Positions 1 through 64,000 of a stretch of 64,000 nucleotides of DNA are shown in pieces. The notes under the pieces are model-generated. The model did not search any database, was not told the origin of the DNA, and was given only the letters and a program-made list of their open reading frames with translations. The position numbers and the translations under genes were made by a program. The stretch's first letter is position 1. Every line of letters starts with the position of its first letter. Source of the stretch: Acidovorax sp. (GTDB taxonomy: Bacteria > Pseudomonadota > Gammaproteobacteria > Burkholderiales > Burkholderiaceae_C); NCBI RefSeq assembly GCF_016783915.1, contig NZ_JADHVT010000004.1, positions 1-64,000 of the forward strand. Reading direction: 5' to 3'.

Positions 1-922
1 CCTTAAGCAAGGGGATCATGGCACGCACGCCCTTGGACAGCTCCAGCGGGTTGGCCGTGGCCTGGCGGATCACGCCCACCGAGATCGCATCGCGGCCGTT
101 GAGGCGTACGCGGCTGCGGTCGCTGGCAGGGCCTTCTTCGACCCGGGCCACATCACGCACGCGCACCGAGAACCCGTTGACCGTGCGGATCACGATGTCG
201 GCAAACTGTGCTGGGGTTTTCAGGTCGGTCTGGGAGGTCACGCTGAACTCGCGCTGCTGCGACTCAATGCGACCCGCAGGCAGCTCCAGGTTGTTGCGGC
301 GGATGGCGTCTTCCACATCCTGCGTGGTCAGGCGGTAGCCAGCCATGCGCTCGGGGTCCAGCCACACCCGCATGGCGTATTTGCGCTCGCCGTAAATCGG
401 CACGTCGGCCACACCGGTCACCGTCTGCAGCCGGGGCTTGACGATGCGGTTGATGAGGTCGTTGATCTCCAGCGGGCTGCGCGTATCGCTGCTGAAGGCC
501 AGCCACAGCACGGGCGATGCATCGGCCTCCACCTTGGCAATCACGGGCTCATCCACCGCGAGCGGCAGGCGGTTGCGCACGCGGGCGGTGCGGTCGCGCA
601 CTTCAGCCGCCGCGTTGTCGGCGTCCTTCTCCAGGCGAAACCGCACGCTGATCTGGCTTTGCTCGGCCCGGCTGATGGAGGTGATCACATCCACGGCGTC
701 GATACCGGCGATGGAGTCTTCGAGCGGCTTGGTCACCTGCGATTCGATGACCTCGGCCGACGCGCCCGCATACCGCACGCTGACGGTGACCACGGGTTCG
801 TCGATCTTGGGGTATTCGCGCACCGACAGACGCGTGAAGCTCACCGCGCCAATCAGCAGCACCAGCAGCGACAGCACGGTGGCAAACACCGGCCGGCGGA
901 TCGATATTTCAGCGAGTTGCAT
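1..922 (-). CDS. RND efflux permease, N-terminal part (cut by window edge)
   Basis: Proton-driven inner-membrane exporter subunit of an RND tripartite efflux pump (AcrB/MexB/MdtC superfamily). The gene runs off the left edge, so the ORF track does not list it; about 307 N-terminal codons are present. The protein starts MQLAEISIRRPVFATV, the usual RND amino terminus, with a first transmembrane helix at about residues 12-29. A periplasmic porter domain follows, with REYPKID, GASAEVIES and the RxxNLELPAG region. It lies 40 bp downstream of the membrane fusion protein gene on the same strand, the normal order of a pump operon. The substrate cannot be told from this fragment. Confidence 0.9.
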   Translation of the reverse strand, partial: MQLAEISIRRPVFATVLSLLVLLIGAVSFTRLSVREYPKIDEPVVTVSVRYAGASAEVIESQVTKPLEDSIAGIDAVDVITSISRAEQSQISVRFRLEKDADNAAAEVRDRTARVRNRLPLAVDEPVIAKVEADASPVLWLAFSSDTRSPLEINDLINRIVKPRLQTVTGVADVPIYGERKYAMRVWLDPERMAGYRLTTQDVEDAIRRNNLELPAGRIESQQREFSVTSQTDLKTPAQFADIVIRTVNGFSVRVRDVARVEEGPASDRSRVRLNGRDAISVGVIRQATANPLELSKGVRAMIPLLK

Positions 923-962
923 GGCAGTCCAGGGGCATCAGAGGGTGACGACAGGCAGTCCG

Positions 963-2378
963 TCAGACGGGAGGGCGGCTGCCAGTGGGCGTGGACCGGC
1001 TGGAGGTTCCGGCCAGCTGGCAAGGGTTGGGGCCGGGCAGCGGATCAGTTTCGCTGCGAGCCGCCATCACGCGGGCCCCCGAGGGGGCGGCAACAGGAGA
1101 TGGAGATGCCGATGCCGCAGAGGTGCTCGGCGCAGGCGCAGGCGCATCAGCCACTGGTGCTGCCTTTTGGCCCGCCCCGGTCGCAGCACCTGAAGCGCCC
1201 GAAGCCGGCCGCGTTGCTGCGGCCGCCGCACCACCGTTGCCCTGCTTGCCCAGCTCCACCACGCGCACCTCTGTGCCGTCCTTGCGGATGCGCTGCTGGC
1301 CCGCCGTGACCACCAGGTCGCCGGTGCCCAAACCATCGACCACCTCCACCCACCCAGGCGAACGGGCGCCCAGCTTGACCGGTGTGCGGCGCGTCACCTT
1401 GCTGCCTGGCTCCTTGCCTTCCACCACCTTGAGCACATAGGGGCTGGTGCCGTCGGGCACGATGGCTTCCTCGGGCACCACGCGCGCGTCGCTGCGTTCG
1501 GAAAACACGGTCGTCACCCGCGCGAACATGCCGGGGCGCAGCTGCAGGCGGCGGTTGTCGATGCAGCCACGCACCGCGATGGCCCGCCCATCCGCATCGA
1601 TCTGCGGGCTGATGGCCTGCACCACGGCGGCGTAACGCGCGCCTGGCAATGCATCAAACGCTATCTGCGCGGCCTGCCCCGGGCGCACCTTGCTCTGCAG
1701 CCGCTCGGGCAGACGGAAGTCCACATAGACCGCATCAAGGTCTTCGATATTGACGATATCGGCCCCGTCCTTGAGGTAGTCGCCCACGTTCACGCCCCGG
1801 ATACCCGCAATGCCATCGAACGGGGCCACGATCTTCAGACGCTGGGCCGTTGCCTGGGCCAGCGCCAGCTTGGCCTGGGCCACCTCCAGGTTGGCGGCAC
1901 TCTCGTCCACCGAACGCTGGCTGATGAAGCTCTGAGCCACCAGCTCCTGGTTGCGTTTGTGGTTGGCCTGGGCGATGGACAGCTCGGCCTGGCTTTGCTG
2001 GATCTGCGCACGGGGGAGCTGGTCGTCAAACTGCACCAGCACCTGCCCGCGCTGAACGCGCTGGCCGTCACGGAAGTTGAGCTGGGTGATGCGCCCGCCC
2101 ACTTCGGGCCGCAGCATCACGCTCTGGCGCGACCGCAGGCTGCCCACGGCTTCAGCATCATCGCGCAGCGCCATCTGCCGCACGGTCACTGCCTCTACGG
2201 CCACAGGGCGGCCAGCACCAGCGGGTGCACCACCGCCAGCCGGTGTGCCAGCGCCTGCCCCCGCCTCGGCACGCTGCTGCGGCTGTGCGGGTTTCTGGAG
2301 CCACCAGGCAGCGCCCGATGCGGCAGCCATGCCGATGACAGCGAAAACGATGTACTTGTACTTGTTCTTGGACGCCAT
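963..2378 (-). CDS. RND efflux periplasmic adaptor (membrane fusion protein, HlyD family)
   Basis: Periplasmic adaptor that links the RND permease to an outer-membrane channel. The 471-residue product has an N-terminal membrane anchor (about residues 9-26), an Ala/Gly/Pro-rich linker, a lipoyl-like half motif (VGGRITQLNFRDGQRVQRG), an alpha-hairpin rich in Gln and Ala (AQIQQSQAELSIAQANHKRN), and a second lipoyl half around IVAPFDGIAGIRGVNVGDY. Beta-barrel and membrane-proximal domains end near residue 375. The last 90 or so residues are low-complexity Ala/Pro/Ser and are longer than in typical AcrA relatives. No outer-membrane factor gene is visible; it may lie left of the window or be shared. 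Confidence 0.9.
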   Translation of the reverse strand: MASKNKYKYIVFAVIGMAAASGAAWWLQKPAQPQQRAEAGAGAGTPAGGGAPAGAGRPVAVEAVTVRQMALRDDAEAVGSLRSRQSVMLRPEVGGRITQLNFRDGQRVQRGQVLVQFDDQLPRAQIQQSQAELSIAQANHKRNQELVAQSFISQRSVDESAANLEVAQAKLALAQATAQRLKIVAPFDGIAGIRGVNVGDYLKDGADIVNIEDLDAVYVDFRLPERLQSKVRPGQAAQIAFDALPGARYAAVVQAISPQIDADGRAIAVRGCIDNRRLQLRPGMFARVTTVFSERSDARVVPEEAIVPDGTSPYVLKVVEGKEPGSKVTRRTPVKLGARSPGWVEVVDGLGTGDLVVTAGQQRIRKDGTEVRVVELGKQGNGGAAAAATRPASGASGAATGAGQKAAPVADAPAPAPSTSAASASPSPVAAPSGARVMAARSETDPLPGPNPCQLAGTSSRSTPTGSRPPV

Positions 2379-2512
2379 GGGTCAGTCAATCCAGTGAGGT
2401 GGGATGCGCAGTCACACAATGTAACAGTGGGTGTATGCAGCCGCAGCCACCCTCAGCAATATCCCCGGGGCATGCGCCGCTGGAGGTTGCAGGCTGTACC
2501 AGGCGCGGGCGC

Positions 2513-2537
2513 AAAAAAAGCCTCCAAAGAGGCTTGC
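2513..2537 (-). terminator. Rho-independent terminator after rnhA
   Basis: On the minus strand AAGCCTC, a TTTG loop and GAGGCTT form a 7-bp stem followed by a T-run. It lies about 25 nt beyond the rnhA stop and before the efflux operon, so it should end the methyltransferase-rnhA transcript. Confidence 0.8.
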
Positions 2538-2561
2538 ACGGGAGGAGTTGTCGGCGATGGA

Positions 2562-3011
2562 CTACCTGCGGCCCAGGGCCTGGTCCACGCCCCGGTTGGC
2601 CAGCGCGTCGGCCCGCTCGTTGCCTGGGTCGCCAGAATGCCCCTTCACCCAGCGCCATTCAATGCGGTGACCGCCGGCGCTGACCAGCGCATCCAGCCGC
2701 TGCCACAGCTCCACGTTCTTGACCGGCTGCTTGGAGGCCGTGCGCCAGCCCTTGGCCTTCCAGCCGTGAATCCACTCCGTGATGCCCTTGCGCACGTACT
2801 CGCTGTCCAGATACAGCGTCACGGCACAGGGGCGCTTGAGGGCCGACAACGCCTCAATCACCGCCATCAGCTCCATGCGGTTGTTGGTGGTGCCCAGTTC
2901 GCCGCCGAACAGCTCTTTTTCGGTCGCACCGGAGCGCAGCAATACGCCCCACCCGCCGGGGCCCGGATTGCCCTTGCAGGCGCCATCGGTGTAAATCTCT
3001 ACCTGGTTCAA
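2562..3011 (-). CDS. rnhA: Ribonuclease HI
   Basis: Cleaves the RNA strand of RNA-DNA hybrids (R-loops, primers) in the cytoplasm. I choose a TTG start at 3011, giving [10 protein letters not shown], because AGGAA sits just upstream and the resulting 149 residues match the family length. The tracked ATG start adds 21 residues of unrelated sequence. The catalytic set is visible: D9 (YTDG), E47 (RMELM), D69 (LDSEYV) and D135 (ERADA), with H125 in the KGHSG loop. The gene follows the YafS-like methyltransferase gene, as in E. coli (gloB-yafS-rnhA), and is followed by a strong terminator. Confidence 0.95.
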
Positions 3012-3086
3012 ACTCTGTTCCTGACAATGTGGTGAATGGTTGCTGGGCGGGGCATGGCCCCCCATGGCAACCACAAAAAACTGTGC

Positions 3087-3941
3087 TCAAGGCTTGTGCC
3101 GGGCCGCAGTGGGCGCAGTCCGCGAAGCACTCACCCCGCGCTGGGACGCCCGGTTGGCGATGGGCACGGTGCCCGCAGCGCGCTGGCGGTGGGAGCGCCA
3201 GGCGGGCTCCAGCAAACGCATGCCATGCACCCGTTTGACAGCAACCAGGAAATACGCGGCACCCAGAATGGGCCACCACTTCTCACCCAAAGGGTCCATC
3301 CAGCCAAAACGCTCCAGCCACTGCGGGCTGCGCACCGCTGGACGATAACAGCCAAACCGGGCCGATTCGACCTCGAAGTTCAAAAGCCGCAGCCAATCGC
3401 GCAGGCGGCGATAGCCGATGAACTCCCCCACGTCGGGCAGGTACAGCGTGCCCCGCCCCAGGCGCTGATACACGCGTGCACGCCGCTGCCGCAGGCCCCA
3501 CAGGCTGGTGGGGTTCAGGCCGCTGATGACCACACGCCCTTCGGGTACCAGCACCCGCTCCACCTCGCGCAGCGCAGCATGTGGGTCGATGCTCAACTCC
3601 AGTGTGTGAGGCAACACCAGCAGGTCCAGACTGGCAGCAGAGAAAGGCAGAGCCACAGGCTCGGTGAGCAGATCCACCGCGCGGCGCTGCAGCGGGCCGT
3701 CGTCACCACCCGCCTCCACAAAGGCGATGGAACCCTCCACGGCCTCTTGCCCCATGGCGAGCCACTGATGCGGCATGCGGTTGGCGCGCAGGCCGTCCAG
3801 CAACGGCATGCCGAGCTGAATGCTGTGGTAGCCAAAGATATCCGCCACCGCCTCGTCAAAGCGCGCCTGCTCCCATGCGAGCAGATAACGGCCGGGGGGG
3901 GAGTCGAACCAGTGGTGCAAACCTATAATTTGATCGCTCAT
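3087..3941 (-). CDS. Class I SAM-dependent methyltransferase, YafS-like
   Basis: Predicted cytoplasmic methyltransferase of unknown substrate. I prefer the start MSDQIIGLHHWF at 3941; an in-frame ATG at 3974 would add 11 residues. The SAM-binding GxGxG motif is poorly conserved in this family. Motif II/III-like segments AVALPFSAASLDLLVLPHTLE and DPHAALREVERVLVPEGRVV, followed by ISGLNP, are typical of Methyltransf_11 proteins. The C-terminus is basic and probably disordered. E. coli yafS sits at the same place between gloB and rnhA, which supports orthology. Its ATG overlaps the ATG of gloB on the opposite strand within one CATG. Confidence 0.8.
   Translation of the reverse strand: MSDQIIGLHHWFDSPPGRYLLAWEQARFDEAVADIFGYHSIQLGMPLLDGLRANRMPHQWLAMGQEAVEGSIAFVEAGGDDGPLQRRAVDLLTEPVALPFSAASLDLLVLPHTLELSIDPHAALREVERVLVPEGRVVISGLNPTSLWGLRQRRARVYQRLGRGTLYLPDVGEFIGYRRLRDWLRLLNFEVESARFGCYRPAVRSPQWLERFGWMDPLGEKWWPILGAAYFLVAVKRVHGMRLLEPAWRSHRQRAAGTVPIANRASQRGVSASRTAPTAARHKP
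3924..3929 (+). promoter_or_regulatory. Perfect -10 box (TATAAT) in front of gloB
   Basis: TATAAT lies 10 nt before the gloB ATG, inside the first codons of the divergent methyltransferase gene. No good -35 box and no Shine-Dalgarno is visible, so a transcript starting here would be leaderless or nearly so. Confidence 0.45.
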
Positions 3942-4716
3942 GAACTTGCTACCGCTGCCCGCCTTTACCGACAACTACATCTGGATGCTGCACGACGGCC
4001 ACCAGGCCATCGTGGTGGACCCGGGAGAAGCCGCGCCGGTGGAGCAGGCCTTGCACCGTTGCGGCCTGTCATTGCAGGCCATTCTAGTCACGCACCACCA
4101 TGCCGATCATGTCGGCGGAGTCGATGCACTGCGCCACGCCACCGGTGCACAGGTGTATGGTCCAGCGCGGGAGCGCATGCCCGAGCCGCTGTTGCGACTG
4201 GAGCAAGGCGACACCGTCACCACGCTGGGGCTGCAGTTCCAGGTCATCGACGTGCCAGGGCACACGGCGGGCCACATTGCCTACTACTGCCCCGAGATGG
4301 ACGGTGCACCCCTGCTGTTTTGCGGCGATACGCTGTTCTCGGGCGGCTGTGGCCGGCTGTTTGAAGGCACACCCGCGCAAATGCTCGACTCGCTGGACCG
4401 GCTGGCCGCACTGCCTGGCAACACCCGCGTGTGCTGCACCCACGAGTACACACTGTCCAACCTGAAGTTTGCGCGGGCCGTGGAACCTGGCAACGCCGCC
4501 CTGCTCCACTACAGCAGCCAATGCGAAGCCTTGCGGGCGCAGAACCAGCCCACACTGCCGTCGCACATGGCGCTGGAGCGAGACATCAACCCCTTTCTGC
4601 GCGTACGTCGGAGCCCGGTGGCACAAGCCGCCCAGGGCTACGACGCGCAGGTGCCCCTTGACGACGCCGTAGCGGTGCTGGCCGCGCTGCGTCAATGGAA
4701 AAACGAGTTCCGATGA
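3940..4716 (+). CDS. gloB: Hydroxyacylglutathione hydrolase (glyoxalase II)
   Basis: Hydrolyses S-lactoylglutathione to D-lactate and glutathione, the second step of methylglyoxal detoxification in the cytoplasm. The 258-residue length fits the family. The metallo-beta-lactamase dinuclear metal motif THHHADH is at residues 51-57. Further metal ligands are in VPGHTAGH and in FCGDTLF, and the glyoxalase II-specific C-terminal helical domain carries THEYTLSNLKFA. It is transcribed with mltD, whose ATG overlaps the gloB stop (ATGA). The start overlaps that of the divergent methyltransferase gene. Confidence 0.96.
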   Translation: MNLLPLPAFTDNYIWMLHDGHQAIVVDPGEAAPVEQALHRCGLSLQAILVTHHHADHVGGVDALRHATGAQVYGPARERMPEPLLRLEQGDTVTTLGLQFQVIDVPGHTAGHIAYYCPEMDGAPLLFCGDTLFSGGCGRLFEGTPAQMLDSLDRLAALPGNTRVCCTHEYTLSNLKFARAVEPGNAALLHYSSQCEALRAQNQPTLPSHMALERDINPFLRVRRSPVAQAAQGYDAQVPLDDAVAVLAALRQWKNEFR

Positions 4717-6242
4717 AAATTTTGCACATTGCCTGCCTGGCTGGCCTTTTGTGGCTGACAGGCTGCGCCACCACGGGTTCGGCGCCGGACCAAGGATCCG
4801 CAGGCGGCAACACTACCAGCACGAAGAGCACGGCGACGCCCCACACACCCGTCATCCCTAACGGCCCGCTCAAGCCCATCACCGCAGCGCGGGCCGCGAG
4901 TGGCGAGGTAGCGTCGTTGTCGGCCCCCGCCGACTTGTGGGACCGCATACGGCGCGGCTTTGCCATGCCTGACCTGCAGCATGAGCTGGTGCAGGACCGG
5001 GAGCAGTGGTACGCCACACGCCCCGACTACATGCAGCGCATGACAGAGCGGTCGAGCAAGTACTTGTTCCACATCGTTGAAGAGCTGGAACGCCGAGGCA
5101 TGCCGACCGAGCTCGCGCTGCTGCCCTACATCGAAAGCGCGTTCAACCCCCAGGCAGTATCGAGCGCCAAGGCCGCGGGCATGTGGCAGTTCATGCCCGC
5201 CACGGGCAACTATTTCGACCTCAAGCAAAACGCCTTCCGCGACGACCGCCGGGATGTGCTCGCGTCAACCCGCGCGGCGCTGGACTACCTGCAAAAGCTC
5301 TATGGCATGTTTGGCGACTGGCATCTGGCCCTGGCCGCCTACAACTGGGGTGAAGGCAGCGTGAGCCGTGCCATTGCGCGCAACCAGAAGCTGGGCCTGG
5401 GCACCACCTACACCGACCTGAACATGCCTGCGGAAACCCGCATGTATGTGCCCAAGCTGCAGGCGGTCAAGAACATCGTGGCCAACCCCGATGCCTTCCG
5501 CACAGAGCTGCCCCTGATCGAGAACCACCCCTACTTTCAGACCGTGGACATCACACACGACATCGATGTGTCGCTGGTGGCCACGCTGGCGGGTATTCGC
5601 GAGGAGGATTTCCGGGCGCTCAACCCGTCGTACAAGCGACCCGTGATTCTGGCCGCAGGCACACCGCAGATTTTGCTGCCCTGGGACAACGCCAAGGTGT
5701 TCCAGCGCAACCTGGAGGCCAAGCGCGAAGGGCAGTACGCAAGCTGGACCGTGTGGTCTGTACCCACCACCATGACTGTGGCCGAGGCAGCACAACGTGC
5801 AGGCATGAGCGAGGCGGATCTGCGCAGCATGAACAACATCCCGCCGCGCATGCTCATCAAGGCGGGCTCGGCGCTGATGGTGCCCCGCTCCACCACCACA
5901 CGGCAAGACGTGTCGTCCCACCTGGCCGACAACGGTCAACTGAGCCTCACCCCCGAGATCGTCACCCGCCGTACCACAGTGCGCGCCGGCAAGGGAGACA
6001 CGGTGGCCAGCATTGCACGGCGCTACAAGCTGACGGCGGCCAACGTGGCGGACTGGAACGAGGTACGGGCGAATGCCGCGTTCAAGGTGGGCCAGCAGAT
6101 CGTGGTGTACCTGCCGGTGCGCCAGAGTCAGGCGCGCAGCGGTGGCAGCAGTGCCCGCGCATCGGCCGCCACCTCGGGCAAACGCCAGGCTCCAGCGCCT
6201 GCGCGGCGTGGCGGATCCCCCTCCAAGGTCAAGCGCCGCTGA
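4713..6242 (+). CDS. mltD: Membrane-bound lytic murein transglycosylase D
   Basis: Cleaves the glycan strands of peptidoglycan to 1,6-anhydromuropeptides at the inner face of the outer membrane. The start at 4713 overlaps the gloB stop as ATGA and gives a clean lipoprotein signal MKILHIACLAGLLWLTGC with lipobox LTGC; the tracked start six codons earlier spoils it. The SLT domain (about residues 100-225) has the catalytic Glu in LPYIESAFNP, then SSAKAAGMWQFMP and ALAAYNWGEG. Two LysM-like segments follow, one around residues 340-390 and a clearer one near 415-465. The C-terminus is a short Ala/Ser/Arg tail. mltD beside gloB matches E. coli. Confidence 0.95.
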   Translation: MKILHIACLAGLLWLTGCATTGSAPDQGSAGGNTTSTKSTATPHTPVIPNGPLKPITAARAASGEVASLSAPADLWDRIRRGFAMPDLQHELVQDREQWYATRPDYMQRMTERSSKYLFHIVEELERRGMPTELALLPYIESAFNPQAVSSAKAAGMWQFMPATGNYFDLKQNAFRDDRRDVLASTRAALDYLQKLYGMFGDWHLALAAYNWGEGSVSRAIARNQKLGLGTTYTDLNMPAETRMYVPKLQAVKNIVANPDAFRTELPLIENHPYFQTVDITHDIDVSLVATLAGIREEDFRALNPSYKRPVILAAGTPQILLPWDNAKVFQRNLEAKREGQYASWTVWSVPTTMTVAEAAQRAGMSEADLRSMNNIPPRMLIKAGSALMVPRSTTTRQDVSSHLADNGQLSLTPEIVTRRTTVRAGKGDTVASIARRYKLTAANVADWNEVRANAAFKVGQQIVVYLPVRQSQARSGGSSARASAATSGKRQAPAPARRGGSPSKVKRR

Positions 6243-6316
6243 GCCGCAGACGCCTCAGCAAAGCCACCTGGGCCTGGCGAGCCCGGCATTGCTTGGCCGG
6301 TCGCTGGGCCCATGCA

Positions 6317-6469
6317 TCAGAACCGGAGCGTGTGCATGCCCAGCAGCCCCAGGATGCCCATGATGATGAGATAAAGCGCCACGATGGTGCTGAGCAAACG
6401 CGGCATGACCAGGATGAGGATGCCTGCGATCAGGGAGACGAGCGGACCGATGCTAAGGCTCAGCGACAT
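6317..6469 (-). CDS. Small DUF3096-family membrane protein (50 aa)
   Basis: This ORF is too short for the supplied track. It reads MSLSLSIGPLVSLIAGILIL and continues with two predicted transmembrane helices (about residues 6-22 and 27-44) separated by MPRLLSTIV, which matches what I know of the DUF3096 family. An AGGA ribosome-binding site lies 9 nt before the ATG. The function is unknown. It stands alone between the convergent mltD and the downstream binding-protein gene. Confidence 0.75.
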   Translation of the reverse strand: MSLSLSIGPLVSLIAGILILVMPRLLSTIVALYLIIMGILGLLGMHTLRF

Positions 6470-6630
6470 GGTGGATATTCCTTGAAAAATGGAACGAGGA
6501 TGGCGCAGCAGAACCGCTGCACGCGTGGTCTGCGCGATGCATATCGCGCAGTGTGATTGCGGTGCTATCGCAGGCGCCCGACACTGTAGTCGATGCCAGA
6601 GCCCTTGGAGCCTGCCGCCACAGCGGCTTA

Positions 6631-7686
6631 TCAGACGCTGTACTTTTGGCGGGCCTTGCGCACGAAGTCGCTGGTGGAGGTGCGAGCTAGTTCGACCTTG
6701 GCCTCGGCCAGTTCGGGCAGCACACGCGACAGCACCCGCAGTGCGGTGGCCGGTCCTTCGTCCGGCATCAGGCCGTTGGTGGAGTACGTCTCGCGCACCC
6801 GGCTGAACGCCGCCAGATACAGCCCCCGGTCACCCATCAGGTAGGCGGCGGGCACCGCCTTCACCAGATCTGCCGGGGCTGCCGTCTGCAGCCACTTGAG
6901 CGCATGCACGACGCCATTGACCAGCGCCTGGGCCTGCGCTGGCTGCTTCTGAATGAATGCCTGCGGGGCATACAGGCAACTGGCGGGCATGGTTCCATTG
7001 AACATGTCCTGCGCCGCCTTGAGCGAACGCAGGTCCCCCACAATGCGGGTGTCCGCCTTCTGCTCCAGCAAGGTCATGATGGGATCGGCATGGCACAGTG
7101 CATGCACCTGGCCGGAACGCAGCGCGTTCATGGCATTGGTGCCCGAGCCCACCCCCACAAAACCCACATCACGCAACGACACGCCCGCACGCATCAGCAT
7201 CAGACTGGCCGCCAGATGGGTGGATGAGCCCACCGACGACACACCCACCTTGCGCCCCGCGAGGTCGCCCAGGTCCTTGTACGCAGGCACCGACCGCAGT
7301 GACACACCCAGCGCCAGCTGCGGGGCCCGCCCCTGCAGCACCAGCGCACGGTACGCATGACCTCGCGCCTGCGCACGCAACACGTGCTCGAAGGCACCGG
7401 AACAGACATCTGCCGCACCGTCCTGTACCGCCTGCCAAGCAAGCGCCCCCGCCGAATAGTCCCGCACCACCACGTCCAAACCTTCGAGGCGGAAGTACCC
7501 CAGCGCATCGGCCAGCGCCAGCGGCAGGTGGTACAGAACGCCCTGCCCTCCGACCGCCACGGTCACCCGCCCGAGAGCCGCGCCATCGGTCTGCGCACGC
7601 ACCCGGATGGCAGGCGCCCACACCGCAGCCGCCGACAAGGCAGATACGGCGCCAAAGGCGCGGCGGGTGAGTGGAGGCAGAGACAT
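6631..7686 (-). CDS. ABC transporter substrate-binding protein, NMT1/SsuA-like
   Basis: Likely periplasmic solute-binding protein of the NMT1/THI5-like or SsuA/TauA class, whose members bind sulfonates, nitrate or pyrimidine precursors. The preferred start is MSLPPLTRRAFG; the TTG 12 codons upstream is an alternative. The Arg-Arg-Ala-Phe-Gly motif, hydrophobic segment and AIRVRAQ cleavage region look like a Tat-type signal peptide. The mature part contains the class hallmarks GGQGVLYHLPLALADALGYF, RKVGVSSVGSSTH and the C-terminal tyrosine- and alanine-rich segment. No permease or ATPase gene is adjacent, so the substrate and partner transporter are unknown. Confidence 0.8.
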   Translation of the reverse strand: MSLPPLTRRAFGAVSALSAAAVWAPAIRVRAQTDGAALGRVTVAVGGQGVLYHLPLALADALGYFRLEGLDVVVRDYSAGALAWQAVQDGAADVCSGAFEHVLRAQARGHAYRALVLQGRAPQLALGVSLRSVPAYKDLGDLAGRKVGVSSVGSSTHLAASLMLMRAGVSLRDVGFVGVGSGTNAMNALRSGQVHALCHADPIMTLLEQKADTRIVGDLRSLKAAQDMFNGTMPASCLYAPQAFIQKQPAQAQALVNGVVHALKWLQTAAPADLVKAVPAAYLMGDRGLYLAAFSRVRETYSTNGLMPDEGPATALRVLSRVLPELAEAKVELARTSTSDFVRKARQKYSV

Positions 7687-7840
7687 GGAATCAGGCAAAA
7701 AGACAATGCTGCATTGCAACAATCGTGCCGCAGCACAGGCGAAACCGCATCAGGGTGAATCCCTGCGGGTTACTACGTACCGCGATAGACAGCCTTCAAC
7801 CGCAGCACACCGCAAGACGGGTGGCGCGCACCCGGGGCGC

Positions 7841-8266
7841 TCAACGGTAACCGATGAACAGGATGGCAATATTGACCAGAAAACCGCCGGCCCAGACTGC
7901 GCTGCGGGCCATCGGCATGTCGGCCACGTACATCATCACGTAGAAGATGCGCAGGAAGACATACAACAACGCCAGCAGGTCCAGTAACGTCTGCCCCGCG
8001 CCCAGCAGGTGCGCAATGATGACCGCACCAATGAAAAACGGCAGCGCTTCAAAGCTGTTGGCCTGCGCTGCGTTGGCGCGCCCGCGCCAGTCGGACTGCC
8101 GCGAGAGCCAGCCGCGCGGGTCGTGGTTGTCAAAACCGCCTTCTTTGCGGGACTTGCCAAAGTTGCCACTTTTGGCCAACCAGGCACAAGCGATGGGCAG
8201 CAGTGCGGCGAACAGCACGCACCAGTAGGCCACGGTGAACCGCGCGACGTGCAGGGTGGTATTCAT
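7841..8266 (-). CDS. MAPEG-family membrane protein
   Basis: A 141-residue integral membrane protein of the MAPEG superfamily (eicosanoid/glutathione metabolism). Bacterial members are mostly of unknown function. The start MNTTLHVARFTVAYW is preferred over the 14-residue longer tracked ORF, whose upstream part coincides with an interspersed AT-rich repeat. Four hydrophobic helices are visible. The family-typical RANAAQANSFEALPFFI segment and the FLRIFYVMMYVADMP segment with its Arg and Tyr are both present. It stands alone between the binding-protein gene and recR. Confidence 0.85.
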   Translation of the reverse strand: MNTTLHVARFTVAYWCVLFAALLPIACAWLAKSGNFGKSRKEGGFDNHDPRGWLSRQSDWRGRANAAQANSFEALPFFIGAVIIAHLLGAGQTLLDLLALLYVFLRIFYVMMYVADMPMARSAVWAGGFLVNIAILFIGYR

Positions 8267-8274
8267 TTTGGATG

Positions 8275-8330
8275 CTTTTGAGAGCACCAGCGCAGCAAAT
8301 ACAAGCACTGGTAGCTATTAAATTGAGAGT
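8275..8330 (-). repeat. Interspersed AT-rich palindromic repeat, copy A (intergenic)
   Basis: In repeat orientation it begins ACTCTCAATTTAATAGCTAC, continues with GTGCTTG, has the invariant GCGC at repeat position 38-41 and ends CTCAAAAG. It lies in the leader of the MAPEG gene. The related copies are in dnaX, addA, the MATE gene, folP, the trmH-family gene and lpxB. Confidence 0.6.
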
Positions 8331-8380
8331 ATTTTAGCCGCAGACGTTGTCCAGGAAACGGGCTGGCAGCGGCCTCTGCG

Positions 8381-8971
8381 TCACCGGCGATCCACCAGCG
8401 CATGCGCAATCGTGCCCAGGTCCACATACTCCAGCTCGCTGCCCACAGGCACGCCGCGCGCGAGCCGCGTGACGTGCAACCCACGGCTCTTGAGTGCCTC
8501 GCTGATCACATGCGCAGTCGCCTCCCCCTCGGCATTGAAGTTGGTGGCCAGAATCACCTCCTGGACGGTGCCATCCGTGGCGCGCTCCATGAGCTTGTGC
8601 AGGCCGATCTCCTTGGGACCGACACCATCGAGCGGACTGAGCCGCCCCATCAACACAAAGTACAGCCCCTTGAAGGCGCCGGTGCGCTCCAGCGCCGACT
8701 GGTCAGCCGGCGTCTCGACCACACACAGCCGCGTTGCATCGCGGTCAGGGTCTAGACAGGTGCTGCACACTTCCGCCTCGGTGAACGTATGGCAACGCGC
8801 ACAGTGGTGCACGGTGCCCACTGCCTCCGAGAGCGCCCGCGACAGCGCCAGCGCCCCTTCGCGATCATGCTGCAGCAAATGAAACGCCATGCGCTGCGCA
8901 GACTTCACCCCCACTCCCGGCAAGCGGCGCAGCGCCTGGATCAGAACGTCGAGGGAGTTGGTGGTGGACAT
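8381..8971 (-). CDS. recR: Recombination mediator protein RecR
   Basis: Forms a ring-shaped DNA clamp that with RecO/RecF loads RecA at single-stranded gaps. The 196-residue protein has an N-terminal helix-hairpin-helix ([18 protein letters not shown]), a four-Cys zinc finger with C57, C60, C69 and C72, a Toprim domain starting LCVVETPAD, and the C-terminal [13 protein letters not shown] Walker-B-like segment. It is the third gene of dnaX-ybaB-recR on the minus strand, a cluster conserved across bacteria. About 250 nt with strong inverted repeats separate it from ybaB. Confidence 0.97.
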
Positions 8972-9019
8972 GGGTTAGCGGGCGATGCGGATGAGCGGGT
9001 AGGAAAGAGCGGTGCCAGG

Positions 9020-9043
9020 CTTCGACAGGCTCAGCCCGAACGG
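9020..9043. repeat. Short REP-like sequence between ybaB and recR
   Basis: The stretch contains TTCGACAGGCTCAGCCCGAA. From memory this string recurs as a dispersed intergenic repeat in many proteobacterial genomes; only one copy is visible here, so its repeat nature is not shown by this window. Confidence 0.35.
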
Positions 9044-9106
9044 ATGTGGGCAGAACATCATGGGTGTGCCTCCCCTGCCTTCACACCCCGCCCTCAAGGG
9101 CGTAGC

Positions 9107-9207
9107 GAGCGGGCGTCAGGCTAGGCGCGGGTGGCGGGAAACCGGAACGTACTTTCTGTACGTGAGGATTTCCCGACGGGCCCAGCAACGACGCATCACG
9201 CCCACTC
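9107..9207. other. Nested inverted repeats (possible long hairpin) between ybaB and recR
   Basis: Three pairs of arms share nearly one centre: GAGCGGGCGT at 9107 with ACGCCCACTC at 9198 (one mismatch), CGGGAAA at 9135 with TTTCCCG at 9169, and ACGTAC at 9147 with GTACGT at 9158. No ORF in this stretch looks real. It could be a structured RNA, a processing site or a REP-type unit. Confidence 0.55.
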
Positions 9208-9218
9208 GGTAGCCGAGA

Positions 9219-9551
9219 TCAGAAAGGGAATTTCATGCCGCCGGGGAGGCCTGGCATGCCTTGGGTGAGCTTGCCCATCTTCTCCGAAGAAGTCTCCTCC
9301 GCCTTTCGCACCGCCGCATTGAACGCAGCCGCCACCAGATCTTCCAGCATGTCCTTGTCTTCGGCCAGCAGGCTCGGGTCGATGGTGATGCGCTTTACAT
9401 CGTGCTTGCAGGTCATGACCACCTTCACCAGACCCGCGCCCGATTCACCCTCCACCTCGATGAAAGCCAGTTCGTCCTGGGCCTTCTTGAGGTTGTCCTG
9501 CATCGCCTGGGCTTGCTTCATGAGGCCGGCGAGTTGTCCTTTGTTGAACAT
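9219..9551 (-). CDS. ybaB: YbaB/EbfC nucleoid-associated protein
   Basis: Small dimeric DNA-binding protein (110 residues) that coats nucleoid DNA. The family signature is complete: an N-terminal amphipathic helix rich in Gln, Lys and Met ([20 protein letters not shown]), a middle strand region [21 protein letters not shown], and a C-terminal [18 protein letters not shown] tail. The gene sits between dnaX and recR, as in most bacteria. About 230 nt, including a GC-rich hairpin near 9720-9752, separate it from dnaX, so it may have its own promoter. Confidence 0.96.
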
Positions 9552-9780
9552 GGTGTGGTTTCCTTTGCTTTCTTTCTGGTTGATCGATTCCCACGTGGGG
9601 ACTGAAATTCAGTATCCGAAATTCACGGTATTGTGCTTTGCACCGTTAGCGGCCATCGAAACTGCCGCTGCCCAGACCAGTGCTCCCGCGCAAGGGCCGC
9701 CCCGCCGCGCTGGGAGCGTTCCCCTCCCGCGAAGCGAGAGAGGGGGAAGGCGCCGAAGGCGACTCAGGGGGTGTTTCATC

Positions 9781-11760
9781 TCACGCGGGTTTGATGCTGC
9801 CCGGCACGATTCTCGCGCCGTAGTCACGCATCAGCGATTGCACGAAGGGGTCGTTGTGCACGATTTCTTCCGCGCGGCGTTGGCGCTCGGCGGCGGCGGC
9901 GGCGTTGCGACGGGCAGGGCTGTCGATGACCACGCCCACTTCCACGCTGATCTGGGTCGCATGGCCCGCAGCTTCAAGGGCCGCACGCAGGCGCTCGCGC
10001 GCCGTGGGCTGGTTGAGCGATTCGCGCTCGACGCGCAACAGCCAGTGACCGCCGTCGCGCGCCACCAGCTGCGACTGCAGGGCCAGTTCGCGCACCAGCG
10101 CCGTGATAGCCTCTGCTGCCACCAGTTGCTGCACCGTGGCATGCCAGACGTCCCCCTCTTCGGTGGGGGTGTAGCGGGCAGATACCGGGGTCGGGGCAGA
10201 CAGTGGAAGCGGCTGCAACCGCTCGCCGGGCTCGGGGGACTCACGCACCGGGATTGCTACATATTCAGGAGCATTGTGTGCTTTGAATGATTGCGCTACA
10301 CCGGGATTTTGCTCAAACCTCTCGGTGGTGCGTACCGGCAACGCCGTGGCAGCGGGCGCAGCCGCAGTGGTCACAGTACCGGGCTCGTCAGAACCTGGCC
10401 ATGGGGGTGGCTCAGTCTCGTTGAACGACTCTGATGGATGGTCTCCGGCGCCAGAAGATGCGGTGCCTGCAGCCACTGCTGGAACTGGGGCCGTGACTGC
10501 AGGCGCTGGGGCCGCAGACGGAACTTGCGGGGCAGAAACTACCGCAGCCGCTACACGCCCGGGCACTGCCGAAGCACCTGCAGAGATGGTGCCTGAAGTG
10601 GGCGTTTCAGCCCGCGTCAGAGTTTTTTTTTCAGCCGGTCCGCCAACCCCACCCTGGGGCTTAAAGGCCAGCAGGCGCAGCAGCACCATGGTCAGAGCCG
10701 CATACTCATCCGGCGCCAGGCCCAATTCGCCGCGCCCGTGCAGGCACAGACTGTAGAGCAACTGCGTTTCATCGGCGGGCATCAGTGCAGACAGGCGGGC
10801 TGTCTCGGCTGCCTCGGGGTCATCGGCATCCACGGCCCCCGCCATCTGCGGCACGGCCTGGAACACGGCCATGCGCTGCAGCACGGCACTCATCTCTTCG
10901 AGCGTGGAGGCGGCAGACAGCCCGTTCATGCGCAGCGTGTCCGAGGTCTCCACCACGGTCTTCCCGTCACCCAGGGCGAGCGCTTCGATGAGCCGGAACA
11001 CGTAGGAGCGGTCCACCGCACCCAGCATCTGGCGCACACCGGCTTCCTGCAGCTGACCGCTGCCAAACGCAATGGCCTGGTCGGTGAGCGAGAGCGCATC
11101 GCGCATGGAGCCCCGCGCAGCGCGCGACAGCAAACGCAGCGCCTGCGGCTCGGCAGGCACGTTCTCATTGGCCAGTACGCGGGTCAGGTGTTCCAGCACC
11201 GTTTCGGGGGCCATGGGACGCAAGTTGAACTGAAGACAGCGGCTCAGCACCGTGACCGGCACCTTCTGCGGGTCGGTCGTGGCCAGTACAAACTTGAGGT
11301 ATTCGGGCGGTTCTTCCAGCGTCTTGAGCATGGCGTTGAACGCCGTGTTGGTCAGCATGTGCACTTCGTCGATCATGAAGACCTTGAAGCGCCCCTGCAC
11401 CGGCTTGTAGACCGCCTGCTCCAGCAGGCTCTGCACTTCGTCCACGCCCCGGTTGGAGGCCGCGTCCAGCTCGGTGTAGTCCACAAAGCGGCCGCTGTCG
11501 ATGTCAGTGCAGGCCTGGCACACGCCGCAGGGCGTAGCTGTGATGCCGCCATTGCCGTCCGCACCCTGGCAGTTGAGCGACTTGGCCAGGATGCGCGACA
11601 CCGTGGTCTTGCCCACGCCGCGCGTACCGGTAAAAAGGTAGGCGTGGTGCAGGCGCTGCTGGGTCAGCGCATTCGACAAGGCCTGGACCACGTGTTCCTG
11701 CCCCACCATCTCGGTGAAATTGCGGGGACGGTACTTGCGGGCGAGCACGAGGTAGGACAT
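9781..11760 (-). CDS. dnaX: DNA polymerase III subunits tau/gamma
   Basis: Clamp-loader ATPase that couples the two polymerase cores to the helicase at the replication fork. The start MSYLVLARKYRPRNF at 11760 is the universal DnaX start; the tracked ORF adds 21 spurious residues. Walker A GTRGVGKT is at residues 45-52, a four-Cys zinc module follows at about 64-83, then MIDEVHML and the sensor SRCLQFN. After about residue 370 an Ala/Pro/Thr linker leads to the tau-specific C-terminal domain. At codons 377-380 the gene contains nine consecutive A residues; a slip in either direction reaches a stop within a few codons, which would make a gamma-like short form. An interspersed repeat copy lies in the linker. 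Confidence 0.97.
   Translation of the reverse strand: MSYLVLARKYRPRNFTEMVGQEHVVQALSNALTQQRLHHAYLFTGTRGVGKTTVSRILAKSLNCQGADGNGGITATPCGVCQACTDIDSGRFVDYTELDAASNRGVDEVQSLLEQAVYKPVQGRFKVFMIDEVHMLTNTAFNAMLKTLEEPPEYLKFVLATTDPQKVPVTVLSRCLQFNLRPMAPETVLEHLTRVLANENVPAEPQALRLLSRAARGSMRDALSLTDQAIAFGSGQLQEAGVRQMLGAVDRSYVFRLIEALALGDGKTVVETSDTLRMNGLSAASTLEEMSAVLQRMAVFQAVPQMAGAVDADDPEAAETARLSALMPADETQLLYSLCLHGRGELGLAPDEYAALTMVLLRLLAFKPQGGVGGPAEKKTLTRAETPTSGTISAGASAVPGRVAAAVVSAPQVPSAAPAPAVTAPVPAVAAGTASSGAGDHPSESFNETEPPPWPGSDEPGTVTTAAAPAATALPVRTTERFEQNPGVAQSFKAHNAPEYVAIPVRESPEPGERLQPLPLSAPTPVSARYTPTEEGDVWHATVQQLVAAEAITALVRELALQSQLVARDGGHWLLRVERESLNQPTARERLRAALEAAGHATQISVEVGVVIDSPARRNAAAAAERQRRAEEIVHNDPFVQSLMRDYGARIVPGSIKPA
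10256..10311 (+). repeat. Interspersed AT-rich repeat, copy G (inside dnaX)
   Basis: Begins GCTACATATTC, has GCTTTGAATGATTGCGC in the middle with GCGC at repeat position 38-41, and ends GGGATTTTG. It lies in frame in the disordered linker of tau and is more AT-rich than the flanks. It is more diverged than copies D, E and F. Confidence 0.45.
10623..10631 (-). other. A9 slippage site in dnaX
   Basis: Nine consecutive T on the plus strand encode GAA AAA AAA A in dnaX (codons 377-380). A minus-one shift gives KKNSDAG and a TGA (384-residue product); a plus-one shift or a base insertion gives KKL and a TGA (380 residues). Both would keep domains I-III and remove the tau-specific part. Purine-rich AGGGTGGGG lies upstream. 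Confidence 0.6.
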
Positions 11761-11849
11761 GCGGTCGATTCTACGGGCTGGGCCATGCGCCCCTGGCGCC
11801 GCCAGGGCAAACAAAACAGCCACTGAAAAATCAGGGCCTTCATCCGACG

Positions 11850-11855
11850 TACAAT
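11850..11855 (+). promoter_or_regulatory. -10 box of the SRP RNA gene
   Basis: TACAAT ends 7 nt before the first paired base of the SRP RNA (11863), the expected distance for a transcription start. No convincing -35 hexamer was found. Confidence 0.5.
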
Positions 11856-11862
11856 CGGCGGT

Positions 11863-11956
11863 GACGGGCCTCCTCGCATGGTGAAGCGGCCAACCGGGTC
11901 AGGTGGGGAACCAAGCAGCCCTAACTGTGGAGTCAGTGCCGGGGGTAAGGCTCGTC
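11863..11956 (+). ncRNA. ffs: Signal recognition particle RNA (4.5S type)
   Basis: RNA component of the signal recognition particle; it binds Ffh and targets membrane proteins co-translationally. The conserved apical hairpin is present as GTCAGGTGGGGAACCAAGCA. Relative to E. coli the CC/GG stem pair next to the GGAA loop is swapped to GG/CC, which keeps pairing. The termini GACGGGCCT and AGGCTCGTC pair over nine positions, which sets the ends at about 94 nt. A TACAAT box precedes it and a T-rich tract follows. The gene lies in the dnaX neighbourhood, as in many betaproteobacteria. Confidence 0.9.
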
Positions 11957-11966
11957 AACTTCTTCT

Positions 11967-11988
11967 TTTTTGCGCAGTCGCGCAAAAA
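11967..11988. other. Small perfect hairpin behind the SRP RNA gene
   Basis: TTTTTGCGC and GCGCAAAAA flank AGTC. It follows the T-rich tract after ffs. The T and A blocks sit in the stem itself, so it resembles a terminator readable from either side rather than a classical GC stem plus T-tail. Confidence 0.4.
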
Positions 11989-12034
11989 CTCTCCCCTCTA
12001 GAATTCCGTAGCGCGCCGGGCGCCTCACGCCCAC

Positions 12035-13411
12035 TCAAGCCCCTGCGGATTGCCCCAGCCAGCGCAGCGCCCCCTCCCCCGCTATACGGCCGCTGGCCAT
12101 GCTGGCGGTCAGCAGATAGCCCCCGGTGGGTGCCTCCCAATCCAGCATTTCGCCCGCGCAGAACACGCCTGGCAAGGCTGTGGCCATGAGGTGCACGTCC
12201 AGTGCCTCAAAAGCCACGCCACCCGCCGTGCTGATGGCTTCGTCCAGCGGCCGCGCGGCCACCACGGTGATGGGCAATGCCTTGATCGCATGGGCCAGTG
12301 CCACAGGGTCGTTCATGCCGTCCTTGCCCAGGTGCTCGTACAGGATGCCGGCCTTGATGCCGTCCAGGCCCAGGCGGCTCTTGAGGTGGCTGGAAAGCGA
12401 CCGGGAGCCGCGAGGGTGGCGCACCTCCACCAGAACGCGCTCAGGCGCATGGTCAGGTAACAGGTCGAGGTGGAAGGTGGCATGGCCGTGGGCTTGCACT
12501 TCGTCGCGCAACAGATGCGACGCGGCGTAAACAAGGCTGCCTTCGACTCCCGTGGCCGTGACCACAAACTCGCCCCGACGGCTGAAGCTGTGGCCCTGGC
12601 TGTCGGTGAAGTTGAGCACCACTGTCTTGAAAGGCTGGCCCACAAAACGCTCGGCAAAATGCGGCGTCCAGCCCACGGTCGGTGCAGGCGTGCGTCCCAA
12701 CAACTCCTGCAAAAAGGCGCGTCGCGTTTCGCCCGCTGGTGCGTCGGCACGCAGCACGTCAAAACCGCAGTTGGACGGGCGCAGCGGGGCCACGGCCACG
12801 CCCCGCTGCGCCAGCAGAGGCACCCATGCACCATCAGACCCCAGGCGCGCCCAACTGCCGCCGCCCAGCGCCAGCACAACGGCCTTGGCCGCCACCCGCA
12901 CCTCGCCAGCCGGTGCAGCCAAGAGCAGAGCGCCATCCTCGGCCCAACCCAGCCAGCGGTGGCGCATGTGGAACAGCACGCCCTGCCCGCGCAAGCGCTG
13001 CAGCCAGGCGCGCAGCAGCGGCGCGGCCTTCATGTCGGCAGGAAACACACGGCCCGAAGTGCCCACAAAGGTCTCCACCCCCAGCCCCTGCGCCCAAGCG
13101 CGCAGCTCGGGGCCGCCAAAAGCCTGAATCAGAGGCTCAATCTGTGATTCGCGCCCGGCATAGCGACTTACAAAAGGCGCATGCGGCTCGGAATGCGTGA
13201 GGTTGAGCCCGCCCTTGCCCGCGAGCAGAAACTTGCGCCCCACCGAAGGCATGGCGTCAAACAGGTGCACGGCCACCCCCGCCTGGGCCAACACCTCTGC
13301 GGCCATCAGGCCGGCGGGGCCACCGCCGATGATGGCCACGTCGCACTGCAAAGCCTCCGCAGACGAGGCGGATGCGGGGCGGGTATCGGAAGGAGGAAGG
13401 GTGTGGGACAC
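12035..13411 (-). CDS. NAD(P)/FAD-dependent oxidoreductase, HI0933/YhiN-like flavoprotein
   Basis: Predicted cytoplasmic flavoprotein of the HI0933/YhiN group (TIGR03862-like); the physiological substrate is unknown. The 458-residue ORF begins with a GTG codon and a 24-residue variable leader. The FAD dinucleotide fold follows: DVAIIGGGPAGLMAAEVLA, then AGKGGLNLTHSE, typical of the family. The C-terminal FAD segment is VAFEALDVHLMATALPGVFCAGEMLDWEAPTGGY, followed by a final helix. Family members are about 400 residues, so the true start may lie a few codons downstream. It is convergent with ffs and lies just downstream of addA. Confidence 0.88.
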   Translation of the reverse strand: MSHTLPPSDTRPASASSAEALQCDVAIIGGGPAGLMAAEVLAQAGVAVHLFDAMPSVGRKFLLAGKGGLNLTHSEPHAPFVSRYAGRESQIEPLIQAFGGPELRAWAQGLGVETFVGTSGRVFPADMKAAPLLRAWLQRLRGQGVLFHMRHRWLGWAEDGALLLAAPAGEVRVAAKAVVLALGGGSWARLGSDGAWVPLLAQRGVAVAPLRPSNCGFDVLRADAPAGETRRAFLQELLGRTPAPTVGWTPHFAERFVGQPFKTVVLNFTDSQGHSFSRRGEFVVTATGVEGSLVYAASHLLRDEVQAHGHATFHLDLLPDHAPERVLVEVRHPRGSRSLSSHLKSRLGLDGIKAGILYEHLGKDGMNDPVALAHAIKALPITVVAARPLDEAISTAGGVAFEALDVHLMATALPGVFCAGEMLDWEAPTGGYLLTASMASGRIAGEGALRWLGQSAGA

Positions 13412-13465
13412 AGGAGGGCCTTGCTAAATAAGGGGCGTTGCGCTGCGGGGGGCCGGAGCAGCCGT

Positions 13466-16400
13466 TCAGAACAGAGAACCCTGCGGAGAATCCGCAGGCC
13501 CCGGCGGGGCGGGTGGGCGCACGGGCTTTGCTGGAGCGACCGGCGCAACGGGGGCGAGAGTATGCCCCACCGCAGGCGCGTGGGCCGCCGATGCCCCTGC
13601 TGCGCCCGGCGCATCGCCCACGATCACCAACCGCCCATCGCCCGTAAGGAACGCGGCGTACACCGCCTCGCCCGGCATCAGTGCCTGGACAGCTTCGCGG
13701 TAGCGCTGCAACTGGGCCACCAGCGCCTGCTGGCGCTGGGGTTGTGTGGCACTTTTGTAGTCCAGCACCCACCAGCCCGCCGCTGCGTCGTTGGAATGGG
13801 CCGCGCGGCGCAACACCAGCCGGTCGATGCGCAGGCTCTGGCCCTGGTAGTGCAACGGCGCTTCATTGATGGCGGTCTGCACCAGCGCAAGGTCCCACGC
13901 CCAGGCACCCTCGCCCGCCAGAATGGCCTGCGCCATGCGGGCGGCCAACTGTGCGGCAGGGGGGGCGATGTCGTGGTCCAGGGCCAGGCGGGCAATGCGC
14001 GCGGTGGGCCAACCCTGGACGCGCAAGTCGGCCAACGGGGCACCGGCTACACCTGCCTGCTCCAGCAGCTGGTGCATGGCATCGCCCTGGCGCGACAGGG
14101 GGGTGGATTCTCCGTCGCCAGGCATGGCCACGGGGGCGTCGCCTTGCGGTCCCGCAACGGGGGGGACGCGCGCGCTTTGCAGCGCCTCGGGCAGCGCAGG
14201 CAGGCTGGGAATGGTGAAGGTCTGCGCAGGCGCTGCAGCCCCCACCTCCCGCGCTATCGGGGCCAAGGCTTGCGTGTCTACCTCGGTCACCAACGGTGCC
14301 AAGCGGCTCCACCAGCTACCAGGGGCCGAGTTGCCAGGCTGCACCGAGGACAGCACCAGGCAATGCTTGGCACGCGTCATTGCCACGTAAAGCATGTTCA
14401 GCTCCTCGCGGCTGCGGGCCTGCTGCTCGGCGGCGAGGGCATCCACCGCGCTGGGTGGCGGGTTCGATTCGCTGGCCAAAAAGACGAAGGCCGACGGCAC
14501 GGCCTGCTCGCCAGGCCAGTCCACCAGCACGCCCATGGTCTCGGCCTTTTGCGGACGGGTGTCGGTGTCGAGCAGCAGCACACAGTCGGCCTCCAGCCCC
14601 TTGGCGCCGTGCACGGTGAGCAGGCGGATGGCCTGCGCATCAGCCCGGCCGGGTGCGCGCACACCGCCCTTCTTCATGGCCCGCACAAAGGCATAGGGCG
14701 TGAGATAGCGACCACCGTCATGCTGCAGCGATGCCGCCAGCAGCGCGCGCAGATTGGCCTGCACCGACTGGCGCTGGGTCACGGGTGCTGCGGCAGCAAA
14801 GCGGGCCAGCACGTCACCGTGTTCATAAATAGCGTGCAGCGCGTCGTGCGGCGGCAAACTGCCCACCCACGCCTGGTACTGAATCAAAACAGCTCCAAGC
14901 GCTTTATATTCATGCGCAAGCAGCTCACTTTTCAATAGCAAATCAAACCAGCTACTGCCTGCATGTTCCGGCTGACGGCGCAAGACAGCCAGGGCCACCA
15001 GGGCGTCGTCGCGCAGTCCAAACAGGGGCGACTTGAGCGCGCGCGCCAGCGACAGGTCGTGCGTCGGCGAGACCAGTGCATCGAGCAGCGCCACCATGTC
15101 CTGCACCTCAGGCGCGTCGAAGAGGTCGGCCTTTTCGGGCTGCACGCAAGGCAGGTGCAGGGCGCGCAGGGCCTCTTGCATGCTGGCCAGGCGGTCGCGC
15201 TTGCGGGCCAGCACCAGCACCTCTTTGGGCGGCGTGCCACTGGCGATCTGCGCGGCCACCCAGGCGGCGGCCTGGGTGCATTCGCGCATGCGCTGGGTCT
15301 CTTCGGCTTCGTGGCGGGGTTCGGTCAGGCTGTCGCGCCAGGCCAGGGGGTCTCGCGCTGTACTGCCTCCATCGCCCGCATCGTCGTCATCGGTGATGGC
15401 GGGCAGACGCAGCAGCTGGCCGGGGTGTTTGGATTCGGTGGTGTGGTCGCGGAATCCGCTGGTTTCGTGCTGCGCCTGAGCCTGGCCCATGACGGCGTTG
15501 ACGGCGCCGATCACGCCCTGCGCATTGCGGCGTGTGTGGTCGCAACTCAAAAGGTCGCCGCCCAGCCCATCTCGCACAAAGGCCTGTGCGGCGATGAACA
15601 CCTGCGGCTCGGCGCGACGAAAGCGGTAGATGCTCTGCTTGGGGTCGCCCACGATGAACACGCTGGGCGCGGCCGATCCGCCTCCTGATCCGGCATAGCC
15701 CGACAGCCATGCGTGCAGCGCCTGCCACTGCAGCGGGTTGGTGTCCTGAAACTCATCGACCAGCAGGTGGCGGATGCGTGCATCCAGCCGCTCCTGCACC
15801 CAGCCTGAGAGCACCGGGTCAGCCAGCATGACCAGAGCCGTGCGCTCCACATCGTTCATGTCCACCCAGCCGTGCTGCTGCTTGACCGCTACAAACTGCG
15901 CGATCAGGCAGCGCGCCAGCCGGGCCATGCGCTGCTGGTGTAACCAGGCCTCGTGCTGGCGGCGCGCGGTGAGCAGGCGCTGCAGCTCGGGCTCGGCCTC
16001 TTGAGCGGCGGGGAACTTCTCCAGGTTCTTGGACAGGCGGTCTTCCTTGGCGACGAACATCGCACGGCGCAATTGGTCCAGGCGCTGGTTCAGGTCAGTG
16101 CAGCCCAGCGCGTCGATGATGGCGTCGGCCGCCTTTTGCGGGGTCTTGTTCGCCTCGCCCCCCAGGGCGCTGGCACGGCTGCGCCAACGTTGAAGGGAGG
16201 CCTCGGTCTGCAAGGCCTCGGCAGGTTCTGCATACGCAGCCAGTTCGGGGTACGCCTGCTGGAACGGCGGCACGGACGCATCGACCACGCCAGCCTCGTC
16301 GGCCAGGTCAAACTCCACACGCTTGGCCAGCGCCGCTGCCAGGGCCTTGTGCGTTTGCGAGCGGCCATGGCGGGCCACCACGGCTTCGTAGTCAGCACGC

Positions 16401-16972
16401 AGACTGGCGCTGTCGGCCACGGTCTGCAAGAACGGCGGCCACACCTCGCGCACCGCCTCGGCGTCGTCTTCGAGTAGCTCGAAGTGCGCGGGCAAGCCTT
16501 GCTGTTGCAGCAGCGCCAGCGGGGCCGTGCCCAGCAGCGCGGCAAACCAGCTGTGGAAGGTACGGATCTGCACTGGGCGACCTGCCCCAAGCAGTTGGCG
16601 ATATAGATTTTGTAGCGCCTCGCGCTTTTCCAGAGCGCCCTGGGGGCTGATTCCTCTTGCAATCAGCTCTGCCGTCAGCGCCTCCAACGGTTTGTGGCTG
16701 AACTCCTCCAACCACTCCTGCAAGCGCTGGCGCATTTCGCCTGCGGCTTTTTTGGTGAAGGTGATGGCCAGGATCTCGTGTGGCGCACAGCCATCGAGCA
16801 GCGCACGCAGCATGCGCGAGACCAGCATCCAGGTCTTGCCCGCACCCGCGCAGGCCTCCACCGCCACGCTGCGTGCGGGGTCGCAGGCGATGGCGTAGAA
16901 GGCCTCGCGCGATACGGGACGGCCGTTGTGTTCGTAGGCGGCCTGGGTGGGTTGTGGAATGCTGACGGTCAT
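13466..16972 (-). CDS. addA: UvrD/RecB-type helicase-nuclease, AddA-like
   Basis: Large ATP-dependent helicase with a C-terminal RecB-family nuclease, expected to work with the AddB-like partner in double-strand break end resection (the AddAB counterpart of RecBCD). Walker A EACAGAGKT is at residues 39-47. Further superfamily-1 motifs are LAITFTKKAAGEM, LLVDEFQDTNP, VGDPKQSIYRFR and LLTVHGAKGLEADCV. The nuclease core near the C-terminus shows RIDRLV, WVLDYKSA and LQRYREAV. After a Pro/Ala-rich tail the protein ends in QGSLF, close to the DNA clamp-binding consensus QL(S/D)LF. Its start overlaps the addB stop (ATGA). Two interspersed repeat copies lie in frame within it. Confidence 0.9.
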   Translation of the reverse strand: MTVSIPQPTQAAYEHNGRPVSREAFYAIACDPARSVAVEACAGAGKTWMLVSRMLRALLDGCAPHEILAITFTKKAAGEMRQRLQEWLEEFSHKPLEALTAELIARGISPQGALEKREALQNLYRQLLGAGRPVQIRTFHSWFAALLGTAPLALLQQQGLPAHFELLEDDAEAVREVWPPFLQTVADSASLRADYEAVVARHGRSQTHKALAAALAKRVEFDLADEAGVVDASVPPFQQAYPELAAYAEPAEALQTEASLQRWRSRASALGGEANKTPQKAADAIIDALGCTDLNQRLDQLRRAMFVAKEDRLSKNLEKFPAAQEAEPELQRLLTARRQHEAWLHQQRMARLARCLIAQFVAVKQQHGWVDMNDVERTALVMLADPVLSGWVQERLDARIRHLLVDEFQDTNPLQWQALHAWLSGYAGSGGGSAAPSVFIVGDPKQSIYRFRRAEPQVFIAAQAFVRDGLGGDLLSCDHTRRNAQGVIGAVNAVMGQAQAQHETSGFRDHTTESKHPGQLLRLPAITDDDDAGDGGSTARDPLAWRDSLTEPRHEAEETQRMRECTQAAAWVAAQIASGTPPKEVLVLARKRDRLASMQEALRALHLPCVQPEKADLFDAPEVQDMVALLDALVSPTHDLSLARALKSPLFGLRDDALVALAVLRRQPEHAGSSWFDLLLKSELLAHEYKALGAVLIQYQAWVGSLPPHDALHAIYEHGDVLARFAAAAPVTQRQSVQANLRALLAASLQHDGGRYLTPYAFVRAMKKGGVRAPGRADAQAIRLLTVHGAKGLEADCVLLLDTDTRPQKAETMGVLVDWPGEQAVPSAFVFLASESNPPPSAVDALAAEQQARSREELNMLYVAMTRAKHCLVLSSVQPGNSAPGSWWSRLAPLVTEVDTQALAPIAREVGAAAPAQTFTIPSLPALPEALQSARVPPVAGPQGDAPVAMPGDGESTPLSRQGDAMHQLLEQAGVAGAPLADLRVQGWPTARIARLALDHDIAPPAAQLAARMAQAILAGEGAWAWDLALVQTAINEAPLHYQGQSLRIDRLVLRRAAHSNDAAAGWWVLDYKSATQPQRQQALVAQLQRYREAVQALMPGEAVYAAFLTGDGRLVIVGDAPGAAGASAAHAPAVGHTLAPVAPVAPAKPVRPPAPPGPADSPQGSLF
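14885..14939 (-). repeat. Interspersed AT-rich repeat, copy B (inside addA)
   Basis: In repeat orientation GCTATTGAAAAGTGAGCTGC leads into TTGCGCATG and AAGCGCTTGG. In addA it encodes KSELLAHEYKALGAV, closely resembling LELQAHNLLALGV encoded by the copy in folP in the same reading phase. Confidence 0.65.
16600..16650 (+). repeat. Possible interspersed repeat, copy H (inside addA, diverged)
   Basis: GATTTTGTAGCGCCTCGCGC followed by TTTTCCAGAGCGCC aligns with the repeat family but has GCGC shifted by two positions. This is the weakest copy. Confidence 0.3.
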
Positions 16973-19626
16973 GGCGTCTCTTGCGCGGGCAACGCCTGTT
17001 CAGCGTCGGCCCAGTAGTCTTTGCGGCACAGGCCGCGCACGGCGCAGAACTCGCACACCGATCCCTCGCCCAGCGCGGGCAGCGGCGCACCGGCGGCGAT
17101 GCGGGCCATGTCGTGCTGGATGCCTTCGATGAGCACATCGCGCAGGTGCACCACCTCGTCTTGTTCGTGCAACTGTGTCTCGCCGCGCTCGCCTACGTTG
17201 ACATAAGCCGCGCGCAGGGTGTCGTGGCTCAACAAGGCCGCGTAAAAAGCAAGTTGGGTGTCCTCCGCTCCAGCCTTGATGCGCTGGCGGGTCACGCTGT
17301 CGCTTTCGGTCTTGTAGTCAATCACCAGTACCGCAGGCTCGCCGGTGGACGAGACCCCATCGATGCGGTCGATGGTGCCGACCAGCTCCAGGTCGCCCAG
17401 CGGCTGGCGGGCCTTGACCTCGGCCTGGCGGAAGGTGGCGCCCTGTTGCTCATGCCCTGCCAGCCATTGCAGGTAGCCGTCGCGCAGTTGCGTCCAGCCT
17501 GCGGCAAAGGGCAGAAAGTCGCCGTCTTGCAGGCGCTGCTCGCGGGTGACGGCCTCGGCGGCGGCGTCCATGCGGGTGCGGCGCTCGTCCAGGCCATCGG
17601 CCGGTTCCGCCAGCAAGGCTTCATGAAAGTGCTGCAGTACCGCGTGCAGCCAGGTGCCAAAGTCGCGCTTGTCCACTTCGGCATCCAGTTCGTCGGCCTC
17701 GCGCAGGCCCAGCTGGCGCTGTGCAAAGAAGCGGTACGGACAATGGCGCAGATCGGAATACGCGGTAGATGACAGGTGCGTCACCGGCAGCGCCTGGCCA
17801 ACGGGCAAGGGGCGCTGCGTGGGGGTGGCGGCCACATCGCGCGCACCGCGCTCGTCGGCTCCTGGCATGGCGGTGCCATCCAGTTGCAGAGCCAGCACCA
17901 GCGCGCTGGCCAGAAGGGGCTCGCCGCCCTCGTCACCGGTGCGCCACAGCACATCCACTACCGGCGTGCGCAGGGCATGGGTCCAGGCGGCACGCTGGGC
18001 GGTCTCCAGCGACTGGCGCGTGGGCAGGCCCCAGGCCTCGCGCTGCGCTTGGGACCATTCGCCCACGGGCTCGGGGGCAGGTTGCAGGCGCTTTTCGTCA
18101 CAGCCCGGTAGCACGGCGGCGGCGAAAGGGCGGCCCAGCAGTTGCGGCATGGGCAACACCACCACAGGGGCTCCGGCCGCCTGCGCGGCCACGTAGCGCC
18201 CGGCCTCCAGCACGTCTTTGGCCCAACGGGTGAATTCGGCCAGTGTCATGCGGCGACCCACACTGTCGCCCCAGCCGTCCAGTTCTGACTGCTGGCCGTC
18301 TTGCAGGCGCAGGGCGCCCAGCACGCGCATGCCGGCCGGGTCGGCCTGCAGGCCTTGCCACTGGCCCGCTTGCTCCAGCACGGCGCGCAGGGTTGGCAGC
18401 CACTGCGCCAGCGGGCGCGAAGTGCGCAGGGATTCGCGCCAGGCCTCCACCGTGGCCACGGTGCGGGCAAGGTGGGGCTGTGCACTCAAATCCCGGGCGG
18501 CAGCGGCGCTCCAGTACTGCACCACGCCCTTGCGCAGCCATTGCTCCAGGCGGTTGACCTCGCCAGACATCAGCGCGGGGGTGTGTTTGACCCAGTCCAG
18601 CACCTCGTTGGAGGAGGCATTCCACGCTGCGGCCTGCAGTACAGCCATGACCCGTGAAGCGGCGCGCGTGGTGGACAGAATCCAGCCGCTTTCATCGCGA
18701 ACCAAGACGCCACTGCTGTCCAGGTGGGCCAGCACACGGCGGATCAGTGCACGGTCCGTGGCCGCCAGGGCCACGGGCACCCGCCCCTGCTCGACGTGGC
18801 GCAGCACACAGGCCGCAGCGCGATGGGCCTCGTCTTCGGCGTCCGTTGCGACGCGCAGGGCCCACTGCGGCGGCGAATCGGCATCGTCGACCGGTGCGGG
18901 CAGCGCAATGCACAAACCTTGCTCACCCCAATGCGCCTGCAGGGCACGGGTCAGCACGTCAGACTGAAACCCCTCCAGTACCACCAGCGCATCCACCGCC
19001 CCGCGAACGCCAGGCTCAAACAGCACGTCGGTCGCATAACGAGATGCGAGTGCCCATTCCAGTGCCAGGCGCGCCACCAGAGCCTCGTAATGCAGAGCGG
19101 AGCCTTCCTCGGCCGTGGCCAGCAGCTTGCGGGCCTCGTCACCCCAGGCAGCGCGCAGCGCCGGGGGCACGGCGGCAACCACCGGGGCCAATTGGGCTGC
19201 GGCCTCCTGCAGTGGCGTGGCCAGCATTTCGCGCTGCGCGCCCTGCCCCACACGATCGAGCAGCGTGCGGGCCGTGAGCGTGTCGCGCGCCATATCGCCC
19301 GCCAGATCGTCGCCCGTGGGCTCAAATGCTTGCAACTGGCGAGCCCAGTTGCGGGTGGTTTCAAAACGTGGTGCAAAGCCCTGCGGAAACTGCTGAGCCC
19401 AATGGCGCTGGGCCCAGGGCATGAGCTGGGCGTAGGGCACCAGCACCACCGTGCGCGCCAAATGGGCGCCATGGGCTTGGGCATGCGCAGCCACCTGGGC
19501 CAGTGCGCGTTGCCACAGGGCGGTGCTTGCGGCCGCAAATCCACTGGTTTGATCGCTTTTCGCTATGACTGTCATAGCGTCGCAAGACCCGGCCACACCG
19601 GTGAACGTGGGATTGGTTTCTGTCAC
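16969..19626 (-). CDS. addB: PD-(D/E)XK nuclease family protein, AddB-like
   Basis: Second subunit of the AddAB-type double-strand break resection complex. The 885-residue protein has a degenerate helicase-like N-terminal half ([16 protein letters not shown]) and a C-terminal nuclease domain with [16 protein letters not shown] and [12 protein letters not shown] as PD-(D/E)XK elements. One Cys in [10 protein letters not shown] plus [10 protein letters not shown] near the end give the four ligands expected for the iron-sulfur staple of AddB nucleases. The start is uncertain: GTG at 19626 is used here, but ATG at 19575 (MTVIAKSDQ) is possible. The stop overlaps the addA start by 4 bp, so translation is probably coupled. 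Confidence 0.88.
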
Positions 19627-19685
19627 AATGCCCAGACTTTAAACGTACACCGGTCGCAACCCGCCCAAAATCAAGGAATTCCGCC

Positions 19686-20018
19686 ATGGCCAGCGAACTC
19701 ATCAAACATGTCTCCGACGCCAGCTTTGAAGCCGACGTGCTCCAACCGGGCTCCGCCGTGCTGGTGGACTACTGGGCTGAGTGGTGCGGCCCCTGCAAGA
19801 TGATTGCTCCCATCCTGGACGAAGTCGCAGGCACCTACCAAGGCAAGCTGCAGATCGCCAAGATGAACGTGGACGAGAACCGCGAAATCCCCGCCAAGTT
19901 CGGCATCCGCGGCATCCCCACCCTGATGCTGTTCAAGGATGGCCAACTGGCAGCCACCAAGGTCGGCGCGATGAGCAAGGCCCAGTTGACCGCCTTCATC
20001 GACCAACAACTGGCCTGA
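19686..20018 (+). CDS. trxA: Thioredoxin 1
   Basis: Small cytoplasmic dithiol reductant for ribonucleotide reductase, methionine sulfoxide reductases and others. The 110-residue protein carries the active site WCGPCK (C34, C37), the conserved cis-Pro in [11 protein letters not shown] and the usual fold length. AAGGAATT precedes the ATG. It is divergent from addB, has a strong terminator just downstream, and is followed by rho in the same direction, a common trxA-rho arrangement in proteobacteria. Confidence 0.97.
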
Positions 20019-20029
20019 CCCACTGCCCC

Positions 20030-20065
20030 AAGCCCCCTCGGTACGACTGCCGATGGGGCTTTTTT
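20030..20065 (+). terminator. Rho-independent terminator after trxA
   Basis: AAGCCCC and GGGGCTT pair around an 18-nt loop, followed directly by a run of T, 12 nt after the trxA stop codon. Confidence 0.85.
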
Positions 20066-20154
20066 GTTAAGCGATAGACCTGCGGGGAAACAACAGGCTG
20101 GCAGTTGCGCAACCTCACACCTTGCGCCCCTGAGGCCCCCGCATTTTTTCCTGT

Positions 20155-20160
20155 CATAAT
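20155..20160 (+). promoter_or_regulatory. Candidate -10 box for rho
   Basis: TGTCATAAT resembles an extended -10 element (TG-n-CATAAT) and would give a leader of about 130 nt before the rho ATG. A long leader would suit the transcriptional autoregulation known for rho. No -35 box stands out. Confidence 0.35.
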
Positions 20161-20295
20161 TCCCACAGATCACCGGGCTGCATGCATTGGCAGCCGGACC
20201 AAGATCCCTGGCGAGCCGGACCTGCAAACAGCAGCCCATTCGGCATCAGCCCACCTCCCCCAAGATTCATACCAGCTCCGCCAAGGAGTCAATCC

Positions 20296-21558
20296 ATGCA
20301 CTTAAACGAACTCAAGGCACTGCACGTGTCTGAAGTCCTGAAGCAGGCCGAAGAACTCGAAATCGAAAACACGGGCCGCATGCGCAAGCAGGAGTTGATG
20401 TTTGCCATCATCAAGAAGCGCGCCAAGGCGGGTGAGCAGGTGTTTGCAGACGGCGTGCTGGAAATCCTGCCGGATGGCTTCGGCTTTCTGCGCAGCCCCG
20501 ACACGAGCTTCACGGCCAGCACGGACGACATCTACATCAGCCCCAGCCAGGTGCGTCGCTTCAACCTGCACACCGGCGACATGATTGAAGGCGAGGTGCG
20601 TACGCCCAAGGATGGCGAGCGCTACTTTGCGCTGACCAAGCTCGACAAGGTCAACGACGGCCCGCCAGAGCAGAACAAGCACAAGGTGATGTTTGAGAAC
20701 CTGACGCCCCTGTTCCCCAAGGAGCAGATGCGCCTGGAGCGCGACGTCAAGAGCGAAGAGAACATCACCGGCCGCATCATCGACATCATCGCGCCCATCG
20801 GCCGTGGCCAGCGCGCCCTGATCGTGGCCCCGCCCAAGAGTGGCAAGACGGTGATGATGCAGCACATCGCCCATGCCATCACGGCCAACAACCCCGACGT
20901 ACACCTGATGGTGCTGCTGGTGGACGAGCGCCCTGAAGAAGTGACCGAAATGCAGCGCACGGTCAAGGGCGAAATCATCGCCTCGACCTTCGACGAGCCC
21001 GCCGCCCGCCATGTGCACGTCGCCGAGATGGTGATCGAGCGCGCCAAGCGCCTCGTCGAACTGAAGAAGGACGTGGTGATCCTGCTCGACTCCATCACCC
21101 GCCTGGCCCGCGCCTACAACAACGTTGTGCCCTCGAGCGGCAAGGTGCTGTCAGGCGGTGTGGACGCCGCCGCGCTGCAGCGCCCCAAGCGCTTCTTTGG
21201 AGCCGCCCGCAAGGTTGAAGAAGGTGGCTCGCTCACCATCATCGCCACGGCGCTGGTTGATACGGGCAGCCGCATGGACGAAGTGATCTTTGAAGAATTC
21301 AAGGGCACGGGCAACTGCGAAATCCACCTGAACCGCCGCCTGTACGAAAAGCGCGTTTTCCCCGCCATCGAACTGAACAAGAGCGGCACCCGCCGCGAAG
21401 AACTGCTGCTGGCCCCCGAGATCCTGCAAAAGACGCGCATCCTGCGCCAGTTCATGTACAACATGGACGAGATCGAGTCCATGGAATTGATGATCAAGAA
21501 CATGAAGGCCACAAAAACCAATGTGGACTTCTTCGACATGATGCGGCGCGGGGGCTGA
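20296..21558 (+). CDS. rho: Transcription termination factor Rho
   Basis: Hexameric RNA-dependent ATPase helicase that terminates untranslated transcripts. The start [14 protein letters not shown] at 20296 has AAGGAG 7 nt upstream; the tracked ORF adds 38 unrelated residues. The 420 residues match E. coli Rho (419). Visible parts are the N-terminal Rho_N helix bundle, the OSB RNA-binding fold ([16 protein letters not shown] and [12 protein letters not shown]), Walker A APPKSGKT near residue 180, the Q-loop, and the R-loop ([13 protein letters not shown]). rpmE2 follows about 90 nt downstream. Confidence 0.98.
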
Positions 21559-21650
21559 TTCCCAGCCTGTGCAATAATAGAGGGCTTTTTCGTGCGGAAA
21601 GTACATCGGACTGGCCGGTGCGGCTCCCGCAGTTGACTCAAAGGAAGATC

Positions 21651-21905
21651 ATGAAAGAAGGCATTCACCCCAACTACCGCGAAGTTCTGTTCGTGGACCT
21701 GTCCAACGGTTTCAAGTTCGTGACGCGCTCGTGCGTGAACACCAAGGAAACCGAAACCCACGAAGGCAAGGAATACCCGCTGTTCAAGCTGGATACCTCT
21801 TCTGAATCGCACCCTTTCTACACCGGCACGCAAAAGTCCGTGGACAACATGGGTGGCCGCGTGGAGCGCTTCCGCAACCGTTTTGGCAAGACCGCAGCGA
21901 AGTAA
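21651..21905 (+). CDS. rpmE2: 50S ribosomal protein L31 type B
   Basis: Large-subunit ribosomal protein of the zinc-free (C-negative) type. [16 protein letters not shown] is the classic start, with AAGGAAG 4 nt before it; the tracked ORF starts 11 codons too early. The 84 residues show [19 protein letters not shown] and [10 protein letters not shown] but lack the CXXC metal motif of type A. The rho-L31 pair is a frequent arrangement. The leader contains TGCAATAAT, a possible extended -10 box, so it may have its own promoter. Confidence 0.96.
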
Positions 21906-21925
21906 TTCGCCCCTGCGTTTCCGCC

Positions 21926-21960
21926 AAAAAGGCAGCCCGGGCAACCGGGCTGCCTTTTTT
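21926..21960. terminator. Strong bidirectional-looking terminator after rpmE2
   Basis: AAAAAGGCAGCCCGG, a GCAA loop, then CCGGGCTGCC and six T. The ten-base-pair perfect stem sits 25 nt after the rpmE2 stop. Its position shows that the long tracked ORF starting at 21853 cannot be the true 5' end of the next gene. Confidence 0.9.
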
Positions 21961-22014
21961 CATGGGTTTTGCCTTTATTCTCGGTGGCTCCTCTGCCCTG
22001 CCGCCCACTGTCGC

Positions 22015-23715
22015 GTGACTCCACCCACCCCCGCCATCGTTACCCAGAACGCTGTCAGCCCACTGCCCCGCTGGGCGCTGCTGCTGCTGTGCATTGCCTA
22101 TGTGGTGCCAGGCTTCGTTGGCCGTGACCCTTGGAAGAATGCAGACGTCACCGCTTTTGGCTACATGTTGGAGCTGGCCCAAGGACGCACTCCTTGGCTC
22201 AGCCCGTTGCTCGGTAGCATGCCCCCTGAAACCGAAGGGCTGCTCCCTTACTGGCTAGGGGCCTGGGCTGTGCAGATGGCGCCTGCCTGGCTGTCGGCGG
22301 AGATGGCAGCGCGCATGCCGTTCCTTGCCCTCTTTGTCATCACGCTGGTTGCCACCTGGTATGGCGTGTACTACCTGGCCCGCAGCCCCGGCGCCCAACC
22401 GGTAGCGTTTGCCTTTGGCGGCGAGGCCCCCCCCCTCGACTACGCACGCGCCATTGCCGATGGAGCCTTGCTGGCACTGATCGCCTGCCTGGGCCTGGCA
22501 CAGCTGTCGCACGAAGTGACGAGCTATCTGGCGCAGCTCAGTTGCACCGCTCTGCTGTTTTTTGCGGTGGCGGCCATGCCACACCGTACCGTGGCGCCTG
22601 CGGTGGCACTGGTGCTGGGCATGGCTGGGCTTACGCTGTCCGGAGCCCCTGCCCTGACGGCCATGCTGGGCGTAGGCGGCATGGTGCTGATGGTCTTTGC
22701 GCCCGCTGGCCACACTGACCACCGCTGGCGCTGGGCCGCCATGCTGGCTGCCGCCACACTGGCGGTAGCCGCTGTGGCACAGGGTCTGGATCTGTGGCGC
22801 TGGCGCGTAGTGGGGTTCGATGGTGGCGGCAAGGACTGGCTGAGCCTGGCGCGCCTGCTGCTGTGGTTTGGCTGGCCGGCCTGGCCGCTGGCGCTGTGGA
22901 CCGTGTGGCGCTGGCGCCAGCAAATTTTCAGCCGTCCCGGCCAACGGCATCTACTGCTGCCCCTGTGGTTCACCCTGGTGTCGATTGGCGCGACCATCAC
23001 CACCCAGCCGGCCGACCGGGCCTTGCTGCTAGGCCTGCCCGCGATGGCTGCGCTGGCGGCATTCGCATTGCCCACGCTGCGTCGCAGTGTGGGGGCCCTG
23101 ATTGACTGGTTCACGCTGCTGTTTTTTACTGTATCGGCCCTCGCGATCTGGGTGATCTGGATTGCCATGCAGACCGGCGTACCTGCCAAGCCCGCTGCCA
23201 ACGTGGCCAAGCTGGCGCCGGGATTTGTGCCGCAGTTTTCGGTGCTGGCGTTGCTGGTGGCCGTGGCGGCCACCTTGGGCTGGTGCGGCCTGGTATGGTG
23301 GCGCGCGTCTCGCAACCGCGCACCCATCTGGAAGAGCCTGGTGCTGCCTGCTGGCGGTGCTGCCCTGGGCTGGCTTTTGCTGATGACCCTGTGGCTGCCC
23401 CTGCTGGACTACGCACGCAGCTATGGTCCGCAGGTGCGCAGTGTGGCGGCAGCCCTGGGGCCGGAGCCCGGGTGCATTCAGACCGTGGGGCTGAACCGCG
23501 CCCAGGTGGCGGCACTGCAGTTCCATGGACAGCTGTCGCTGCAGCGCGCAGGACTGCAGGATGAGTGCCAGTGGCTGCTGGTAGATAGCGTGTCCTGGCC
23601 GGCGTCAGAGCGCATGGTCCGTGCAGAGCTGTGGGAGCCTTGGGCCACCCTCCCCCGCCCAACCGACAAGAACGAGAACCTGCTGCTGTTCCACCGCGCG
23701 GCCCCGGCACGCTGA
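22015..23715 (+). CDS. Polytopic membrane glycosyltransferase-like protein (GT-C/ArnT type)
   Basis: Probable inner-membrane transferase that uses a lipid-linked sugar donor. The chosen GTG start at 22015 lies behind the rpmE2 terminator and gives 566 residues. About 12 hydrophobic segments are visible. The first periplasmic loop has the GT-C layout: GRDPWKNADVTAFGYM in place of the usual acidic motif, then TPWLSPLLG and PETEGLLPYWLGAWAVQM, resembling the KPPLLYW region of ArnT-family enzymes. A soluble C-terminal region ends in NENLLLFHRAAPAR. Its stop overlaps the start of the MATE gene (TGATG). The acceptor is unknown. Confidence 0.65.
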   Translation: MTPPTPAIVTQNAVSPLPRWALLLLCIAYVVPGFVGRDPWKNADVTAFGYMLELAQGRTPWLSPLLGSMPPETEGLLPYWLGAWAVQMAPAWLSAEMAARMPFLALFVITLVATWYGVYYLARSPGAQPVAFAFGGEAPPLDYARAIADGALLALIACLGLAQLSHEVTSYLAQLSCTALLFFAVAAMPHRTVAPAVALVLGMAGLTLSGAPALTAMLGVGGMVLMVFAPAGHTDHRWRWAAMLAAATLAVAAVAQGLDLWRWRVVGFDGGGKDWLSLARLLLWFGWPAWPLALWTVWRWRQQIFSRPGQRHLLLPLWFTLVSIGATITTQPADRALLLGLPAMAALAAFALPTLRRSVGALIDWFTLLFFTVSALAIWVIWIAMQTGVPAKPAANVAKLAPGFVPQFSVLALLVAVAATLGWCGLVWWRASRNRAPIWKSLVLPAGGAALGWLLLMTLWLPLLDYARSYGPQVRSVAAALGPEPGCIQTVGLNRAQVAALQFHGQLSLQRAGLQDECQWLLVDSVSWPASERMVRAELWEPWATLPRPTDKNENLLLFHRAAPAR

Positions 23716-25082
23716 TGTCGGAGCTGTCCACCATTACCCGGCACGCCATGACCGTGCTGGCGGGGCAATTGGCCGTCATGGCATTCGGGGTGACGGACAC
23801 CATCGTGGCGGGGCGCTACAGCGAATTGTCGCTGGCCGCGCTGTCTGTGGGGTCGGCCATCTTCATCAGCGTCTACGTTGCGCTGATTGGCGTGCTCCAG
23901 GCGTTGCTCCCCGTGTGGGCCGAGCAGCGTGGCGCACAACAACCCGAGGCCGTGGGCCGATCACTGCGACAGGCCTTGTACCTGTGCGCTGCTGCTTCAG
24001 TGGTGGGCATGGCGGTGCTGCTTTCCCCAGGCGCGCTGCTGCGCTGGACGGAGGTACCGCCTGCGCTCCGCCCCCAGGTCGAAAACTACCTGGCGGTGCT
24101 GGCACTGGCACTCCCACCCGCCCTGCTGTTCCGGATCTACAGCACCCTCAACCAGGCCCTGGGCCATCCGCGCCTGGTGACTTGGCTGCAAGTGGGCTCG
24201 CTGTTCATCAAGCTGCCGCTGTCGGTGTGGTTCACCTTTGGCGGCGGCGGCCTTCCCGCTCAGGGTGTGGTGGGCTGCGCCTGGGCCACGCTGGTCGTCA
24301 ACTGCAGCATGCTGGCCTTGGCCGTGTGGCTGCTGCGCACGCAGGATATCTACACCCCCCTGGACCTGTGGCGCCGCATGGAGCCACCCCACTGGCCCAC
24401 CATTGCGGGATTTGCAAGGCTGGGCATTCCGGCCGGCCTGGCCGTGATGGTGGAGGTGACCTCCTTCACCCTGATGGCCTTGTTCATCGCGCGTCAGGGC
24501 ACCACCTCGGCGGCCGCCCACCAGATCGCCGCCAACATGGCTGCCGTGCTCTACATGGTGCCGCTGTCGCTGTCCATCGCCACCAGCGCGCGGGTGAGCT
24601 ACTGGCTGGGCGCACAGCAGCCCCAGCGAGCCCGCCAAGTGGTTTTGATGGGTTTTTCGCTCGCTGCGCTAGTGGGTATTGCCTTGGCAGCTATTCTATT
24701 GATAGCACGACACTCGATCAGCCAGATCTACACCGACAACGCCAGCGTGGCAGCCGTGGCCGGCACGGTGCTGGTCTGGGTGGCGGCGTACCACGCCGCC
24801 GATGCGGTGCAGACGCTGTGCGTGTTTGTGCTGCGCTGCTACCGCATCACGCTGGCGCCACTGGCGGTGTACTGCGCGCTGCTATGGGGTGCCGGCCTGG
24901 CAGGCGGCTACTGGCTGGCTTATGGAGGCAGCGGGCCTTGGTCGGGTGTGGCTTCGCCCACCCCCTTCTGGGCAGCTAGCGCGGCGGCGCTCGCCGTGAC
25001 CGCGCTGCTGTTTGTTGCCATGCTCTGGCGCGCCATCAGCCCGGCAGAGCAAAGCCACGCAAGCGGTTGGCCGGGAAGGTGA
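23715..25082 (+). CDS. MATE family efflux transporter
   Basis: Multidrug/toxin exporter of the MATE (NorM-like) family in the inner membrane, usually driven by Na+ or H+. The start at 23715 shares one base with the preceding stop, suggesting translational coupling. The 455-residue length and 12 hydrophobic segments fit. Family landmarks are MAFGVTDTIVAGRYSELSLAAL in helix 1-2 and GIPAGLAVMVEVTSFTLMALF in the second half. An interspersed repeat copy encodes SLAALVGIALAAILLIAR within a helix. The 3' end overlaps phoR, on the other strand, by 47 bp. Confidence 0.92.
   Translation: MSELSTITRHAMTVLAGQLAVMAFGVTDTIVAGRYSELSLAALSVGSAIFISVYVALIGVLQALLPVWAEQRGAQQPEAVGRSLRQALYLCAAASVVGMAVLLSPGALLRWTEVPPALRPQVENYLAVLALALPPALLFRIYSTLNQALGHPRLVTWLQVGSLFIKLPLSVWFTFGGGGLPAQGVVGCAWATLVVNCSMLALAVWLLRTQDIYTPLDLWRRMEPPHWPTIAGFARLGIPAGLAVMVEVTSFTLMALFIARQGTTSAAAHQIAANMAAVLYMVPLSLSIATSARVSYWLGAQQPQRARQVVLMGFSLAALVGIALAAILLIARHSISQIYTDNASVAAVAGTVLVWVAAYHAADAVQTLCVFVLRCYRITLAPLAVYCALLWGAGLAGGYWLAYGGSGPWSGVASPTPFWAASAAALAVTALLFVAMLWRAISPAEQSHASGWPGR
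24652..24706 (-). repeat. Interspersed AT-rich repeat, copy C (inside MATE gene)
   Basis: In repeat orientation GCTATCAATAGAATAGCTGC, then AAGGCAATACCCACTAGCGC with GCGC at position 38-41, ending GAAAAAC. The reading frame of the transporter runs through it. Confidence 0.65.
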
Positions 25083-26379
25083 CTGAAAACACTGAGCCCT
25101 TGCCCAGGGTGCTGCTGATGTCCAGCCTGGCGCCATGGCGCTGCAGCACATGCTTGACGATGGCCAGGCCCAGGCCTGTGCCCCCGGTTTCGCGTGAACG
25201 GCTGCGGTCCACGCGGTAAAACCGTTCCGTCAGGCGAGGAATGTGTTCGGGCGCAATGCCGGGGCCAGTATCGTGCACAGAGAAAACAGCGCTGCCGTCA
25301 TCCTTGCGCAGCCACTGCACATCGATGGAGCCCCCTCCGGGGGTGTAGCGCACAGCGTTGTTGACGAGGTTGGACAGGGCACTCTGCAGCTCGGCAGGCA
25401 CGCCAGCAATCTCCCCCTCGGCACGCAACAGGTCGGCAGCCGGAAAACGGATCGCATGGGGGCGTTGCTGGTTCTGGGTGAGCAGCACCGACAGGGCGCG
25501 GCCCTCGTCTTCACAGCGCTGCATCAACGACTGCACTGGCGTCCAATCGGCCATGCCAGGCAGCGGACTACCCTCCAGGCGCGACAGCGTCAGCAAGTCC
25601 TGCACGACGCTTTGCATGCGCTGCGCCTGCTGCGCCATCATGCCCAGGTAGCGCGAGCGCTCGTCGGCGCTCAGTGGCAAAGTCTGCAATGTCTCGACGA
25701 AACCGGTCAGCACCGTGAGCGGAGTCCGAATTTCGTGCGACACATTGGCTACAAAGTCGCGCCGCATGGCGTCGGCCTGCTCCAGCGCCGTGACATCGCG
25801 CGACAGCAGCAGCGTGCGCCCGTCGTCATAGGGGTGCAGGTGCACCGAAATGCGCACGGGCCGCGATGGCGTGCTCAGGCGCCCCTCCAGCACCACATCG
25901 CTGGTGAAGTCCTTGGCGGCGAAGTAGGCCGTGAATTCGGGGTTGCGCAGCAGGTTGCCAATGGACTGCATGACGTCGCGCTGCGCATCAAAGCCAAACT
26001 GGTTGGCAGCCATCTGGTTGCACCACTCGATGCGGCCCTGGGCATCGAGCAGCACCACGCCATTGGGTGATGCCTGCAGGGCAGCAAGGATCTCCTGCAA
26101 CCGGTCCTGGCTATCCCGTATCTGCGCCTCCTGCTTGCGCAGCAGACGCCGCGCGCGGTCCGCCGCCTCGCCCCAGATGCCGCGCATGGACGGCACCGAC
26201 GCCAGCTCACCAGTGCGCAGCCAGCGCAGCACCCGCACGCCACGCAGCAGGTCCCAGACGAACCACGCCCAGGCAGCAATGGCCGCACCCAGTGCAGCGC
26301 CCCAAGGCCCACCTTGCCACCACCCCAGGCCACCACCCGCCAATTGCCACAGCAGGAAAAACGAAATACGCCACAGCAT
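25036..26379 (-). CDS. phoR: Phosphate regulon sensor histidine kinase
   Basis: Membrane-bound kinase/phosphatase that, together with PstSCAB and PhoU, controls PhoB. The 447-residue protein has two N-terminal hydrophobic segments (about residues 5-20 and 27-45), a charged linker, a PAS domain (ASPNGVVLLDAQGRIEWCN), the dimerisation/phosphoacceptor site FVANVSHEIRTPL with H215, and the ATP-binding boxes NNAVRYTPGGG, DTGPGIAPEH and GGTGLGLAIVKHVL. It is the last gene of the pst-pho cluster, 156 bp after phoB, and its 3' end overlaps the convergent MATE gene. Confidence 0.96.
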   Translation of the reverse strand: MLWRISFFLLWQLAGGGLGWWQGGPWGAALGAAIAAWAWFVWDLLRGVRVLRWLRTGELASVPSMRGIWGEAADRARRLLRKQEAQIRDSQDRLQEILAALQASPNGVVLLDAQGRIEWCNQMAANQFGFDAQRDVMQSIGNLLRNPEFTAYFAAKDFTSDVVLEGRLSTPSRPVRISVHLHPYDDGRTLLLSRDVTALEQADAMRRDFVANVSHEIRTPLTVLTGFVETLQTLPLSADERSRYLGMMAQQAQRMQSVVQDLLTLSRLEGSPLPGMADWTPVQSLMQRCEDEGRALSVLLTQNQQRPHAIRFPAADLLRAEGEIAGVPAELQSALSNLVNNAVRYTPGGGSIDVQWLRKDDGSAVFSVHDTGPGIAPEHIPRLTERFYRVDRSRSRETGGTGLGLAIVKHVLQRHGARLDISSTLGKGSVFSVTFPANRLRGFALPG

Positions 26380-26535
26380 GCGGATTGCAAAGCCTTCTCA
26401 GAAACGCCAGGGGCGCGACTCGCGCGCCCATTGATCCATCACATTCATCAATTGCTGCCGACAACGCCTGCCAGCCCGGGGCAGCCCGAGGTACCGCACC
26501 ACAGCACCATCGCAGGCAGCAGCGAGCCTACTCCA

Positions 26536-27243
26536 TCAGGCTGACAGCGGCACCTGCGGCTGGGCGGTGAGCCGGTAGCCCGCACCGCGCACGGTTTCCA
26601 CCATCACCGACGCCGCACCCAGAGCCTCGCGCAGCCGCTTGACATGCACGTCCACCGTGCGTTCTTCGATGAAAACATGGTCGCCCCACACCTTGTCGAG
26701 CAGCTGCGACCGGCTGTGCACACGCTCGGCATGCTTCATCAAGAAATGCAGCAGCTTGAACTCGGTAGGCCCCACCTTCAGGGGCTGGCTCTGGAATGTG
26801 ACCCGATAGGTCGCGGCGTCCAGCACCAGCTCGCCAATGGTCACGCTGTCACTCACCTGCTCGGGCGCGCGGCGGCGCAGCACCGCGCGGATGCGGGCCA
26901 GCAGCTCCTGCGTGGAAAAGGGCTTGGTGATGTAGTCGTCGGCACCGGCGTCCAGCCCGGCCACCTTGTCCGGCTCATCCCCACGCGCGGTGAGCATGAG
27001 GATGGGGATGGGCTTGGTGCGGCTGTCTGCACGCCACTTGCGCGCCAGCGACAGACCGCTCTGCCCTGGCAGCATCCAGTCCAGCAGGATCACATCGGGC
27101 AGCACGGCATCCAGCTCGCGCTGCGCGCTGTCGCCGTCTTCCGCCCAGAAGGGCTGGAAACCGTTGTGGCGCAGGTTGACTGCAATCAGTTCGGCAATCG
27201 CGGGTTCGTCCTCCACGATGAGGACACGGGGAAGCTTTCTCAT
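26536..27243 (-). CDS. phoB: Phosphate regulon response regulator
   Basis: OmpR-family transcription factor that binds tandem 11-bp-spaced TGTCA half-sites under phosphate starvation. The 235 residues comprise a receiver domain with the acidic pocket E11/D12, phosphoacceptor D55 (LLDWMLPG) and K in ITKPFS, and a winged-helix domain with LVLDAATYRVTF, GPTEFKLLHFLM and the recognition helix region VFIEERTVDVHVKRLREAL. Candidate PhoB sites are visible upstream of pstS, ppk and olsB in this window. It lies between phoU and phoR. Confidence 0.97.
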   Translation of the reverse strand: MRKLPRVLIVEDEPAIAELIAVNLRHNGFQPFWAEDGDSAQRELDAVLPDVILLDWMLPGQSGLSLARKWRADSRTKPIPILMLTARGDEPDKVAGLDAGADDYITKPFSTQELLARIRAVLRRRAPEQVSDSVTIGELVLDAATYRVTFQSQPLKVGPTEFKLLHFLMKHAERVHSRSQLLDKVWGDHVFIEERTVDVHVKRLREALGAASVMVETVRGAGYRLTAQPQVPLSA

Positions 27244-27264
27244 GGTGAATCCAGCGCCCCGTAC

Positions 27265-27966
27265 TTACAGCACTGCGGACTCGATCTCGTCGAGGGCTGT
27301 GTGGCGCACGTCCTTGCCCTTGACCAGATAGATGATGAGCTCGGCCACGTTCTTGGAATGGTCGCCAATGCGCTCGATGGCCTTGGCGAGGAACAGCAGA
27401 TCCAGGCTGGGCGAGATGGTGCGGGGGTCTTCCATCATGTAGGTGATAAGCTTGCGCACGAAGCCGTCGAACTCCTTGTCGATGAGGTCATCCTCCTTGA
27501 GGATGGCGACCGCCGCCTTCACGTCCAGCCGTGCAAACGCATCCAGCGTCTTGCGCAGCTGGCCCGAGGCCAGCTCGGCCGCCACCCGCAGGTCGCTCGA
27601 TGGCAACGAGCGCGGGGCGCCGCCTTCGATGATGGAGCGCACCATGCGCGCCATCTTGTTGGCTTCGTCGCCCATACGCTCCAGATTGGCCGTGGCCTTG
27701 GAGAAGGCCAGCAGCAGGCGCAGGTCACGCGCGGTGGGCTGGCGGCGGGCGATGATGGAGGACAGCTCCTGGTCGATCTCGACCTCCATCGCATTGATGC
27801 GGGTCTCCATCGAAGCCACCGTCTCCACGGCCTCCAGGCTGAATTGCGACAGCGCGTACACCGCCTGGCGAATCTGCGACTCCACCAAGCCGCCCATTTC
27901 CATAACGCGGGCAGAGACGCTGTTGAGTTCGCTGTCGAACTGGGAGGAAAGATGTTTATCGGGCAT
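27265..27966 (-). CDS. phoU: Phosphate transport system regulator PhoU
   Basis: Cytoplasmic helical regulator that conveys Pst transporter status to PhoR. The start MPDKHLSSQFDSELN at 27966 follows an AAGGAGA ribosome-binding site; the tracked 364-residue ORF runs backwards through pstB and is wrong. The 233-residue protein consists of two PhoU three-helix bundles with the metal-binding E/DXXXD-type motifs (NLERMGDEANKMARMV and AIERIGDHSKNVAEL). It sits 11 bp downstream of pstB. Confidence 0.97.
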   Translation of the reverse strand: MPDKHLSSQFDSELNSVSARVMEMGGLVESQIRQAVYALSQFSLEAVETVASMETRINAMEVEIDQELSSIIARRQPTARDLRLLLAFSKATANLERMGDEANKMARMVRSIIEGGAPRSLPSSDLRVAAELASGQLRKTLDAFARLDVKAAVAILKEDDLIDKEFDGFVRKLITYMMEDPRTISPSLDLLFLAKAIERIGDHSKNVAELIIYLVKGKDVRHTALDEIESAVL

Positions 27967-27977
27967 CTGCTGTCTCC

Positions 27978-28760
27978 TTAGCCGAAACGGCCGGTGATGT
28001 AGTCTTCGGTTTCTTTGCGCTCGGGCTTGAAGAAGATCTGCTCGGTCGCACCGAACTCGATCATCTCGCCCAGGTACATGTAGGCGGTGAAGTCGCTGCA
28101 GCGGGCGGCCTGCTGCATGTTGTGGGTCACGATCGCAATGGTGTAGTCGTGCTTGAGCTCGTCGATCAGCTCTTCGATCTTGGCGGTGGACAACGGGTCC
28201 AACGCCGAGGTGGGCTCGTCGAGCAACAGCACCGAAGGCTTCACCGCCACGCTGCGCGCAATGCACAGGCGCTGCTGCTGGCCGCCGGAGAGCGACAGGC
28301 CGCTCTGGTGCAGCTTGTCCTTCACCTCGGTCCACAGTGCGGCCTTGGACAGCGCCCACTCCACGCGGTCGTCCATCTCGCTCTTGCTCAGCGTTTCATA
28401 CAGCTTCACGCCAAAGGCAATGTTGTCGTAGATGGACATGGGAAACGGTGTGGGCTTCTGGAACACCATGCCGATGCGGGCACGCAGCAGGTTGATGTCC
28501 TGCTTGGGGTCCAGGATGTCCTGGCCATAAAAGCTGATGGAGCCCTCGGCACGCTGGCCGGGATACAGGCTGTACATGCGGTTGAGCGTGCGCAGCAGCG
28601 TGGACTTGCCGCAGCCCGAGGGGCCGATGAAGGCGGTGACCTTGTGCTCGGCGATGTCCAGGCTCACGTTGCGCAGGCCCTGAAACTTGCCGTAGAAAAA
28701 GCTCAGGTTACGCAGCTCCAGCGCGTTCTTGCTGGCGGTGGCGGTAGCAGTGGCGTTCAT
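27978..28760 (-). CDS. pstB: Phosphate ABC transporter ATP-binding protein
   Basis: ATPase of the high-affinity phosphate importer. ATG at 28760 is preferred over TTG at 28766 because AGGAA is six bases upstream. The 260-residue protein has a short Thr/Ala leader, Walker [12 protein letters not shown], the PstB-typical [16 protein letters not shown] segment, signature [17 protein letters not shown], Walker [14 protein letters not shown], and switch histidine in [14 protein letters not shown]. It lies between pstA and phoU in the seven-gene cluster. Confidence 0.98.
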
Positions 28761-28821
28761 TGTCAATTCCTGAAAATGGAGGCAGTCTTGTCGGTGGCTT
28801 CAGCAGGGGCAGCTGGTGGGA

Positions 28822-29676
28822 TCACAGGCGGTTCTTTTCGCGCAGGAAGACCCGCGCCACGACGTTGAGGATCAGCACCGACAGCGTGATGAGCAGCGCA
28901 CCGCCCCAAGCCAGGCGCACCCAGTTCTCATAGGGGCTCAGGGCGAACTGGAAGATCACGACCGGCAGGTTGGCCATGGGCGCGTTCATGTTGGTGCTGA
29001 AGAACTGGTTGTTGAGTGCGGTGAACAGCAGGGGCGCTGTCTCGCCACTGATACGGGCCACGGCCAGCAACAGGCCGGTCATCACGCCGCTGCGTGCAGC
29101 GCGCAAGGTGACCATGGTCGAGACCTTCCAGCGCGGAGCACCCAGTGCAAAGGCCGCTTCGCGCAGGCTGCCAGGCACCAGGCGCAACATGTTCTCGGTG
29201 GTGCGCACCACCACAGGCACTGCGATGAGCGACAGCGCCAGGCTGCCCGCCCAGCCCGAGAAGTTGCCCACGGTGGCCACCGCGATGGCATATACGAACA
29301 GGCCCAGCACGATGGAGGGAGCGGACAGCATGATGTCCGTCACAAAACGGGTCAGCTCGGCGGTCTTGCTCTGGTCCCCATATTCGGCTAGGTACACCCC
29401 CGCCAGCACGCCGATGGGCGTGGACACCAGCACGGAGAAACCCACCATCAGCAGGCTCCCCACGATGGCGTTGGCAAGGCCCCCGCCATCGGAGCCAGGT
29501 GCAGGGGTGGACTGCGTGAACATGTTCCAGTCCAGTGCGGCAAAGCCGTTGGACAGCAGCACGCTCAGGATCCAGAGCAGCACAAACAGACCCAGTGCCA
29601 TGGCACCCAATGACAGGGTCAGGCCAATGGCGTTGGAGCGCTGGCGCTTTTTGTAGAGTTGTTGATTGAATTCCAT
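28822..29676 (-). CDS. pstA: Phosphate ABC transporter permease PstA
   Basis: Inner-membrane permease subunit. The 284 residues include six predicted helices, and the cytoplasmic EAA-type loop reads REAAFALGAPRWKVSTMVTLRAARSG. The periplasmic SPG/PSIVLGLFVYAIAV region resembles other PstA proteins. It is 42 bp downstream of pstC and 61 bp upstream of pstB on the same strand. Confidence 0.96.
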   Translation of the reverse strand: MEFNQQLYKKRQRSNAIGLTLSLGAMALGLFVLLWILSVLLSNGFAALDWNMFTQSTPAPGSDGGGLANAIVGSLLMVGFSVLVSTPIGVLAGVYLAEYGDQSKTAELTRFVTDIMLSAPSIVLGLFVYAIAVATVGNFSGWAGSLALSLIAVPVVVRTTENMLRLVPGSLREAAFALGAPRWKVSTMVTLRAARSGVMTGLLLAVARISGETAPLLFTALNNQFFSTNMNAPMANLPVVIFQFALSPYENWVRLAWGGALLITLSVLILNVVARVFLREKNRL

Positions 29677-29718
29677 GGGGCTTGTCTCTGAAGAGGGACG
29701 GGAGCTGGGCTGCGGGGC

Positions 29719-30738
29719 TTACAGGCCCTTGGCCTTCTCGGCACGCAGCAGCATGATCTTGGCGGCCGACAGCACCACAAACGTGATCACGAACAGCAGG
29801 AAGCCCAGCGCAAACAGCGTGGACAGATGGAAGTCCGCAGCTTCGCCGAACTCGTTGGCCAGCGTGGACGCGATGGAAGTGCCGGGCGAGAACAGCGACG
29901 TGGGCATGCGGTTGGCGTTGCCGATCACAAAAGTGACGGCCATGGTCTCTCCCAGGGCCCGACCCAGGCCCAGCATCACCCCGCCAATCACACCCTTCTG
30001 GGTATAGGGCAGCACCACGCGGCGCACCACCTCCCAGGTCGTACAACCCAAGCCATAAGCGGACTCGCGCAGGATGGGTGGAACGATCTCGAACACATCG
30101 CGCATCACAGCAGCCACAAAGGGCAACACCATGAAAGCCAGCACGATACCCGCCGCCAGAATGCCGAAGCCGTTGGTACTGCCGCCGAACAAAAAGCCGA
30201 TCAGCGGCATGGAGCCAAGCAGCTTCTGCACAGGCACCTGGAAGTGGTCTGCGAACAATGGCGCAAACACGAACAGGCCGAACATGCCGTAAATGATGGA
30301 CGGCACAGCCGCCAACAACTCCACCGCGGTGCCCAGCGGACGACGCAGCCACACTGGGCAGGTTTCCGTCAGGAAAAGCGCAATACCAAACGCGAGCGGC
30401 ACGGCAATCAGCAGTGCAATGCCCGCGCTGGCGAGGGTACCGACGATGGCAATCGCCGCACCGAATTCTTCATTGATGATGTCCCATTCAGCACGCCAGA
30501 TGAACTGGATGCCGAACTTGTGAAAAGCCGGCCACGCGTAGATGAACAGCGAGACGATGATGCCCAGCAGCGCCACCAGCACCAGCAGCGACAGGCTCTG
30601 GGTCAGCCGGTGGAAAACGATGTCCTGCAGCCGCTGCCGCTTGGCAATCGACACCATGGACGGTGTGGGGGCGTCCGTCGTCTTGACGGACACGGGTTGC
30701 GAACTCATGGTGGTTCCCACGCTCATGTTGACTCCCAT
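29719..30738 (-). CDS. pstC: Phosphate ABC transporter permease PstC
   Basis: Inner-membrane permease partner of PstA. The 339-residue product has a roughly 45-residue hydrophilic amino end and about six helices. The family segments [32 protein letters not shown] and the EAA loop [23 protein letters not shown] are present. The start [15 protein letters not shown] at 30738 is used; the internal Met at residue 11 is an alternative. A perfect 14-bp hairpin lies between pstS and this gene. Confidence 0.96.
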
Positions 30739-30763
30739 CTGGCTTCTGGAGACCCCACAAACC

Positions 30764-30800
30764 AGTGCCCATCGGCCAGACCAGCCGGCCGATGGGCACT
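30764..30800 (-). other. Perfect 14-bp hairpin between pstS and pstC
   Basis: AGTGCCCATCGGCC and GGCCGATGGGCACT flank a 9-nt loop. There is no T-run after it on the coding strand, so it is more likely an RNA processing or stabilising structure protecting the pstS part of the transcript than a full terminator. Confidence 0.75.
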
Positions 30801-30818
30801 ATTCTGGGGCAAACCGCT

Positions 30819-31841
30819 TTACTTCTTGATTTGCGACCAGACCTTGGAACGGATCTGCGCCGTCAGGGCGTCAGGCAGCGGCACGTAGTCCAGATCAGCC
30901 GCCATGGTCTTGCCGTTCTTGAAGGCCCAGTCAAAGAACTTCAGAACTTCGGCCGACTGGGCCTTGTCTGCAGGGTCCGCATACATAAGGATGAAGGATG
31001 CCGTGCTCACGGGCCAGCTGTTGGCGCCCTTGGCGTTCACCATCGAAATACCCATGCCAGGCACGCTGAACCAGTCGGCGCTCGCAGCAGCCGCCGCAAA
31101 AGTGGCGTCGTCGGGAGCCACATACTTGCCATCGGCGTTTTGCAGCTGCAAGAACGTCATGTTGTTCTTCTTGACATAGGCGTACTCCACGTAGCCCAGA
31201 GCGCCCTTCACGCGGGTGACGTTGGCGGCCACACCTTCGTTGCCCTTACCACCCACCGAAGACTGGGCAGGCCACTTCACCGCAGCACCCTTGCCCACCG
31301 TGTCAGCCCATTCCTTGCTGACGGCGCTCAAATAATCCGTCCAGTTGAACGTGGTGCCCGAGCCATCGGCGCGGTGCACGATGGTGATGTTCTGGTCGGG
31401 CAGCGTCTTGCCAGGGTTCAGGGCTGCCAGCTTGGCATCGTTCCACTTGGTGATCTTGCCCAGGTACATTTCAGCCAGCACGGTGCCGGTCACGCGCAGT
31501 TCGCCCGGCTTGAAGCCATCCAGATTCACCACGGGCACGGTGCCACCGATGATGGCGGGAAACTGCACCATGCCGTCCTTTTCCAGTTCAGCGCCCGACA
31601 AAGGGGCATCGGTAGCGCCAAAAGCCACGGTCTTGGCGCGGATCTGGCGGATACCACCGGAGGAACCGATGGACTGGTAGTTCAGGCCCACGCCGGTTTC
31701 CTTTTTGTAGGCTTCAGCCCACTTGGCATACATCGGAAAGGGGAACGTAGCGCCGGCGCCGGTGATGTCCGCCGCAAATGCGTTGCCCACTGCCAGGGCG
31801 GCCAGTGCTACTGCGACGGTTTTGAGAAATACGCGTTTCAT
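30819..31841 (-). CDS. pstS: Phosphate ABC transporter substrate-binding protein
   Basis: Periplasmic phosphate-binding protein. The start MKRVFLKTVAVALAALAVG at 31841 gives a Sec signal peptide with cleavage at AFA-AD; the tracked ORF adds 24 residues across the promoter. Phosphate-binding segments are ITGAGATFPFPMYAKW, IGSSGGIRQI, GATDAPLS and VHRADGSGTTFNWTDYL. The 340-residue length matches E. coli PstS (346). It is the first gene of pstSCAB-phoU-phoB-phoR and has a PhoB box with a -10 hexamer directly upstream. Confidence 0.98.
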   Translation of the reverse strand: MKRVFLKTVAVALAALAVGNAFAADITGAGATFPFPMYAKWAEAYKKETGVGLNYQSIGSSGGIRQIRAKTVAFGATDAPLSGAELEKDGMVQFPAIIGGTVPVVNLDGFKPGELRVTGTVLAEMYLGKITKWNDAKLAALNPGKTLPDQNITIVHRADGSGTTFNWTDYLSAVSKEWADTVGKGAAVKWPAQSSVGGKGNEGVAANVTRVKGALGYVEYAYVKKNNMTFLQLQNADGKYVAPDDATFAAAAASADWFSVPGMGISMVNAKGANSWPVSTASFILMYADPADKAQSAEVLKFFDWAFKNGKTMAADLDYVPLPDALTAQIRSKVWSQIKK

Positions 31842-31879
31842 GAGGTACCTTTCGGCAGGGGTTAACAGGAACACAGCGA

Positions 31880-31913
31880 ACTCTAGAGGTCTATCATGAC
31901 AATTCAGTGACAC
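31880..31913 (-). promoter_or_regulatory. Pho box and -10 region of the pst operon
   Basis: On the minus strand GTGTCAC, four bases, then TTGTCAT form a canonical 7-4-7 PhoB box (31896-31913). Ten bases later TAGAGT matches the -10 consensus at four of six positions. There is no separate -35 box, as expected for a PhoB-activated promoter. The start codon of pstS is about 38 bp further on. Confidence 0.85.
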
Positions 31914-31947
31914 AAAAGGACCGGTCCCAGGCTATTGCGACAACCGC

Positions 31948-31973
31948 CATGACGCCGAATGGATGGCGTCATG
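31948..31973. promoter_or_regulatory. 9-bp perfect inverted repeat between pstS and ppx
   Basis: CATGACGCC and GGCGTCATG are separated by eight bases. It sits in the divergent pstS-ppx promoter region, upstream of the Pho box. The spacing suits a dimeric regulator, but no regulator is identified. Confidence 0.4.
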
Positions 31974-32106
31974 GATATGTCACACGATCCCATCACACTA
32001 GCCCCATAGTCCAACCACCTGCCCGCCCGGCCCCCAGCGGCCTGCGCCTCAGATGGGGTCACGCGCATCGCGGTACGATGCCGCACGAAGCTTCCACCAC
32101 ACACAC

Positions 32107-33585
32107 ATGCAGAACGGCACACGCCTCGCCGCAGTCGACCTCGGCTCCAACAGTTTTCGCCTGGAAATCGGGCGCTATGAGTTCGGGCACGTCCAGCGGG
32201 TGGAATACCTCAAGGAAACCGTGCGCCAGGGCAACGGGCTGGATGAAGACCGGAACCTGACTCGAGATGCCATGGAGCGCGGCTGGGCTTGCCTCGCGCG
32301 TTTTGGTGAGCGCCTGGCGGGTTTTCCCCGCGCCCAGGTGCGTGCAGTGGCCACGCAGACACTGCGCGAAGCACGCAACCGCGAAGAATTCCTGTCGCGC
32401 GGCAGTGAGATGCTGGGCTATCCCATTGACGTGGTGTCCGGTCCTGAAGAGGCTCGGTTGATTTATCAGGGCGTGGCCCGATTGCTGCCCCAGTCGGACG
32501 AGCGCCGCCTGGTGGTGGATATCGGAGGACGGTCCACTGAATTGATCCTTGGACAGCAGTTCACACCCCATGCTGTGGCCTCTTTCCGGGTCGGCAGCGT
32601 CGCGTGGTCACAGCGCTACTTTGCCAAGGGAGAGTTCTCTGCGCAGGCGTTCCTGGCGGCGGAAATCGCAGCCAAGGCGGTACTGGACGAAGCGCTGGAG
32701 ACTTTTCGCCCCGACGCGTGGGACGTGGCTTACGGATCGTCTGGCACGGCAGGCGCTGTGGGCGACATTCTGGCTGCCGCTGGAGGCCCGCAGGGTCTGA
32801 TCACCCGCGATGGGCTGAACTGGTTGCAGGAGCGTTTGATGCGCGCGCAAAGTGCAGACCGTCTGCGCATGGACGGGCTCAAGGAAGAGCGCCGCGCGGT
32901 CATTGGCGGTGGCATCAGTGTGCTGCGCGCTGTGTTTGACCTGCTGGACATCCGCGAGATGCAGGTTGCGCAAGGGGCACTGCGCCAGGGCGCCTTGTAC
33001 GATCTTCTGGATCGGGAGCAACCCGGAACCGACCTGCGCACCACCACCGTCCAGGGATTAATGCAACGGTTTGGCGTGGACATGGAGCATGCAGACCGCG
33101 TGGCGCGCACCGCCTGTGCATTGTTTGACCAGGCTGCCCCACCCGGGAGCGAACGTGCCAGCCGCAAGCTGGACTGGGCCGCCCGGCTGCATGAGATTGG
33201 CTGCCGCATTTCGCACAGCGACTACCACCGACACGGCGCCTACATTCTCGACAACACCGATGCCGCTGGCTTTGCTGTGCCGGAACTCCACCGTCTGGGA
33301 GTGCTGGTGCAAGGGCAGCGAGGCAAGGTGCGCAAGTTGGGTGTGGAACTCGACGACTCCATTTTTGTGCTGCAGCTTTTATGCTTGCGCTTGGCTGTGG
33401 CCCTGTGCCATGCGCGCCGGGAGCCCGATACCAAGGGCCTGTCGCTGCGTCTTGACAGGCAGCAATTTCAAGCCAGCGCCCGGCCCGGCTGGGCCCAGGC
33501 ATACCCGCAGTCCGCCCACCTTCTGCGCGAAGAAGTACAAGCCTGGCAGAAGACCCCTTGGGAGCTGACTGTTGACATGCCTTGA
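32107..33585 (+). CDS. ppx: Exopolyphosphatase (Ppx/GppA family)
   Basis: Releases phosphate from the ends of inorganic polyphosphate in the cytoplasm. MQNGTRLAAVDLGSNSFRLEIG at 32107 is the preferred start; the tracked ORF is 18 codons longer. Actin-like ATPase-fold motifs are DLGSNSFRL, VVSGPEEARLIYQGVA, VDIGGRSTELIL and YGSSGTAGA. A C-terminal HD-like helical domain includes ARLHEIGCRISHSDYHRHGAYI. The 492 residues agree with E. coli Ppx (513). It diverges from pstS and lies near ppk. No PhoB site was found in its own orientation. Confidence 0.95.
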   Translation: MQNGTRLAAVDLGSNSFRLEIGRYEFGHVQRVEYLKETVRQGNGLDEDRNLTRDAMERGWACLARFGERLAGFPRAQVRAVATQTLREARNREEFLSRGSEMLGYPIDVVSGPEEARLIYQGVARLLPQSDERRLVVDIGGRSTELILGQQFTPHAVASFRVGSVAWSQRYFAKGEFSAQAFLAAEIAAKAVLDEALETFRPDAWDVAYGSSGTAGAVGDILAAAGGPQGLITRDGLNWLQERLMRAQSADRLRMDGLKEERRAVIGGGISVLRAVFDLLDIREMQVAQGALRQGALYDLLDREQPGTDLRTTTVQGLMQRFGVDMEHADRVARTACALFDQAAPPGSERASRKLDWAARLHEIGCRISHSDYHRHGAYILDNTDAAGFAVPELHRLGVLVQGQRGKVRKLGVELDDSIFVLQLLCLRLAVALCHARREPDTKGLSLRLDRQQFQASARPGWAQAYPQSAHLLREEVQAWQKTPWELTVDMP

Positions 33586-33596
33586 GGAGAGCAAGA

Positions 33597-33623
33597 AAAC
33601 GATATAAACTGTTTATATCGTTT
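33597..33623 (+). promoter_or_regulatory. Perfect 27-bp AT-rich palindrome (probable operator)
   Basis: AAACGATATAAAC and GTTTATATCGTTT flank a single T. It overlaps a TATAAA -10-like hexamer and ends 14 bp before the start codon of the next gene. The symmetry and AT content stand out in this GC-rich region. It looks like an operator for a dimeric repressor, perhaps the downstream gene product itself. Confidence 0.7.
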
Positions 33624-33637
33624 ATCAAATCTCTACC

Positions 33638-34165
33638 ATGACCACTGCCCCCACTACCCCCAGTACCGTTGTTGTGCCCGCCGCACCTGCAGCCCCGACC
33701 ACAAAAGCAGCCAAGCCGACCAAGCCAGCATCAGCCGTCAAGGCCCCCAAGGCAGTCAAACCAGCCAAAAAGGCCGTGGCAAAAAAGGCCTCTACCCCCA
33801 AGCCAGCTGTGGCGACCAAGCCAGTCGAGGCAGCAACTGCAGCAAAGCCAGGCAAGGCCAATGAGCCCAAAGCCAAAAAGCCCAAGTTGGTGCGTGACAG
33901 CTTCACCATCCCCAAGGACGAATACGCGGTGCTCGGCACCTTGAAAGACCGCGCCACGGCACTTGCCCATCCCGTCAAGAAAAGTGAGCTGCTGCGTGCG
34001 GGGCTCAAGGTGTTGGCGGGGCTGTCAGACAGCGCGTTGCACAGCGCCTTGCAAGCTGTGCCCTCCATCAAGACCGGTCGCCCCAAAGCCGATGTGGCAG
34101 AAGCCATGCCAAAAGCCGCAGCTAAGACAGCGGACAAGGCCAGCGGCAAAACAGGACGCAAGTGA
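33638..34165 (+). CDS. Histone H1-like tail fused to a ribbon-helix-helix-like domain, unknown function
   Basis: A 175-residue very basic protein. Residues about 1-85 are an Ala/Lys/Pro/Thr tail with repeated AKPTKPA, KAPKAVKPAKKA and KPKAKKPK segments, like bacterial histone H1-type proteins. Residues about 86-145 (DSFTIPKDEYAVLGTLKDRA, then KKSELLRAGLKVLAGL) look like a ribbon-helix-helix fold: a strand followed by two helices. A second short Ala/Lys tail ends the protein. I infer a nucleoid-associated or regulatory DNA-binding protein. A perfect 27-bp palindrome precedes it and no clear Shine-Dalgarno is seen. Its place between ppx and sixA-ppk may hint at a link with polyphosphate. Confidence 0.6.
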   Translation: MTTAPTTPSTVVVPAAPAAPTTKAAKPTKPASAVKAPKAVKPAKKAVAKKASTPKPAVATKPVEAATAAKPGKANEPKAKKPKLVRDSFTIPKDEYAVLGTLKDRATALAHPVKKSELLRAGLKVLAGLSDSALHSALQAVPSIKTGRPKADVAEAMPKAAAKTADKASGKTGRK

Positions 34166-34172
34166 AGTAGGC

Positions 34173-34195
34173 CCCAAGGCACCGCACGCCTTGGG
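34173..34195. terminator. Hairpin between convergent H1-like gene and sixA
   Basis: CCCAAGGC and GCCTTGGG flank a seven-base loop in the 68-bp convergent intergenic region. It lacks a T-run on either side, so termination from it alone is uncertain. Confidence 0.4.
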
Positions 34196-34233
34196 CGAGG
34201 ATCCTCACAAGTCCGCTGGCATTTGTGGGTGAA

Positions 34234-34698
34234 TCAAAGAAACTCCGGTGACTGCACTGCCATCAGCACGGTCTGGCTGTGGTCCCAGCGCTGGCGCTGG
34301 CGCAGCCACCACACGGAGCCCTTGCGCACAGGGCACTCGGGGGCCTGGAGTTGCAGCAACTGGGCAACGGTCTGGCCTAGCATGGGCTGGTGCCCCACCA
34401 CCAGTACCGCGCCCTTAGCGTGCGGCCATTGCACAAGCTCCAGCAAATCCTGTGGTGTTCCGCCTGGCAACAACTCGGCACGCATCTTGAATTTGCGTCC
34501 CAAGGCATGGGCAGTCTGCTCAGTTCGCCGTGCTGGACTTGCCATCACCCTGAGGCCTTCCGGCAGTTGACGATCAAGCCAGGCGGCCATGCGCGCCGCC
34601 TGCTTCTCACCCCGGCTGGTAAGAGGGCGGGCAAGGTCATCGCCGCCATCTCCGGCCTCTTCCGCTTCGGCATGACGCCAAAGAATCAAATCCATCAT
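34234..34698 (-). CDS. sixA: Phosphohistidine phosphatase SixA
   Basis: Histidine-phosphatase-superfamily enzyme that removes phosphate from phosphohistidine, in E. coli on the phosphotransferase system. The 154-residue protein has the phospho-acceptor motif LILWRHAEAEE with Arg-His, a second Arg in ASPARRTEQTA, and the second catalytic His in VVGHQPMLGQ. Its start overlaps the ppk stop (ATGA), so it is probably co-translated with ppk, an arrangement common in betaproteobacteria. Confidence 0.93.
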   Translation of the reverse strand: MMDLILWRHAEAEEAGDGGDDLARPLTSRGEKQAARMAAWLDRQLPEGLRVMASPARRTEQTAHALGRKFKMRAELLPGGTPQDLLELVQWPHAKGAVLVVGHQPMLGQTVAQLLQLQAPECPVRKGSVWWLRQRQRWDHSQTVLMAVQSPEFL

Positions 34699-36890
34699 GC
34701 GGCCCCTGGCTCCTCGCGGCCGAGGGCAGGCCGCGGCCCATAGCGCACCATCAACGCGTTCTGCGCACCACGACCGTCCACAGGGTGCGCAGCGCGGTCA
34801 TAAGTGCCGCCGGCGTTCAACGTCCAGGCGTCCCGGTCATCACACAGGTAGGCCACCAAACATTCGTCGATGATCTGCTGGCGCAACGTGGCGTCGGTGA
34901 CCGGCCACGCCAGCTCCACGCGGCGCATCATGTTGCGGTTCATCCAGTCGGCACTCGACAGATAGAGGTCTTCCTCGCCGCCCGCGCGGAAATAGAAAAC
35001 ACGCGTGTGCTCCAGGAACCGGCCAATCACCGAGCGCACCCGGATGTTGTCAGTCACTCCAGGCACCTGCGCGGCCAGCATGCAGGCCCCGCGCACAATC
35101 AGATCGATGCGCGCGCCACGCTGCCCGGCGAGGATCAACGCTCGCATCAGCCCCTCGTCGGTCAGGGCATTCATCTTGGCCACAATCCGTGCGTCTTCTC
35201 CACGGCTTGCCGCCTGCCCCACGCGCTCGATTTTTTCTATCATGCGGCGGTGCAGATGGAACGGTGCAAGCATGAGCTTGCGTAGCTTGGGCGGCCGGTT
35301 CTGGCTGGCGAGGTGATTGAAAACACCATCCATGTCGGCGGTGGTCTCTTCATCTGCGGTGAGGTAACTCAGGTCGGTATACAGCTTGGCCGTGCGCACG
35401 TTGTAGTTGCCGGTGGACAGGTGACCGTAGCGGCGCAACTGCCGCCCTTCGCGACGTGTGACAAGCAGCATTTTGGCGTGGGTCTTGAGGCCCACCACGC
35501 CGTAGACCACCTGCGCACCAATCGACTCCAGCGCCTCAGCCCAATTGATGTTGGCCTCTTCGTCAAAGCGTGCTTTCAGCTCCACCACCGCCATCACCTC
35601 CTTGCCCCGGCGTACCGCCTCGCTGAGCAGGTCCATGAGTTCGGAGTCGGAGCCTGTGCGGTAGATGGTCTGTTTGATGACCAGCACCTGCGGGTCGTTC
35701 ACGGCCTCCCGCAAGAACGCGAGCAAACCATCAAAGCTCTCGAAAGGCTGGTGGATCAACACGTCGCGCTGGCGCAGCTGATCCATGATGGACACCCCCG
35801 GCTGAAGCTGCCTCGGCCATGCGGAGCTCCAAGGCGGAAACAGCAACGAGGGATCGTTCACCAAGTCCACCAGCTGATTCAGGCGCACGAGGTTCACAGG
35901 ACCATGTACACGGTACAAGGCCGCGCTGGGCAGATCAAATTGCTCCAGCAAAAAGTCGTACAGGAAGCGGGAGCAACCTGCAGAGACTTCCAGCCGAACA
36001 GCCTGTCCGTAGTGGCGGTGCTGCAGGCCCTGCCGCAAGGCAGTGCGCAGGTTGCGCACATCCTCTTCGTCCAGTGCCAGATCGGAATGGCGCGTGACAC
36101 GAAACTGCGAAAACTCCGTCACCTCCCGACCAGGAAAGAGGTCTTCCAGGTGGGCCCGCACGATGCTCGACAAGCTGACGAACAATGCCCCATCGGGCGC
36201 TACCTTCTTCGGCATGCGGATCAAACGGGGCAAGGCGCGCGGCACCTTCACGATCGCGATTTCGTTCTCGCGCCCAAAGGCATCGTGTCCCTTGAGGCGC
36301 ACAATAAAGTTCAGCGACTTGTTGGCCACCTGGGGAAACGGATGGGCAGGGTCTAGCCCCACCGGAATCAACAAGGGGCGGACCTCGCGCACAAAATACT
36401 CGTGTACCCAGCGCCTCTGCTCTGCGGACCGGTCGCCGTGCGCAACGATACGGATGCCATGTTGTGCAAATGCGGGGACCAGCGCTTCGTTGTATAGGGT
36501 GTATTGCCGCTCCACCAGGTCGTGCACCTGGGAAGATAGGGCCTCAAAAGATGCTGCGGTGTAGAGGCCCTTGGTCTCACCCTTCTTAGCCGCCGTGATG
36601 TGCGCTGCCGCACGCACTTCAAAAAACTCATCAAGGTTGGACGACACGATGCACAGATAGCGCAGCCGCTCCAGCAGCGGAACATCCGTGCGGACCGCCC
36701 AATCGAACACGCGTTCGTTGAATGCCAGGATGCTGTGGTCCCGGTCCAGAAACATGTGGGGCGTAACGCCAGCAGCAACCCCTACCGACGAAAGATCATT
36801 GTCATGTGACAAGGTGTGCGAGGAATACCCCACAGCATCGGTGTGCTCGGGCTGCAGAGGGACAGAATCAACAGGAGGCAGGGGCGGCAT
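34695..36890 (-). CDS. ppk: Polyphosphate kinase 1
   Basis: Reversibly makes polyphosphate from ATP at the membrane. The 731 residues include a roughly 40-residue variable leader, then FLDRDHSILAFNERVFDWA of the N domain, the head domain, and two phospholipase-D-like catalytic domains. The autophosphorylated His is in YGHLSTGNYN; the second catalytic His is in LKTHAKMLLV. The end of the protein is an extra tail rich in Arg, Pro and Gly. A PhoB box plus a -10-like hexamer sit just upstream, inside the 3' end of the agt gene. sixA follows with a 4-bp overlap. Confidence 0.97.
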   Translation of the reverse strand: MPPLPPVDSVPLQPEHTDAVGYSSHTLSHDNDLSSVGVAAGVTPHMFLDRDHSILAFNERVFDWAVRTDVPLLERLRYLCIVSSNLDEFFEVRAAAHITAAKKGETKGLYTAASFEALSSQVHDLVERQYTLYNEALVPAFAQHGIRIVAHGDRSAEQRRWVHEYFVREVRPLLIPVGLDPAHPFPQVANKSLNFIVRLKGHDAFGRENEIAIVKVPRALPRLIRMPKKVAPDGALFVSLSSIVRAHLEDLFPGREVTEFSQFRVTRHSDLALDEEDVRNLRTALRQGLQHRHYGQAVRLEVSAGCSRFLYDFLLEQFDLPSAALYRVHGPVNLVRLNQLVDLVNDPSLLFPPWSSAWPRQLQPGVSIMDQLRQRDVLIHQPFESFDGLLAFLREAVNDPQVLVIKQTIYRTGSDSELMDLLSEAVRRGKEVMAVVELKARFDEEANINWAEALESIGAQVVYGVVGLKTHAKMLLVTRREGRQLRRYGHLSTGNYNVRTAKLYTDLSYLTADEETTADMDGVFNHLASQNRPPKLRKLMLAPFHLHRRMIEKIERVGQAASRGEDARIVAKMNALTDEGLMRALILAGQRGARIDLIVRGACMLAAQVPGVTDNIRVRSVIGRFLEHTRVFYFRAGGEEDLYLSSADWMNRNMMRRVELAWPVTDATLRQQIIDECLVAYLCDDRDAWTLNAGGTYDRAAHPVDGRGAQNALMVRYGPRPALGREEPGAA

Positions 36891-36913
36891 GGATACGCGG
36901 GTGCAGCAATTGC

Positions 36914-36970
36914 AGGATCGCTGCAGTATTTAACGCCCAGATGACAACTGCGTGACAGACTTTGTGACAG
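36914..36970 (-). promoter_or_regulatory. Pho box and -10 region of ppk, inside the agt 3' end
   Basis: On the minus strand CTGTCAC, CTGTCAC and TTGTCAT occur with start-to-start distances of 12 and 11 bp (36964-36970, 36952-36958, 36941-36947). The last two form a perfect 7-4-7 PhoB box. About ten bases later AATACT is a usable -10. The box overlaps the last codons of the upstream gene, which therefore reads VSVTKSVTQLSS. Confidence 0.8.
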
Positions 36971-38021
36971 ACACAAAAACTCCCTGTTCGCTGGAGCGGG
37001 CTGGTACCAGATACTGCTGAAACAATCTTGCTGCATGGGCCCAGGTGAACTCCAGCGCCCTGCTGCGGGCCTCGGTGCGCGGAATGGCTAAAGCCTGCTG
37101 CGCGGCGACCAGCAGGCTGTCATGCAATACACCACCCACAGGTGCCTTCCCGTCTCCAGCCCCCAGCACCTCACGGGGGCCGTCTTCAGGAAAGGCAGCG
37201 ACCGGTGTGCCACAAGCCATCGCCTCCAGCATTACCAGCCCGAAGGTCTCTGAGCGGCTGGGAAACACAAAGACATCGGCCGAGGCGTAGACCTGTGCCA
37301 GCGCCTCCCGGTCCAGGATGCCGAGCCAGCGCACCTGAGGGTACTTGGCTTTCAGCCGCGCTTCCAGCGGACCTACACCGCACACCACTTTGGTTCCCGG
37401 CATGTCTATCTGCAAAAAGGCATCAATGTTCTTTTCATATGAAAGGCGGCCTACGTACAGCGCTACAGGATGAGCCAACACGCCAGTGAGCGGACTCTGG
37501 CATACCTCGCCGTGAAAGCGAAACGCCTGGGTGTCCACACCGTGCGTCCACAAACGAAGTTGACGAAAGCCTCGCTGCTCCAGCATCTGCAAGACGCCCT
37601 GTGTAGGCACCATTACCCCTGACGAGGGGCGGTGAAAATGCCTGAAAAGTGCATAGCCCCAACCCAGCGGTATGCGCAGGGCAGCCTGAAGAATCTCGGG
37701 GAACCGCGTATGAAAGGCTGTGGTGAAGGCCAAACCACGCTTGAGACAGTAACGACGCCCGGCCCACCCCAAAGGCCCTTCGGTGGCCAAATGAACGGCA
37801 TCGGGCTGCAGGGCGTCCAACTTGTGAGCGAGTAATTTGTAGGGTCGCACTGCCAGATCAATGCCCGCATAACCAGGGCACGGACGGGTAGCAAACTGGC
37901 CTGGATGCAGCACATGCACGTCATGCCCGACATCCTCCAGCTCCCGCACCAGCTCCACCAACGTGGTCACCACGCCATTGACCTGTGGTAGCCATGCATC
38001 GGTCAGCAAAGCGATCTTCAT
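36930..38021 (-). CDS. agt: GT4-family glycosyltransferase, Agt-like (glycolipid synthesis)
   Basis: Probable cytoplasmic-face transferase that adds a sugar to diacylglycerol, making glycolipid in place of phospholipid. The start MKIALLTDAWLPQVNGVVTTL at 38021 is the family-typical GT-B amino end; the tracked ORF is 43 codons too long. Further features are VHLATEGPLGWAGRRYCLKR, TAFHTRFPE, the donor-binding LYVGRLSYEKNID, and the E-x7-E motif in SRSETFGLVMLEAMACGTPV. Its ATG overlaps the plcP stop by 4 bp. The pairing with a PlcP-like hydrolase is what points to Agt rather than another GT4. The exact sugar and acceptor are inferred. The ppk promoter lies in its 3' end. Confidence 0.75.
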   Translation of the reverse strand: MKIALLTDAWLPQVNGVVTTLVELVRELEDVGHDVHVLHPGQFATRPCPGYAGIDLAVRPYKLLAHKLDALQPDAVHLATEGPLGWAGRRYCLKRGLAFTTAFHTRFPEILQAALRIPLGWGYALFRHFHRPSSGVMVPTQGVLQMLEQRGFRQLRLWTHGVDTQAFRFHGEVCQSPLTGVLAHPVALYVGRLSYEKNIDAFLQIDMPGTKVVCGVGPLEARLKAKYPQVRWLGILDREALAQVYASADVFVFPSRSETFGLVMLEAMACGTPVAAFPEDGPREVLGAGDGKAPVGGVLHDSLLVAAQQALAIPRTEARSRALEFTWAHAARLFQQYLVPARSSEQGVFVSVTKSVTQLSSGR

Positions 38022-38887
38022 GCGGACACCTGTGTGGTCTGGCTCGACAGATTGGCCGCAGGCATAGCTGGCCATTGCAACAGCTCCAGTCGACCATCGA
38101 GATGCTCGACGAGTGCCGTGTGGCTCTCCACCCAGTCGCCATCGTTGCAATACAAGGTGCCGCCAATCTCGCGCATCTCGGCGCGGTGAATATGTCCGCA
38201 GACCACTCCATCATGCCCACGGCGACGGGCCTCTGCGGCCACCGCCACCTCAAAGTCGGTGACGTAGTTAAGCGCCTTTTTCACCTTGCCTTTCAGGTAT
38301 GCGGACAGCGACCAATACGGCAGTCCCATGCGTGCCCTGAGCGTGTTGAGATGGCGATTCAGCCTGAGCGTGAACTCATACAGGTTGTCACCGACATAGG
38401 CGAGCCATTTGGCGCACTGGATCACGCCATCAAAGTGGTCACCGTGCGTGACCCACAGGCTGCGCCCATCAGCAGTGGTATGCACTGCATCAGACACCAC
38501 CTCGATACCACCAAAAGAATGCCCCACAAATGCCCTGGCAAACTCGTCGTGGTTACCAGGAACAAACACTACGCGGCACCCCTTGCGCGCACGCCGCAAC
38601 AGCTTTTGCACAACATCGTTGTGGGCTTGCGGCCAGAACCACCGGCGACGCAACTGCCACCCATCCACGATGTCACCCACCAGGTACAGATGGTCGCTGG
38701 GATGGTGCTTCAGAAAATCCAGCAGCGCTACAGCCTGACAACCCGGTGTGCCGAGATGCAGATCCGAAATGAACACCGCGCGATATCGCTGTTGGCCGGC
38801 GAGCGATGCATGCGCGTCGGGCTCTGCATCCTGCGGCACCAGGGACTCGTTCAACCAGGGGCCCAGGGCGTCGAACGCGGCACGCAC
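38018..38887 (-). CDS. plcP: Metallophosphoesterase, PlcP-like phospholipase C
   Basis: Calcineurin-like metallophosphoesterase. It resembles UDP-2,3-diacylglucosamine hydrolases and is likely to be annotated so, but the length (289 residues) and the GDIVDGWQLRRRWFWPQAHN and LLRRARKG segments fit the PlcP family, which cleaves phospholipid headgroups to diacylglycerol during phosphate starvation. Metal motifs are FISDLHLG, VGDIVD, VPGNHDE, THGDHFD and CGHIHRA. It starts with GTG, 3 bp after the olsB stop, and its stop overlaps the agt start. The diacylglycerol product would feed the Agt-like enzyme. Confidence 0.8.
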   Translation of the reverse strand: MRAAFDALGPWLNESLVPQDAEPDAHASLAGQQRYRAVFISDLHLGTPGCQAVALLDFLKHHPSDHLYLVGDIVDGWQLRRRWFWPQAHNDVVQKLLRRARKGCRVVFVPGNHDEFARAFVGHSFGGIEVVSDAVHTTADGRSLWVTHGDHFDGVIQCAKWLAYVGDNLYEFTLRLNRHLNTLRARMGLPYWSLSAYLKGKVKKALNYVTDFEVAVAAEARRRGHDGVVCGHIHRAEMREIGGTLYCNDGDWVESHTALVEHLDGRLELLQWPAMPAANLSSQTTQVSA

Positions 38888-38890
38888 CGG

Positions 38891-39730
38891 TCAAGCTCCC
38901 AGAAAATGCTTGCGATAGCGGGGATGCAGGTCCGCCAGCCGCATCAGCATGGGCAGGTCGGCTGTATTGAAGTCCGGATCCCAAGCAGGCGCCCCCAGCA
39001 CGCGGGCTCCCAGTCGCAGGTAGCCCTTGATCAGGGCGGGGGGGTCCACTGCAATGGAGCCATCCAGATGCTCCACAGGCAGCGGCAGGCGTGGCAGCAC
39101 GTGGTATTCGATCGGTGCCAGGTGGGTCTTGCGCACTTGCTGCCAGATGCTGGCAGCAGCGTCGCCGCTGACCACCCCATTGTGGAGCATCGGAATGCTC
39201 GCGCAGCCAATCATCGTGTCGAGTTCGTTGCGTACCATGAAGTCCGCCAACGCACTCCACAGAGCCATGATCACGCCGCCGTGGCGGTGATCGGGGTGCA
39301 CGCAGCTACGGCCCAACTCCACCATGCGCGTGCGCAGCGTGCGCAAGCGCGTCAGGTCGAACTCGGTATCGCTGTACGTTCCGCCCACCCGTTTGGCCTG
39401 CGCGGGCGTCAGCACCCGGTAAGTCCCAATGACTTGCTGACTGTGGGCATCGCGCACCAGAAGGTGCTCGCAATAGTCGTCAAACAGGTCCACATCATGC
39501 CCAGGAATGGGGGTCGTCAATCGAGCGCCCATCTCTGCCGCAAACACCTCAAACCGCAGGCGTTGCGCCTCACGGACTTCGTCTACATGCCTCGCCCAAG
39601 TCACCTCGATAGCGCCACGCGCCGGGGCAACATGCGCCGCGCCCGGCACAACGCCAGGACGCTGAACAATACCGGTGCCAGCCGCCTCAGGCGATGTGGA
39701 CAACTGCATCAAAGTGGGCAGGTCGTTCAT
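38891..39730 (-). CDS. olsB: L-ornithine N-acyltransferase, OlsB-like
   Basis: GNAT-related acyltransferase expected to transfer a 3-hydroxyacyl chain from acyl-ACP to ornithine, the first step of ornithine-lipid synthesis. The start MNDLPTLMQLSTSPE at 39730 follows GAAGGAGA; the tracked ORF runs into the promoter. Family features are AQRLRFEVFAAEMGA, HDVDLFDDYCEHLLVRD, VGTYRVL, MVELGRSCVHPDHR and GCASIPM. The 279-residue length fits. No OlsA gene is adjacent, so the second acylation would need an enzyme encoded elsewhere. It is the first gene of an operon with plcP and agt and has four phased PhoB half-sites upstream. A plain acetyltransferase is the alternative reading. Confidence 0.85.
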   Translation of the reverse strand: MNDLPTLMQLSTSPEAAGTGIVQRPGVVPGAAHVAPARGAIEVTWARHVDEVREAQRLRFEVFAAEMGARLTTPIPGHDVDLFDDYCEHLLVRDAHSQQVIGTYRVLTPAQAKRVGGTYSDTEFDLTRLRTLRTRMVELGRSCVHPDHRHGGVIMALWSALADFMVRNELDTMIGCASIPMLHNGVVSGDAAASIWQQVRKTHLAPIEYHVLPRLPLPVEHLDGSIAVDPPALIKGYLRLGARVLGAPAWDPDFNTADLPMLMRLADLHPRYRKHFLGA

Positions 39731-39822
39731 GGACAACGTCTCCTTCGGTAAGAACGGGCACAGCTGGAATTTCCTAGAGGAGCGGCAATCCGCTTTCCTG
39801 GCCGGGAGTGTGAAAGCCGCGC

Positions 39823-39862
39823 ATGACACCCCCATGTCTCCGTTATGTCAAAGCCATGACAC
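39823..39862 (-). promoter_or_regulatory. Array of four PhoB half-sites upstream of olsB
   Basis: Read on the minus strand: GTGTCAT, TTGACAT, GAGACAT and GTGTCAT, each followed by four bases, so the starts are exactly 11 bp apart. This equals two tandem PhoB boxes on one helical face. The last half-site lies about 93 bp before the olsB ATG; a weak -10-like CACACT follows ten bases after it. Confidence 0.8.
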
Positions 39863-39925
39863 ACCGCCGTGACCATTGACACAGGCCCCGCCAACGACCT
39901 GCATAATTGATTGAGGAACTCCACC

Positions 39926-42877
39926 GTGTCTTCACCCGCCCTGCCCCCCACCCGCAGCCCCATCGCAGTCTTTGTGGCAGTGTTTGTGCTGGCAGCAGCC
40001 TGTGCTGGGGCAGTGGTCTGGACGCTGGAACGCCAGGAACGTGCGCAGCAGCGCATCCAGGCGGCCGATGTGGCGGGCGATCATGTGCAGGCGCTGCAAC
40101 GTGCCATCGAGTTGGCCCTATCGGCCAACAACACCCTGGTGGCACTGGTGCGCCAAGGCCACGGCAACGTACCTCAGTTCGAGGAAATTGGCATGCAGAT
40201 GCTGCCGTTCTATCCGGGTATCGCGGCCATGGGTCTGTCCCCGGGAGGGGTGGTGCAGCAGGTCGTACCGCGCAAGGGCAACGAGAATTCGATTGGTTTT
40301 GACCAGCTCAACGATCCCCGCCAAGGGGCGGAGTCCGCGCGCGCACGCGAATCCGGCCTGCTGACACTGGCGGGCCCTATGGAGTTGGTGCAGGGCGGCC
40401 TGGGGGTCGTGGGGCGCCAACCGGTGTACCTGGAAGACGACCTGGGGCGCCGGAACTTCTGGGGGTTCACTTACGTCACCATCCGCCTGCCCGAGGTGCT
40501 GGCCACAGCCCGGCTACCCCAGCTCACGGAACGGGGTTTCCACTATCGACTGTGGCGTGTTCGCCCCGACAACAAACAGGAGCAGACGATTGCGACGTCT
40601 GACCCTCCGCCCACGAGCGACGCCGTAGGACGATCGCTGACCCTGCCCAATGGCCAGTGGACGCTCAGTCTGGCCCCTGCCAAGGGGTGGGGTGCGCCGG
40701 ACGTGCTGGCCCTGCGCTGTGCAGTGGGTTTGCTGTTTGCGTTGTTGATGGGCTACCTCGCGCGCTTGCTGGTCGAATTGAAGGCGCACGAGCGCGGCCT
40801 TGCTACACAGGTGGCCCAGCGCACCTCCGAAATCCAGGCCACGCAGCAGCAGCTGAGCGCGACCATCGACGCCATTCCCGATCCGTTGTTTGAATTCGAT
40901 CAGGATGGCCGTTATTGCAGCGTACATAGTCCCCGCGCCGAGTTGCTCATGGGCCCTGCTGACCAGTTGATCGGCCGCCATGTCACAGACGTGCTGCCCG
41001 CACTGGCCGCACTGACTGTGATGGATGTGCTCCATGAAGCACATTCCCAGGGCTGGTCCACCGGACGGCAAATCATGCTGGATCTGCCCGGCCTGGGGCC
41101 CACCTGGTTCGAACTTTCTGCGGCCCGCAAGACAGGCTCAGCGGGGGGGAAACCCCGCTTCATTCTGCTGTCCCGTGACATCTCTGAACGCAAGCGCTCA
41201 CAAGAACAACTGCAGCTGACAGCCCAGGTATTTGACCAGAGCGGCGAGGCCATCGTGATCGCCGATGCAGCCCACACCATCGTGCGCATCAATCGGGCAT
41301 TCAGCCGTATCACAGGCTACACAGAGGCGGAGGCCGTAGGGCGGTCGATGCGCCTGCTCACGGTGGCCGAGTCCACCCGCGACTTCAACGCTGACTCGGT
41401 GTACGCCCACCTGACTCAGCAGGGGCACTGGGAGGGTGAGGCCTGGGGCCGCCGCAAGGATGGATCGACCTACCCACAGTGGCTGTCCGTGAGCAGTGTG
41501 CGTGACGGCAACGGCAGTACCACCCACTCCATTACTTTGTTCCGCGACATCACGCTTCAGCGCGAGGCGCAAGACCGCATCCAGCGGCTCGCGCATTTCG
41601 ACCCCCTCACGGACCTGCCCAACCGCGCGCTCCTGTCCGAGCGTGCCCAGCGCCACATTGAACAAGAGCAAGCGCGGGGCGGAACACTGGCCCTGCTGTT
41701 CCTGGACCTGGACCATTTCAAGAACGTGAACGACTCCCTGGGGCACCGTATTGGCGACATCCTGCTGGTGGCCGTCGCGCGACGGCTGGAGTCGCTGCTG
41801 GGCCCGCAGGACACCGTATCGCGCCTGGGGGGTGATGAATTTTTGTTGCTACTGCCTGCTGCCTCGGCCGTGCAAGCGGCCGACGTAGCCAACCGGTTGC
41901 TGATCGCCGTGGCACAGCCGTTTCAGGTCGAGCCTTACGAACTCACAACCACACTGTCCGTGGGCATAGCCATGTATCCCGCGGACGGAGATTCGTTCGA
42001 CACCCTGTACCAGCGAGCCGATGCCGCCATGTACCGCGCCAAGCAAAGCGGGCGCAACCGCTTTGGCTTTTTCACTGCAGACCTGGAAGCTCGTACAGCC
42101 CGGGCCTTGCAGATCGAAAACGCACTGCGCCGGGCGCTGGAACGCAATCAGTTCGAGCTGCACTACCAACCCCAGGTATCACTTACCACGCGCCAGGTGG
42201 TCGGAGCCGAGGCGCTGCTGCGCTGGAGCCACCCCGAGCTGGGCATGGTGTCCCCGGCAGAATTCATCCCCGTGGCAGAGAGCAGCGGCATGATCGTCGC
42301 AATTGGCGAGTGGGTGCTGAACACTGCCGTGCATGACACCAAGCGCTGGCTGGACCTGCAATTGCCACTGCGGGCTGTGTCTGTCAACCTGTCGGCGGTG
42401 CAGTTCCGTCACCCACAGTTGCCTGAAATGGTGACGCGCTGCCTGCAACAGGCTGGACTGCCCGCCCGCCGGCTGGAGCTGGAACTGACCGAGGGCGCTG
42501 CAGTGGACGACCCCGCTGCGGCACTGGCCATGATGGACCAATTGCATGACCGGGGCGTGCGGCTGTCGATGGATGACTTTGGCACAGGATATTCGTCGTT
42601 GAGCTACCTCAAGCGCTTCCAGATCTACAAGCTCAAGATCGACCAGTCGTTTGTGCGCGACCTTGACGATGATGCCAACGACCGGGCCATCGTCAGCGCA
42701 ATCATCCGCATGGCACAGGCACTGGGCATGCAAACCACTGCCGAAGGGGTGGAGACCGATGGCCAGCTGGAGTTTCTGCGCGCGCAGGGCTGCGACGAAG
42801 GGCAGGGTTACCTGTTCAGCCGCCCTCTGGCGGCCGATGCATTTGAAGCCTACCTGCGGGAACACCTGGCCCGCTGA
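39926..42877 (+). CDS. Membrane GGDEF-EAL protein with CHASE and PAS sensors
   Basis: Makes and/or degrades cyclic di-GMP. I prefer the GTG at 39926 (GAGGA 8 nt upstream) over the tracked TTG five codons earlier, giving 983 residues. Order: helix at about 13-32; periplasmic CHASE-like sensor (FYPGIAAMGLSPGG, GFDQLNDPRQGAESARARESG); helix near 275-292; two PAS domains (AIPDPLFEFDQDGRYCS, GEAIVIADAAHTIVRIN); GGDEF domain with intact SRLGGDEFLLLL; EAL domain with GAEALLRW, ELELTEGAA, DDFGTGYSSL and KIDQSFVRDL. Both active sites look intact, so it may be bifunctional. The next gene encodes a close catalytic paralogue with other sensors. Confidence 0.93.
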   Translation: MSSPALPPTRSPIAVFVAVFVLAAACAGAVVWTLERQERAQQRIQAADVAGDHVQALQRAIELALSANNTLVALVRQGHGNVPQFEEIGMQMLPFYPGIAAMGLSPGGVVQQVVPRKGNENSIGFDQLNDPRQGAESARARESGLLTLAGPMELVQGGLGVVGRQPVYLEDDLGRRNFWGFTYVTIRLPEVLATARLPQLTERGFHYRLWRVRPDNKQEQTIATSDPPPTSDAVGRSLTLPNGQWTLSLAPAKGWGAPDVLALRCAVGLLFALLMGYLARLLVELKAHERGLATQVAQRTSEIQATQQQLSATIDAIPDPLFEFDQDGRYCSVHSPRAELLMGPADQLIGRHVTDVLPALAALTVMDVLHEAHSQGWSTGRQIMLDLPGLGPTWFELSAARKTGSAGGKPRFILLSRDISERKRSQEQLQLTAQVFDQSGEAIVIADAAHTIVRINRAFSRITGYTEAEAVGRSMRLLTVAESTRDFNADSVYAHLTQQGHWEGEAWGRRKDGSTYPQWLSVSSVRDGNGSTTHSITLFRDITLQREAQDRIQRLAHFDPLTDLPNRALLSERAQRHIEQEQARGGTLALLFLDLDHFKNVNDSLGHRIGDILLVAVARRLESLLGPQDTVSRLGGDEFLLLLPAASAVQAADVANRLLIAVAQPFQVEPYELTTTLSVGIAMYPADGDSFDTLYQRADAAMYRAKQSGRNRFGFFTADLEARTARALQIENALRRALERNQFELHYQPQVSLTTRQVVGAEALLRWSHPELGMVSPAEFIPVAESSGMIVAIGEWVLNTAVHDTKRWLDLQLPLRAVSVNLSAVQFRHPQLPEMVTRCLQQAGLPARRLELELTEGAAVDDPAAALAMMDQLHDRGVRLSMDDFGTGYSSLSYLKRFQIYKLKIDQSFVRDLDDDANDRAIVSAIIRMAQALGMQTTAEGVETDGQLEFLRAQGCDEGQGYLFSRPLAADAFEAYLREHLAR

Positions 42878-43024
42878 CAACTCGGGTTGAACGCATCAGG
42901 CGCCTTGTCGCTCAGGCGCGTTGAAGGTTGAAGAGCTGGACTGGCGGCTGTCGTACGGCAGAACATGTGGCACCGCACCTGAGGCATACCCTCAAACGGC
43001 TTGTAAGCTGCCGCTGCTACACTT

Positions 43025-43040
43025 TGGCACAATTTTTGAG
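43025..43040 (+). promoter_or_regulatory. Weak sigma-54-like site before the second GGDEF-EAL gene
   Basis: TGGCAC, five bases, TTGAG resembles the -24/-12 consensus TGGCAC-N5-TTGCA, but the normally invariant C of the -12 GC is an A. It lies 31 bp before the ATG. Listed as a candidate only. Confidence 0.25.
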
Positions 43041-43070
43041 GCCATCTGGCCCTGCCGCCGTTCTGGTCTT

Positions 43071-45302
43071 ATGTATTCGCTGTTCAGCACTCCGCCCTCG
43101 CAGCGCGCCGGAGTGCCTCCTGACACCCCACTGCAACGCACCCTGCGTGAACAACAGACCCTCCTGGATAGCGCGGGAGTGGGTATCGTGTTCCTGCGCC
43201 AGCGCAGCGTGGTGCGCTGCAACCAGCGATATGCCGAAATTTTTGGCTATGGCAGCCCTGCCCGCTTGGTAGGACTCAATACCGAGGCTTTCTACCCAGA
43301 CCGCGATGCCTTTCGGGATCTGGGGCGCACCGCCTATCCCGTGCTGGCGCAGGGGCAGTCATTTCGCATCGAACGTCAGCTGCGCCGCCGTGATGGCACG
43401 CTGTTCTGGGGCAGCCTCACAGGAAGGCTCATCAATCCACACGACATCGGTGAGGGCTCGATCTGGATCGTGGACGACATCGATGAGCAAAAGCGTGCCC
43501 AGGCCGCACTGAATGCCGCTGTGCGCGAAAAACAATTGCTGTTTGACAGTGCCATGGTCGGCATCGTGTTCCTGCGCGACCGGTATTTGACCCGCTGCAA
43601 CCACCACTTTGAGCAGATGCTGGGCTTCGAGCCGGGTGAACTCATGGGCAGTTCATCGCGCCGCTGGTACGCCAGCGACGCAGCCTGGCAAGAAGTGGGC
43701 CGCCGCTGCTACCCGTCGCTGGTGGCAGGACAGTCGTACGAGGGCGAGGTGGAGCTATGCCGCAAGGACGGTACCCCCGTGATCTGCGAAGTCCGCAGCA
43801 AATGCATCGATCCGGCGGACCCTGCCCAGGGCACCATCTGGATCACCATGGACATCACCGACCGCAAACGCGCACAGGCGGTGTTGGCCCAGGCCCATGA
43901 GGAGCTGGAGCGGCAGGTGCAAGACCGCACGCGCGAGCTGCGCGAGACGGTGGAAAACCTGCACCGTGAAATCAATGACCGCAAGGCCGACCAGGAGCGT
44001 ATCTACTGGCTGGCTCACTACGATGCACTGACTGGCCTGCCCAACCGGGCCCTGCTCGCGGAACGTGCGCAGCAGGCCATTCAGGTGGCCCAGGAGAACC
44101 AGACACCGCTGGCCGTCATCTTCTTGGACCTGGATCACTTCAAGCACGTCAACGACTCTCTGGGTCACCGGGTAGGCGATGTGCTGCTGGTCGAGATTGC
44201 CAAACGCCTGCGCGCTGTGGTGCGCGACAAGGACACGGTGTCTCGCCTGGGAGGGGATGAGTTCATCCTGCTTCTGCGGGGCGCTGATGCGCGGGGCGCA
44301 GCCCGGGTCGCCAGCAAGTTGCAGGAGGCATCGCGTCAGCCGTACCAGATCGACCATCACGAGCTCACCATGGCCCCGTCGATGGGCATTGCGCTGTTCC
44401 CCCAGGACGGGCACGACTTCGACACGCTGACCCAATCGGCCGATGTGGCCATGTACCGTGCCAAGCTGGATGGGCGAAATACCTTTCGCTTCTTCACCCC
44501 CGAGATGCAGGCTCAGTCGGTGCGTGCCTTGCAGCTCGAAAACGCATTGCGCCGCGCCCTGGAGCGCGAGCAGTTTCACCTGCACTACCAGCCTCAGATG
44601 CACCTGGCCACGGGCACTGTACGCAGTGTGGAAGCCCTGCTGCGCTGGCAACACCCCCAGCTGGGTGCAATTTCTCCGGGAGAGTTCATTCCCATCGCGG
44701 AAGACAGCGGGCAGATTCTGCAAATCGGCGAGTGGGTGCTGCGCACAGCACTGGCCCAGCTCAAGACATGGCGCAGCTGCGGATTTCCCGAACTCACAAT
44801 GGCGGTCAACCTCTCGGCCATCCAGTTTCGCCAGCCACAACTGCCAGAGCTGGTAAGTCGGGTGCTGGCGGAGTCAGACCTGCCCCCTGATTCGCTGGAA
44901 TTGGAGCTGACGGAGGGCGTGGCCGTAGATGACCCCCATGCGGCAGTTGCCACCATGGACCAGTTGCATGCACGTGGGGTGCGAATGTCGATGGACGACT
45001 TCGGCACGGGCTACTCGTCACTCAGCCAGCTCAAACGATTCCAGATCTTCAAGTTGAAAATCGATCAATCCTTTGTGCGCGACCTGGGCAACGACAGCAA
45101 CGACCGCGCCATTGTCAGCGCCATCATCCGCATGGCGCAGGCGCTGGGCATGCGGACCACGGCGGAGGGGGTGGAAACCGAGAGTCAGCTGGCCTTTTTG
45201 CACGAACAAGGTTGCGACGAAGCGCAGGGCTACCACTTCAGCACGCCGCTGCCAGCAGAACAGCTGGAACGCTTCATGCGGCAACACACAACGGCGCACT
45301 AA
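43071..45302 (+). CDS. Cytoplasmic PAS-PAS-GGDEF-EAL protein
   Basis: Second cyclic di-GMP enzyme of a tandem pair. The start MYSLFSTPPSQRAGV at 43071 gives 743 residues; the tracked ORF extends 50 unlikely codons upstream. There is no transmembrane helix. Two PAS domains are clearly related to each other (SAGVGIVFLRQRSVVRCNQRYAEIFGY and SAMVGIVFLRDRYLTRCNHHFEQMLGF). A coiled coil (LAQAHEELERQVQDRTRELRE) leads to GGDEF with SRLGGDEFILLL and EAL with SVEALLRW, ELELTEGVA, DDFGTGYSSL and KIDQSFVRDL. The catalytic half is very similar to that of the preceding gene, suggesting tandem duplication with sensor exchange. Confidence 0.93.
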   Translation: MYSLFSTPPSQRAGVPPDTPLQRTLREQQTLLDSAGVGIVFLRQRSVVRCNQRYAEIFGYGSPARLVGLNTEAFYPDRDAFRDLGRTAYPVLAQGQSFRIERQLRRRDGTLFWGSLTGRLINPHDIGEGSIWIVDDIDEQKRAQAALNAAVREKQLLFDSAMVGIVFLRDRYLTRCNHHFEQMLGFEPGELMGSSSRRWYASDAAWQEVGRRCYPSLVAGQSYEGEVELCRKDGTPVICEVRSKCIDPADPAQGTIWITMDITDRKRAQAVLAQAHEELERQVQDRTRELRETVENLHREINDRKADQERIYWLAHYDALTGLPNRALLAERAQQAIQVAQENQTPLAVIFLDLDHFKHVNDSLGHRVGDVLLVEIAKRLRAVVRDKDTVSRLGGDEFILLLRGADARGAARVASKLQEASRQPYQIDHHELTMAPSMGIALFPQDGHDFDTLTQSADVAMYRAKLDGRNTFRFFTPEMQAQSVRALQLENALRRALEREQFHLHYQPQMHLATGTVRSVEALLRWQHPQLGAISPGEFIPIAEDSGQILQIGEWVLRTALAQLKTWRSCGFPELTMAVNLSAIQFRQPQLPELVSRVLAESDLPPDSLELELTEGVAVDDPHAAVATMDQLHARGVRMSMDDFGTGYSSLSQLKRFQIFKLKIDQSFVRDLGNDSNDRAIVSAIIRMAQALGMRTTAEGVETESQLAFLHEQGCDEAQGYHFSTPLPAEQLERFMRQHTTAH

Positions 45303-45361
45303 GGGGCTGCGGGGCCACTCATGGCGAGGCAGGGACCGCTGCGTCGCCAAGCCCCCAGAAT

Positions 45362-46696
45362 TCAACCCGCGCGGGCGGCGTCAGCCAAGCGCTGCGCGCA
45401 AGAGCTGGCCAATTGCGCGTCGCGCGCCTCCACCATCACCCGCAGCAGAGGCTCGGTGCCACTGGCGCGGATCAGTACGCGGCCCGAGGAGCCCAACTGC
45501 TGCTCAACCGCGTGCGTGGCCTCTGCCAGTACGCGGTTGGCCTTCCAGTCCTGCCCTGGCGCCAGACGGACGTTGAGCAAGACCTGCGGGTAGAGCGTGA
45601 TGTCTGCCAACAGCTGAGCCAGCGTGCGGCCACTGCGCACACAAGCCTGCAGCACCTGCAGGGCACTGACCAGACCGTCGCCGGTGGTGTGTCGGTCCAG
45701 GGCCAGCAGATGCCCGGACCCCTCCCCGCCCAACACCCAGTGGTGGCGCGCCAGTTCTTCCAGTACGTACCGGTCACCGACCTTGGCGCGTACAAACTTC
45801 ACTCCCTTGGCCTGCAGCGCCACCTCTACCGCCATGTTGGTCATCAGCGTGCCCACCACGCCAGGCACGTGCTCGTCACGGCCCATGCGGTCTGCGGCCA
45901 TCAGGTACAGCAGCTCGTCACCGTTGTACAGCCGCCCCGTGGCGTCCACAATCTGCAACCGGTCTGCATCGCCATCCAGCGCAATGCCGTAGTCGGCACG
46001 GTTGGCACGGACAGCGCGTACCAAGGCGTCGGGGTGTGTGGCCCCCACTTCCTGGTTGATGTTGAGACCATCGGGTGCACAGCCAATCGACAGCACCTCT
46101 GCACCCAGCTCGTGAAACACCTTGGGCGCCACCTGGTACGCAGCACCGTGGGCGGCATCCACCACGATCTTCAGGCCCTTGAGCGTCAGGTCCTGGGGAA
46201 AGGTGCTCTTGCAAAACTCGATGTAACGCCCGGCTGCATCGTCCAGGCGTCGCGCCTTGCCCAGGCTGGCCGAATCGACCCAGACAGGTGGCTCGGACAG
46301 TGCGGCCTCCACCGCCAACTCCCAGGCGTCTGACAGCTTGGTGCCTTGTGCACTGAAGAACTTGATGCCATTGTCAGGGTAGGCGTTATGGCTGGCACTG
46401 ATGACCACGCCCAGACTGGCGCGCTGGGCGCGGGTCAGGTAAGCGACGCCGGGCGTGGGCAACGGCCCCAGCAGCACCACATCCACCCCTGCCGAGTTGA
46501 AGCCAGACTCCAGCGCGCTTTCGAGCATGTAGCCCGAGATGCGCGTGTCCTTGCCGATCAGCACCGTGGGCCGCTCCTCCGTGCGGCGCAACACGCGACC
46601 CACGGCATGGGCAAGGCGCAGCACAAAATCCGGCGTGATGGGCGGTTGCCCCACGGTGCCACGGATGCCATCGGTTCCAAAGTATTGGCGTGTCAT
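45362..46696 (-). CDS. glmM: Phosphoglucosamine mutase
   Basis: Converts glucosamine-6-phosphate to glucosamine-1-phosphate for UDP-GlcNAc, hence peptidoglycan and lipid A. The 444 residues match the family. The phosphoserine loop [14 protein letters not shown] places the active Ser at residue 102. The metal-binding loop DGDADR, sugar-binding [12 protein letters not shown] and the C-terminal phosphate loop [14 protein letters not shown] are present. It follows folP on the minus strand (ftsH-folP-glmM), as in E. coli. Confidence 0.98.
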
Positions 46697-46787
46697 GTTC
46701 TAGCGTCTCCTCGTACGGATCTCAGTATGTTGTTGTCGAAGGCAGGGTTTGACGCCCCACTACCCGGCTCCCTGATCGCTGACTCCC

Positions 46788-47618
46788 TCAGCCAGATCGC
46801 TGCATCGCGGACCACACAGCCAGCGCTGTCACCGTCTCGCGCACATCGTGTACACGCACCACCGATGCGCCCCGCTCCACCGACAGCAAGGCTGCGGCCA
46901 CACTGGGTATCATGCGCTGGTCTACCTCCAGCCCGGTGATCGTGCCCAGCGACGACTTGCGCGACCACCCTGCCAACAGCGGGTAGCCAGCGGCCAACAG
47001 CTCGGACTGTCGTGCCAGCAAGGCAAAGTTCTGTTCCACCGTTTTGCCGAAACCAATGCCTGCATCCAGCAGGATGCGAGCCTTTTCGACCCCAAGCGCC
47101 AGTAGATTATGCGCCTGCAGCTCTAAAAATGATAGCACCTGGGGCACTACATCCCCCTCCATAGGCGCCTGCTGCATGGTCTGCGGGTCGCGGTGCATGT
47201 GCATCAGGCACACGCCACACTGCCGGTGTGCAGCCACCGCCGCCGCAGCTCCGGGCTGTCGCAGGGCCCAGATGTCATTGACGATGTCAGCTCCCAGATC
47301 CAGCACAGCGCGCATGACGTCCGGCTTGTAGGTGTCCACCGAAATCGGAACACCCAGCGCCACAGCCTCACGCACCAAGGGAACGACACGAGACAGCTCC
47401 TCATCCAGCGGCACAGCAGGGCTACCCGGGCGGGTGGACTCACCACCGATATCCAGGATATCTGCGCCCTCTTTCAACAGCTGTTCGCAATGCCGCAGCG
47501 CAGCAACCGTGGAGCCATGGCGCCCACCATCGGAGAAAGAGTCGGGTGTGACGTTGACGATGCCCATGACCTGGGGACGGACCAAGTCAATTGCGAAGCG
47601 AGAGGTTTGCCAGATCAT
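46788..47618 (-). CDS. folP: Dihydropteroate synthase
   Basis: Condenses p-aminobenzoate with dihydropterin pyrophosphate in folate synthesis; the target of sulfonamides. The start MIWQTSRFAIDLVRPQ at 47618 gives 276 residues; the tracked ORF is 34 codons longer. Signature segments are MGIVNVTPDSFSDGG, DIGGESTRPGS, ISVDTYKPDVMRAVLDLGADIVND, ILLDAGIGFGKT and LAGWSRKS. An interspersed repeat copy encodes FLELQAHNLLALGVEK in frame, between the conserved pterin-binding segments. glmM follows. Confidence 0.97.
   Translation of the reverse strand: MIWQTSRFAIDLVRPQVMGIVNVTPDSFSDGGRHGSTVAALRHCEQLLKEGADILDIGGESTRPGSPAVPLDEELSRVVPLVREAVALGVPISVDTYKPDVMRAVLDLGADIVNDIWALRQPGAAAAVAAHRQCGVCLMHMHRDPQTMQQAPMEGDVVPQVLSFLELQAHNLLALGVEKARILLDAGIGFGKTVEQNFALLARQSELLAAGYPLLAGWSRKSSLGTITGLEVDQRMIPSVAAALLSVERGASVVRVHDVRETVTALAVWSAMQRSG
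47082..47136 (-). repeat. Interspersed AT-rich repeat, copy D (inside folP)
   Basis: In repeat orientation GCTATCATTTTTAGAGCTGC, then AGGCGCATAATCTACTGGCGC, ending GTCGAAAAG. Encoded peptide LSFLELQAHNLLALGVEK. GCGC falls at position 38-41, as in the other copies. Confidence 0.65.
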
Positions 47619-47693
47619 GCCGATCACACCCGTGCAGATTTCGAAATAGCGGCTCGATAAAGCATTCCGCAAGAAAAAACGATGGTCCCCATG

Positions 47694-47717
47694 AAAAACG
47701 GGGCACAAGGCCCCGTT
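47694..47717 (-). terminator. Rho-independent terminator between ftsH and folP
   Basis: On the minus strand AACGGGGC, a five-base loop, GCCCCGTT and five T in total. It lies 25 nt after the ftsH stop, so folP-glmM expression must rely on read-through or its own promoter. Confidence 0.75.
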
Positions 47718-47741
47718 CAAACGGCTGGACCGCGAGCCCGG

Positions 47742-49661
47742 TCAGGCTGCCGTCGGTGCAGTGTCCGTGGCTACAGCTGGAGTGCCGCCACTGGAGTTAT
47801 CACCACCAGAGGGCGGGGTGCGTGGCGTCCAGTCCTTGGGAGGACGGGGTTCCTTGCCCGCCATGATGTCGTCCAATTGCTCGGTATCAATGGTTTCCCA
47901 TTCGAGCAAGGCCTTAGCCATGGCGTGCATCTTGTCGCTGTTCTCTTCGATCAACCGGCGTGCCAGGTTGTACTGCTCGTCAATGATGCGGCGCACTTCC
48001 ATGTCCACCTTTTCCATGGTCTGTTCGCTCATGGTGGTGGTCTTGGTGACCGAGCGGCCCAGGAACACTTCGCCTTCGTTCTCGGCATAGACCATGGGTC
48101 CCAGCGCATCCGTCATGCCGTAGCGGGTGACCATGTCACGGGCGATGTGCGTAGCCCGCTCGAAGTCATTGCTGGCACCCGTGGTCATCTGGTTCATGAA
48201 CACTTCTTCGGCGATCCGGCCGCCGAACAGCATGCTGATCTGGTTGAGCATGTATTCGCGGTCATAGCTGTAGCGGTCCTGCGCGGGCAGGCTCATCGTC
48301 ACACCCAGCGCGCGGCCACGAGGGATGATGGTGACCTTGTGCACCGGGTCGCACTTGGGCAGCAGCTTGCCGATCAGCGCGTGACCAGACTCGTGGTAAG
48401 CCGTGTTGCGGCGCTCTTCCTCGGGCATGACCATGCTCTTGCGTTCAGGGCCCATGAGGATCTTGTCCTTGGCCTTCTCGAAGTCCTGCATCTCGACGGT
48501 GCGCGCATTGCGGCGGGCAGCCATCAGGGCAGCTTCATTACACAGGTTGGCCAGATCTGCACCGCTCATGCCGGGGGTGCCACGAGCGATGATGCCAGGG
48601 GCCACATCCTGACCGATCGGGATCTTGCGCATGTGCACGTTCAGGATCTGCTCGCGGCCGCGGATGTCGGGCAGCGTCACATACACCTGGCGGTCAAAAC
48701 GGCCAGGGCGCAGCAAGGCGGCGTCCAGGATGTCAGGGCGGTTGGTGGCAGCCACCACGATGACGCCCAGGTTGGTTTCAAAGCCGTCCATCTCGACCAG
48801 CATCTGGTTCAGAGTCTGTTCGCGCTCGTCGTTGCCACCGCCAAGGCCAGCGCCACGCTGGCGGCCCACCGCATCGATTTCATCGATGAAGATGATGCAC
48901 GGGGCGTTCTTTTTGGCGTTGTCGAACATGTCGCGCACACGGGCCGCGCCCACGCCGACAAACATTTCCACAAAATCGGAGCCCGAGATGCTGAAGAACG
49001 GCACCTTGGCCTCGCCCGCAATGGACTTGGCGAGCAGCGTCTTGCCGGTGCCGGGAGGGCCCACCAGTAAAAGGCCACGAGGAATCCGGCCGCCGAGCTT
49101 CTGGAATTTTTGCGGGTCTTTCAGGAAGTCCACCACTTCCTTGACCTCTTCCTTGGCTTCGTCGCACCCGGCCACGTCCGCGAACGTGACTTGGTTGTTG
49201 TTCTCATCGAGCATGCGCGCCTTGCTCTTACCGAAACTGAAGGCGCCGCCCTTGCCGCCACCCTGCATCTGGCGCATGAAATACACCCACACTCCGATCA
49301 GCAGCAGCATGGGGCCCCAGCTGACCAGAAGTGTCATGAGCAAGGAGCCTTCTTCGCGGGGCTTCACGTCAAATTTGACGTTGTGGTTCAGCAGGTCACC
49401 GACCAGGCCACGGTCCAGCACCGAAGCATTCGTGCGGATCTTGCGATCGTCGGTGGTGACGGCCACAATCTCACCGCCGCTCAGCCCTTCGGGAATGGTG
49501 GCGCTTTTGATGCGGTTATTGCGGACTTCGTCCAGAAACTCGGAATACCCTACGTGGCCTGCGCTGGCGCCGCTGCGGGTGTCAAACTGCTTGAACACCG
49601 TGAACAGCACCATGGCGATGACCAGCCATACGGCAATTTTTGAAAACCACTGATTGTTCAA
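47742..49661 (-). CDS. ftsH: ATP-dependent zinc metalloprotease FtsH
   Basis: Membrane AAA+ protease for quality control and for regulated substrates such as LpxC and heat-shock sigma factor in E. coli. I choose the TTG start at 49661 ([19 protein letters not shown]) because GGAG is six bases upstream and the 639 residues match relatives; the tracked ATG adds 27 residues. Two transmembrane helices flank a periplasmic domain. Walker A is [14 protein letters not shown], Walker B is [15 protein letters not shown], the second-region-of-homology loop is [10 protein letters not shown] and the zinc site is HESGHA. The C-terminus is Pro/Gly/Ser-rich. rlmE lies upstream in the same direction. Confidence 0.97.
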
Positions 49662-49841
49662 GCGGGGCTCCAGTTGCGGGGAACAGAAAACGGACACACT
49701 GCCGTCATGGCACGCATGTGCGGCCCATTTTAGGTCTTTCAAGCCACGAGGCCAGACCTATTCCCCCTCACGCCCATGGAATCAGCACGGACTTTGCGGT
49801 CGTAGATCACGGATTCTTGACCTGAGGCAAGCCTGGACAGG

Positions 49842-50498
49842 CTACTTTTTGAGACCCATGCCCACCAGGAACGTTTCGGACGACTTGTCGCGCGAAGCCT
49901 TGGGCTTCAAGGGTTTGACGACCTTGAAGGTCTGCTTGAACAGGGTGACCAGATCGCTGTATCCACTGCCATGGAACAGCTTGACCACCAGGGCCCCCTC
50001 CGGTTTCAAATGGTTGCACGCAAAATCCACGGCCAACTCCACCAGATGCGCAATCCGTGCCGCATCGGCCGACTCGATGCCAGACAGGTTAGGCGCCATG
50101 TCAGACACCACCACGTCCACCACCCGCCCGTCGAGCGCCTGCTCCAGTCGCTCCAGCACCTCGGGCTCGCGAAAGTCACCGTTCAAGTACGTAACGCCTT
50201 CAACAGGCTCCATGGGCAGGATGTCCAGCGCAATGATCACCCCGTTGAGCTGCCCCGCCGCAGCGCCTGCGGGCGACATGCGCCTGCGCAGATATTGGCT
50301 CCACGCACCAGGTGTGGAACCCAGATCGACCACCGTATGGCCCGGCTTGATGAGGCCCAGTTGCTCATCAATCTCCTTGAGCTTGTAGGCGGCACGGGCA
50401 CGGTAGCCTTCCTTTTGCGCCAATTTGACATAGGTGTCGTTCACGTGGTCGTTGAGCCACGCCTTGTTCACCTTCTTGCTCTGGGTTTTGACTTTCAT
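49842..50498 (-). CDS. rlmE: 23S rRNA 2'-O-ribose methyltransferase E
   Basis: Methylates U2552 of 23S rRNA (E. coli numbering) late in large-subunit assembly. The start [18 protein letters not shown] at 50498 gives 218 residues; the tracked ORF extends across the divergent yhbY promoter. Signature segments are [39 protein letters not shown] and [10 protein letters not shown], giving the catalytic K-D-K-E tetrad. It is the rlmE-ftsH pair known from E. coli, divergent from yhbY. Confidence 0.97.
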
Positions 50499-50591
50499 AT
50501 AGCGGTATTGTCTCTCGACAATCGCTGCAGCTGGTGACTTGAAAGCCTGGCCGCGCACGGGAGGTAGAGTCACTCCACCACGGGCCGCAGA

Positions 50592-50597
50592 CATAAT
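50592..50597 (+). promoter_or_regulatory. -10 box directly before yhbY
   Basis: CATAAT ends seven bases before the yhbY ATG, so transcription would begin at or near the A of the start codon. No Shine-Dalgarno is visible between them. The -35 region is weak. Confidence 0.4.
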
Positions 50598-50603
50598 ACG
50601 GGT

Positions 50604-51077
50604 ATGCCCCAAATTCAACTGACTCCTGCCGAGCGCCGGGAACAACGCGCCAATGCCCACCACCTGGACCCCGTGGTCCTGATCGGTGGCGATGGCCTCA
50701 CCCCCGCCGTCAAGAAGGAAATCGACGCCGCCCTCAACGCCCATGGCCTGATCAAGGTACGTGTTTTCAACGATGACCGCGTGGCACGCGAGCTGATGTA
50801 CCAGGAGCTCACCGCTGAACTCAACGCTGCGCCCATTCAGCACATCGGCAAGCTGCTGGTGCTGTGGCGGCCCCAGCCTGTCAAAGAGCGTACCGTCGAT
50901 GAAGACCGTATGCCCGGCCCACGTGACGTCAAGGTGCTCAAGTACAGCAAACGTGGTGGACAGCGCCCCGAAATCAAGCAGTTGCGCGTGCTCGGCAACC
51001 AGCGCCTCACCTCAGGCGGCCAGATCAAGCGCGCCAAGCCCAAGCAAAAATCCATCAAGAAGCGCCAGGCAGACTGA
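50604..51077 (+). CDS. yhbY: YhbY family RNA-binding protein
   Basis: CRM-domain protein associated with pre-50S ribosomal particles. Residues 1-100 show the CRS1/YhbY fold: [43 protein letters not shown], and [11 protein letters not shown]. The protein is 157 residues against 97 in E. coli; the extra C-terminal part is basic ([17 protein letters not shown]) and probably contacts RNA. It is divergent from rlmE, as in E. coli, and shares one base with the next gene (TGATG). Confidence 0.95.
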
Positions 51078-51853
51078 TGACCGCTGAAGCAGTATCTGCA
51101 ACCGTTGCAGCACCTGCCGGCATGGCGCCCACTCGCCACATACTCTGCATGAAATGGGGCACGAAATACGGCCCTGAATACGTCAACCGGCTGTATGCCA
51201 TGGTGCGCCGACATCTGAGCGGGGACTTCCGTTTTATCTGCCTCACCGATGACAGCACCGGTATCCGCAGCGAAGTGCAATGCCTGCCCATCCCCGCACT
51301 GGATCTGCCGCCAGGCATTCCCGAGCGGGGCTGGACCAAGCTGGCCACCTTCAGCGCAGACTTGCATGGCCTGCGGGGCACCGCGCTGTTTCTGGACGTG
51401 GATGTGGTCATCACCGGCAGCCTGGATGATTTTTTCACCCAGCATGGCGAGTTCCTGATCATCCATGACTACAAGCGCCCATGGCGCATCACGGGAAACT
51501 CGTCGGTCTACCGCTTCGAACTCGGCGCCCACCCTGATGTTCTGGCGTATTTTCGCGAACATTTCTCCGAGATCCGCGCGCAGTTTCGTAACGAACAGGC
51601 CTATCTGTCCGACTTCTTGCACAAACAGGGCAAGTTGCAATACTGGCCCGCGGCATGGTGCCCCAGTTTCAAGTACCACGGGATACCGCCGTGGCCTACC
51701 AATTACTGGCGCGCACCGTTCGTGCCTGACGGCGCACGCATCGTGATTTTTCATGGGGAATGCAACCCCCCAGACGCGCTGGCAGGCAGGCGCAACCGCC
51801 GTTTCCGTTATATCCGCCCAGCCACCTGGGTGGCGGAGCACTGGCACGAATAG
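51077..51853 (+). CDS. Putative glycosyltransferase (GT-A type, DxD)
   Basis: A 258-residue soluble protein. RHILCMKWGTKYGPEYVNRLYAMVRRHL and FRFICLTDDSTGI form a nucleotide-sugar fold, and LFLDVDVVITGSLDDFF carries a DxD metal-binding motif as in GT8-like enzymes. The segment NSSVYRFELGAH is followed by NEQAYLSDFL and a conserved-looking IVIFHGECNPPDAL. Substrate and acceptor are unknown. Its start codon overlaps the yhbY stop, so it is probably translationally coupled to a ribosome-assembly gene. Confidence 0.7.
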   Translation: MTAEAVSATVAAPAGMAPTRHILCMKWGTKYGPEYVNRLYAMVRRHLSGDFRFICLTDDSTGIRSEVQCLPIPALDLPPGIPERGWTKLATFSADLHGLRGTALFLDVDVVITGSLDDFFTQHGEFLIIHDYKRPWRITGNSSVYRFELGAHPDVLAYFREHFSEIRAQFRNEQAYLSDFLHKQGKLQYWPAAWCPSFKYHGIPPWPTNYWRAPFVPDGARIVIFHGECNPPDALAGRRNRRFRYIRPATWVAEHWHE

Positions 51854-51934
51854 GCGCGGAGGCAGGCTGGCCGGTCACTCAGGACGCGACGTTCAGCCTG
51901 TAGCAGGTCCGCCGCTGAATCGATCACCTGACAT

Positions 51935-52402
51935 TCAATCGCTGGCGGACGTATCTTCCTCTACCGCGTGGGCTCCTGGCCGAAGCGTTTGCCAGAACAC
52001 TGCCAAGGCGCAGCCCCATTGCAATGCGTACATCACCGTGCCCACGCTGTGCCACAGGCGAAGGTCCTGACGGGCCACAATGCGGGGCGCCACACCAAAC
52101 TGGTTGAGCAACGCCAGCAGCAGGCCACCCAAGACGAACAGCATGGCAGCGCGCGCCCAGGGATATTGCGCCACTGCGTGCCGGGGCCTGGACAAGAGCA
52201 GCAACACCACACAGCACACCACGGCCACCCAGGTTTGAGCGGCAAACAGCCGGGCCGCCATCTGACCCGCCACAGAAGCGGACGGCAGATAGGCAAACAG
52301 CATGGGTACCACCAAAAATCCGATGGTTGTCAGGCTACCCCACCACAAGGCCGCCACCAAAGCGGGAAGTTTCGGGCGCACGCCCAGCCACACGACAGCC
52401 AT
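51935..52402 (-). CDS. DUF4149 domain membrane protein
   Basis: A 155-residue integral membrane protein with four predicted helices; family DUF4149 (TMEM205-like), function unknown. Typical segments are LVAALWWGSLTTIGFLVVPMLFA near the start and the LWHSVGTVMYALQW segment before the last helix. ATG at 52402 is preferred over GTG one codon earlier. It begins seven bases after the greA stop on the same strand, so it is probably in the greA transcript. Confidence 0.85.
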   Translation of the reverse strand: MAVVWLGVRPKLPALVAALWWGSLTTIGFLVVPMLFAYLPSASVAGQMAARLFAAQTWVAVVCCVVLLLLSRPRHAVAQYPWARAAMLFVLGGLLLALLNQFGVAPRIVARQDLRLWHSVGTVMYALQWGCALAVFWQTLRPGAHAVEEDTSASD

Positions 52403-52409
52403 CACACCA

Positions 52410-52886
52410 TCACTGGTAGCTGACCGCCACTACCTCGTAGCGGCGAATGCCACCGGGGGCCTGCACCTCAGCGGTGTCGCCCTCTTCCTTGCCAATCAGC
52501 GCGCGCGCGATGGGGCTGGAAATATTGATCAGGCCCTGCTTGAGGTCCGCCTCGTCTTCGCCCACGATCTGGTACCTCACCATGTCTCCGGAATCTTCGT
52601 CTTCCAGTTCGACCGTGGCACCAAATACCACCTTGCCGCCACCATCGACCGCGCTGGGGTCGATGACCTGGGCCACTGAGAGCTTGCCCTCAATCTCCTG
52701 GATACGGCCTTCAATGAAACCCTGGCGGTCCTTGGCAGCGTCGTAGTCGGCGTTTTCACTCAGGTCGCCCTGCGCGCGCGCTTCGGCAATGGCCGAGATC
52801 ACCGCGGGACGCTCCACGGTCTTGAGTCGATGCAGCTCTTCCTTGAGCATTTCAGCGCCGCGCTTGGTGATTGGGATGGTGGCCAT
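52410..52886 (-). CDS. greA: Transcription elongation factor GreA
   Basis: Rescues backtracked RNA polymerase by stimulating transcript cleavage in the secondary channel. The start [18 protein letters not shown] at 52886 gives exactly the family length of 158 residues; the tracked ORF adds 33. The coiled coil ends in the acidic tip [13 protein letters not shown], and the C-terminal FKBP-like domain has VGEDEAD and [16 protein letters not shown]. It is preceded by the carB terminator and followed by the DUF4149 gene. Confidence 0.98.
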
Positions 52887-53000
52887 GCTGTTGAGTCTCC
52901 ACAAGTCAAAACGGTGAAAGTGCAATGCACTTCCACCGATCGGTCGCCACGCTGCCCCCCCCCGAAAATACCTGGGGGTGCACATGGCACATCTACAAAA

Positions 53001-53029
53001 GGAAACCGCCGCACGTTGCCGAGCGGCGG
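53001..53029 (-). terminator. Rho-independent terminator after carB
   Basis: On the minus strand CCGCCGC, a ten-base loop, GCGGCGG and TTTCCTTTT. It lies about 40 nt after the carB stop and upstream of greA. Confidence 0.8.
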
Positions 53030-53068
53030 TGTCAGATCAAGGGCAGATTATGCCGCTTTTGCTGCGGC

Positions 53069-56313
<3,245 letters not shown>

Positions 56314-56314
<1 letters not shown>

Positions 56315-57477
56315 TATTTCTTCTCCATCAGCGCGGTGAAGCGGTCAAACAGGTAGGCGATGTCGTGCGGGCCGGGCGATGCCTCGGGGTGGCCCTGGAA
56401 GCAGAACGCTGGCTTGTCGGTGCGCTCCAGCCCTTGCAGCGTGCCGTCGAACAGGCTGATGTGCGTGGGGCGCAGCGTGGCGGGCAGCGAGGCCATGTCC
56501 ACGGCAAAGCCGTGGTTCTGGCTGGTGATGCTCACACGGCCGTTGTCCAGGTCTTTCACCGGGTGGTTGGCACCGTGGTGGCTGTTGTCCATCTTGAAGG
56601 TCTTGGCGCCGCTGGCCAGGGCCATGATCTGGTGGCCCAGGCAGATGCCGAAGGTGGGCACGCCGGCATCAACGATCTGGCGTGTGGCTTCAATGGCGTA
56701 GTCGCAAGGCTCTGGGTCGCCAGGACCGTTGGACAGGAACACGCCGTCCGGCTTCATGGCCAGCACGTCGGCCGCAGGCGTCTTGGCAGGCACCACGGTG
56801 AGCTTGCAGCCACGTTCGGCCAGCATGCGCAGGATGTTCTTCTTCACGCCGAAGTCGTACGCCACCACATGGAAGCGCGGCGCAGCCTGTTGGCCATAGC
56901 CTTCACCCAGCTTCCACTCGGTCTGGTCCCAGGCATAGGTCGAAGGGGTGGTCACCACTTGCGCGAGGTCCAGGCCCTTCATGCTGGGCGCAGCCTTGGC
57001 AGCTGCCAGGGCTTCGTCGATGCGCGCCTGCGTGACGGACTCACCGGCCGCCAGACCCAGGATCGCGCCGTTCTGCGCACCCTTGTCGCGCAGCAGGCGG
57101 GTGAGCTTGCGGGTATCGATGTTGGCAATGGCCACCGTCTTTTCGCGCACAAGGTACTGCGAAAGCGTTTCGGTGGATCGGAAGTTGCTGGCCAGAAGGG
57201 GCAGGTCTTTGATGATCAGGCCTGCAGCATGGACCTTGTCGGCTTCGATGTCTTCCGCATTGACGCCGTAATTGCCGATGTGCGGATACGTCAGGGTGAC
57301 GATCTGCTGGCAGTAGCTGGGGTCGGTGAGGATTTCCTGGTAGCCGGTGATGGCGGTGTTGAACACCACTTCACCGACCGTGGTGCCGGTGGCACCGATC
57401 GAGTTACCGATAAAGACCGTGCCGTCTGCGAGCGCCAGGATGGCGGGCGGGAAGTTTCCCTTGAGAGACAAAAGCAC
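56314..57477 (-). CDS. carA: Carbamoyl-phosphate synthase small subunit
   Basis: Glutamine amidotransferase subunit delivering ammonia to CarB. I choose the GTG start at 57477 ([19 protein letters not shown]) with GGAG six bases before it, giving 387 residues; the tracked ORF is 24 codons longer. The class I amidotransferase triad is visible: Cys in [12 protein letters not shown], His in [15 protein letters not shown] and the neighbouring Glu. A -10 TATAAT lies about 140 bp upstream, leaving a long leader that could carry pyrimidine or arginine control. Confidence 0.98.
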
Positions 57478-57616
57478 TGGGTTCTCCGGATGGTTACGGT
57501 CGCCCGGCGCCTGCAGACCACTCGCACACTCGAAGCGCGATGGTGCCAATGGCTGCTCTCAGATGGGTTGTTGCTTTGGGTGCGGTCGGGCGACGCTGTT
57601 GCGAGAAAAGCTCCCG

Positions 57617-57622
57617 ATTATA
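57617..57622 (-). promoter_or_regulatory. -10 box of the carAB promoter
   Basis: A perfect TATAAT on the minus strand, about 140 bp before the carA GTG. No close match to the -35 consensus is seen 16-18 bp upstream, suggesting activator dependence or a weak promoter. Confidence 0.55.
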
Positions 57623-57742
57623 CCCTCCGTCGCTGACACCTCCGCAATGCACGCCTTGCATAACCCTGATACCAGCGTCTATGACCTGCGGGCCCAAGGC
57701 TCGCCCTGAGCGCCCATAGCACCGCGGCGGGCGCAGACAGGT

Positions 57743-58516
57743 TCAGCGCCCTGCCCCGCTCGCGTGCAGGCAGATGGCTGCAGCCGCTGCCACGTTCAGA
57801 GACTCCTCGCCACCGGGCTGGGCGATACGGATGCGCAAGGCAGCTCGATCCTCCAGAGCCGGACTGACGCCTTGTCCTTCGTGGCCCAGCACCCACGCAC
57901 AAGGCCAAGGCAAGGCTGCACGGTGCAGAAAATCGCCTGCGTGCGAGCTGGTGACCAGTAGCGGCACCTGCAGGGCAGCCAGATCGTCCAGCGCCAGCCC
58001 CTCGATCAGGTCGAGCGCGAAATGCGCCCCCATGCCTGCCCGCAAGACTTTGGGCGACCACAACGCGGCGCTGCCTTTGATGGCCGCCACCTGGCGGAAG
58101 CCGAAAGCCGAGGCGCTGCGGAGGATGGAGCCCACGTTGCCCGCGTCTTGCACCCTGTCCAGCACCACAGTGGCTGCATCGGGCCGCAGGGACGCCGCTG
58201 CGGGCAGTTCCAGGATAAAGCCCATCTGCGCGGGAGACTCCAGCCCGCTGATGTCTGCAAACAGCGCATCGGCAAGCACTATGAATTTCGTAGCTGCTTG
58301 GGCATATTCAATCTGCGCTTGTGGCCAAAAAGACTCTGAAAACACCGCCACCGATGCCCGCAGCCCCCGAGCGAGCGCAGCGCGGCACAAATGATCGCCT
58401 TCAAGCCAGACACGGCCCTGCTTGCGGTACGCCGTCGTGTCCTGGGCCAGACGGCGCAAATCCTTGACGAAGGTGTTATCGCGGGAATGGATGGCGGTCA
58501 CGGACGAGGATGTCAT
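57743..58516 (-). CDS. TrmH-family (SPOUT) RNA 2'-O-methyltransferase
   Basis: Predicted rRNA or tRNA ribose methyltransferase, 257 residues. An N-terminal SpoU substrate-binding domain (NTFVKDLRRLAQDTTAYRKQG, WLEGDHLCRAAL) precedes the SPOUT trefoil-knot motifs: motif 1 LDRVQDAGNVGSILRSASAFG, motif 2 WVLGHEGQGVS and motif 3 GGEESLNVAAAAAICLH. It lies at the 3' end of the lpx cluster after rnhB. A repeat copy encodes FWPQAQIEYAQAATKFIVL in frame. The exact target nucleotide cannot be assigned. Confidence 0.92.
   Translation of the reverse strand: MTSSSVTAIHSRDNTFVKDLRRLAQDTTAYRKQGRVWLEGDHLCRAALARGLRASVAVFSESFWPQAQIEYAQAATKFIVLADALFADISGLESPAQMGFILELPAAASLRPDAATVVLDRVQDAGNVGSILRSASAFGFRQVAAIKGSAALWSPKVLRAGMGAHFALDLIEGLALDDLAALQVPLLVTSSHAGDFLHRAALPWPCAWVLGHEGQGVSPALEDRAALRIRIAQPGGEESLNVAAAAAICLHASGAGR
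58279..58333 (+). repeat. Interspersed AT-rich repeat, copy E (inside trmH-family gene)
   Basis: ACTATGAATTTCGTAGCTGC, then TTGGGCATATTCAATCTGCGC, ending GGCCAAAAAG. Position-by-position it aligns with copies D and F, with GCGC at 38-41. Confidence 0.65.
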
Positions 58517-58536
58517 GGCAAATTTTCAGTGCCCGG

Positions 58537-59169
58537 TCAGGAGCCGGTGCGCAGGTTCTGGGCCACAGGCGCAAACGAGCGCCGGTGGTAAATGCAGGCA
58601 CCGTGCTCGCGCAAGGCTGCCATGTGCACGGCCGTACCGTACCCCTTGTGGCCGGCAAAACCGTACTGCGGAAACTCGTCATGCACCTGCGCGCACCAGC
58701 GGTCGCGATGCACCTTGGCGAGGATGGAGGCCGCCGAGATGGCAGGCACCAACGCATCGCCCTTGACGATGGCCTCCGCCGGAACGTCCAGCACGGGCAG
58801 CCGGTTGCCGTCCACCAGCACCATGGCCGGTTTGAGCCGCAGCCCCATGACGGCACGGCGCATGGCCAGCAGCGTGGCCTGCAGGATGTTGAGCTGGTCG
58901 ATTTCTTCCACGCTGGCCTCGGCAATGCTGCAGCACAGGGCCTTGGCGCGGATCTCGTCGTAGAGCTTCTCGCGCCGAGCGGCCGTGAGTTTCTTGGAGT
59001 CGGCCAGGCCTGCAATAGGGTGCAGGTCGTCCAGGATCACGGCGGCGGCCACCACTGGCCCGGCCAAGGGGCCACGGCCGGCCTCGTCCACCCCGGCCAC
59101 CAGGCCGGGGGGATGCCAGGGCAGGCAGGCCTGCTCAGGCAGCGGGGGCGAGGATCTTCTGGATCGCAT
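58537..59169 (-). CDS. rnhB: Ribonuclease HII
   Basis: Removes single ribonucleotides and RNA from DNA hybrids. The signature [19 protein letters not shown] holds the first catalytic Asp-Glu pair; further acidic residues are in [21 protein letters not shown] and [11 protein letters not shown]. The tracked 210-residue form overlaps the lpxB end by 35 bp; a later start is possible because the first 20 residues are not conserved. lpxB-rnhB adjacency is common in proteobacteria. Confidence 0.95.
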
Positions 59170-60298
59170 CGGCAGCCAGTTGGGGAGTGTTGCGCAGCAG
59201 GCTTTCGTGCAGGGCCGTAAAGCGCTGCTCCAGCGCCGTAATTTTCAGCGGTTGTTGGCGCCGCGCATCCAGCCAATGCAGCGTGGCTTCACACAGCGCC
59301 TGCGGCGTGGCGGCATCCTGGATCAGCTCAGGCACCACGAACTCACGGCACAAAATATTGGGCAGGCCTACCCAGGGTTGCAACTGCTTGCGGCGCATGA
59401 GCCACCAGCTGAGCGGGTGCATGTGGTAGCCGATAACCATGGGCCGCTTGAAGAGCGCAGCCTCCAGCGTCGCGGTGCCGCTGGCGATCAAGGTGGCATC
59501 ACACGCCGCGAGCACGGTGTGCGACTGGCCCGTAGTGATTTGCAAGGCCCCCCCCAACCCACACGCGCGCGCCACTTGTTCGATGCGGTCACGCAGTGCG
59601 GGCACCGCAGGCACTATCAATTTGATAGCTGACCGCGCTTTCAGCACTAGCGCTGCAGCCTCAAAGAATGGCTGCGCGATGTACTGGATCTCGGAGGACC
59701 GGCTTCCCGGCAGAATGGCCAGCACCTCATCAGAGTCCTGCAGACCGAGTTGCGCCCGGGCGGCAGCGCGGTCCGGCACCATGGGAATCACGCCTGCCAG
59801 CGGGTGCCCCACATAGGTGGCGGCAATGCCGTGCTGAGCGAGCAGCTCCGGCTCAAACGGGAAGATGCACAACACATGGTCTGCACTGCGGCGGATTTTT
59901 TCGACACGGTCGGCGCGCCACGCCCAGATCGAGGGGCAAACGAAGTGCACAGTCTTGATGCCAGCGGCGCGCAAATCGGCCTCCAGGCCCAGGTTGAAAT
60001 CGGGCGCATCCACACCAATGAACACATCAGGGCGGTCTTTGAGCAGACGCTCACGCAGCTGCTTGCGGATGCCCAGCAACTCGCGCAGCCGGCGCAGCAC
60101 TTCCATGCTGTAGCCGTGCACCGCCAGCTTGTCGCTGGGCCACCAGGCAGTAAAGCCACGGCGTGCCATCTGCGGCCCGCCAATGCCGCGGGACTGGAGC
60201 CCAGGCCAATGCGCTTGCATGCCATCGATGAGCAAGCCTGCGAGCAGGTCGCCCGACGTCTCGCCCGCCACCATGGCGACGCGGGGGGAAGCGGCCAT
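59135..60298 (-). CDS. lpxB: Lipid-A-disaccharide synthase
   Basis: Joins UDP-diacylglucosamine and lipid X to make the lipid A disaccharide at the inner membrane. The 387 residues show [15 protein letters not shown] at the start, [45 protein letters not shown] and [20 protein letters not shown]. An interspersed repeat copy encodes [17 protein letters not shown] in frame. The gene lies after lpxA and overlaps rnhB. Confidence 0.97.
59613..59666 (+). repeat. Interspersed AT-rich repeat, copy F (inside lpxB)
   Basis: The clearest copy. CTATCAA and TTGATAG form a 7-bp palindrome around one T, and GCGCT and AGCGC form a second hairpin nine bases apart. It ends GCCTCAAAG. The lpxB frame is kept. 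Confidence 0.7.
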
Positions 60299-60308
60299 TA
60301 CCGAGCCC

Positions 60309-61097
60309 TCAGCGCGCTATGCCGCGCGTTGCGTCGGCCAGGAACCGCTCCATCATCGCGGCATCCTCGCTGGCCTGCGGTGCGGACTGTGCCAACTCTG
60401 CAATGGCGGCGCGTGCGGCCTCCAGCGTGAGGCCCTGGCGGTAAATCAGCTTGTGCATCTGCTTGACTGCGGCAATGCGTTCGACCGAGAAGCCACGGCG
60501 GCGCAGCCCTACCACGTTGTAGCCACGCACGGCCAGCGGATTTCCATCCACCAACATGAAGGGTGGCACATCCTGCGACACAGCGCTGGCAAAGCCCACC
60601 ATGGCATGAGCACCAACCTTGACGAACTGGTGGATCCCAGTGAGCCCTCCCACCGTCACCCAATCGCCCAGATGCACATGGCCTGCCAGCGTGGTGTTGT
60701 TGGCCAGCGTGGTGTGGTTGCCCACATGGCAATCATGGGCGATGTGGGTGTACGCCATGATCCAGTTGTCATGGCCCACGGAGGTGATACCACCGGCCTG
60801 GGGCACACCCAGGTTCAGCGTGCAGAACTCGCGGATGGTGTTGCGGTCACCGATGACCAGCTCGGTCGGCTCGCCTGCGTACTTCTTGTCTTGCGGGATC
60901 GCGCCGATGGAGTTGAACTGGAAGATGCGGTTGTCAGCACCAATCGTGGTGCGCCCGTCAATTACGCAATGCGCACCGACCGTGGTCCCCGCACCAATGG
61001 ACACGTGTTCGCCGATGACTGAATATGGCCCCACTGTGACCGTGGGGTCCAGGCGGGCACCGTCCGCAACGATGGCAGTAGGGTGGATATTACTCAC
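60309..61097 (-). CDS. lpxA: UDP-N-acetylglucosamine acyltransferase
   Basis: First acylation of lipid A synthesis, transferring a hydroxyacyl chain from ACP to UDP-GlcNAc. The 262-residue protein begins with a GTG codon and shows left-handed beta-helix hexapeptide repeats ([20 protein letters not shown]), the catalytic His region [21 protein letters not shown], and a helical C-terminus with [21 protein letters not shown]. It lies between fabZ and lpxB. Confidence 0.97.
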
Positions 61098-61118
61098 GAT
61101 CCAACAGGCCTGAACCGA

Positions 61119-61559
61119 TCAACCCACGCTGCGCATGGTGCACATGAGCTCGGCCTCGCAGGCCACCTCTTCGCCCACGCTGGCCACGCCCTTGAACTTC
61201 CAGATGCCACCGCGCACGCGGTCGATGGTGATGGTCAGGATCAACTGATCGCCGGGCTCCACAGGGCGCTTGAAGCGCGCGCCGTCAATGCCGACAAAGT
61301 AGTAGATGTTGTTCTCATCGGGCACCTTGCCCATGGCATCGAACGCCAGCAAGCCTGCAGCCTGGGCCAGTGCTTCCAGGATCAACACACCCGGCATCAC
61401 CGGACGGCCAGGGAAATGCCCCATGAAATAGGGCTCGTTGAACGTAACGTTCTTGATGGCCTTTATGCGGGTGTTGCTCTCCAACTCGATCACCTTGTCC
61501 ACCAGCAAAAACGGGTAACGGTGGGGCAGTTGTTTGAGAATTGCGTGAATATCCATCAT
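61119..61559 (-). CDS. fabZ: 3-hydroxyacyl-ACP dehydratase FabZ
   Basis: Dehydrates 3-hydroxyacyl-ACP in fatty acid elongation; it competes with LpxA/LpxD for substrate. The start [19 protein letters not shown] at 61559 gives 146 residues; the tracked ORF adds 37. Catalytic His is in [22 protein letters not shown] with the Glu in the same segment. VDKVIELE and [11 protein letters not shown] are typical. Confidence 0.97.
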
Positions 61560-61575
61560 CGAGTTGTTCTTCCGT

Positions 61576-62559
61576 TCATGCTGCCTTGAGGGCCTGCTCC
61601 AGCGCCTTGATACGCTCGCGCAGGCTGTGCAATTGTTTGAGTGTGGCAGCGTTTTTTTCCCAGCGCGCATTGTCGTCGATGGGGAACATGCCGGTGTACT
61701 GGCCGGGCCGGGTCAGCGAGCGCGTCACCACCGTGGCGGCCGAAATATGCACGTTATCGGCCAGCTCCAGATGCCCCAACACGATGGCCCCGCCGCCCAC
61801 AGTGCAATGCGCCCCGATGGTGGCACTGCCCGCCACACCCACGCACCCAGCCATGGCCGAGTGTTTGCCGATCCGCACGTTGTGGCCAATCTGGATCAGG
61901 TTGTCGAGCTTCACGCCATCTTCGACCACCGTGTCCTGCAGCGCACCCCGGTCGATGCAGGTGTTGGCGCCAATCTCGACGTCATCTCCAATGCGCACGG
62001 CACCCAGTTGCTCGATCTTGACCCACTGCCCGTTTTCCGGCGCAAAACCGAAACCGTCGGCCCCAATCACCACGCCCGGATGCACGATGCAACGCGCGCC
62101 GATATGACAGCCCTCACCCACGGTGACACGCGACTTGAGCACGGTATCGGCGCCCACCGTGGCACCCCGCTCGACCACGCACAACGGACCAATGGTGGCC
62201 GAAGGGTGCACCTGTGCCGAGGGATCAACCACTGCACTGGGATGCACGCCGGATGGCCGCGCGGGCGCATTGCGCTGCCGCCACAACTGGGTGGCCCGGG
62301 CGAAGTACACGTAGGGGTTGTCAACCACAATGCAGGCACCACGCGCCAGTGCGGCGTCGCGCATGGTAGGCGCCACAATGACACAGGCCGCCCGGGAGGC
62401 GGCCAGTTGCTGTTGGTAGCGGGGGTTGCTCAGGAAACTGAGGTCTCCTGGGCCCGCGACCTCCAGTGGCGCAATGCGGGCGATGGCGGTTTCCCGCCCC
62501 CCTCCTTCCAGCGAACCACCGAGCGCATCAACAATGTGCCCGAGAAGCAAGCTGCTCAC
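61576..62559 (-). CDS. lpxD: UDP-3-O-acylglucosamine N-acyltransferase
   Basis: Third step of lipid A synthesis, N-acylation of UDP-3-O-acyl-glucosamine. The 327-residue protein starts with GTG. It has an N-terminal uridine-binding domain ([17 protein letters not shown]), a beta-helix of hexapeptide repeats with the active-site region [19 protein letters not shown], and a C-terminal helix ([15 protein letters not shown]). It is between skp and fabZ. Confidence 0.97.
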
Positions 62560-62583
62560 GCGCCACCTGTCCTGCGCAGCGGC

Positions 62584-63105
62584 TTACTTGGCAGCAGCAG
62601 CGGCATTCAGGGCCTTGATCACCTTGTCGGTGATGTCGTGCTTGGGGTTGATGTAGACGGCCTCTTGCAAGATCACATCGTACTTCTCGGCCTCGGCAAC
62701 CTGCTTGACCACCTTGTTGGCACGTTCCAGCACTTGCGACAGCTCTTCGTTCTTGCGAGCACTGAGGTCTTCCTGGAATTCACGGCGCTTGCGCTGGAAG
62801 TCACGGTCCTGATCCACCAGCTGGCGCTGGCGCGCGGTGCGCTGGCTCTCCGCCATGGTGGGTGCTTCACGCTCAAACTTGTCGCTGGCAGTCTTCAGGG
62901 TATTGCCCAGATCCACCAGCTCCTTCTCACGACGGGAGAACTCCTGCTCCAGCTTGGCCTGCGCAGCCTTGGCTGTGGTGGCTTCACGGAAGATGCGATC
63001 AGTGTTGACGAAACCGGCTTTGAACTCTTGCGCTTGTGCAGGGGCTGCGATGGCAACGGTGCCAAGCAGCAAGGCCACGGAGAGATGGCGAGAAAAGGAT
63101 TTCAT
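62584..63105 (-). CDS. skp: OmpH/Skp periplasmic chaperone
   Basis: Holds unfolded outer-membrane proteins on the way to the BAM complex. The 173-residue protein has a signal peptide with cleavage near APAQAQ-EF, then FVNTDRIFREATTAKAAQAKLEQEF, a long charged coiled-coil tentacle region (FQRKRREFQEDLSARKNEEL), and YDVILQEAVYINPKHDITDKVI at the end. Its ATG overlaps the bamA stop by one base (TAATG). Confidence 0.95.
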   Translation of the reverse strand: MKSFSRHLSVALLLGTVAIAAPAQAQEFKAGFVNTDRIFREATTAKAAQAKLEQEFSRREKELVDLGNTLKTASDKFEREAPTMAESQRTARQRQLVDQDRDFQRKRREFQEDLSARKNEELSQVLERANKVVKQVAEAEKYDVILQEAVYINPKHDITDKVIKALNAAAAAK

Positions 63106-64000
63106 TAGAAAGACGTTCCAATCTGGAATTGCAGTTTCTGGATTCTATCGCCGGCAAACTTGCGCACTGGCTGCGCAAATGCCAAACGCAAGGGGCCGAG
63201 CGGCGAAATCCAGCTCAGACCCAGGCCCACGGAGGCACGCATGTCACTGAAGGTAACTTTGTCGTTCTCGCCGTACACATTCCCCACGTCCAGGAACGTG
63301 AAGATCCGCAGGGTCCGGTCATTGCCAGCGCCCGGGAACGGAGCAATCAACTCGGTGTTCAGCGTGATCTTCTTGGGACCGCCCAACGATGCCCCGGTCA
63401 CATCACGCGGGCCCAGGGTACCCTGGTCGAAACCACGCACCGAACCAAGGCCACCGGAGTAGAAGTTCTTGAACACAGGGAATGGACGGCCGTTCAATCC
63501 CTTGCCATAGCCCGCCTCGCCATTGAATGCAATGGTGAAGCGCTTGTTGAGGGGGATGTATTGCTGATACTGGTAATTGGCCCGCACATAGCGCGCATCG
63601 CCCGCTACGGACCATTCGGAATTGAGGCGCTGGTAACGACCGGAATTGGGTGCCAGAGCGCTGTCCCGGTCGTCACGGGACCAGCCCACCGTCAAGGGAA
63701 TCGACGTGCTGCTGTAGCCGAACTTGTCGGCATAGAACAGGTAAGTGGCCGGAATGTTCGTCCCGGGCTTGATGCGGGTTTGCTCCAACCCGCCGCCAAA
63801 GAACACCGTGTCGGTCTCGCTGAAAGGCACCCCAAAGCGCACGGAGGTCCCCGTGGTGACCAGTTGGTAGTTACCGCCCTGGTCCTCATAAGGCTTGTCG
63901 GTGCGGTAGTACACATCGAGCGTGCGCGAGATGCCTTCGGGCGTGAAATACGGATTGGTCGTGCTGAATACCAGGGTGCGCCGGTACTTGCTGGTGTTGA
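63105..64000 (-). CDS. bamA: Outer-membrane protein assembly factor BamA, C-terminal part (cut by window edge)
   Basis: Core beta-barrel of the BAM complex. The gene enters from the right edge; 297 complete codons before the stop are present, more than the tracked ORF, which starts at an internal Met. Visible are barrel strands such as RTLDVYYRTDKPY, PLTVGWSRDDRDSALAPNSGRYQRL, the family motif NFYSGGLGSVRGFDQGTLGPRD (VRGF/Y lid motif) and the C-terminal beta-signal LQFQIGTSF ending in Phe. It heads the bamA-skp-lpxD-fabZ-lpxA-lpxB cluster. Confidence 0.97.
   Translation of the reverse strand, partial: NTSKYRRTLVFSTTNPYFTPEGISRTLDVYYRTDKPYEDQGGNYQLVTTGTSVRFGVPFSETDTVFFGGGLEQTRIKPGTNIPATYLFYADKFGYSSTSIPLTVGWSRDDRDSALAPNSGRYQRLNSEWSVAGDARYVRANYQYQQYIPLNKRFTIAFNGEAGYGKGLNGRPFPVFKNFYSGGLGSVRGFDQGTLGPRDVTGASLGGPKKITLNTELIAPFPGAGNDRTLRIFTFLDVGNVYGENDKVTFSDMRASVGLGLSWISPLGPLRLAFAQPVRKFAGDRIQKLQFQIGTSF

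Follow-up and report, generated by a model that had tools for sequence, protein, structure and literature searches.

Four direct repeats on the minus strand, running from position 39862 to 39823, very likely form the operator, and the substitute for the −35 element, of a PhoB-activated sigma-70 promoter that serves a lipid-remodelling operon headed by olsB. As such, the array would very probably be the switch that lets the cell swap phosphorus-containing membrane lipids when phosphate is short. We favour this reading because the half-site consensus, the 7 + 4 phase, the orientation to olsB, the conservation, the −10 distance and the layout of the Escherichia coli pstS promoter all agree, and also because PhoB, PhoR and Pst genes lie in the window (the whole stretch of 64,000 nucleotides analysed here) and Pho boxes stand at other phosphate genes. 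At the olsB operon, binding by PhoB, induction at low phosphate, transcription as one unit and the activities of the enzymes are what we infer from sequence.

The initial annotation had described four PhoB half-sites at exact spacing on the minus strand, and direct reading of the letters gave the same heptamers, coordinates, phase and strand (Table 1). The spacers within the array, from half-site 1 to half-site 4, are GGCT, AACG and GGGG, 4 bp each, for an 11-bp phase; a Pho-box promoter should have at least two TGTCA-type heptamers directly repeated in this phase, and the array has four. In the matrix scan that had been proposed as a check, the array scored 37.6 on the minus strand, toward olsB, compared to 31.9 on the opposite strand, with a half-site matrix hand-set from the E. 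coli consensus. The high score on the opposite strand arises because TGTCA and TGACA are near-palindromic. The weakest of the four half-sites is GAGACAT (half-site 3), and slot 3 is divergent in relatives too. A degenerate four-site pattern with up to three mismatches had one match in the window and none in 100 dinucleotide shuffles of it. In pattern searches of the 4.95-Mb genome, four copies of TGTCAT at 11-bp phase with up to three mismatches were likewise matched once, and the reversed-pattern control yielded no match.

Table 1. Positions and strands of the features discussed in the text.
Feature	Positions	Strand	Remarks
PhoB half-site 1 (predicted)	39856–39862	−	GTGTCAT; slot 1 TGTCAY-like in 86 relatives
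PhoB half-site 2 (predicted)	39845–39851	−	TTGACAT
PhoB half-site 3 (predicted)	39834–39840	−	GAGACAT; slot divergent, with A or C at base 4 in relatives
PhoB half-site 4 (predicted)	39823–39829	−	GTGTCAT
Spacer, half-site 4 to −10 element	39813–39822	−	10 bp, GCGCGGCTTT; exactly 10 bp in 98%/97% of relatives' arrays
−10 element	39807–39812	−	CACACT; A at position 2 and T at position 6 near-invariant in relatives
Ribosome-binding site of olsB	39739–39745	−	AAGGAGA; read directly
olsB, ornithine N-acyltransferase-like GNAT protein	38891–39730	−	279 aa; PF13444, E 1.4e-35
plcP-like calcineurin-type metallophosphoesterase	38018–38887	−	289 aa; 3 bp after olsB; PF12850/PF00149
agt-like GT4 glycosyltransferase	36930–38021	−	363 aa; overlaps plcP stop by 4 bp; PF13439, PF00534
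Pho box upstream of ppk	36941–36958	−	CTGTCAC GCAG TTGTCAT; inside 3' end of agt
ppk, polyphosphate kinase 1	34695–36890	−	TIGR03705 over cut-off
Pho box of pstS	31896–31913	−	GTGTCAC TGAA TTGTCAT, then 10 bp, TAGAGT
phoB	26536–27243	−	DNA-binding domain nearest to 1gxp (E. coli PhoB); recognition helix near-identical

No ordinary sigma-70 −35/−10 pair was found in the region, as would follow from PhoB taking the place of the −35 contact. A PhoB-dependent promoter should have its −10 element about 10 bp downstream of the repeats and need no −35 hexamer, and this is the arrangement at olsB. The start of olsB is the ATG at 39730, preceded by AAGGAGA. An alternative start at 39835 was rejected, since it lies inside the array and upstream of the predicted transcription start, and the ribosome-binding site precedes the ATG at 39730.

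The conservation of the array was assessed among OlsB relatives gathered from 80 named loci and further family genomes. Four-site chains at 11-bp phase scoring at least 25 were present in 87 of 106 distinct upstream regions, compared to 11 of 2120 Markov shuffles, and chains at spacings of 8–10 and 12–14 bp reached this score in only 0–2 of the 106 regions. In the profile of 86 arrays, slots 1 and 4 read GTCA at positions 3–6 almost invariably; the fourth base was mixed in slot 2 and A or C, almost never T, in slot 3. Ten bases past slot 4, the profile showed a conserved C-A-c-A-c-T, while the columns upstream of the array (0.2 bit or less) and past the −10 element were near random, indicating that the conservation of the array reflects selection, not recent common descent. 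The position of the −10 element was assessed by picking the best array on half-sites alone and scoring hexamers at all spacers of 4–20 bp. With a spacer of exactly 10 bp, NANNNT was present in 98% of the 89 arrays from nearer relatives and in 97% of the 35 from more distant family members (OlsB identity of 60–80%); with other spacers, the share was 0–11%. A strict pattern of four sites and the −10 element was matched in 20 of 301 family genomes, once in each, and olsB or phoX was matched at every one of these loci; its reversed control had no match in the 301 genomes.

Twenty relatives at first seemed to be without an array. In nine of them it lies 300–2100 bp farther upstream, separated from olsB by phoX or a short ORF; the remaining ones have weak arrays, or too little upstream sequence to decide. 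A complete phoX (named from sequence) lies between array and olsB at loci L046 and L075. At 29 loci ppk comes after olsB and neither plcP nor agt is matched; other loci carry plcP-agt, or only plcP, ahead of ppk. Since the array stands ahead of varying genes, the promoter is the stable part and the gene content the variable one. The loci at which the array is kept and no plcP or agt match falls between olsB and ppk include L009, L011, L012, L056, L068, L072 and L076–L078. Short PhoX-like proteins of 181–187 aa, in which the middle of PhoX (~370 aa) is missing, are encoded between array and olsB at two loci (L029:4293–4838 and L053:4359–4922); they share 48% identity over 176 aa, which suggests that the short form is retained. 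Other short ORFs, of about 77–100 aa, occupy this place at L031, L059, L061, L079 and L093, and those of L031 and L061 have a CLRILRCTA-ALANSPGGLRF segment in common.

The intergenic region is common to olsB and a divergent CHASE-PAS-GGDEF-EAL gene (39926 on), and the array also scores high on the plus strand, so it could serve that gene or both genes. We consider this improbable: the plus strand has no NANNNT 10 bp past the array (39873–39878 reads CCATTG), the repeat orientation and the −10 element point to olsB, and in many genomes without a GGDEF-EAL neighbour the array still precedes olsB or phoX. As a promoter of the divergent gene the array was rejected on the missing −10 element and on the loci that keep it without that neighbour. 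The divergent gene is the first of two in tandem (39926–42877 and 42921–45302), whose PAS-GGDEF-EAL products have very similar GGDEF-EAL parts and lie divergent from the Pho operon; the CHASE domain is in the first.

The initial annotation placed the PhoB operator upstream of olsB, and this was supported, but what is regulated is most likely a whole operon, olsB-plcP-agt here and phoX-olsB-plcP-agt in other species, rather than olsB alone. The olsB product matches PF13444 above the cut-off, and its best NCBIfam matches are OlsB equivalogs (E 4.5e-46, 158 bits vs. a cut-off of 350). OlsB carries out the first step of ornithine-lipid synthesis, and olsA is required for the finished ornithine lipid. 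The second gene was rejected as LpxH (TIGR01854, 38 bits vs. a cut-off of 190). Because the genuine lpxH sits elsewhere in the genome, on another contig (199 bits, TIGR01854), the phosphoesterase at 38018–38887 is a paralogue. In records of a plasmid collection, the protein has 56% identity to a Pseudomonas aeruginosa protein and 49.5% to a Sinorhizobium protein. Public records label plcP-like genes UDP-2,3-diacylglucosamine diphosphatase, although a separate true lpxH exists here. The agt-like protein scores below curated family cut-offs. A metallophosphoesterase adjoining agt under a Pho box is the context that marks PlcP, and it is found at 38018–38887. By position and family, we take this gene to be plcP and its neighbour at 36930–38021 to be agt, with the enzyme activities presumed.

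The window also holds pstSCAB-phoU-phoB-phoR in addition to ppk (the pst and pho names were read from translations). Past ppk, the order is a ppx stretch on the other strand, then pstS, pstC, pstA, pstB, phoU, phoB and phoR. Among PDB entries, the DNA-binding domain of the PhoB encoded here is nearest to 1gxp, E. coli PhoB (E 4.3e-31), and its recognition region is nearly identical (ieertvdvhvkrlreal here vs. vedrtvdvhirrlrkal in E. coli PhoB). The tryptophan-glycine at the sigma contact, a contact named in PMC3348028, is conserved as well. A PhoB-dependent promoter presupposes a PhoB with a matching recognition helix and a PhoR, and the genome encodes both. With one mismatch allowed, the two-site pattern with the −10 element had 12 matches in this genome, compared to one in the control. 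Most of them are next to phosphate genes, which reading of the neighbouring ORFs named as pstS, ppk, olsB, phnC, phnM, ppk2 and two genes for glycerophosphodiester phosphodiesterases; a few of the 12 look unrelated or re-read the same place. These sites bear on whether another OmpR-family response regulator that reads 11-bp direct repeats might own the operator, as many members of that family are known to bind tandem repeats near 10–11 bp. We regard this as improbable, given that the half-sites match the E. coli Pho box and that the same motif and −10 distance recur before pstS family-wide and at other phosphate genes here.

PhoB could also bind the array and repress olsB, in the way that it represses its own promoter at high level (PMC6194859). 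This is very improbable, as the 10-bp distance to the −10 element is the one seen in the E. coli pstS promoter, which PhoB activates, and the region has no ordinary −35/−10 pair. A chance or compositional array of TGTCA-like words, a reading that could draw on the shortness of TGTCA and the frequency of single half-sites (5.4% of positions score at least 5), has next to no probability and is refuted by the conservation of the array. The initial annotation had called the phase and the core conservation very unlikely by chance. The array is absent from all 100 shuffles and has a single match in the genome, and its phase and −10 distance are kept in more than 100 relatives.

Under the preferred reading as a PhoB-activated promoter, shortage of phosphate would lead PhoR to phosphorylate PhoB, and two dimers of phosphorylated PhoB would bind head-to-tail along a single face of the DNA, on the four direct repeats of 11 bp. 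The cooperative binding of two dimers is what we infer from known PhoB structures. The dimer closest to the gene would bring RNA polymerase to CACACT, 10 bp downstream, with a transcript starting about 70 bp before the olsB ATG (near 39800). This transcript would span olsB and the plcP-like and agt-like genes, and would probably continue toward ppk, which has its own Pho box. OlsB would contribute to ornithine lipid, PlcP would strip phospholipid head groups to leave diacylglycerol and Agt would convert this to glycolipid, so that phosphorus is spared. Two dimers and a −10 element without the usual first T would be expected to give a low leak and a later and steeper response than at pstS.

The comparison with pstS was made on arrays anchored by requiring A2 and T6 of the −10 element, with position 1 left free. 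Two strong half-sites were found in 29 of 30 pstS upstream regions, with no additional sites ahead of them: the slots there scored at least 5 in 7–10% of cases vs. a background of 5%. For olsB, where the same anchor was placed in 79 of 106 regions, scores of at least 5 were reached in 92% and 85% at the two slots upstream. The −10 element of pstS began with T in 29 of 29 cases, mostly as TAGAGT, TACAGT or TAAAGT (TAnAGT), whereas the first base in the olsB regions was C in 72%, G in 24% and T in 3%. Mean matches to TATAAT were 3.97 for pstS vs. 3.13 for olsB; the p-values of this comparison count related genomes as independent and so overstate the certainty. These figures suggest that the olsB promoter is weaker alone and depends more on PhoB, so that lipids would be replaced late and with little leak. 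More tentatively, and with somewhat less than even probability, the Burkholderiaceae may have two classes of Pho promoter, of which the four-site class without a T-first −10 element would be tuned to deeper starvation and little leak, with olsB and phoX interchangeable behind a constant promoter. A strict rule linking half-site number to −10 type over all Pho genes was rejected, as the phnM site combines two half-sites with CACACT.

If the reading holds, ornithine-lipid and glycolipid synthesis of Acidovorax-type bacteria would be placed under phosphate control in one operon. The promoter model (four half-sites, 10 bp, NANNNT) could help to recognise the lipid-remodelling operon in annotation and to mend lpxH labels that were assigned automatically. 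Set side by side, the pstS and olsB promoters would provide a natural series on operator number, −10 quality and the order of the phosphate-starvation response.

Pho boxes before olsB have already been predicted in Burkholderia sensu lato, in 21 genomes at first and in all 43 once the matrix was refined (PMC7814305); a Pho box upstream of olsB in Burkholderiales is common to both studies. The survey used an 18-bp matrix of two half-sites, and it mentions, as data not shown, the replacement of phospholipids by ornithine lipids at low phosphate in Paraburkholderia xenovorans. The passages of it that were consulted describe neither the four-site array nor the fixed −10 position nor the plcP-agt operon. 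What is new here is the apparent two-tier pattern of pstS (two half-sites, TAnAGT) and the olsB/phoX operon (four half-sites, CACACT type). In marine bacteria and P. aeruginosa, plcP and agt, in this order and behind a Pho box, are the known unit for lipid remodelling in phosphate starvation (PMC4796936, PMC8528852); in contrast to those operons, olsB comes first and ppk after here, and phoX comes first in other species.

PhoB occupies repeats of this kind as tandem dimers, each arranged head-to-tail (PMC3348028, PMC4415409). The pstS promoter of E. coli (CTGTCAT, CTGTCAT, CTTACAT, CTGTCAC, ten bases, TATTTT) resembles the olsB array in its four half-sites, 11-bp phase and 10-bp spacer followed by the −10 element. 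Its third half-site is also divergent, with A at the fourth base (CTTACAT), like slot 3 here. The two differ in the −10 element, TATTTT in E. coli pstS vs. CACACT at olsB, and in the gene served: the four-site promoter drives a phosphate transporter in E. coli, whereas here it stands before a lipid and phosphatase operon and pstS has two half-sites.
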